The notes beneath the pieces are model-generated. The model was not told the DNA's origin. It did not search any database and worked only from the letters and a program-made list of their open reading frames with translations. From Oscillospiraceae bacterium (GTDB lineage Bacteria > Bacillota > Clostridia > Oscillospirales > Ruminococcaceae), in NCBI GenBank assembly GCA_024699425.1, contig JAILPP010000031.1, forward strand, positions 1 to 34,804: a stretch of DNA of 34,804 nucleotides. The letters are read 5' to 3'. Made by a program: the position numbers and the translations under genes. This document shows positions 1 through 34,804 of the stretch, one piece after another (within the stretch, counting starts at the first letter, position 1; every line of letters begins with the position of its first letter).

Positions 1-2
1 AA

Positions 3-377
3 GAACCGTATACAAATTTTAGTTTGATACGACCTTGTGCGCGACCTTTTCAGTCACGAACGTGTCGTACAAAGATGGGCTATATCCGCGATGCAGAAAA
101 TCCTGACAAGACACGCGGCACTGTCAACGAACCGTGCTACAAATTCAAGGGCAACTCTCTGATCCGCTGCCAGTCCTCGCGGAAATGGTGCCGTTACCAG
201 TTGGACTTCCGCCGCAGTGAGGGCGCAACGGAAGTGAAGTGGGGCATTACCTGCGCAACACACAAATCCTCTTCGCACAATTTCGGTGAGGATGCCTGCG
301 ACGAAAAGGCAACCGTTGAAATGGCAAAGCGTGTCGGCATTGAACCGTATATCAAGAATCTCGGCGGTCTGGATTGA
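3..377 (+). CDS. 5'-truncated CDS, cysteine-containing hypothetical protein C-terminus
   Basis: Frame is open from the window edge (…EPYTNFSLIRPCARPFQSRTCRTKMGYIRDAENPDK…GGLD*) and is followed by a strong intrinsic terminator. No family recognised. Confidence 0.6.
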   Translation, partial: EPYTNFSLIRPCARPFQSRTCRTKMGYIRDAENPDKTRGTVNEPCYKFKGNSLIRCQSSRKWCRYQLDFRRSEGATEVKWGITCATHKSSSHNFGEDACDEKATVEMAKRVGIEPYIKNLGGLD

Positions 378-404
378 GTATTTCCATCCGTACCGATACA
401 GAAG

Positions 405-442
405 AAGCTCTGTCTCCGTGAGGGGGGACAGAGCTTGTTTTT
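405..442 (+). terminator. Intrinsic terminator after the truncated CDS
   Basis: AAGCTCTGTC…GACAGAGCTT hairpin followed by GTTTTT. Confidence 0.8.
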
Positions 443-463
443 GAAACAGAAGTCCGATGTATA

Positions 464-499
464 ACAAAAAACCCCGGAACTGCAATGCAACTCCGGAGT
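464..499 (-). terminator. Intrinsic terminator of tRNA-Lys (minus strand)
   Basis: On the minus strand ACTCCGGA-loop-TCCGGGGT followed by TTTTTT, directly downstream of the tRNA. Confidence 0.7.
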
Positions 500-504
500 C
501 GTGA

Positions 505-577
505 TGAGACATATGGGATTTGAACCCATGACCCTACGCTTAAAAGGCGTATGCTCTACCGACTGAGCTAATGTCTC
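505..577 (-). tRNA. tRNA-Lys (anticodon TTT)
   Basis: Reverse complement GAGACATTAGCTCAGTCGGTAGAGCATACGCCTTTTAAGCGTAGGGTCATGGGTTCAAATCCCATATGTCTCA: acceptor GAGACAT/ATGTCTC, D arm, anticodon loop CTTTTAA with 5-bp stem TACGC/GCGTA, T arm ATGGG-TTCAAAT-CCCAT. CCA is not encoded. Confidence 0.95.
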
Positions 578-589
578 ATGACAAATAAG

Positions 590-618
590 ATTATACCATA
601 AAATCTTTTGCTTGTCAA
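590..618 (-). promoter_or_regulatory. sigmaA-type promoter for tRNA-Lys
   Basis: Minus strand TTGACA - 17 nt - TATAAT just upstream of the tRNA. Confidence 0.8.
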
Positions 619-708
619 GTGCTTTTTGAAAATTTTCATGAAAATCTGAAAAATACCCCGCATTTCAGATAATTTCAGAAAAAATTCACATTTCAGGCAG
701 AAAACGGA

Positions 709-737
709 TTGATTTTTTCCGGAAGATGTGTTATAAT
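709..737 (+). promoter_or_regulatory. sigmaA-type promoter
   Basis: TTGATT - 17 nt - TATAAT upstream of the GTG start at 761. Confidence 0.75.
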
Positions 738-760
738 AAACAAGGCAAAGGAGGCGCATT

Positions 761-1435
761 GTGAAGGAACAGACGAAAAAGTGGATTCGTATTGCGGTTC
801 TTGCAGTTGTTGCTGTCGTTGTGACGATCCTCTGCTTTCCCTTCATGCATCTGCTTGTGAGCGAGGAGGGGAGGAGCGAGCTTTGCGAAAAAGTGCGGAG
901 CTGCGGCGCTTTTGCACCGTTGGTATTTGTCCTGCTGATGGCACTTCAGATCGTGGTTGCCTTTATTCCCGGCGGACCGCTGGAGCTGGTCGGGGGAATG
1001 CTGTTCGGGAGCTGGGTCGGACTGCTTGTCACGGAACTTGGCGCACTGCTCGGTACGCTTTGTGTCCTGTTTCTGGTCAGACGCTTCGGGAAACCTCTGG
1101 TCGATTTCTTCGTGCCGGAGGAAAAAGCAAAGAAATTCCGGATTTTACAGGATGAGAATAAACTGGAATTCTGGGTGTTTGTCCTTTTTCTGATCCCCGG
1201 AATCCCCAAAGATCTCCTGACCTATCTTGTCCCCCTGACACGGATGCGGGGACGGAATTTTCTCATTCTTTCCGCAATTGCACGTTTTCCGTCTCTTGCG
1301 GCTTCTGTATTGGTAGGGGCTTCCATTTCAGAGGGGCGGTACCGTGCGGCAGTCTGCATCTGTGCGGCGGCGGCGGTACTGACATTCATCGGTCTCTGTA
1401 TCAGAAACCATATTACGAAGGAGCGATCCGAATGA
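761..1435 (+). CDS. TVP38/TMEM64 (DedA-like/VTT domain) family membrane protein
   Basis: 224 aa, multiple TM segments, FIPGGPLELVGGMLFG…GALLGTLCVLFLVRRFGKP and FLIPGIPKDLLTYLVPLTRM motifs typical of VTT proteins; GTG start with AGGAGG-like RBS. Confidence 0.85.
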   Translation: MKEQTKKWIRIAVLAVVAVVVTILCFPFMHLLVSEEGRSELCEKVRSCGAFAPLVFVLLMALQIVVAFIPGGPLELVGGMLFGSWVGLLVTELGALLGTLCVLFLVRRFGKPLVDFFVPEEKAKKFRILQDENKLEFWVFVLFLIPGIPKDLLTYLVPLTRMRGRNFLILSAIARFPSLAASVLVGASISEGRYRAAVCICAAAAVLTFIGLCIRNHITKERSE

Positions 1436-2361
1436 AGAAACTCTATTTTATCGCAAATCTTCAGGCGGGAAAAGCAGAACTCGGAATGCATCTTGCCGAG
1501 ATACTCAATCGGATCACCCGTGCCGGATATGAAGTCACAGTTCATCCGACGCAGGCACCGCTTGATGCGACTTATATGGCTGCCAAGGCCGTCGAGTCGG
1601 GTGAATATGATGCCATCTGGTGTTCCGGCGGTGACGGGACACTCAGCGAAGTCATCACGGGAATGATGCGTTCGGAACATTCTGTTCCGCTGGGATATAT
1701 CCCGTCGGGTTCTGTTTGCGATTTTGCGAAGAGCATGGGGATTCCGAGAGATATGCTCAGGGCAACGGAAATGATCCTTGACGGCGTTCCCCGCAGGATT
1801 GATTCCGGAACGGTCAATGACCGTGTGTTCAATTATATTGCGGCATTCGGTGCGTTTACAGATGTGACGTATGAAACGCCGCAGGATGCCAAGAATGTAT
1901 TCGGTCCTCTTGCCTATATCGTCAATGCAGCCATCAAGCTGCCGGATCTGCGGACATTCAGGATGCGTGTCAACTGCGACGGACAGGAGTTCGAGGATGA
2001 TTACATCTACGGCATGATTACCAATTCCGCTTCCGTGGGCGGTGTGCTGGATATTTCGGACTTTGAATTTGATGACGGTATGTTTGAGATCACGCTCATC
2101 AAACGCCCCGAAAATCCGATTGATCTGCACAGAACACTGCTCTTTCTGCGCGACATTCACGAGGTCGGCGCAAAGGAAGATCTGGTGTGCCTGCGTGCAT
2201 CGGATATCAAGATCCAGCTTCGGGAGAAAGCAGTTGTCCCGTGGACGGTGGACGGCGAATATATGCCCAATGCCGCACACGTCCATATTGTCAATCATAA
2301 ACAGGCACTGACAATGATTGTGCCGAAATCCACAGATCTTTCATGTTTTAGTATAAGATAG
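1432..2361 (+). CDS. diacylglycerol kinase / YegS-like lipid kinase family protein
   Basis: 309 aa; CSGGDGTLSEVITGMM nucleotide-binding motif, IPSGSVCDFAKSMGIP, C-terminal WTVDGEYMP; overlaps the preceding gene by 4 bp (ATGA). Confidence 0.88.
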   Translation: MKKLYFIANLQAGKAELGMHLAEILNRITRAGYEVTVHPTQAPLDATYMAAKAVESGEYDAIWCSGGDGTLSEVITGMMRSEHSVPLGYIPSGSVCDFAKSMGIPRDMLRATEMILDGVPRRIDSGTVNDRVFNYIAAFGAFTDVTYETPQDAKNVFGPLAYIVNAAIKLPDLRTFRMRVNCDGQEFEDDYIYGMITNSASVGGVLDISDFEFDDGMFEITLIKRPENPIDLHRTLLFLRDIHEVGAKEDLVCLRASDIKIQLREKAVVPWTVDGEYMPNAAHVHIVNHKQALTMIVPKSTDLSCFSIR

Positions 2362-2369
2362 GAGTTAGT

Positions 2370-3257
2370 ATGAAACGTTTGATGATCCTGACTGCTGCCG
2401 TCTGCATGATCGCAGCAATGACCGGCTGTGCCGGCAAATCCAACACATCCGGAACGATCGAGACACTGCCGGCGGATACTGCGGTTGCCCCTGCTTCAGA
2501 TGCTGAGGGCGAAACCACAGCAGAAAGAGAGACAGCGGCCTCCACGGCTGCTGCAACAAAGAAGAAAACCAGTGCAACGATTCCGGCTGAGTTTTCCGCC
2601 AACGAAGATCTTGACGATGATCTGGTCGGTACATGGAAATATTCGTATGCAGAGGGCATGGATGCCTACTATGTCATAGATGAGGATCATTCGCTTATCA
2701 GTCTGATCGACATTACGCAGGTGATGCACGTTGAGGATGGCAAGCTCGTGATCGGCACGGGAGACGATGCTGAAGAGTTGCAGTTCCTGCGCAAAAAAGA
2801 GCATTATATCGCTTCTTCCCAGAATACGGTATTTCTGGATATTGTCCCCCGTGAGGATGCGGATACCGATAAGATGACAGGCGATTATGATCTGTACTAC
2901 TCTGTGTTCTTCCCGCAGGATACAGCAGAGAAAGACAGCGATGACAGCGCTTCGATCCAGTCGCATCTGATCGTCCGCTTTGTGGAAGATCAGGCATCAC
3001 TTGTAGAAATGGGACTTTGCTACTCTTCCGATGAACAGCTTGTGTTCATGACGGACAAGAAGAAGCTGCTTGTGGATTATAAGTTCAAAAAGGACGACAA
3101 GGACATTCTCATTCTCGATGATGAAGAGGACGGCGAGATCACGCTGAAACGTGTGCTGAGTCTGGAAGAACAGGCTGCCAAGGCGGTCAAGGAGAAGAAC
3201 AAGGAAACCGAGAAGGATACGGAAAAAGAAACAGAGACTGCCAAAAAGAAAGATTAA
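2370..3257 (+). CDS. putative lipoprotein, hypothetical
   Basis: Signal peptide with lipobox MTGC|AG; Lys/Glu-rich C-terminus; RBS GGAGTTAGTATG; translationally contiguous with the lipid kinase gene. Confidence 0.75.
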   Translation: MKRLMILTAAVCMIAAMTGCAGKSNTSGTIETLPADTAVAPASDAEGETTAERETAASTAAATKKKTSATIPAEFSANEDLDDDLVGTWKYSYAEGMDAYYVIDEDHSLISLIDITQVMHVEDGKLVIGTGDDAEELQFLRKKEHYIASSQNTVFLDIVPREDADTDKMTGDYDLYYSVFFPQDTAEKDSDDSASIQSHLIVRFVEDQASLVEMGLCYSSDEQLVFMTDKKKLLVDYKFKKDDKDILILDDEEDGEITLKRVLSLEEQAAKAVKEKNKETEKDTEKETETAKKKD

Positions 3258-3260
3258 AAC

Positions 3261-3290
3261 AATCCCCTGTCGGTGATTCGGCAGGGGATT
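3261..3290. terminator. Bidirectional intrinsic terminator
   Basis: AATCCCCTG tcggtgattcgg CAGGGGATT between convergent genes; flanking A/T-rich tracts. Confidence 0.8.
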
Positions 3291-3292
3291 TG

Positions 3293-4057
3293 TTATCGTT
3301 TTCGTTCCGTCATAATTCGGGTGAGCGCCAGAACGGAGATATTGTCACGGCTGCCGTTTTCCTGCGCCAGTTCCCGCAGAATCTGCAAGCGGCGCACAAG
3401 AGGCTTGGGACGGGAGAGAACTTCTTCAATTTCCAGACTGCTGACGGTATCGGAAAGCCCATCGGAGCAGAGCAGAAGAATATCACCGTATTCGACTTTC
3501 TCATGATGCATCTGAATGTCAAAGATGGGCGTAGAATCGAGATTTCCGAGTACGGGGAAGATTATGTGCCGCTGCTTGTGTGTCCCCATTTCCCAGTGGC
3601 GGATCGAGCCTTCTTCATAGAGCATCTGCACCAGCGACTGGTCACGGGAAAGCTGTGACAGACTGCCGTTCCGATAGCGGTAGAGCCGGGAATCCCCGAC
3701 ATTGACCGTGTGCAGTTCCTCATTCTCATCAATGCCGACAGCACAGAGCGTCGTCTGCATATTGCGGGTCTGGTCATCTTTAGCGCCGAGCTGTGCAAGA
3801 CGTTCATGAATGCCGGTCAGTTCTCTGTCCAGATCGGTGTGGCTGTTGAAATTGATCTCCCGCAGCATCTTCATGCACGTTTCGGAAGCGATCTCGCCGC
3901 CCTTCTCACCGGAAACACCGTCCGCCACGGCTACAATAAACGGCGCAGTCAGGCGGGATTCTGTCATTCCCTCTGTCAGAACAAGTCTGTGAATGAGCAG
4001 GGCATCTTCGTTATGTTCACGGATTCCCTGCGATGTAACGGCACAGCAATAAAACAT
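3293..4057 (-). CDS. PP2C-family Ser/Thr protein phosphatase (Stp-like)
   Basis: EHNEDA, VADGVSGEKGGEIAS, NVGDSRLYRY, LLCSDGLSD and GSRDNISVL motifs of bacterial PP2C. Start placed at MFYCC because GGGAG lies upstream; ORF track extends to 4072. Confidence 0.92.
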   Translation of the reverse strand: MFYCCAVTSQGIREHNEDALLIHRLVLTEGMTESRLTAPFIVAVADGVSGEKGGEIASETCMKMLREINFNSHTDLDRELTGIHERLAQLGAKDDQTRNMQTTLCAVGIDENEELHTVNVGDSRLYRYRNGSLSQLSRDQSLVQMLYEEGSIRHWEMGTHKQRHIIFPVLGNLDSTPIFDIQMHHEKVEYGDILLLCSDGLSDTVSSLEIEEVLSRPKPLVRRLQILRELAQENGSRDNISVLALTRIMTERKR

Positions 4058-4085
4058 GACAAATTCTCCCAATCAAGCGGAAACT

Positions 4086-5213
4086 TCACACAGCGGCGGA
4101 AGTTTCACCATAGTTTCCCAGAAATTTGAAATATTCAAGGTTCTCCGACAGATCGGAGAGCAGCGCACGGACAGACGGGTCACAGATATTCCCGTTGAAA
4201 TCGAGATAGAACAGCACTTCAAAGCTCCCGTTGCGGATGGGGCGGGATTCGAGCTTGAGCAGATTCAGACCGCAGATGACAAATTTACTCAGCAGGCGGT
4301 ACAGCGAACCTTCCTCATGCGGCAGACGCAGCATGACGGAAATACGGTCGGCATCCTCTGAAAGCTGCAATTCTTTGGAAATGCAGATAAAGCGGGTAAA
4401 ATTCGGCACATGATCGGAAATACCATGCGCAAGGATTTCCAGACCGTGCAGGGCGGCGCAGTTTTCCGAGCAGACAGCGGCAATCGGTTCATCGGACTGT
4501 GCAACCATACGGGCGGCAGTCGCAGTATTGGAGTACTCACAGGGCGTAATGCCGCTGCGTGTAAGGAAATGTCCGCACTGTGCGAGTGCCTGCGGATGAG
4601 AGTAGGCTTTCTTCACATCTGCGAGCTTTGTGCCGGGACGGACGGCGAGGCAGTTTGTGATCTCCACGACGGTGGTACGGCAAATGTAGAAATGATGTTC
4701 TGCCATCAGGTCATATGCCTGCACGACGGAACCGAATGTCGAATTGACCACGGGAAGAATACCATACTGCACCTGTCCGGACTGCACCGCATCGAATACG
4801 TCAGCGAACGTAAGCAGAAATTGCGGCTGACAATCCGCCCCGAAGATCTGTTTTGCCGCAGTTTCGGCATTTGCACCCGCAGTTCCCTGACAGGCGACAA
4901 CGGAATCCGCCGAAATGCCGAGGGGCTTGAATTCATAGGGCGTGTGTTCCTGATGGATCTCACGGTATTGCAGATGTTTGCTGATGTCCATGATCGTCTG
5001 GAAGAGCAGGGCAGAGGGGGATTCCAGTCCCGTCGGTGCATCCTGCCGGATACGGTCGAGTATCTCCTTTTCACGGTCGGTCTGGAAAATCTGCATCCCT
5101 TGTGCCTGCTTATAGCGGGCAACTTCACGGCAGACTTCCATGCGTTCCGAAAATGCATCCTGAATGGTGCGGTCGAGGCGGTTGATACTGCCCCGCAGTT
5201 CGTCAAGATTCAT
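4086..5213 (-). CDS. pheA: bifunctional chorismate mutase / prephenate dehydratase (P-protein)
   Basis: N-terminal chorismate mutase (LDELRGSINRLDRTIQDAFSERMEVCREVARYK), prephenate dehydratase domain (GILPVVNSTFGSV), C-terminal ACT-like region (LPHEEGSLYRLLSKFVICGLNLLKLESRPIRNGSFEVLFYLDFNGN). Confidence 0.93.
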   Translation of the reverse strand: MNLDELRGSINRLDRTIQDAFSERMEVCREVARYKQAQGMQIFQTDREKEILDRIRQDAPTGLESPSALLFQTIMDISKHLQYREIHQEHTPYEFKPLGISADSVVACQGTAGANAETAAKQIFGADCQPQFLLTFADVFDAVQSGQVQYGILPVVNSTFGSVVQAYDLMAEHHFYICRTTVVEITNCLAVRPGTKLADVKKAYSHPQALAQCGHFLTRSGITPCEYSNTATAARMVAQSDEPIAAVCSENCAALHGLEILAHGISDHVPNFTRFICISKELQLSEDADRISVMLRLPHEEGSLYRLLSKFVICGLNLLKLESRPIRNGSFEVLFYLDFNGNICDPSVRALLSDLSENLEYFKFLGNYGETSAAV

Positions 5214-5247
5214 TTCAATTCCTCCTGATGAAGATTTGTTCTATTCT

Positions 5248-5276
5248 ATTATACCGTATCAGCGCAAAAAAATCAA
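5248..5276 (-). promoter_or_regulatory. sigmaA-type promoter for pheA
   Basis: Minus strand TTGATT - 17 nt - TATAAT upstream of AGGAGG. Confidence 0.75.
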
Positions 5277-5369
5277 GTCTTTTATGAAACAACCGAGCCG
5301 ACGATCACGGAATCCGATGCAGGAAACAGTTTAAAATAAAAAAATTCTCCGTGTTTGCCAAATTAGGTA

Positions 5370-5398
5370 TTGAAAAGCGCTGCAATTTGTGTTATAAT
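5370..5398 (+). promoter_or_regulatory. sigmaA-type promoter for the ruv operon
   Basis: TTGAAA - 17 nt - TATAAT. Confidence 0.75.
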
Positions 5399-5442
5399 AA
5401 AGTGTATGCGATTTTTGAGACAGAGGAAGGCAGAGGGACGCT

Positions 5443-5943
5443 TTGAGAATACTGGGAATCGACCCCGGCTATGCCATTGTGGGCTTCGGGGTGATCGACT
5501 ATGCAGGGTCAAATTTCCGTGCCGTGGAATACGGCTCGATCTTCACCGAAGCACACACGCCGTTCACGGACAGGCTCATGCTTATCGACACGGATATGCA
5601 GGAGATCATACGCCGCTACAAACCCGACTGCATGGCGATCGAGAAGCTCTATTTCACCACGAACCGCACGACCGGCATTGATGTGGCACAGGCAAGGGGC
5701 ATTCTTGTACTGGATGCGGCAAAGGCGGGACTGCCTGTCTTTGAGTATACCCCCTTGCAGGTCAAGCAGGCGGTCGTCGGCTACGGCAAAGCGGAGAAGC
5801 ATCAGGTCATGGACATGACACGGCGTATTCTGAAACTGGCGCAGATCCCTCGCCCTGACGATGCGGCAGATGCCCTTGCCATTGCGATTTGTCACGCACA
5901 TTCAAGCAGGGGACTGATGGGCTTGCAGAAGCAGTTCAAATGA
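5443..5943 (+). CDS. ruvC: crossover junction endodeoxyribonuclease RuvC
   Basis: MRILGIDPGYAIVGFG, IEKLYFTTNRTTGIDVAQARGILVL, PDDAADALAIAICHAH; TTG start. Confidence 0.97.
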   Translation: MRILGIDPGYAIVGFGVIDYAGSNFRAVEYGSIFTEAHTPFTDRLMLIDTDMQEIIRRYKPDCMAIEKLYFTTNRTTGIDVAQARGILVLDAAKAGLPVFEYTPLQVKQAVVGYGKAEKHQVMDMTRRILKLAQIPRPDDAADALAIAICHAHSSRGLMGLQKQFK

Positions 5944-5995
5944 CGGTCTTGCCCCCCGATACCAGCCCGAAATCTTACATAAAGGACTAAAAATT

Positions 5996-6595
5996 ATGAT
6001 CTATTCCGTTTCCGGCAAGCTGATTCATACCGAACCGAATCTTGCCGTGATTGAATGCGGTGGCGTTGGTTATGCCTGCCGTACCACACAGACAACGCTC
6101 TCCAAACTGGGAAAACTTGGAGAACAGGCGTTTTTATATACGCATCTGACCGTCCGTGAAGATGCCGTGGAGCTGTTCGGCTTTGCGGATAAGGACGAAC
6201 TTGCGTGCTTTGCGCTGCTCATTACCGTGTCCGGCATCGGACCGAAGGCGGCGCTTTCCATTCTCTCCGACCTGACCCCCGACCGCTTTGCACTGCTTGT
6301 CGCATCGGGTGACAGCTCCGCACTGACCAAAGTCAAGGGCATCGGCAAGAAATCCGCCGAACGTATTGTGGTCGATCTCAAGGACAAGCTCGCCAAATCC
6401 AACCCCGTCATCAAGGATATGCCCGTCAGCGGCGGTACAGGCGGCGGCGGAGAACTGGGCGAAGCAATGGCTGCACTGCTCGTTCTCGGCTATCGTCAGG
6501 AGGAAGTCATGCCCGTGCTGGTCAGACTTCCGGAAGATGCGGGCGCAGAGGAACTGATCCGCCTGACACTGCGGGAGATGGGAAAGAAAAAATAA
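5996..6595 (+). CDS. ruvA: Holliday junction branch migration protein RuvA
   Basis: MIYSVSGKL…AVIECGGVGY…LLITVSGIGPKAALSILSDL…VKGIGKKSAERIVVDLKDKL. Confidence 0.97.
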   Translation: MIYSVSGKLIHTEPNLAVIECGGVGYACRTTQTTLSKLGKLGEQAFLYTHLTVREDAVELFGFADKDELACFALLITVSGIGPKAALSILSDLTPDRFALLVASGDSSALTKVKGIGKKSAERIVVDLKDKLAKSNPVIKDMPVSGGTGGGGELGEAMAALLVLGYRQEEVMPVLVRLPEDAGAEELIRLTLREMGKKK

Positions 6596-6644
6596 ACCTG
6601 TACATAATTATGTCTGCGGACATTATATATAGGAGGGAACCGAC

Positions 6645-7373
6645 ATGATGAACCTTGATGAACTGCTGAAGGCGGCGATCAGTGACCCGTCCAAGCGAAG
6701 CATTTTCCTGCAAACGCTCATCCGCAGCGATGTGTATGTTATTTGCAAGAATCCCGTCAAGACCGGTGAACGAGGCGAGGGTGTACAGATGGATCTGGTG
6801 ACCATTCAGAACCCCGAAGGCGACCTGTTCATTCCGTTTTTTACGAGTCATCGGGCTTTGCAGCAGTTTGCCAAGCGCTATGTGGAATGTTATAAACTCA
6901 ACTGTCTGCGCCTGTTTGATCTCATTCAGAATGTATCCGCCGTGTTGAACCCCAATTCCTACGGCAAGGAATTTGCATCCACGGAGATCAAGAGCATTCT
7001 GATGATTGCAAGAAATCTCCATATCAAGGCGATTTCCTACAACGAAGCGGAAACGATCAGCTATCGGCTGCCGCAGAGAAGTCTGTCACACATCACCCGT
7101 GCGGCATCCAAATTCTTCCAGGAACAGCCGAATGTGGACAGAGCGTTCATTCTCGAAATGACACGGGGCGGTGAAAAACCGCAGGTGCTTATCATCGTGG
7201 ATATGCTGGGCAACACAAGAAAACTGTTTGTGCCCCTTGCACGCACGCTTTCCAAGGTCTGCAAGTCGCAGGATCACCTGTGTTTCCTGTCCTACGAGCA
7301 GGACATTGCCAAGAAAGCCGCCGACGGTGTCAGCCCGTTCTATGTGCGCAAGAAGCGATTCTTTGAAAAATAA
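6645..7373 (+). CDS. SseB-like domain protein (SseB_N/SseB_C type), located between ruvA and ruvB
   Basis: 242 aa; [27 protein letters not shown] and [16 protein letters not shown]…[10 protein letters not shown] resemble the SseB N- and C-terminal domains; RBS GGAGGG. Confidence 0.65.
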
Positions 7374-7408
7374 CCCGCTGCGTTTCGAGAGATACCGGAG
7401 GTGAGTAC

Positions 7409-8485
7409 ATGATCGAAACAGGTGATTTTGAGATCGACAACCGCCTTGTCACCGCAGAACAGCGGGACGAGGACATTGCCGCAGAAGGCAGTCTGCGCCC
7501 GACGACACTGACCGAGTACATCGGTCAGGATAAGGTGAAGGAAAATCTTGCCATTTATATCGAAGCGGCAAAACGCCGTGAGGGAGCGCTTGACCATGTG
7601 CTGCTTTACGGTCCTCCCGGACTTGGCAAGACCACGCTTTCTGCGATCATCGCCAGAGAAATGGGAGTTAATCTGCGTGTGACGACAGGACCTGCCATTG
7701 AGCGTCCCGGTGATCTTGCCGCCATTCTGACGAATCTTTCTCCGGGCGATGTGCTGTTTATTGATGAGATCCATCGGCTTTCCCGTGCCGTGGAGGAAAT
7801 TCTGTATCCCGCGCTGGAAGATCATGCCATTGATATTATTGTGGGAAAAGGCCCTGCCGCCCGTTCTCTACGTGTCGATCTGCCTGAATTTACGCTCGTG
7901 GGCGCAACGACAAGAGCCGGACAGCTTTCAGCCCCTTTGCGTGACCGCTTCGGCATCGTGCAGCGGCTGGAACTTTACACTCCTGAACAGCTTGCCGACA
8001 TTATCCGCAGAAGTGCGCAGATACTTGACATTCCCTGCACGTTTGACGGTGCGATGGAACTTGCCAAGCGTTCACGGGGAACACCCCGTATTGCCAACCG
8101 TTTTCTGAAACGTGTCCGTGATTTTGCGGACGTGCTGGGAAACGGTGAGATCACAGAGGACATCGCCCGCAAGTCCCTCGATCGTCTGGAAGTGGATCAT
8201 CTGGGGCTGGACAGCAACGACCGCCGTATGCTGGAAATGATTATCAAAGGTTACAGCGGCGGACCTGTCGGACTGGAAACGCTTGCCTCTGCATTGGGAG
8301 AAGAAGCCGTCACACTGGAGGACGTATGCGAACCGTTCCTGATGCAACTCGGTTTCCTCTCACGGACACCCCGCGGAAGATGTGCCACTGCACTGGCTTA
8401 CAAGCATCTGGGTTATCCCGTCCCGCAGGCGGTGACGGTGGATAACGGTCAGCTCATCCTGCCGGGCACGGAGGAGCAGAACTGA
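7409..8485 (+). CDS. ruvB: Holliday junction branch migration ATPase RuvB
   Basis: [75 protein letters not shown]. Confidence 0.98.
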
Positions 8486-8489
8486 ACAA

Positions 8490-8654
8490 TAGACTTCCTC
8501 GGAAACTGGAGAAGTGTCAGATTCCGCAGGATATTTTGTGCCTGACAAAGAGACTCGACCGCAGGAATACTGTATGTATTGCAAGGGAGAGGCTCAAAGT
8601 CAGGCGCAAAAGAGACAAGGAAGATGATACTTCGGAAGTTTCCGAGGAAGTCTA
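8490..8654. repeat. ~165-bp long imperfect palindrome/hairpin element
   Basis: TAGACTTCCTCGGAAACT (8490-8507) is the perfect reverse complement of AGTTTCCGAGGAAGTCTA (8637-8654); nested GAAGTGTCA/TGATACTTC (8511-8519/8625-8633) and TTTTGTGCCTGAC/GTCAGGCGCAAAA (8534-8546/8599-8611). Confidence 0.85.
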
Positions 8655-8666
8655 ATATTGAAGCTG

Positions 8667-8807
8667 TAAATGAGCATTCTTAGCAAAATATACAAGGTGG
8701 CGGGCAGGTATTGGGGGGCTACTCGCCCCCCAAACCCCCCTCGGCAGGGCGGTGACAGCCCTGCACCCGCATCGTTTTTGTATATTTTGACAGTCTGCGC
8801 TCATTTA
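8667..8807. repeat. ~141-bp element with terminal inverted repeats and two internal hairpin arms (copy A)
   Basis: TAAATGAGC (8667-8675)/GCTCATTTA (8799-8807); CAAAATATACAA (8684-8695)/TTGTATATTTTG (8778-8789); GCGGG/CCCGC; arms TTGGGGGGC-TACTC-GCCCCCCAA (8711-8733) and GCAGGGC-GGTGACA-GCCCTGC (8744-8764). Confidence 0.85.
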
Positions 8808-8827
8808 TAGATTGGAGGTGAATCATT

Positions 8828-10177
8828 ATGGGCAGACTGTTCGGAACGGACGGTGTGCAGGGCATTGCGATCAAGGAACTGACCGTAGAACTTTGTGTGC
8901 AGATCGGAAAATCGCTTGCCTATGTGATCGGTGAGTCCACACGTCCGCATCCGACGATCGTCATCGGAAAGGATACCCGTGCTTCTTCGGATATTCTGGA
9001 AGCGGCAGTCTGTGCGGGTATCTGCGCAGCCGGCGGAGATGCGATCTGTCTCGGCGTTGTGCCGACACCTGCGGTCGCCTATCTTGTCCAGAAGCGCAGA
9101 GCGCAGGCGGGCGTGATGATCTCCGCCTCCTATAACAGTGCGGAATTTAACGGCTTGAAGATCTTCGGGCAGGACGGCTACAAGATTTCGGACGAGACGG
9201 AAGCACTCATTGAAGCCTTTATTCTTGACCGCCCCGGAAAGGTGCTGACCTATTCGGGCGATGAGATCGGACGTATGCATCATGATGAAAATGCAGTTTA
9301 TGACTATGTGACGCATCTGGAAAGTCTGGTTACCAAGCGCTTTGACGGACTGCGTATCGCAGTGGACTGCGCCAACGGCTGTACCTGCACCACAGCGCTG
9401 GAACTTCTTTCAAGACTGGGCGCAAGGGTGGAGCGTATCTACTGCGATCCTGACGGCATGAACATCAATCAGGACTGCGGTTCTACCCATATCGAACATC
9501 TCATGGAGTATGTGAGGGAAAACCGTTTTGATGTGGGATTTGCCTTTGACGGCGACGGCGACCGCTGTCTTGCCGTCGATGAAACAGGGGAACTTGTAGA
9601 CGGTGACAAGCTCATGGCAATCATTGCCAAAGTCTGGAAGGAACTTGGCAAGCTGAAAAAGGACAGCGTGGTAGTCACGGTGATGTCGAACCTCGGCTTT
9701 ACGTCGTTTGCAAAGGCAAACGGCATACGGCGTGTGACCTCGAACATCGGAGATCGCTATGTTCTGGATAAAATGCTTGACGGCGGCTATAATCTCGGCG
9801 GAGAGCAGAACGGACACATCTTCTTTCTGGACGATGCCACGACGGGAGACGGTCAGCTTTCAGCGATTCGTATTTTAGAGATCATGGTGCGGTCAAATAA
9901 GAAACTTTCAGAGCTTGCGGGTATCATGAAGCGATTCCCGCAGGTCATGATAAATGTCCGCATTCCCGCCTATCAGCGTGAAAACTGGAAGAATGACGAG
10001 GTCATCACGAATCTCATCGACCTGAGAGAAGCGGAACTGGGAGACGAAGGGCGCATTCTGGTGCGGGAATCCGGCACCGAATCGCTCATTCGTGTGATGA
10101 TCGAAGGACGGGAATTTACACAGATCAACCGTATTGCCATGGAAATTTCCGAGCTGATACGGCAGCGTCTGTGCTGA
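8828..10177 (+). CDS. glmM: phosphoglucosamine mutase
   Basis: GRLFGTDGVQG, GVMISASYNSAEFNGLKIFG (phosphoserine loop), FDGDGDRCLAVDE, GGEQNGHIFFLDDATTGDG, RESGTESLIRVMIEG. Confidence 0.92.
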   Translation: MGRLFGTDGVQGIAIKELTVELCVQIGKSLAYVIGESTRPHPTIVIGKDTRASSDILEAAVCAGICAAGGDAICLGVVPTPAVAYLVQKRRAQAGVMISASYNSAEFNGLKIFGQDGYKISDETEALIEAFILDRPGKVLTYSGDEIGRMHHDENAVYDYVTHLESLVTKRFDGLRIAVDCANGCTCTTALELLSRLGARVERIYCDPDGMNINQDCGSTHIEHLMEYVRENRFDVGFAFDGDGDRCLAVDETGELVDGDKLMAIIAKVWKELGKLKKDSVVVTVMSNLGFTSFAKANGIRRVTSNIGDRYVLDKMLDGGYNLGGEQNGHIFFLDDATTGDGQLSAIRILEIMVRSNKKLSELAGIMKRFPQVMINVRIPAYQRENWKNDEVITNLIDLREAELGDEGRILVRESGTESLIRVMIEGREFTQINRIAMEISELIRQRLC

Positions 10178-10220
10178 ACAGAAAATCAGCCCATACGGGC
10201 TTTGGATAGGAGCAGGAATA

Positions 10221-11111
10221 TTGAGAGCAGCAAAGAACTGGGAAGCCTATCGGGTCATTGACACCTCGGACGGCGAAAAGCTGGAGATCTGGAACGGTGT
10301 AAGTCTGATCCGTCCCGACCCGCAGGTTTTGTGGAAAACCAAGAAAACCGACCGTCTGTGGACGTGTGCGGATGCGCATTATCACCGCAGCACTTCCGGC
10401 GGAGGCAAGTGGGAATATCACGCAAAGCTCCCGGAATCGTGGGAGCTTCCGTATGGAGATCTGACTTTCCGTATCCGCCCGACGGGGTTCAAGCATACGG
10501 GTCTGTTTCCGGAGCAGGCGGTCAACTGGGATTTCATGGACGGACTGATCCGCAAAGCCGGCAGAGAGATCAGCGTGCTGAATCTGTTTGCCTACACGGG
10601 CGGTGCAACGCTTGCCTGTGCCAATGCGGGGGCTTCCGTCTGCCATGTGGATGCTTCCAAGGGCATGGTGCAGTGGGCAAGGGAAAATGCAGTCCTTTCG
10701 GGGCTTTCGGACAAGCCTGTCCGCTGGATCGTGGACGACTGCGAGAAATTCACAGAAAGGGAGATCCGCCGTGAACGCAGGTATGATGCGATCATCATGG
10801 ATCCGCCGAGCTACGGCAGAGGACCGGGCGGCGAAGTCTGGAAACTCGAAAACTGCATCTATGATCTTGTGAAAACCTGCACGGGCGTTCTGAGCAGCAA
10901 GCCGCTGTTTTTCCTCATCAATTCCTATACGACAGGGCTTTCGCCGTCGGTGATGGGCTATATTCTGGGCAGTCTGCTGACGGAACGGTTCGGTGGTCAT
11001 GTCTATTGTGATGAGATTGGCTTGCCTGTGGAGCAGGGCGGGATGTATCTTCCCTGTGGTTCTACAGCGGTCTGGTGTGCGGACGATGCACGGGAGGCAT
11101 TCTATGGCTGA
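10221..11111 (+). CDS. class I SAM-dependent methyltransferase, RlmI/RlmL-like (probable rRNA methyltransferase)
   Basis: [39 protein letters not shown] and [16 protein letters not shown] motifs; TTG start. Confidence 0.85.
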
Positions 11112-11985
11112 GATGATCGAGGCACAGCATCTTGTGTACCGCTATCCGCCGGAAATCGGCGCAGACGGCAAGCCCGGCGCACCGAATCCGCCGACACTGC
11201 GGGACGTGTCCCTGACGATCCGAAAAGGCAGTTTCACGGCAGTTCTGGGGCATAACGGTTCCGGAAAATCCACATTTGCCAAGCACATCAACGCCATTCT
11301 GCTTCCGGAAGAGGGGACAATGCGTGTGGACGGCATGGATACCGCAGATGAAAGTTGTCTCTTTGCCATTCGTCAGAAAGCGGGCATGGTGTTCCAGAAT
11401 CCGGATAACCAGATCGTTGCCACGATCGTGGAGGAGGACGTAGCCTTTGCGCCGGAGAATCTCGGAGTTGAACCGAAGGAGATACGGCGGCGTGTAGATG
11501 AGGCATTGAAAGCTGTCGGGATGTATGAATACCGCAACCATGCGCCCTCGCAGCTTTCCGGTGGTCAGAAGCAGCGTGTCGCCATTGCGGGCGTGATCGC
11601 CATGCAGCCGGACTGTATCGTTTTAGATGAGCCGACAGCGATGCTTGACCCGAAAGGCAGGCAGGAAGTCATGGAAACGATCCGCCGCCTGAACCGTGAA
11701 CAGGGCATCACGATCGTTCTTATCACCCATTATATGGAAGAAGCCGCAGAAGCCGATCGTGTGGTTGTGATCGACAGCGGGGAAGTGGTGATGGATGATA
11801 CACCGCCAAAGGTGTTTTCACAGGTAGAAAAGATGAAAGCACTTGGTCTGGATGTCCCGCAGGTGACAGAACTTGCATGGGAACTGAATCAGGCGGGATT
11901 TGCCGTCTCGCCGGAAATCATTACAGAGGAAGAATGCCTTGCAGCTCTCAGAGCGCTGCTTTCCCGTGCGTCCTGTGCGGAGTAA
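11104..11985 (+). CDS. ecfA1: energy-coupling factor transporter ATPase EcfA1
   Basis: [75 protein letters not shown] at 11104 overlaps the methyltransferase stop. Confidence 0.94.
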
Positions 11986-11997
11986 GGAGAGATACAG

Positions 11998-12864
11998 TTG
12001 GCAATACTCACTACCGAGGGTCTGACCTATACTTATAGCGCAGGCACCCCGTTTGAAAAAACAGCCGTTGACCATGTGGACATCAGCATTGAGGACAATA
12101 CGATGTGCGGTGTCATCGGACATACAGGCTCCGGCAAATCGACACTGATGCAGCACTTCAACGGATTGCTGAAACCGACGGAAGGAAAAGTTTTTCTGGA
12201 GGGGAAGGACATCTGGGCGGACAAATCCCGTATGCGGGACGTTCGTTTCCGTGTGGGGCTGGTGTTCCAGTATCCGGAATATCAGCTTTTTGAGGAGACG
12301 GTCTATAGGGACATTGCCTTCGGACCGAAAAATATGGGGCTTTCTGACGATGAGATCCGACACCGTATCCACGAGACAGCGCAGATGCTGGGACTCACGG
12401 AGGATATGCTGAAGCGTTCGCCGTTTGCGTTGTCGGGGGGACAGAAACGCCGTGCAGCGATTGCAGGTGTCATGGCAATGCGCCCGAAAGTGCTGATACT
12501 CGATGAACCGTGCGCAGGACTTGATCCCAGAGGCAGAGCCGAGATGCTCTGTCAGATACGGGATTATCAGAGAAAAACGCAAAGCACCGTTCTGCTGGTA
12601 TCGCACAGCATGGAGGACGTGGCGGAGTTTACCGATAAGCTCCTTGTCATGAGCAAGGCGAAGCTCTTCTGTTATGATGACACGGCGGTTGTGTTCCGAC
12701 GTGCCGAGGAACTGAAAGCACTTGGACTGCGTGTTCCGCAGATTGCCTCTGTTATGGGGGCGCTGCGGAAATGCGGCTATGATCTCCCGCCTGATCTCTA
12801 TACCGTGGAGAAAGCAAGAGACGCACTGCTTTCCCTGTTGCGGAAGGGGGCGGCAGAATGCTGA
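11998..12864 (+). CDS. ecfA2: energy-coupling factor transporter ATPase EcfA2
   Basis: GHTGSGKSTLMQHFNGLLKP, VFQYPEYQLFEETVYRDIAFGPKNMG, LSGGQKRRAAIAGVMAM; TTG start. Confidence 0.94.
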   Translation: MAILTTEGLTYTYSAGTPFEKTAVDHVDISIEDNTMCGVIGHTGSGKSTLMQHFNGLLKPTEGKVFLEGKDIWADKSRMRDVRFRVGLVFQYPEYQLFEETVYRDIAFGPKNMGLSDDEIRHRIHETAQMLGLTEDMLKRSPFALSGGQKRRAAIAGVMAMRPKVLILDEPCAGLDPRGRAEMLCQIRDYQRKTQSTVLLVSHSMEDVAEFTDKLLVMSKAKLFCYDDTAVVFRRAEELKALGLRVPQIASVMGALRKCGYDLPPDLYTVEKARDALLSLLRKGAAEC

Positions 12865-13664
12865 AAGATATTACCATCGGGCAGTATTTTCCGGGGGACT
12901 CGGTCATTCACCGCATGGATCCCCGTTTCAAGATCGTGTGTACACTGCTGCTTATCGTAACGTTGTTTGCGGGGAACAGTCTGTGGACGCTTGTGATCGG
13001 CGGTGTGTTCGTCCTGCTGGTGCAGATATTGTCCCGCATTCCGGGGAAACTGCTCTGGAAATCCCTCAGACCCATTCTTCCGATTCTGTTGTTTACGGCG
13101 GTGCTGAATCTGCTGTTTGTGGGAGATGATGAAGTTCTGTGGGAATGGCAGTTTATCAAGCTCACAATGGGCGGTTTGCAGATGAGTGTGTTCATGATCG
13201 TGCGCATCATATTGCTGATCGTGGGATCGAGTCTGCTGACCTATACGACTTCGCCCATCCTGCTGACAGATGCGATCGAGTCGCTGATGAGTCCTTTGAA
13301 AGGCATAAAGTTCCCCGTGCATGAGATGGCAATGATGATGTCGATTGCCCTGCGGTTCATTCCGACCCTGATCGAGGAGACGGACAAGATCATGTCCGCA
13401 CAGAAAGCAAGGGGCGCAACGCTGGACAGCGGCAAGGTAATGGAGCGTATCCGTGCGCTGATCCCGATTCTTGTCCCGCTTTTTGTTTCGGCGTTCCGAC
13501 GGGCAGAGGAGCTTGCAACGGCAATGGAATGCCGCTGTTATCGGGGCGGTGAAGGACGCACACGACTGCGGCAGCTCAAAGCCGGGGCAAGGGATTACAT
13601 CGGATTTGCGGTCAGCTTTCTGTTTATGGCGGGGGCAGTCACTGTGAATATTCTGAGCAAATAG
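12858..13664 (+). CDS. ecfT: energy-coupling factor transporter transmembrane protein EcfT
   Basis: GQYFPGDSVIHRMDPRFKI, ALRFIPTLIEETDKIMSAQKARGA, FRRAEELATAMECRCYRGGEGRTRL coupling motifs. Confidence 0.94.
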   Translation: MLKDITIGQYFPGDSVIHRMDPRFKIVCTLLLIVTLFAGNSLWTLVIGGVFVLLVQILSRIPGKLLWKSLRPILPILLFTAVLNLLFVGDDEVLWEWQFIKLTMGGLQMSVFMIVRIILLIVGSSLLTYTTSPILLTDAIESLMSPLKGIKFPVHEMAMMMSIALRFIPTLIEETDKIMSAQKARGATLDSGKVMERIRALIPILVPLFVSAFRRAEELATAMECRCYRGGEGRTRLRQLKAGARDYIGFAVSFLFMAGAVTVNILSK

Positions 13665-13737
13665 ACCTGCTTCATCGGTTTCCGAGGCGGTCTGATGATC
13701 CGGATGACCGGAAATGCTAAGGTAGAGGAAGGTAATT

Positions 13738-16548
13738 ATGGCAAGTGAAACGAAAACAGCGGCGAAATCCAAACGCCGCCCCACATATCAGGACTGGCAG
13801 AAACTGTGCCTGAAATATCACGTCTGGGAAGTGCTGGCATTTGTTCTGCCGTTCATTCTGATCGGCATCGGCTTCTGGAAACAGAAAATACATCCGTTCG
13901 GTGACCAGCAGTTTCTGGTTACGGACCTGTGGCATCAGTACTATCCGTTTTTCCAGGTTTTGCAGGAAAAATTGCAGGGCGGCGGGTCGCTGCTCTATTC
14001 GTGGCGCACGGGCATGGGAACGAACTGGCTTTCCCTGATGTCATACTACTGCGCAAGTCCCCTGAATCTGTTGGTTTTCTTTATCCCGAAGGAAAGTGCA
14101 AGAACGGGCATGATGGTCATTCTGATGCTCAAATTTTCCTGTGCCGGCGGGTTCATGGCGCAATGTCTGCGTTATGTATTTAAAAAGAATGACCCGTCCA
14201 TTACCATGTTCGGTATCATGTATGCGATGTGCAGCTACATGGTCGGCTACTACTGGAACACGATCTGGATTGACTCCGTGGCGCTGCTCCCGCTGGTCAT
14301 GCTCGGTCTGACAGCGCTTGTGCGGGAAGGCAAGTACCGTGTCTATGTGATCTCCCTTGCGCTGGCAATGATCTCCAGCTACTACATCGGATACATGATC
14401 TGCATCTATGTAGTGATTACGTTCTTCGTGCTCTGCATTTTTGAGGGCACCAAGCCGAAGCGCTTCCTGAAACGCTTCCTGAAAGTGACAGGTGTTTCCG
14501 TTCTTTCGGGCGGTCTGACGGCTTGGCTGCTTCTGCCTGCGTATTTCGGTCTGCAAATGACCCATTCTGCAACCAACACCTTCCCCACGACCACGAAATG
14601 GTATGAGGCATGGGGCGACATATTGTCCAATATGCTTGCGTTTACGGAAGTCACCTCCAAGGAAGGTCTGCCGAATCTGTACTGCGGACTGCTTGCCGTA
14701 CTGCTGATCGGCGTATTCCTCATTGCGAAAAAAATCCGTCTGCGGGAGAAGATCGCCGGTGTTCTGCTGCTGGTGTTCCTGCTCATCAGTTGTAATCTGA
14801 ACACGCTCAACTTCATGTGGCACGGTTTCCATGTACCGAATATGCTGCCGTATCGTTTTTCGTTCCTGTTCTCGTTCACGCTGCTGATTATCGCCTACCG
14901 TGCATATCAGATTCTTCTTGAAGAGAAGCTGAATTTTGTGCAGTGGGGTTCGATGATCGCCGTTGCCGGAATTTTCCTCTACCTTGCCTACCGTTCCGGC
15001 ATTCAGGAAGAGGAGCATAAGTTCGTTCTGTACAATGCCATTCTGGGCGGTGTGTATCTGGTCGTGATCCTTCTGCGCAGATTCACACCCAAGCAGGTGG
15101 TACAGGGAGCAATGATGGCGGTTCTGCTGTTTGAGATGGGCGCACAGTCGATCAACGGTGTCAAGTCCGTCGGCAGTTCGAGCTATACGAGCTATCCTGC
15201 CAACAAAGAAGAGATCCCGCAGCTCCTCTCCATCCGTGACCAGCGTGATGACGAGCTGTTCTCCCGTACAGAGCTGACGATGTGGTACACCCTGAATGAC
15301 CCCGCACTGTACCGCTTTGACGGACTTTCTCAGTTCTCCTCGATGGCAAACGAGAAAGTGACCACATTCATGCGCAAGATCGGTGTTCCTGCGGGCGAAG
15401 CGTCCAACCGTTATTTCTACGGCAACAATACGCCCGTTGTCAATCTGCTCTGTGATATCAAGTATATCATGGCAAAGGACGGCTTTATCGGAGATACCCT
15501 CAACACTTCACAGATCGGTGAGAGTAATAGTTCTGCACTGTTCCGTGAAACACATCAGCCAAGTCTCGGTTATCTTTCCAATCCGGCAGTCACAATGTAT
15601 CCGATGGATGATACGCTCAATCCGTTTGAACAGCAGAACGGTATTTTCCGTGCGATGACAGATATGGACGAAGATGTATTCTCTCCGATCGATATTATCC
15701 ACGTCGGTCACGTTGGCTATGAGGTCATCCGCAACGGCTACGGCGATTATAACTATACCCGCAACGAGGATGCACCGGAGGATTCCTTCCTGAAATACAA
15801 TTATGTCGCCGAGCATGACGGCATGATGTATGCCCTTGTCAAGGTCAAGGACGCTGAGGAGGCGCATATCTACTACGGCGAAGAGAAGATCCACACATAC
15901 AACATCGGCAGACAGGAGTACACGTTCCCGCTTGGAAACATGAAGAAAGGCGAAATGGTGCGTATCCGTGTGCCGATGAAGGAGGACAACGAAAGCGGCA
16001 CAGTCAAGATCTTTGTGTATGAGCTGCATCAGGACGTACTGGAAGAAGGCTATAAGAGACTGAACGAAGGCCGTCTGGAACTGACAGAATTTGCGGATAC
16101 CCACTTCAAGGGGACTGTTTCCGCAGATTCCGGCAAGACGCTCTATATGTCCGTACCGTATGAAGAAGGCTGGAAGGTCTATGTGGACGGACAGAAGTCC
16201 GATCTGTTCCCGCTGTTCGGGGGAATGTGCGGTGTCAATCTGACAGAGGGTACGCACGAGATCGAGATGCGCTATTCACCGCAGGGCTTTATTCCGGGGC
16301 TGTGCGTGACTGTTGTTTCGCTTGCGATACTGGTTCTGCTGTATCTGAAGGAACGGAAGGACAGACTGAAAGCGGAGCAGGAAACTGAACCCGAAGAACC
16401 GGAGCCGTCCGCTGAGGAGGAATCCGAAGAAAAATCCGACGGGGAAGTATCCGATGAATCCGATGAATCCGACGAATCCGATAGCGTGCAGGTACCTGTC
16501 TCCGACGACAGTTCTGAGGAAACGGCAGAGCCTGTCGGGGAGGAATAA
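13738..16548 (+). CDS. YfhO family multi-pass membrane protein
   Basis: 936 aa polytopic; DLWHQYYPFFQVLQEKLQGGGSLLYSWRTGMGTNW and C-terminal VPYEEGWKVYVDG typical of YfhO; acidic Ser/Glu/Asp tail. Confidence 0.9.
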   Translation: MASETKTAAKSKRRPTYQDWQKLCLKYHVWEVLAFVLPFILIGIGFWKQKIHPFGDQQFLVTDLWHQYYPFFQVLQEKLQGGGSLLYSWRTGMGTNWLSLMSYYCASPLNLLVFFIPKESARTGMMVILMLKFSCAGGFMAQCLRYVFKKNDPSITMFGIMYAMCSYMVGYYWNTIWIDSVALLPLVMLGLTALVREGKYRVYVISLALAMISSYYIGYMICIYVVITFFVLCIFEGTKPKRFLKRFLKVTGVSVLSGGLTAWLLLPAYFGLQMTHSATNTFPTTTKWYEAWGDILSNMLAFTEVTSKEGLPNLYCGLLAVLLIGVFLIAKKIRLREKIAGVLLLVFLLISCNLNTLNFMWHGFHVPNMLPYRFSFLFSFTLLIIAYRAYQILLEEKLNFVQWGSMIAVAGIFLYLAYRSGIQEEEHKFVLYNAILGGVYLVVILLRRFTPKQVVQGAMMAVLLFEMGAQSINGVKSVGSSSYTSYPANKEEIPQLLSIRDQRDDELFSRTELTMWYTLNDPALYRFDGLSQFSSMANEKVTTFMRKIGVPAGEASNRYFYGNNTPVVNLLCDIKYIMAKDGFIGDTLNTSQIGESNSSALFRETHQPSLGYLSNPAVTMYPMDDTLNPFEQQNGIFRAMTDMDEDVFSPIDIIHVGHVGYEVIRNGYGDYNYTRNEDAPEDSFLKYNYVAEHDGMMYALVKVKDAEEAHIYYGEEKIHTYNIGRQEYTFPLGNMKKGEMVRIRVPMKEDNESGTVKIFVYELHQDVLEEGYKRLNEGRLELTEFADTHFKGTVSADSGKTLYMSVPYEEGWKVYVDGQKSDLFPLFGGMCGVNLTEGTHEIEMRYSPQGFIPGLCVTVVSLAILVLLYLKERKDRLKAEQETEPEEPEPSAEEESEEKSDGEVSDESDESDESDSVQVPVSDDSSEETAEPVGEE
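16451..16482 (+). repeat. Short tandem 9-bp repeat coding (DES)n in the YfhO tail
   Basis: ccgatgaat ccgatgaat ccgacgaat ccgat encodes SDESDESDESD. Confidence 0.8.
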
Positions 16549-16551
16549 GCC

Positions 16552-17313
16552 GTGCGCAAGCTGAAAGTCACAATGGCATATCGGGGGACAGCCTATCACG
16601 GCTACCAGCGCCAGAACAACGGCATCACGATTCAGGAAGTTGTGGAGCGCTGTGCAGGGAAGATCCTGAACGAACCTGTCACCATTCACGGCTGTTCCCG
16701 CACGGATGCGGGCGTTCATGCCAACCGCTATGTATTCCATGTGGAAACAAACAGCACCATCCGGACACAGGGGTTTATCCGCGGTGTCAACGGGGAACTG
16801 CCGGACGACATCAGCATCCTCACTTGTGAGGATGCCGATCCGGAGTTCCATGCACGCTTTTCCTGCAAGGGCAAGGAATATCTGTATCTGCTGCACGTCA
16901 GCGAAAGCAAGGATCCGTTTTCCACAGATCTTGCCTGTCACTACCGCAGAAAGCTCAACAGGGAGCTTGTGTATGAGGCGGCACAGCATTTTGTCGGGAC
17001 ACATGACTTCCGTGCGTTTTGTTCAAATAGTGCAGAAAATGCCAACACAGTACGGACTGTTTATAGCTTTGATGTAGAAATTCACGGAGACAAGGCGCAA
17101 ATGCTTGTAAAAGGCGACGGATTTTTGTATAATATGGTTAGGATCATGGTGGGAACACTGCTGGATGTCAACGAAGGAAAGATCGCAGTCGGGCAGCTTG
17201 ATACCATTCTGCGGGACGGCATCCGAAAGAAAGCAGGCAGGACCGCACCCGCCCACGGACTTTACCTGAACCGCATCTTCTATGATGAAGCGGCGCTGAA
17301 AGCAGGTCTGTGA
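16552..17313 (+). CDS. truA: tRNA pseudouridine(38-40) synthase TruA
   Basis: MAYRGTAYHGYQRQ, GCSRTDAGVHANRYVFH, FLYNMVRIMVGTLLDVN; GTG start. Confidence 0.96.
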   Translation: MRKLKVTMAYRGTAYHGYQRQNNGITIQEVVERCAGKILNEPVTIHGCSRTDAGVHANRYVFHVETNSTIRTQGFIRGVNGELPDDISILTCEDADPEFHARFSCKGKEYLYLLHVSESKDPFSTDLACHYRRKLNRELVYEAAQHFVGTHDFRAFCSNSAENANTVRTVYSFDVEIHGDKAQMLVKGDGFLYNMVRIMVGTLLDVNEGKIAVGQLDTILRDGIRKKAGRTAPAHGLYLNRIFYDEAALKAGL

Positions 17314-17357
17314 TCCGTAAGAAGTACAAGTGACAGAGAAAAAGAAAGGAGGTCACC

Positions 17358-18518
17358 ATGGCAAATAATGTGGATCTGGTTCTTGAACGCAATAAGCGGA
17401 AGCGCCTCCGTCGTTTTGTCAAGGTGGGCATCTTTGCTTTTTTCATTCTGATCGGTGTATTCATCTATAAAATGCGGGATGTCTGGTTTCCGCATCTGGA
17501 GGGCTTCGGCACACGCTATCAGAATAATGTCACAAGAAATGAAAACGCCGAGGCGGAGGGCGAGTTTGAACTGAATGTCTCCGGCGGTGTGGATTACCAT
17601 GCGGACTTTGTGAAAAACGACCTCTTTATCCTCTGTGATAAGTACCTTTATATTTACGGTTCTGACGGAATGCTCAGTGACAGCAGACAGCACGCCTACA
17701 GCAACGCCGTCATGAAAGCCTGCGGAACACGGGCATTGACCTATTCCAGCAGTGGCACGTCGTTCCGTCTCGACGGAACCAACGGAATGATCTACGAGGC
17801 ACAGACGGAAAAGCCGATCTTTTTCGGTGTTCTGTCAGAGGACGGCATGGCGGCGATCGTCACGGAAAGTGAGACGTATGCCTGTCATCTGAATGTCTTT
17901 GATGTTTCGGGAAAGCTGCTGTATTCGCGTGAATGTGTAGAGCGTCTTGCAGATGTCAGCTTCTGTGAAAACGGCTGTATCTTTGCGACGATCTCCGCAT
18001 CCGGCGGTGATCTCATGACAGCGCTGACCTATATCACGTTTGATAGCAATGATGTTGTGTGGGAGAGTTCACCGATCGAAACACTCTGCTATGAGCTGTA
18101 CGCAATGCCTGACGGCAGTGCCTATATCATCGGAGATGATATGGTCGCATACTATAGCAGTACGGGTGCGCTTGCCGGAAGCTATGACTACAATGCGGAG
18201 ATCGTGGATTTTGCCTGCGGAAATGAAAGGGTCGCTGTCATTCTGCAAAATGAACAGCGCCGCCGTTCTACGCTGCTGCTGTTTTCGGATCACAGCGCCG
18301 CACCGCAGACCGTTTCTCTGGACATCGCAGCCAAGAGCGTGATTCTCGACACCGAGACAGCGTATCTGCTTGGTGCAGGTCAGGTGCGTACCTATGCATT
18401 TTCAGGTGATCTGCTGGGTACATTGACGGTCAAAGATGCCTATGACCGCATTCTGAAATACGGCAAATATTTCTATCTGCTCGGTTATGATAAGATCAAC
18501 CGGGTACTGATTCAGTAA
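17358..18518 (+). CDS. DUF5711-like protein, N-terminal TM anchor with predicted beta-propeller-like ectodomain
   Basis: Basic N-terminus then one TM (VGIFAFFILIGVFIYKM), repeated β-strand-rich blades (LYIYGSDGMLSDSRQHAYSNAVMKACG…). Family assigned from memory of the architecture. Confidence 0.6.
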   Translation: MANNVDLVLERNKRKRLRRFVKVGIFAFFILIGVFIYKMRDVWFPHLEGFGTRYQNNVTRNENAEAEGEFELNVSGGVDYHADFVKNDLFILCDKYLYIYGSDGMLSDSRQHAYSNAVMKACGTRALTYSSSGTSFRLDGTNGMIYEAQTEKPIFFGVLSEDGMAAIVTESETYACHLNVFDVSGKLLYSRECVERLADVSFCENGCIFATISASGGDLMTALTYITFDSNDVVWESSPIETLCYELYAMPDGSAYIIGDDMVAYYSSTGALAGSYDYNAEIVDFACGNERVAVILQNEQRRRSTLLLFSDHSAAPQTVSLDIAAKSVILDTETAYLLGAGQVRTYAFSGDLLGTLTVKDAYDRILKYGKYFYLLGYDKINRVLIQ

Positions 18519-18531
18519 CGGGGGCGGCGCT

Positions 18532-19434
18532 ATGGGTACACAATTCTGGTGGTTTTATGATGTGCTGACAGTCGTCCTGCTGTTCGGCATCGGCTACGCC
18601 GTCATCGCCAAGGGCTTTAACAAAGTGGTGTTTCAGCTTGCGGCGTTTGCGGTCGCCGTTGTGGTCGGTGTTACGGGTGCAAATCTCACAGCCCCGAAAG
18701 TCTATGAGGAACTGCTCCGGGAGAAGATACTGGAAACTGTCCGGCTCTCCTTTTCCGATGAGACATTCAACATTTATCAGCGAGTTTCCGAGAGTTATGC
18801 ACTTTCGGCAGATGCGGAGGAGAAAAATCTGAGTGCAGAGGAACTGCACAAAAAATTCCTCGCCGTCAAAAATCAGGAAACGCCTGTATTTGAAGAATGG
18901 TATGCCAAAGTCATCTGCGATGCACTCGAACAGCGGGCGAATGAAGCCGAAAGACTACACTACATCAGCGGAGAACAGACAACACTTTCCGCAAGAATGC
19001 AGGCATTGCCGTCAGGCAATCTGCGCGATCTGCTGCTTTGCTTTGAAGAGGACAGCAACAAGGATCTGGTAGAGCAGATAGAGATATGCATTGAACCGGT
19101 CTATGATGCCAATTACACACAGCTTGTGCGGCTTTCGCTGTTTCTGGTCATTGAGCTTGTGATACTGATTATCTGCTGTATCATTGCCATGATGATGAGC
19201 CATGTCGATCAGGAAATGCATCTGCGGCGGGGTGACCATCTGCTTGCAGTTCCTGTGGCACTGGTAGAGATTGCCTCTTTGCTGTTTGTGATCTGTGTCA
19301 TTGTAAGACTGATCGCACAACTGACAGATAACGAGATGCTGCTTTTCAATCAGCAGACCATTGACGAAACGATGCTATTCAAACATATCTATCATGTGCA
19401 GGATTTCCTGTTCGGAATCCGTACGGCACAGTGA
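18532..19434 (+). CDS. CvpA-like integral membrane protein
   Basis: N-terminal WFYDVLTVVLLFGIGYAVIAKGFNKVVFQLAAFAVAVVVG resembles CvpA/colicin V production family; C-terminal TM segments. Confidence 0.5.
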   Translation: MGTQFWWFYDVLTVVLLFGIGYAVIAKGFNKVVFQLAAFAVAVVVGVTGANLTAPKVYEELLREKILETVRLSFSDETFNIYQRVSESYALSADAEEKNLSAEELHKKFLAVKNQETPVFEEWYAKVICDALEQRANEAERLHYISGEQTTLSARMQALPSGNLRDLLLCFEEDSNKDLVEQIEICIEPVYDANYTQLVRLSLFLVIELVILIICCIIAMMMSHVDQEMHLRRGDHLLAVPVALVEIASLLFVICVIVRLIAQLTDNEMLLFNQQTIDETMLFKHIYHVQDFLFGIRTAQ

Positions 19435-19464
19435 AACTCTATACAGAAAGGATGATTCCACCCA

Positions 19465-21801
19465 ATGTTACTTTGCAGCAAGTGCAAAAAGCGTCCTGCG
19501 ATCATTTTTGTATCCGGGATGCAGGGAGGCGAAAAGCGCAACGAGGGCTACTGTCTTGTCTGCGCTAAGGCGTTGAATATCCCGCAGATTTCGGAGTATC
19601 TCCAGAGAAACAACATCAGCGAGGACGATCTGGAGAAAATGTCGGATGAGATGATGAACATGATGCACGAAACAGGACTGGATGCACTCACCGATGAGGA
19701 TGCAGATGCAAGCGAAGTCCTGAACGGCACGATTGATGCCATGCCGAATTTCCTGCGCGGACTGTTCGGCGGCGGCAGTTCTTCTTCATCGTCGGGTGGT
19801 TCGGGTTCCGATCATCCGTCAGGCGGCAAAGAGAAACGCACACCCAGAGAGAAAACTGAAAAACGCAGACGGCGTGAAGATCCGGAGTATAAATTTCTGG
19901 ATAACTACTGCACGAACCTGTCAAAGCGTGCCGAAAACAACGAGCTTGACCGCATTATCGGGCGTGACCGTGAGATTGCCCGTGCCATGCAGATTCTGTC
20001 CCGCCGTACCAAGAATAACCCCTGCCTGATCGGTGAACCCGGTGTCGGCAAGACTGCCATTGCAGAGGGTCTGGCACAGCATATCGCAGCGGGCGATGCC
20101 CCGTTCCATCTGCTGGATAAGAAAATCTACCTGCTTGACCTGACGGCACTGGTCGCCGGAACACAGTTCCGCGGACAGTTTGAGAGCCGTGTCAAGGGAC
20201 TGATCGCTGACGTGGTGAAGGCAGGCAATGTCATTCTGTTCATCGACGAGGTACACAATCTGGTAGGTGCGGGGGATTCCGAAGGTTCTATGAATGCCGC
20301 CAATATCCTCAAACCCGCCCTTTCCAGAGGAGAGATTCAGGTCATCGGCGCAACGACATTCAAGGAGTACCGCAAATATATTGAAAAGGATTCCGCACTG
20401 GAGCGCCGTTTCCAGCCCGTGACCGTCGTAGAACCGACCGTGGAGGAAACTGCGGAAGTCCTCAAGGGAATCCGTGAGTATTACGAGAGCTATCATCGTG
20501 TGAAGATCAATGATACGATTCTGCGCCTCTGTGCGGTGCTTTCGGAGCGTTATATCACGAGCCGTTTCCTGCCGGATAAGGCGATCGACCTGCTGGACGA
20601 AAGCTGTGCCTACCGTGCGATTCGTGCCCCTGAGCTGACGGAGCTGGATAAAGTTTCCGCAGAACTGGAGAAGGAAAATCAGAAACTGACGGAGCTGAGC
20701 GACGAGTCCACACCGGATTACGAAAAAATCGCCGAGGTGAAATCTGCGGTCTATCGTCTGAACGTGCAGCGGGACGAGTTGCAGGAAAAGTGTGAAAACA
20801 TCGAGGTGGCAGAGCGTGATCTGGCAGCCGTGATCGAGCTTTGGACGGGAATCCCTGCCAACAAGATCGCAGAAACGGAAATGACCCGCATGAAGAACCT
20901 TTCCGAACGTCTCCGCAAACGGGTCATCGGACAGGATGAGGCAGTCGATGCGCTGGCGAAAGCCATCAAGCGCACGAGAGTGCAGCTTTCCGAGCGAATC
21001 CGTCCGGCATCGTTTATTTTTGTCGGGCCTACCGGCGTGGGAAAGACGGAGCTTGTCAAAGTGCTGGCATCGGAGCTGTTCGATGCGGCTGACCCGCTGA
21101 TTCGTCTGGATATGACGGAATTTATGGAAAAGCACAGTGTGGCACGTCTGATCGGTTCGCCTCCCGGCTATGTCGGCTATGACGAGGCAGGACAGCTCAC
21201 CGAAAAGGTGCGCCGCAAGCCGTATTCGGTCATTCTGTTTGATGAGATCGAAAAAGCCCATCCGGACGTGATGAACATTCTGATGCAGATTCTGGACGAG
21301 GGACAGATCGAGGACGCACAGGGACGGACAGTTTCCTTTGCACATACGGTCATCTGCATGACTTCCAATGCAGGTTCTACGGATAAATCGGTAGGTGTCG
21401 GGTTCAACAAGACCATTGAGGACATCAGCCGTGAAAAGGCAATGAAGGCACTGCGGGAATTTCTGCGCCCCGAATTTATCAGCCGTATTGATGATATTAT
21501 CGTATTCCACCCGCTGACAGAGGAGAATTACGCCGACATTGCGGGATTGATGCTGAATGAAATGCGTGTTCCGCTGGCAGAGAAGGGAATCGGACTGGAA
21601 TTTGACCGAAGCGCACTTCAGGCGATCGCTGCCGAAGCGTTTGGCAAGAAATACGGCGCACGCGAGATCCGCCATGTGATCCGTGACCGCATCGAAGACA
21701 TCATTGCATTTGAGATCATCGACAAGAGTGCAAAACTGGAACGCATTTCTGTCACAGCCGAGGACAACGTGGTCAGAACGACATTTGATTACCAAAAATA
21801 A
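19465..21801 (+). CDS. Clp-family AAA+ unfoldase with N-terminal zinc-binding CxxC motifs (ClpE/ClpC-like)
   Basis: CSKC…CLVC N-terminus, Gly/Ser linker, D1 GEPGVGKT and D2 GPTGVGKT Walker [65 protein letters not shown] loop (SVGVGFNK). Confidence 0.92.
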
Positions 21802-21846
21802 CACATCGGAACAAATGCGTAAACGGGACGGAAAGAGGCAGATGCT

Positions 21847-22764
21847 TTGAAAGAGAAGATACGGATATTCTGGGAAGAATATCGCAAACCGCTGATTAGT
21901 ATGTGTCTGCTGCTGCTTCTGGTGCCGCTGACGACATTTCTGGTGTCTTTGTACGTTGTGCGCAGCAGTTTTTCAGCGGCATCGGTTTCCACTGACACGG
22001 CAGAGATCACCGCAGCGGCGGGGCTGACTGCGGAAACCGTATCGGAAACTGTCCCGTCGGAAACGCTCCCGATGACAACCGCATCGCCCGAAACTGCCCC
22101 GCCTTCTCCGCCTGCAAGCGCCATGATCGAAACCGTGCCGTTCTACTCGCAGCACTCGCTGCTGCCGACAGGCTGCGAGCTGGTCAGTGCGAAGATGGTA
22201 CTGGAATACTATACCGGCAAAGCGGTGGAGATCCACGAGATCACAAGCCATGTCCGTTCGCAGTATCCGGGCATGGTGGACGGGTACTGCTGTGCGCCGC
22301 ATCCGTCGGAAGCGTTTATCGGTAATCCGTGGGATCCGACGAGTTTTGGGTGTTTTGCGCCTGTGATCTGCGATATGCTCAACGAACTGCTTCCGACAGG
22401 ATACACAGCCGAGGATACGACAGACACACCGCTTGCGGAGCTTGCGGAAGCCAATATTCCTGAGGGCAGACCGATTCTGGTCTGGGCAACGATCTGTATG
22501 CTGCCCACTTATCCGAATAAGGGCTGGTATCTGACAGATGATTCGGGCAAGCCGACAGGGGAGTGGTATGACTGGCTTGCCAATGAGCATTGTCTTGTCA
22601 TGATCGGCTATGATGCGGAGTATTATTATTTCAACGATCCTTATGCATGGGGAATCGGCACGAAATACAGCCGTTCCCTCGTGGAGCAGCGCTGGGAAGA
22701 AATGGGAAAGTACAGCGTAGTTGTCCATGAGAATACATCAGAAAATAAGACCCGCAGTTCCTGA
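21847..22764 (+). CDS. membrane-anchored/secreted C39-like (papain-fold) cysteine peptidase domain protein
   Basis: N-terminal TM, Thr/Ser/Pro-rich linker, TVPFYSQHSLLPTGCELVSAKMVLEYY with Cys, NEHCLVMIGYD with His, FNDP; TTG start. Confidence 0.8.
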   Translation: MKEKIRIFWEEYRKPLISMCLLLLLVPLTTFLVSLYVVRSSFSAASVSTDTAEITAAAGLTAETVSETVPSETLPMTTASPETAPPSPPASAMIETVPFYSQHSLLPTGCELVSAKMVLEYYTGKAVEIHEITSHVRSQYPGMVDGYCCAPHPSEAFIGNPWDPTSFGCFAPVICDMLNELLPTGYTAEDTTDTPLAELAEANIPEGRPILVWATICMLPTYPNKGWYLTDDSGKPTGEWYDWLANEHCLVMIGYDAEYYYFNDPYAWGIGTKYSRSLVEQRWEEMGKYSVVVHENTSENKTRSS

Positions 22765-22773
22765 CTGCGGGTC
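22749..22773. terminator. Intrinsic terminator overlapping the C39-peptidase stop codon
   Basis: GACCCGCAGT-TCCTG-ACTGCGGGTC; the T-rich tract is better on the minus strand (TTATTTTCT), serving the convergent degV-like gene. Confidence 0.65.
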
Positions 22774-22806
22774 ACTTGCCGTTCATGCGAATTGATCGTT
22801 GCCTGA

Positions 22807-23676
22807 TTATGCGTTTTCATCCTGACGAATGCAGAATCCTGCAACGGTATCAGGTCCTGCGTGGGCACCGAGTACCGGTCCGATCTCCAGAATACCGACT
22901 TCACGGATACCGTACTTGCGGCGCAGAATGTCACGGACAAAAGCCGCATCTTCGGCAGCGTTGCAATGTCCGATCCAGACAGCCGTACCGGATGCCGCTT
23001 CACTGCCGATCTCGTCAGCGAGTGTGCGCAGGGCAGTCTTTCTTCCCCGAACCTTGCTGTAAGATTCGATCCTGCCGTCCGCTGTCGCGTGCAGCATGGG
23101 CATGATCTGGAGCATCGTCCCGAACACAGCCGCACTGCCGCTGATTCTTCCGCCCCGTTTGAGGAACATCAGGTCACCGACGATGAACCTTGAACTGATG
23201 CGGCAGCGCAGTTGCTCTCCCAGTTCCAGCACAGTTTCAAGGTCTTTTCCGCTTTCACGGGCAGCCGTCAGTTCCCGCAGCAGAATGCCGAGTCCATGAG
23301 AACCGTTGAAGCTGTCCAGAACTCTGACGTGTTTCCCCGGAAATTCCGCTTCCAGTTCACCGGCAGCAAGGCGCATGACGTTGAACATCCCCGACAACTG
23401 CGAAGAAAGACCTGTATACAGCAGATCATATCCGCCCGTGAGCAAAGAGCGCAGGATGTCCTTGCAGTCCTCGATACTCGGCGCACTGGTGTGGACGGTT
23501 GTCCCGCTGCGAAGCAGGGTGTAGAAATCTCCGAGTCCGGAAATATTGCCGGGGAAGGGACGGGGTGCGGCAGAGGCAAGACTGAAATACAGCGGGATCA
23601 CGGCGATATGATGCTCCTTGCACCATTCTGCGGGAAGATCACAAGACCCATCGGTCACGATACGGAATTGTTGCAT
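22807..23676 (-). CDS. DegV family protein (fatty-acid-binding)
   Basis: RIVTDGSCDLPAEWCKEHHIAVIPL, TSAPSIEDCKDILRSLL, GLSSQLSGMFN, VLDSFNGSHGLGILL. Start set at MQQF because GGAGTG lies 7 nt upstream; ORF track extends to 23685. Confidence 0.9.
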   Translation of the reverse strand: MQQFRIVTDGSCDLPAEWCKEHHIAVIPLYFSLASAAPRPFPGNISGLGDFYTLLRSGTTVHTSAPSIEDCKDILRSLLTGGYDLLYTGLSSQLSGMFNVMRLAAGELEAEFPGKHVRVLDSFNGSHGLGILLRELTAARESGKDLETVLELGEQLRCRISSRFIVGDLMFLKRGGRISGSAAVFGTMLQIMPMLHATADGRIESYSKVRGRKTALRTLADEIGSEAASGTAVWIGHCNAAEDAAFVRDILRRKYGIREVGILEIGPVLGAHAGPDTVAGFCIRQDENA

Positions 23677-23714
23677 ACAAATCACTCCTTCACATCAATC
23701 TGGTATCTAATACT

Positions 23715-23743
23715 ATATTACATCATTTCTTTGATTTTGTCAA
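23715..23743 (-). promoter_or_regulatory. sigmaA-type promoter for the degV-like gene
   Basis: Minus strand TTGACA - 17 nt - TAATAT. Confidence 0.65.
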
Positions 23744-23815
23744 GTGGTTTTATAAAATTAAACCGTATCTGTGCAAAAAAACACCTGTCAATGTCATACG
23801 GATGCTGTCCCTTCC

Positions 23816-23844
23816 TTGACAAGCATACAGAATCATGCTATAAT
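23816..23844 (+). promoter_or_regulatory. sigmaA-type promoter (extended -10)
   Basis: TTGACA - 17 nt with TGC before TATAAT. Confidence 0.8.
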
Positions 23845-23898
23845 ATAATAATGTAGGAGCCATTATCCGCTGTCGCCGGACGGGAGCGAGGGAGAAAG

Positions 23899-25458
23899 AT
23901 GAACCAGAATATCAAGAAATTTTTAACAGAATGGTCAGAAGTTCTGTACCGCTGCGGATTTGTTCTGATGCTGTGTATGTCATGCGCAGGTCTGCTGTTT
24001 CAGATCATACGGGGATACCATAATATGGAAAACGCATGGTCTTTCGATATCGGAATGGACGTAATTGCACTTGGTGTCAGTGTGATTATCTTTTATAGCT
24101 GCGGAAGGGCGAAGGGGTACGATTTCGGACAGACAGGCTCGTTTTCCATGTTTGCCGTGCTTGTGATCTCCAATTCGTTCGGACTGTTTCTGGACGAATG
24201 CTGCTGGATCGTGCAGGGGATTCCTGAATTTGCATTGGCAAATCGCATTGCCAATGCGCTGCTTTATGCCAACAATTATACAAAAATGTGCCTGTTCTGG
24301 CAGTACGCAGGCAAAGCGCTGCATATGCGCATAAAAGTTATCAATGTCACAAAAACGTTTCTGGTGTACCTGTACCCGGTCTCGCTTGTGCTGAGTTTGT
24401 CCAATCTGTTTGTGCCGCTGTTTTTCTCTGTGGATGACGGCGGGGTGTATCAGAGGGGAACGTTCTTTCTGTTGAGTATGATTTTTCCGGCAATTATTCT
24501 GCCGCCGCTTCTGGCGGGCATCATCACAGCCGATTCGGGTCCGAAGGAAAAAATGATCATCGGCTCTTTTGTATTGCTTCCTGTTGCGACTGAGGTTGTT
24601 TCCGTGCTGCATTTCGGCGTATCGACACAGCAGGCGGCATCACTTTTGTCGATCGTGCTGATCTACTGTGTGATCGTATCGGAGTACGATAAGAAAATGA
24701 AAGCCACGCAGACCGAATTGAATATGGCTGCACAGATTCAGGCAGGAATGATGCCGCACACGTTCCCGCCGTTCCCCGAAAGAGAGGAGTTTGACATCTT
24801 CGCTTCCATGGAACCGGCGAAGGATGTCGGCGGTGATTTTTACGACTTCTTCATGATCGACGAAGACCACCTCTGTGTAGTCATGGCGGACGTATCGGGC
24901 AAGGGTATCCCGGCATCGCTGTTCATGATGGCATCGAAGATCATTCTGCAAAGCTGTGCCATGCTTGGCAGATCGCCTGCGGAGATCCTCAACAAGACCA
25001 ATCAGGCGATTTGTTCCAATAACCCGAAGCGTATGTTCATCACGGTCTGGTTAGGAATACTGGAACTGTCCACGGGCAAGATGACTGCCTCAAATGCCGG
25101 ACATGAGTACCCTGCGCTCATGCATCCGGGAGGGAAGTTTGAGAAGTTCAAGGATAAGCACGGATTTGTTGTCGGCGGCAGTATCAGGAGCAGATATACC
25201 GAGTATGAGATACAGCTCCAACCGGGTACGAAATTATTTGTATATACGGACGGCGTGCCGGAGGCAGCCAATGAAAAGGGGGAAATGTTCGGAATGGAAC
25301 GTATGCTGACGGCGCTGAACATCCGCCCCGATGACGAACCAAAGGCAGTTTTGCATCATGTGCGGCAGTCTGTCCGAGATTTCGTGATGGATGCCGAGCA
25401 GTTTGACGATCTGACCATGCTGTGCCTTGAATATAAAGGAAGGCAAAAGACAGACTGA
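23899..25458 (+). CDS. SpoIIE/RsbU-type PP2C phosphatase with N-terminal multi-TM sensor region
   Basis: AAQIQAGMMPHTFPPFPEREEFDIFASMEPAKDVGGDFYDFFMIDEDHLCVVMADVSGKGIPASLFM…FDDLTMLCLEY; about 7 hydrophobic segments N-terminally. Confidence 0.9.
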   Translation: MNQNIKKFLTEWSEVLYRCGFVLMLCMSCAGLLFQIIRGYHNMENAWSFDIGMDVIALGVSVIIFYSCGRAKGYDFGQTGSFSMFAVLVISNSFGLFLDECCWIVQGIPEFALANRIANALLYANNYTKMCLFWQYAGKALHMRIKVINVTKTFLVYLYPVSLVLSLSNLFVPLFFSVDDGGVYQRGTFFLLSMIFPAIILPPLLAGIITADSGPKEKMIIGSFVLLPVATEVVSVLHFGVSTQQAASLLSIVLIYCVIVSEYDKKMKATQTELNMAAQIQAGMMPHTFPPFPEREEFDIFASMEPAKDVGGDFYDFFMIDEDHLCVVMADVSGKGIPASLFMMASKIILQSCAMLGRSPAEILNKTNQAICSNNPKRMFITVWLGILELSTGKMTASNAGHEYPALMHPGGKFEKFKDKHGFVVGGSIRSRYTEYEIQLQPGTKLFVYTDGVPEAANEKGEMFGMERMLTALNIRPDDEPKAVLHHVRQSVRDFVMDAEQFDDLTMLCLEYKGRQKTD

Positions 25459-25470
25459 CTTCATGGAAAA

Positions 25471-25628
25471 GACGGCGGGTTGGTATAGGGGGGCTACTCG
25501 CCCTCCACCCCCTCGGCATAAGCAGACAGCCAGCGAGGAATGAGCGCCGCTGGTCGCTTATACAGAGTAGGGCGATGACCGCCCTGCACCCGCAACGCTG
25601 TATATTTTGACAGTCAGCGCTCATTTAT
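25471..25628. repeat. Second copy (copy B) of the 8667-8807 intergenic element, left-truncated and carrying an extra hairpin arm
   Basis: Shares GGCGGG..GGTAT.GGGGGGCTACTCGCCC.CCA..CCCCTCGGC, AGGGCG.TGAC.GCCCTGCACCCGCA.CG and GTATATTTTGACAGTC.GCGCTCATTTAT with 8698-8808; contains the extra palindrome 25518-25561. Confidence 0.88.
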
Positions 25629-25658
25629 GGTTTATAGCAAACAGAAAGGAGATTTTCC

Positions 25659-26570
25659 ATGCCTACTCCGAGAGGAAAAATACTGCTGCAATATCTGATT
25701 CTTCTGGTCGGCAGCGTGATCGCTGCGTTTTCGCTTGCAAAGATTCTTGTTCCGAATGCGATCATGGACGGCGGAATGGTGGGTATTGCAATGATCGTCA
25801 GCCGTCTGACGGGATTGCCGCTGAGTATTCTGACCGTGGTTCTGAATGTGCCGCTGGTCGGGATCGGAAGTCAGAAACTCGAAAAGTCGTTTCTGTTCCG
25901 TTCTGCTGCGGCGATGGTAATGTTTTCCATTGCGCTCGACTTGTTCAGCGGGCCGCTGATGCAGGGGCTTGTCATCACGGAAGATAAACTGCTCGGAACT
26001 GTGTTCGGTGGCTTGCTGCTCGGCTTTGGTGTCGGGCTTGTCCTCTTAAGCGGTGGGTGTCTGGATGGTACAGAGGCGGCTGCCATTCTCATCAGCAAGA
26101 AAATGAGCGTTTCGGTCGGGCAGGTGGTGTTGTGCTGCAACGTTGTCATTTACCTCACGGCGGGACTTCTCTTCAATCTGGACAGTGCGCTGTATTCCAT
26201 GCTGACCTACATCGTGGTGTCCTATGTGGAGGACTTCGTGAACACCGGAATGCAGCAGGGCAAGGCAGTCATGATTATCACCGACCACGGCAAGGAGATC
26301 GCACAGAAGATCTATGATACACTCGGACGCACCGTGACGCTGATCGAGGGAAGCGGTCTGATCTCCGGTGAAAAGATCGTGCTGTACTGCGTTATTACAA
26401 GAATTGAGCTGACTTCCATGCGGAAGATCATCGAATCCGTGGATTATTCGGCATTTATGTCCGTTTCGGACGTGTCGGAGATCGTGGGGAAACACATCAA
26501 GAACAATAAGGGACTGAAAAAGAAAAAAAAGCTCCCTGCCCCCAAAAAAACAAAGCATAATGCGACCTGA
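25659..26570 (+). CDS. YitT family membrane protein (C-terminal DUF2179)
   Basis: FSLAKILVPNAIMDGGMVGIAMIVSRLTGLPLSILTVVLNVPL, LSGGCLDGTEAAAILISKK, C-terminal GKAVMIITDHGKEIAQKIYDTLGRTVTLIEGSG. Confidence 0.92.
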   Translation: MPTPRGKILLQYLILLVGSVIAAFSLAKILVPNAIMDGGMVGIAMIVSRLTGLPLSILTVVLNVPLVGIGSQKLEKSFLFRSAAAMVMFSIALDLFSGPLMQGLVITEDKLLGTVFGGLLLGFGVGLVLLSGGCLDGTEAAAILISKKMSVSVGQVVLCCNVVIYLTAGLLFNLDSALYSMLTYIVVSYVEDFVNTGMQQGKAVMIITDHGKEIAQKIYDTLGRTVTLIEGSGLISGEKIVLYCVITRIELTSMRKIIESVDYSAFMSVSDVSEIVGKHIKNNKGLKKKKKLPAPKKTKHNAT

Positions 26571-26676
26571 ACCGTGTGAACGGGCAATGAATCAATTTTC
26601 ATCAAATCGAACAGTTTTCATGTATCAGTTTTGATAATGTTGTACATGGGATAGACGGCTTTTCGAGGAAATCGGC

Positions 26677-26705
26677 TTGACAAAGCCATGTCAGAGTGGT
26701 ATAAT
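26677..26705 (+). promoter_or_regulatory. sigmaA-type promoter P1 upstream of the efflux operon
   Basis: TTGACA - 17 nt - TATAAT. Confidence 0.75.
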
Positions 26706-26794
26706 GTAAACATTGGAATGTAAATATATTTTACTTTCCTGTGATTTGTACCGCTTTTTGTCCCGATGCCGCCGCCTGTGCAGATCTGCGGCTC

Positions 26795-26823
26795 TTGACA
26801 AAGTTGTGGTTGTATGCTATAAT
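26795..26823 (+). promoter_or_regulatory. sigmaA-type promoter P2 upstream of the efflux operon
   Basis: TTGACA - 17 nt (TGC extended -10) - TATAAT. Confidence 0.8.
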
Positions 26824-26865
26824 GTTAACTGTACTACAACACATAATACATAAGGAGGTCGCATT

Positions 26866-28479
26866 ATGGAACAGGCAAATCAGGCTGTACAATCTGCCCC
26901 CGCACAGGCAGTGCCAAAGGCAAGGCCGGTCAAGAAGAAGAAAAAGGGCTGGATCGCAGCCGTCATTATCATTGTGATTTTAGCCGGTATCGGTGGAGGC
27001 ATTGTGGCGTGCAGCAAGGCGCTTTCCACTTCTCTCGAACAGATGAGCGCAGGAATGCTCGAAACCGCCAAGGTCGAAAATCGTGACATTGAAGATTCCA
27101 TCAGTGTTTCCGGTAAGGTGGAAAGTGTGGACATGGTCAAGATCACAAGCACTGTGACAGGCAAGGTGTCCAAGGTCTACGTTGAGGTCGGCAGTGAAGT
27201 CAAGGAAGGCGATATCCTCTGTGAGTTTGACAGCAGTGACCTGCAAAGACAGTATGATATGCTTTCCAAAACGATCAGCAATGCGGACGGTATGTCGCAG
27301 AATATGCACCGTACCTATGAGCGTAATCTGCGTAATGCACAGAATGAACGGACAATCGCACTCGATCAGGCACAGCGTGCCATCGACAAGGCGAAGAAAG
27401 CCCGTGAAGATGCCCATAAAAAGGAAAAAGACCTCGTAGAGGATTACAATAAGGCTGTCGAAGAGCGTGATGATGCCGCAGAACGTGCCAAGCTGTTGAT
27501 AAATTCCGATCCGGAGAGAGCCGGGGAACTAACGGCAACGGCACAGGAAAAGGAAGCACTTGCCTCTTCTCTCGATGCCCAGATTCAGGCATTGCGTGAC
27601 CAGTTTGAAACGTTCGACAGTGCCGTGCAGTCTGCACAGGATGCCTACGATCAGACAGACCGCACCGCCACTTCCCAGATCCAGAGCATTCAGGATCAGC
27701 TCGACAACGAACAGTACAACGACAACACCGGTTCCAGCCGCAGCGATCTGGAAAAACTTCAGGATTCCATTGACAAGTGTACCGTCAGAGCGCCCCGTGA
27801 CGGTATTATCACTTCGCTGAATATTACAGAAGGTTCAATTCCGAATACCGATGCACTGATGACGATTGAAGATACCAATGCCCTCAAGATCACAGTTTCA
27901 GTTGCGGAGCAGGATATTCTCCGTATCCACAAGGGCATGGAAGCCATTGTCAAGACCAATGCGACAGGCGATGAGGAATTCAAGGCAACCGTCAGCCGTG
28001 TAGTCAATATTTATAAGGCGGGCAATACCTCAGCAATGTCGATGATGGGCGGCGGCGGAGGCGATTCCGGTGGATATTCCGCTGAAATTTCCATTGATGA
28101 TAAGGAGAATAAACTGCTGATCGGCATGACGGCAAAGGTGCGCATCATGCTCCAGCAGAAGGACAATGTTCTTGCTGTGCCGTATGAGTCCATCGTTTCA
28201 GAGGCTCAGGATAAGGACGAGGAAAACACGGAAAAGTATGTTCTGCTTGCCATTACCGATGACAAGGGGCTGACCCGTGCGAAAAAATGCGTTGTGGAAA
28301 CAGGTATGGAAGGCAGCTTCTATACAGAGATCACAGGCGGCGACCTGAAGGAAGGCGACAAGATCGTTGTCACGCCCGGCGATTACAAGGACGGCGATGT
28401 GCTTCCGATCTATGATTTCAGCGCGGCACTGAATCAGCAGAATGATCTGAAATCGAATGAGGGCGGCGAGAATGAGTAA
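26866..28479 (+). CDS. HlyD/MacA-like periplasmic-adaptor (membrane fusion) subunit of an ABC exporter
   Basis: N-terminal TM, VENRDIEDSISVSGKVESVDMVKITSTVTGKVSKVYVEVGSEVKEGDILCEFD lipoyl-like hairpin, long coiled coil, KCTVRAPRDGIITSLNITEGSIP. Confidence 0.9.
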   Translation: MEQANQAVQSAPAQAVPKARPVKKKKKGWIAAVIIIVILAGIGGGIVACSKALSTSLEQMSAGMLETAKVENRDIEDSISVSGKVESVDMVKITSTVTGKVSKVYVEVGSEVKEGDILCEFDSSDLQRQYDMLSKTISNADGMSQNMHRTYERNLRNAQNERTIALDQAQRAIDKAKKAREDAHKKEKDLVEDYNKAVEERDDAAERAKLLINSDPERAGELTATAQEKEALASSLDAQIQALRDQFETFDSAVQSAQDAYDQTDRTATSQIQSIQDQLDNEQYNDNTGSSRSDLEKLQDSIDKCTVRAPRDGIITSLNITEGSIPNTDALMTIEDTNALKITVSVAEQDILRIHKGMEAIVKTNATGDEEFKATVSRVVNIYKAGNTSAMSMMGGGGGDSGGYSAEISIDDKENKLLIGMTAKVRIMLQQKDNVLAVPYESIVSEAQDKDEENTEKYVLLAITDDKGLTRAKKCVVETGMEGSFYTEITGGDLKEGDKIVVTPGDYKDGDVLPIYDFSAALNQQNDLKSNEGGENE

Positions 28480-29182
28480 GACTGTCATTTCCATGCGGAA
28501 CATCATTAAGCGTTACTACATCGGTCAGCCGAATGAGCTTCAGATCCTCAACGGCATTGATCTGGATGTGACCGAGGGGGAGTTCCTCGCCATTGTCGGG
28601 CAGTCAGGTTCCGGCAAAAGTACGCTGATGAATATGATCGGTGCGCTCGATCGTCCCACAGAGGGAACGTACTTCCTCAACGGGCAGGACATCAGCACAC
28701 TGGACGATGCGGAGCTTTCCCGTATCCGCAACAAGGAGATCGGTTTCGTATTTCAAACGTTTAACCTGATCTCCCGTACAGATGCCATCCGCAATGTGGA
28801 GCTTCCCATGATGTATGCGGGCGTTCCCCGCAAAGAGCGTATCCGCCGTGCGGAGGAACTTCTCGAGATCGTAGGTATGGCAGACCGTGCCGATCATCAG
28901 CCGAATGAGCTTTCCGGCGGTCAGAAACAGCGTGTGGCAATCGCAAGAGCGATGGCAAACAAGCCCTCTATCATGCTTGCCGACGAGCCGACCGGTGCGC
29001 TTGATTCCAGAACAGGACGCATGATTATGGACTTGTTCCACAAGCTCCACAAGGAAGAGGGAACGACCATTGTCCTCATCACACACAGTCCGGAGCTTGC
29101 AGAGGAGTGCGACCGCATTGTTACCATCAGTGACGGCAGCATCATTCATGATACGGGGGTGAGAACGAATGCAGTTCATTGA
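28472..29182 (+). CDS. MacB/LolD-type ABC transporter ATP-binding protein
   Basis: [74 protein letters not shown] at 28472 overlaps the adaptor stop (ATGAGTAA). Confidence 0.94.
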   Translation: MSKTVISMRNIIKRYYIGQPNELQILNGIDLDVTEGEFLAIVGQSGSGKSTLMNMIGALDRPTEGTYFLNGQDISTLDDAELSRIRNKEIGFVFQTFNLISRTDAIRNVELPMMYAGVPRKERIRRAEELLEIVGMADRADHQPNELSGGQKQRVAIARAMANKPSIMLADEPTGALDSRTGRMIMDLFHKLHKEEGTTIVLITHSPELAEECDRIVTISDGSIIHDTGVRTNAVH

Positions 29183-30455
29183 GAATCTCCGTCTTGCAAT
29201 CACATCGCTTCTTGCCAATAAGATGCGTGCGCTTCTGACGATGCTCGGTATTATTATCGGTATCAGCGCCGTTATCATGATTACGACCATCGGTACTTCG
29301 ATCCAGAAAACCATGACCAAGACGTTCAACTCGCTTGGCAATTTCAATATCATTGCCGTCTATCTGTATACGGACGAGGACGTTTACATGACAGATGATG
29401 ACATGATTACCCGTGAAATGCTCGATGAGCTTGTTGAAAAGTATCCGGAACATTTTTCACTGGATTTGCAGGATAATCTCGGTTCGGCGACCGTCCGCAA
29501 CGAAAAGGGACAGATCATCACCATGAATGTGACAGGTGTCATGGACGTAGAGCCTGCGTCCGATCACCGCAGAGGACGTACCATCAGCTATCAGGACAAC
29601 CGTGAGCTGAAAAATTCCATTTATGTCAGCGATCTGTTCGTCAAGCAGTATTTCGGTGAAGCCGTAGACCCCCTCGGCAAGGAGATCACGCTGACCTTTG
29701 AGAACGGCATTTCGGGTGATTTCACGATCATCGGCTATGACAAACTGCCGGCGATGTATCTGAAAAGTTATTCTCCCGGCACAAAGGAGATCGACAAGGT
29801 AACGCCCGTTTCCATTCCGCTGGATTCCGGTCTGAACCTGTTCCACCGTGAGCCGGAAGGGGAGTGGTACGCACAGGTGCGCTACAATCCCGACTATGAT
29901 GTCAAGATGCAGGAACAGGAGCTTCAGGAATTCTTTGACGAGAAGTATGCCGAAAAGCCCGGAATTTCTGTTCAGCTTGAAAATATGCAGACGTATCTCG
30001 GCATGATGGACACGGTCATCAATGTCGTGACCATTGCCATTTCCGTCATTGCAGCGATCTCCCTGATCGTTGGCGGTGTCGGCGTTATGAACATCATGCT
30101 CGTATCCATCACGGAGCGCACAAAGGAGATCGGTGTCCGCAAGGCACTCGGTGCGCAGAATTCTTCCATTCGTATGCAGTTCGTTGTCGAGGCGATCATG
30201 ATTTGTCTGATCGGCGGTATCATCGGCATCGTGCTGGGTATTGTGGGCGGTATGCTGATCGGCTGGCTTGCAAAGATACTCGTGACGGAGTTCTATTCCG
30301 AGTATGCGGAGCTGATCTCGATCACCATTCAGCCTTCTGTTCCGGCAATTATCATTGCCGTGGCATTCTCCATTCTGACGGGTGTATTCTTCGGATACTA
30401 TCCGGCGAACAAGGCAGCCAAGATGAACCCCATTGATGCGCTGCGTTACGACTGA
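29169..30455 (+). CDS. MacB-like ABC transporter permease (FtsX/MacB_PCD)
   Basis: LANKMRALLTMLGIIIGISAVIMITTIGTSIQ, C-terminal VGGVGVMNIMLVSITERTKEIGVRKALGAQ, PANKAAKMNPIDALRYD. Confidence 0.94.
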   Translation: MQFIENLRLAITSLLANKMRALLTMLGIIIGISAVIMITTIGTSIQKTMTKTFNSLGNFNIIAVYLYTDEDVYMTDDDMITREMLDELVEKYPEHFSLDLQDNLGSATVRNEKGQIITMNVTGVMDVEPASDHRRGRTISYQDNRELKNSIYVSDLFVKQYFGEAVDPLGKEITLTFENGISGDFTIIGYDKLPAMYLKSYSPGTKEIDKVTPVSIPLDSGLNLFHREPEGEWYAQVRYNPDYDVKMQEQELQEFFDEKYAEKPGISVQLENMQTYLGMMDTVINVVTIAISVIAAISLIVGGVGVMNIMLVSITERTKEIGVRKALGAQNSSIRMQFVVEAIMICLIGGIIGIVLGIVGGMLIGWLAKILVTEFYSEYAELISITIQPSVPAIIIAVAFSILTGVFFGYYPANKAAKMNPIDALRYD

Positions 30456-30464
30456 TCTTTCCGG

Positions 30465-30493
30465 AAGCCTCCGCAAAAAGCGGGGGCTTTTTC
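30465..30493 (+). terminator. Intrinsic terminator after the efflux operon
   Basis: AGCCTCCGC-AAAAA-GCGGGGGCT followed by TTTTT. Confidence 0.85.
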
Positions 30494-30506
30494 CATTTTT
30501 TGATTC

Positions 30507-30535
30507 TTGACAAAATGTGACAGTTATGCTATAAT
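30507..30535 (+). promoter_or_regulatory. sigmaA-type promoter (extended -10)
   Basis: TTGACA - 17 nt (TGC) - TATAAT. Confidence 0.8.
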
Positions 30536-30574
30536 AAATGTAAACAAATTTTTGTGCGAATGGAGTGAAATACT

Positions 30575-32143
30575 ATGAAAACAAACCGATTGGCTGCACT
30601 GTTCTCTGCTGTTGCAATTGGTTTCAGCATTGTCGCCATGCCAATACAGGCGGCAGCGGAAAAAGGATATCCGTTCCGGACAACGTGCAATTATTACTAT
30701 GACCAGTTCAGCCCGAATGCCCGAAAGCTCTATGATGATATTTACGCCGTGGCACTGATGGTAGACGATTCGGATGACACCTATCTCGAAATGCCGGAAA
30801 TCCCGTATTCCGGACTGTCACAGAAGGAATTTACAGACACGGTCAAGATGTTCAGCTTCGATCACCCGGAGTTCTTCTGGCTGGCAAATACGTTTTCCTA
30901 CGGCTACACCTATACGGGACAGCATTTTTTGCAGATTGATATTTTTTCGCAGTATCAGGACGGTTCTGCACGCAAGTCCGCCAAGGAGAAACTGCTTTCC
31001 ATCGAACAGGATTACATCAACGGCGCAATGCAGTACGACACGGATTATGACCGTGCAAAATATCTGTCTGAACGGCTGTACACAGATGTGACCTATGAGG
31101 AAGTAGGCGGTTATCTTGACCAGTCGCTTGCCTCCACGTTCCTGTATAAAAAGACCGTCTGCACAGGCTTTACCAAGGCGTACTGTCTGCTTGCCAACGC
31201 AGTCGGTGTGGACACCGTTGCCCTTCGCAGCGATGTCCATGCATGGAATGCCACCAAAGTTGCCGATCAATGGTATGTGGACGATGTGACAAACCGTCTG
31301 TTTCTGTACAATGATTCACAGGTTGAAGCCTATGATAAGCGGGTCGGTGTGCAGGAGATCACTTATCCTGACGGTCAGGTCAAGCAATCCATGATGCACG
31401 AACTGGGGTATGATTATTACACAGATATTTTCCCCGACACCAGTGTATCCTACAACGGAGACAAAAAGGTGATTGAGGTGCAGCAGGAAACCGAACCGCC
31501 GACCGAACCGCCTACCGCCCCTCCGACCGAACCGCCCACGAATCCGCCGGTACAGAATCCGACCGAACCTGATCTTACAGGGGATACGCCGATAGATGAC
31601 GGAACGTATCAATCCGAAGCACAGACGGCATATTTTTTCTCAGACGATACGGAAGAAATTGACCCGGAGATGCTGGTCATGAGTATGCAGGAAAGTATGG
31701 ATTTGTCGGAATTTGGTCTGCCGGCAGGCTTGGGGAATTGGAGTATTCAGGTAGATGTCACCGATCTGAGTGATCTGACGCTTTCCAAAGGCTGGCGTAC
31801 CCCCGGAGAGATACTGGAAAACCACGCCGCAGGAGCGCCCTATTATCACGGTCCGCTTCAGGCGGAAATGGACGGTCACAAACTTGCTGTCGGTGATGTC
31901 TGGATCTTCCGCCGAGGAGATTTCAACATGGACGGCAAAGTGAATGCCGTGGATGCCACTGACATTCTGATCTGTGCAGCCTCAGTCGGTACAGGGAGAA
32001 CTCCCGTTCTTCCTGCCGGAAAAGATGAGGATGCCGCCATATTTGCAGGCAAATATCTGGAAGACGACAACGACTATCCAAACGCTTCCGATGCAACGGC
32101 GGTTCTGATCTATGCTGCCAAGGCAGGAACGGGACAGATTTGA
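30575..32143 (+). CDS. secreted transglutaminase-like (cysteine protease-fold) protein with Pro/Thr linker and C-terminal type-I-like dockerin
   Basis: Signal peptide MKTNRLAALFSAVAIGFSIVAMPIQAAA; TVCTGFTKAYCLLANAVGVD…HAWN…DVTNR triad-like motif; EPPTEPPTAPPTEPPTNPP linker; DFNMDGKVNAVDATDILICAA dockerin repeat and degenerate second repeat DDNDYPNASDATAVLIYAAK. Confidence 0.85.
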   Translation: MKTNRLAALFSAVAIGFSIVAMPIQAAAEKGYPFRTTCNYYYDQFSPNARKLYDDIYAVALMVDDSDDTYLEMPEIPYSGLSQKEFTDTVKMFSFDHPEFFWLANTFSYGYTYTGQHFLQIDIFSQYQDGSARKSAKEKLLSIEQDYINGAMQYDTDYDRAKYLSERLYTDVTYEEVGGYLDQSLASTFLYKKTVCTGFTKAYCLLANAVGVDTVALRSDVHAWNATKVADQWYVDDVTNRLFLYNDSQVEAYDKRVGVQEITYPDGQVKQSMMHELGYDYYTDIFPDTSVSYNGDKKVIEVQQETEPPTEPPTAPPTEPPTNPPVQNPTEPDLTGDTPIDDGTYQSEAQTAYFFSDDTEEIDPEMLVMSMQESMDLSEFGLPAGLGNWSIQVDVTDLSDLTLSKGWRTPGEILENHAAGAPYYHGPLQAEMDGHKLAVGDVWIFRRGDFNMDGKVNAVDATDILICAASVGTGRTPVLPAGKDEDAAIFAGKYLEDDNDYPNASDATAVLIYAAKAGTGQI

Positions 32144-32184
32144 AAAAAATGTCCATATCCTTCGCAGGATATGGACATCTTTTA
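32143..32184. terminator. Bidirectional intrinsic terminator
   Basis: A-tract, ATGTCCATATCC-TTCGCA-GGATATGGACAT, T-tract between convergent genes. Confidence 0.85.
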
Positions 32185-33870
32185 TTTCTGATAGGTATGA
32201 TGCACAAGACGTTTTTCAAATTCTTCGACAGGAAGCGGTCTGTCATAATAAAATCCCTGTGCCAGATCGCAGTGGCTGTCGAGCAGAAGCTGTACGTGTT
32301 CGGCAGTTTCCACGCCTTCTGTGATGCACTCCAGTCCAAGCTCCCGTGCCATGGAGACTACATGACGGAACATCACGCTTCTGCGGCTGCCGGACGATTC
32401 TTCCTTCTCCGGAAGAAAACTCTTGTCCACTTTCAGGACATTCCACGGTATTTCCTTGATGAGATTCAGGGAAGAATAGCCGATGCCGAAATCGTCCACG
32501 GAAGTTGAGATGCCGACTGCCTGCAAACCGCCGACGACACGCTTGAGGTCGGTAAATTCCACGTCTGTCGTTGTCTCGGTCAGTTCGATCTCGATGTATT
32601 CATGGGGGACATTGTTGCTGTCCACAATGCCGATCAGGTGATCCAGCAAATTCATATCGACCATATGACGGCGGGAGAGGTTGACAGAGATGCGAACCAC
32701 ACGCAGTCCCGTATCCAGCCAGCGGCGGATATCCTTGCACACTTTGTCGAGCATATAAAAATCCAGTGTACAGATCTCCATGCCTGCTTCGAGAACGGGG
32801 ATGAACTCCGACGGCGGAATCAGTTTGCCGCCGTGCTGCCAGCGGCAAAGCGCTTCCGCACCACTCAGCTCCCTTCCGTTGACGGCGACCTTGGGCTGAT
32901 AATAGACGAGAAATTCATTTTTGGCAAGCGCTTCGGGCAGAAGCCGCTGGATTTTCATTGCACGGCGTTTCTGTTCCATCATCTCTTCGCTGAAAAATAC
33001 GATGTCCGTCGTGTCGCTGTTCTTGGCTGCCTGTGTACACGAGACGACACGATCCATGAGGTCAAATTCACCGTTGAAGCGGAATCCCGGCGGGATCTCA
33101 AACACGCCCGCACACGCAGAGACAAGGATCTTTTCGCCGGACGTTTCATCATAGACGACACCTGTACCGGACAGATACGCAATGATGTCCTGTGTATATT
33201 TTTTATCTGCAAGGATGACGAAGTTATCACCGCCGACACGGCAGACACAGCCGTTCCCTTCAATTAGCTTCTGCAAACCGTCGTAGAAGCAGCGCATGAC
33301 GGCATCACCTGCACGTCTGCCGATCTGCTGGTTGACAAGAGAGAAGTGTTTGAGATTGAAATGGTAGGCATTCATCTTGTCGAGTTTTTCGTGTTCAAGA
33401 TACTCCCACGCAGATTTGTAGAAATAGCGAAGATTGGTATATCCGGCATCATCGTAGAAGGCAAACTTGTTTGCAAGTTTCAGCAGGCGTGTACGGCTGA
33501 TAAAACTGTACAGCGTTTTCAGAAAAATCATAATGCGGGATTTTTCCACCTCTGTCCACGGTTCACCGTTCAGATACGGATAGGAACGGCAGCGATTGAT
33601 CGTGCGGTTCTCATTTTCTACACGCAGAACCAGCGGTTCGTCCTTGTAGGGGTGTCCCTCATCATGCAGGCAGAGCAGGTTGCCGTCCTCCTGACGTTCG
33701 GAGACATAATTCCGGAACTGCATGACTTCAATGCGCTCAATCCGCAGAACATCGCATATTTCGTCCAGCATATGACCCGGTTCCGGATACGGCGCACTAT
33801 CGCAATCCGCAAGTTCGGACACCAACCGTTCAAATACTTCGTAGTAGGCATCAGCCATCATCTTCAGCAC
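32182..33870 (-). CDS. GGDEF (degenerate)-EAL domain protein, probable c-di-GMP phosphodiesterase
   Basis: CRVGGDNFVILAD (degenerate GGDEF), LSGAEALCRWQHGG (EAL), ELTETT, VDDFGIGYSSLNLIKEIPWNVLKVDKSFL, ITEGVETAEH, AQGFYYDRPLP. Confidence 0.9.
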   Translation of the reverse strand: MLKMMADAYYEVFERLVSELADCDSAPYPEPGHMLDEICDVLRIERIEVMQFRNYVSERQEDGNLLCLHDEGHPYKDEPLVLRVENENRTINRCRSYPYLNGEPWTEVEKSRIMIFLKTLYSFISRTRLLKLANKFAFYDDAGYTNLRYFYKSAWEYLEHEKLDKMNAYHFNLKHFSLVNQQIGRRAGDAVMRCFYDGLQKLIEGNGCVCRVGGDNFVILADKKYTQDIIAYLSGTGVVYDETSGEKILVSACAGVFEIPPGFRFNGEFDLMDRVVSCTQAAKNSDTTDIVFFSEEMMEQKRRAMKIQRLLPEALAKNEFLVYYQPKVAVNGRELSGAEALCRWQHGGKLIPPSEFIPVLEAGMEICTLDFYMLDKVCKDIRRWLDTGLRVVRISVNLSRRHMVDMNLLDHLIGIVDSNNVPHEYIEIELTETTTDVEFTDLKRVVGGLQAVGISTSVDDFGIGYSSLNLIKEIPWNVLKVDKSFLPEKEESSGSRRSVMFRHVVSMARELGLECITEGVETAEHVQLLLDSHCDLAQGFYYDRPLPVEEFEKRLVHHTYQK

Positions 33871-33903
33871 CTTTCAGATTCAGGTATTACTCAATTTTTT
33901 TAT

Positions 33904-33932
33904 ATTATACCACATAAATCCGAAAAAGTCTA
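33904..33932 (-). promoter_or_regulatory. Probable promoter of the GGDEF/EAL gene
   Basis: Minus strand TAGACT - 17 nt - TATAAT; -10 perfect, -35 weak. Confidence 0.55.
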
Positions 33933-33986
33933 TATGTGATTTTCACAATTTTTGTAATTCGTTCTGAACAGGCGGGAGCATCCCAA

Positions 33987-34020
33987 AGAAAGCGCCTTGC
34001 AGGGGATACACCTGCAAGGC
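33987..34020 (-). terminator. Intrinsic terminator of the Clp-like gene
   Basis: GCCTTGCAGG-loop-CCTGCAAGGC followed on the minus strand by GCTTTCTTT. Confidence 0.65.
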
Positions 34021-34028
34021 ACAGAACG

Positions 34029-34804
34029 TCAGACAACAGCCATGACACGAATGCGGATATGCTCATCCTCTGCGGAAAGCATGACGGAATCACCGCTGTG
34101 CAGTTCACCGTGCAGCCAAAGACGGGAGAGAGGGCTTTCGACTTCCTGCGTGAGAAAGCGGCGGATCGGTCTTGCGCCGTAGCGCACGGTATCCGGACAG
34201 GCGGCAGCAGCACGCACCACACTTTCATCAAATTGAAGCTGCACACCAAGTTCCTGTGAGCGTTCGCAGAGCGTGCGGAGCTGTACCTGGGCGATTTCCC
34301 GCAGGCTTTCCGAACTCAGCGGGGAAAAGAGCAGGATCTCGTCCATGCGGTTGAGCAGTTCCGGCGGGAGTGTCTGACGCAGGGTGTCCATGCTGTCGGT
34401 CTTTGTCCCGCTGAGGAATCCGACTCCTGCGGCAGTTTTGTGCATTCCGATGTTGGAAGTGAGGAAGATCATGGAGTTGCGCAGACTGATCTTTCTGCCG
34501 CTGCTGTCCGTCAGGGAGCCGTCCTCCAGCATTTGCAGCAGCAGATACAGCACATCGGGATGTGCTTTTTCGATCTCGTCAAAGAGGAGGATGCTGCACG
34601 GATACCGCCGCAGGTGGCTGCAAAACGCCGTTTCCTCCGTGCAGCCGATATAACCGGGCGGCGAGCCGATGAGTTTCGCCGCAGAATGCGGTTCCTGCAA
34701 TTCGGACATATCCACGGTGAACAGCGGTTTGCTGTCGCCGTAGAGTGTTTCTGCCAGTGTGCGGACGAGTGCCGTCTTGCCGACACCCGTCGGACCGAGA
34801 AACA
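34029..34804 (-). CDS. 5'-truncated Clp/Hsp100 AAA+ ATPase (D2 domain), second Clp paralogue of the window
   Basis: Reads to the window edge as [57 protein letters not shown]…[28 protein letters not shown]…GVGFLSG…YGARPIRRFLTQEVESPLSRLWL. Confidence 0.88.
   Translation of the reverse strand, partial: FLGPTGVGKTALVRTLAETLYGDSKPLFTVDMSELQEPHSAAKLIGSPPGYIGCTEETAFCSHLRRYPCSILLFDEIEKAHPDVLYLLLQMLEDGSLTDSSGRKISLRNSMIFLTSNIGMHKTAAGVGFLSGTKTDSMDTLRQTLPPELLNRMDEILLFSPLSSESLREIAQVQLRTLCERSQELGVQLQFDESVVRAAAACPDTVRYGARPIRRFLTQEVESPLSRLWLHGELHSGDSVMLSAEDEHIRIRVMAVV

Follow-up and report, generated by a model that had tools for sequence, protein, structure and literature searches.

A MITE family of a Ruminococcaceae bacterium, very probably moved by an IS701-like insertion sequence, carries a hairpin module with predicted counterparts on plasmids of other phyla

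In the window analysed here, a stretch of 34,804 nucleotides from an Oscillospiraceae bacterium, a 147-bp non-coding element lies between ruvB and glmM, and we hold with high confidence that it is one copy of a MITE in which the ends of an IS701-like insertion sequence surround an exchangeable hairpin module. Modular MITEs are a known kind of element; the unexpected part is that the module is common to several phyla and replicon types. As to how the present arrangement came about, the transposase of the IS701-like element, acting in trans, would have cut and inserted the MITE copies, and the insertion in the window would have landed in the ruvB-glmM interval, immediately before the ribosome-binding site of glmM. 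The hairpin module may have been kept since a folded single strand is useful, or at least harmless, to the element.

The element has 12-bp terminal inverted repeats (CTRTAAATGAGC/GCTCATTTATAG) and is flanked by a decayed 7-bp target duplication, ATTGAAG/ATTGGAG, with six of the seven positions identical (Table 1). An earlier, sequence-only reading of this DNA had described a 141-bp palindromic element at 8667-8807. That element is real, and the repeats named for it (the nested termini, the GCGGG/CCCGC pair, and both hairpin arms with their loops) are all present, but each boundary had been placed 3 bp short, because the terminal repeat, CTGTAAATGAGC/GCTCATTTATAG, reaches that much further out on either side. 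The fold of the element is far beyond chance, at -74.2 kcal/mol compared with -47.5 +/- 4.0 for 200 dinucleotide shuffles, none of which was as low. Within the window copy, neither an intrinsic terminator nor a promoter was found. The second copy, which had been reported at about 25471-25628, also exists, with its span shifted slightly; it has lost the left terminal repeat and gained an extra hairpin, and it folds less well (z -2.1) for these two reasons. Between ruvB and the MITE lies a different repeat, element B, which the sequence-only reading had missed; it has ends TAGACTTCCTCGGAAACT/AGTTTCCGAGGAAGTCTA and a possible TA duplication, and it recurs at no fewer than 30 places in the genome, many of them at contig ends.

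Table 1. Coordinates of the repeats and of their parts in the window (dot, no strand assigned)
Feature	Position	Strand	Basis
Element B, a different repeat of 165 bp, not part of the MITE	8490..8654	.	
Target duplication, left copy, ATTGAAG	8657..8663	.	
MITE copy 1, 147 bp; hairpin module read 5' to 3' on +	8664..8810	+	terminal repeats, flanks
Left terminal inverted repeat, CTGTAAATGAGC	8664..8675	+	
Left subterminal repeat, CAAAATATACAA, related to AAAATGCACAAAA, a subterminal motif of the insertion sequence	8684..8695	+	
GCGGG, 5' arm of the stem closing the hairpin module, pairs with CCCGC at 8766-8770	8700..8704	+	fold
Hairpin 2, TTGGGGGGC-TACTC-GCCCCCCAA, 9-bp arm	8711..8733	+	fold, covariation
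Conserved linker, ACCCCCCTCG	8734..8743	+	
Hairpin 3, GCAGGGC-GGTGACA-GCCCTGC, 7-bp arm	8744..8764	+	fold, covariation
Conserved tail ACCCGC, of which CCCGC pairs with GCGGG	8765..8770	+	fold, conservation
Right subterminal repeat, TTGTATATTTTG on +	8778..8789	-	
Right terminal inverted repeat, GCTCATTTATAG on +	8799..8810	-	
Target duplication, right copy, ATTGGAG, overlapping part of the glmM ribosome-binding site	8811..8817	.	
MITE copy 2, without its left terminal repeat; the right one, GCTCATTTATGG, at 25619-25630	25473..25630	+	
Optional extra hairpin module of copy 2, ~53 bp, inserted at the base of hairpin 3	about 25517..25569	+	

The host genome is a draft of 1.75 Mb in 152 contigs, estimated to be 66% complete, in which repeats are badly assembled. 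A BLAST search of this draft gave at least 48 matches to the element, at no fewer than about 40 places, which bears out the dispersed repeat that had been proposed on the strength of two copies. The terminal repeat alone was matched 70 times at one mismatch or less, against two matches for the reversed control pattern, and these matches take in copies whose interiors are too divergent for the BLAST search. Full elements range from 52 to 256 bp and contain no transposase gene; the copies are nearly all intergenic, occur in both orientations, and often lie less than 100 bp from a gene. Among 34 inward-facing pairs of terminal repeats, the identity between the two flanks was 0.57 at a length of 7 bp (null mean 0.31, maximum 0.42), and at all other lengths from 2 to 12 it equalled the background. 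Perfect 7-bp duplications surround seven of these pairs (ATCTGTG, CCAATAA, CTAAGAG, TCAGGAG, CATAATA, TTTGTAA and CATGTAA; null mean 0.24, maximum 2), and nine further pairs, the window copy included, agree at six of the seven positions. Empty orthologous sites, which had been named beforehand as evidence for a mobile element, were seen in sister species: the joined flanks of locus L006 align across the junction at 90.5% over 358 columns in G011 and at 84% in G006, those of L043 align likewise in G027 (77%), and in G011 only 15 bp, with no insert, separate the ruvB stop from the glmM start.

The features by which a MITE is recognised, namely terminal inverted repeats, a target duplication of fixed length, dispersed copies devoid of a transposase, and empty sites, were thus all found, and an autonomous partner with the same ends was found as well, in sister species and not in the draft itself. 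The sequence-only reading had left the choice open between a MITE-like, a REP-like and a repeated RNA element, and it is the first of these that the terminal repeats, the 7-bp duplication, the empty sites and the insertion sequence with the same ends bear out. That the whole element is REP- or BIME-like and was moved by a single-strand (Y1, RAYT) transposase is highly improbable. Such repeats resemble ours as intergenic, GC-rich hairpins in many copies, but the Ruminococcus element inserts with terminal inverted repeats and exact 7-bp target duplications, which contradict that route, and its ends match those of a DDE insertion sequence; to our knowledge, Y1 elements make no such duplications. 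Taken in the strict sense, a REP-like nature is unsupported, the ends and the target duplications being those of a DDE-type element. In the open-access literature we found no paper on such repeats in Ruminococcus.

A search with the terminal repeat in sister genomes of the genus Ruminococcus turned up insertion sequences with the same ends. An intact one in Ruminococcus sp. UBA3665 (G008) is 1342 bp long, has perfect 12-bp ends (CTATAAATGAGC), and encodes a DDE transposase of 393 residues (DDE_Tnp_1, E 2.5e-16), for which the best NCBIfam model is IS701 (E 1.2e-38), at a score of 133 against the curated cut-off of 150; the transposase of a more distant relative, from another family of the order, scores 158 and so exceeds that cut-off. 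The MITE and the insertion sequence have in common their 12-bp ends, the subterminal CAAAATGCACAAAA, and duplications of 7 bp; at the right end, the MITE copy L032 reads CTATAAATGAGC-ATGAACTGTCAAAATGCACAAAAGCG and the insertion sequence CTATAAATGAGC-ATTTCAACAATGGATTTGACAAAATGCACGAAAAGG, the subterminal motif being common to both. In Ruminococcus sp. SIG535 (G017) the insertion sequence had been collapsed by the assembler, and the duplications were read by matching the flanks of left-end contigs to those of right-end contigs. This gave the 7-bp duplications CTCACAT and TAAAGAA, one of 8 bp (TTACACTT) and one of 6 bp (TATGAA), where the control for flank matching gave no matches of 6-9 bp.

The usual target duplication of IS701 elements is 4 bp. 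In both the insertion sequence (apart from the single 6- and 8-bp matches) and the MITE copies it is 7 bp instead, and in this, as in the sub-threshold score of the intact transposase, the presumed mover differs from the IS701 family, which it resembles, along with IS4-like DDE elements, in its DDE_Tnp_1 domain and its best model. Such a transposase was not found in this incomplete draft genome, and its part in moving the MITE is therefore inferred from the ends and from the duplication length. On that footing, the mover of the MITE is very probably the IS701-like insertion sequence of the sister Ruminococcus genomes.

The interior of the element follows a recurring plan. The core consists of hairpin 2, in the form TTAGGAGGGGC-TNCTC-GCCCCTCCTAA or TTGGGGGGC-TACTC-GCCCCCCAA, followed by the linker ACCnCCCTC, hairpin 3 (GGCAGGGCGG-TGA-CCGCCCTGC and variants of it) and the tail ACCCGC. 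Many copies have a further hairpin, GTCGGC..GCCGAC, before the core, in others the core is closed by GCGGG/CCCGC, and several contain the optional hairpin and an insert in which one hairpin sits within another. The interior stems are maintained by paired changes: across 24 sequences, both sides had changed in 13 of 20 pairs, compared with 2 to 7 in slid controls, and the covariation score was 0.255, compared with 0.101 after shuffling. These figures favour the structure as given, because the alignment was structured by eye, but the margin over the slid versions is still large. At the gathering score, Rfam had nothing for the window, for ten module loci or for ten plasmid loci, and at a lax threshold the element drew chance matches only. 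Either of two outcomes had been named in advance as speaking against a mobile structured repeat, a mere pair of copies devoid of covariation or a known Rfam family, and neither occurred, there being dozens of copies with covarying stems and no match in Rfam.

Two variants of the interior deserve mention. A nested insert, GTCCCCTCTGTCCT..GGACATCTCCCCAC, is present in hairpin 2 of L033, L043 and L062 in this genome, of L105 in G027 and of L258 in G023, and is thereby common to several species and to MITEs with different ends. Near positions 1418-1478 of L002 (G000:C132), a related and distinct hairpin pair, GGGTGCAGGGGGAATCATTCCCCCTGC..AAGGGGCGGAGCCCCTTG, adjoins a MITE copy and scores weakly with both of the covariance models described below.

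The same hairpin module occurs between a second set of transposon ends. Sister Ruminococcus species contain a MITE family with ends CAATGCYAACAACTTA and a target duplication of 10 bp (loci L251, L254, L256, L257, L260, L264, L270 and L273), and in G013, G027 and G029 the core, with the optional hairpin inserted at the same point in it, lies between these ends. The ends were matched 88, 20 and 13 times in the three genomes, respectively, with no match for the control, and the flanks reach an identity of 0.78 at 10 bp against 0.31 for the null, with 6 of 17 duplications perfect. In G027 the core is found within both sets of ends (L105, L254), and in G005 and in most copies of G023 it is found with no recognisable ends. 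Since the same interior lies within two unrelated sets of ends, it has been exchanged between transposon ends. A search for an autonomous partner of the CAATGCYAACAACTTA ends gave a single candidate, in G017, which carries no transposase. G006 has 51 matches of the CAATGCYAACAACTTA ends, and in the copies that we read the core is mostly replaced by another GC-rich hairpin pair; this type of pair within CAATGCYAACAACTTA ends was seen at L207, L256, L261 and L273. A further observation concerns what seems to be one and the same intergenic site, before a gene for an FAD-type oxidoreductase, at which the module has opposite orientations in L027 (this genome, with MITE ends) and in L195 (G005, without ends).

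Beyond Ruminococcus, a BLAST search of plasmids with the element matched Streptomyces (82-87% over ~58 bp) and Stutzerimonas, and the latter match led to about a dozen plasmids of Pseudomonas and Stutzerimonas (among them L322, L331-L333, L337-L341). Here a single module, in one orientation, follows a RepA or RepA-like gene at a distance of ~250-430 bp downstream, in all cases with an annotated or inferable gene of this kind; L338 is the exception, no rep gene being annotated nearby. The rep-like products are mostly annotated as hypothetical and have no confident Pfam match, and several of them are preceded by RepB. On the Streptomyces plasmids (L319-L321, L330, L334) the module is set in extended non-coding DNA, with parA or HTH genes close by. 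The hairpin set of the Pseudomonas and Streptomyces plasmids is conserved, has no name and no Rfam family, and matches the Ruminococcus module.

Two covariance models, one built on Ruminococcus (R1) and the other solely from nine plasmid copies (R2), and hence built separately, match each other's predicted hairpins with E-values down to 1e-8, although such scores are inflated by GC-rich palindromes and the E-values are to be taken as rough. With R1, the plasmid loci reach 27-51 bits. In the opposite direction, R2 finds the module in each of the 27 Ruminococcus loci that were tested, at best with 48 bits (E 3e-8) and in L005 and L022 at only E 0.007, and gave no matches in a control of 106 kb of related loci that lack the module. 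R2 also matches the Streptomyces copies (best E 4e-6) and the IMG/VR contigs L323, L324 and L328 (E 1e-9 to 3e-7). In L324 a possible rep gene precedes the module by 370 bp. L328 resembles filamentous phages in its zot-type gene and its phage integrase, and between the zot-type gene and the neighbouring one it has two copies of the module (L328:2391-2544). When the queries were shuffled so as to keep the two-hairpin architecture and the composition, or the stems in addition, the real score was never reached on L319-L322 and L337 (0/300 to 0/600 each), the scores of L319-L322 being partly the product of selection, because these loci were found by similarity to the query; L340 and L341 match weakly and do not score above the shuffles. 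Under strict filters, R1 gave none at E <= 1e-5 in 398 other genomes of the phylum, and within the order it gave weak matches in eight other genomes, the best in G254. No matches were found among phage records by BLAST, among viral contigs with the exact core pattern, or in E. coli genomes searched with the Pseudomonas element.

What maintains the module can be read in several ways. It may be that the paired changes reflect mutation and not function, template switching having perfected the palindromes, and that the module spreads only through the transposon ends. This would apply to any DNA palindrome, and it agrees with the highly variable interiors, with hairpins lying inside hairpins, and with internal deletions down to the 52-bp element. 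We regard it as possible and yet doubtful, because three parts outside the stems, namely the loop TNCTC, linker ACCC..CTC and tail ACCCG, are conserved across phyla, and because the module occurs between either of two sets of MITE ends and also without ends.

An alternative is that the module works as RNA in transcripts from adjacent genes, where it would be a terminator, an attenuator or a signal for processing or stability; a role of this kind has been proposed for BOX and other MITEs. The strong fold, the covariation and the predominantly intergenic copies close to genes fit this proposal, and MITE transcripts are reported to affect co-transcribed genes (PMC10969869, PMC3049150), which counts in its favour. 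However, between co-directional genes of this genome 12 copies read with the genes and 19 against them, the window copy has no intrinsic-terminator pattern, and no Rfam family matches. The lack of an orientation preference favours a DNA element over an RNA whose role depends on the strand. We therefore consider an RNA signal quite unlikely, and the repeated RNA element offered in the sequence-only reading is not favoured.

A third possibility, a single-strand DNA signal in replication, is suggested by where the module lies, namely after rep genes and in the contig of a filamentous phage. Tentatively, and with a probability that we would put on the low side, the module could be a folded single-stranded DNA signal that starts DNA synthesis (a single-strand origin or priming site), derived from a plasmid or a single-strand phage and now carried by MITEs. 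Its position after a RepB/RepA-like gene pair or a rep gene on the Pseudomonas and Stutzerimonas plasmids, its presence near a possible rep gene in L324, its double occurrence in L328 and its presence on Streptomyces plasmids are consistent with such a role, as are the reciprocal matches of the two models, the empty 106-kb control, the failure of the shuffles on L319-L322 and L337, and the absence of strand bias relative to genes in Ruminococcus. Against it stand the missing annotation of an adjacent rep gene at L338, the weak matches of L340 and L341, the partial selection of L319-L322, and the fact that a function for the plasmid copies is likewise only putative.

The complementary-strand origin of phage G4 and the region downstream of repA in R100 hold known primase-type sites of three hairpins. 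Sites of this type (the G4 origin and the G-site of IncFII plasmids) resemble the module in having three hairpins and, on plasmids, in lying downstream of repA, but neither R1 nor R2 matches the phage G4 or the R100 region, which also weighs against priming as such, and a G4-type priming site was rejected on this sequence comparison. The replication proposal has a fuller version, in which the interior would be a mobile single-strand DNA signal (a priming or single-strand origin hairpin set) that other phyla have in plasmid origins and in a filamentous phage; in Ruminococcus, unrelated transposon ends would have captured it repeatedly, and dozens of copies would now lie in the chromosome of each genome. 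This version is speculative and, taken as a whole, unlikely.

Among known systems, MITEs derived from insertion sequences (PMC10969869) are the closest in kind, being likewise short, non-coding and strongly folded into hairpins, with ends shared with an insertion sequence, target duplications of fixed length and many intergenic copies. The Ruminococcus element differs from them in that its interior is GC-rich and not AT-rich, and in that this interior is common to MITEs with other ends and to plasmids of other phyla. In its design it is comparable to the BOX elements of Streptococcus, which are modular composite repeats with optional extra modules and with one interior shared by two sets of ends; in S. 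suis, the same boxB modules lie inside two families, one with end modules A/C and the other with E/F (PMC3049150). The comparison is one of design only, and unlike BOX, the Ruminococcus sets of ends have their own duplications of 7 and 10 bp, an insertion-sequence partner is identified for one of the sets, and the interior is also found beyond the genus.

This accounts for the structured repeat that is most abundant in the genome and names its likely mover, so that annotators can record the copies as insertions of a transposon instead of RNA genes. The module itself is well defined, with conserved loops and linkers. It occurs between two sets of transposon ends, and further afield at the replication regions of plasmids from two other phyla and in the contig of a filamentous phage. 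If those on plasmids are replication signals, the function of such GC-rich hairpin sets would be directly testable on small plasmids, and the transposons of Ruminococcus would be dispersing a replication signal over the chromosome.
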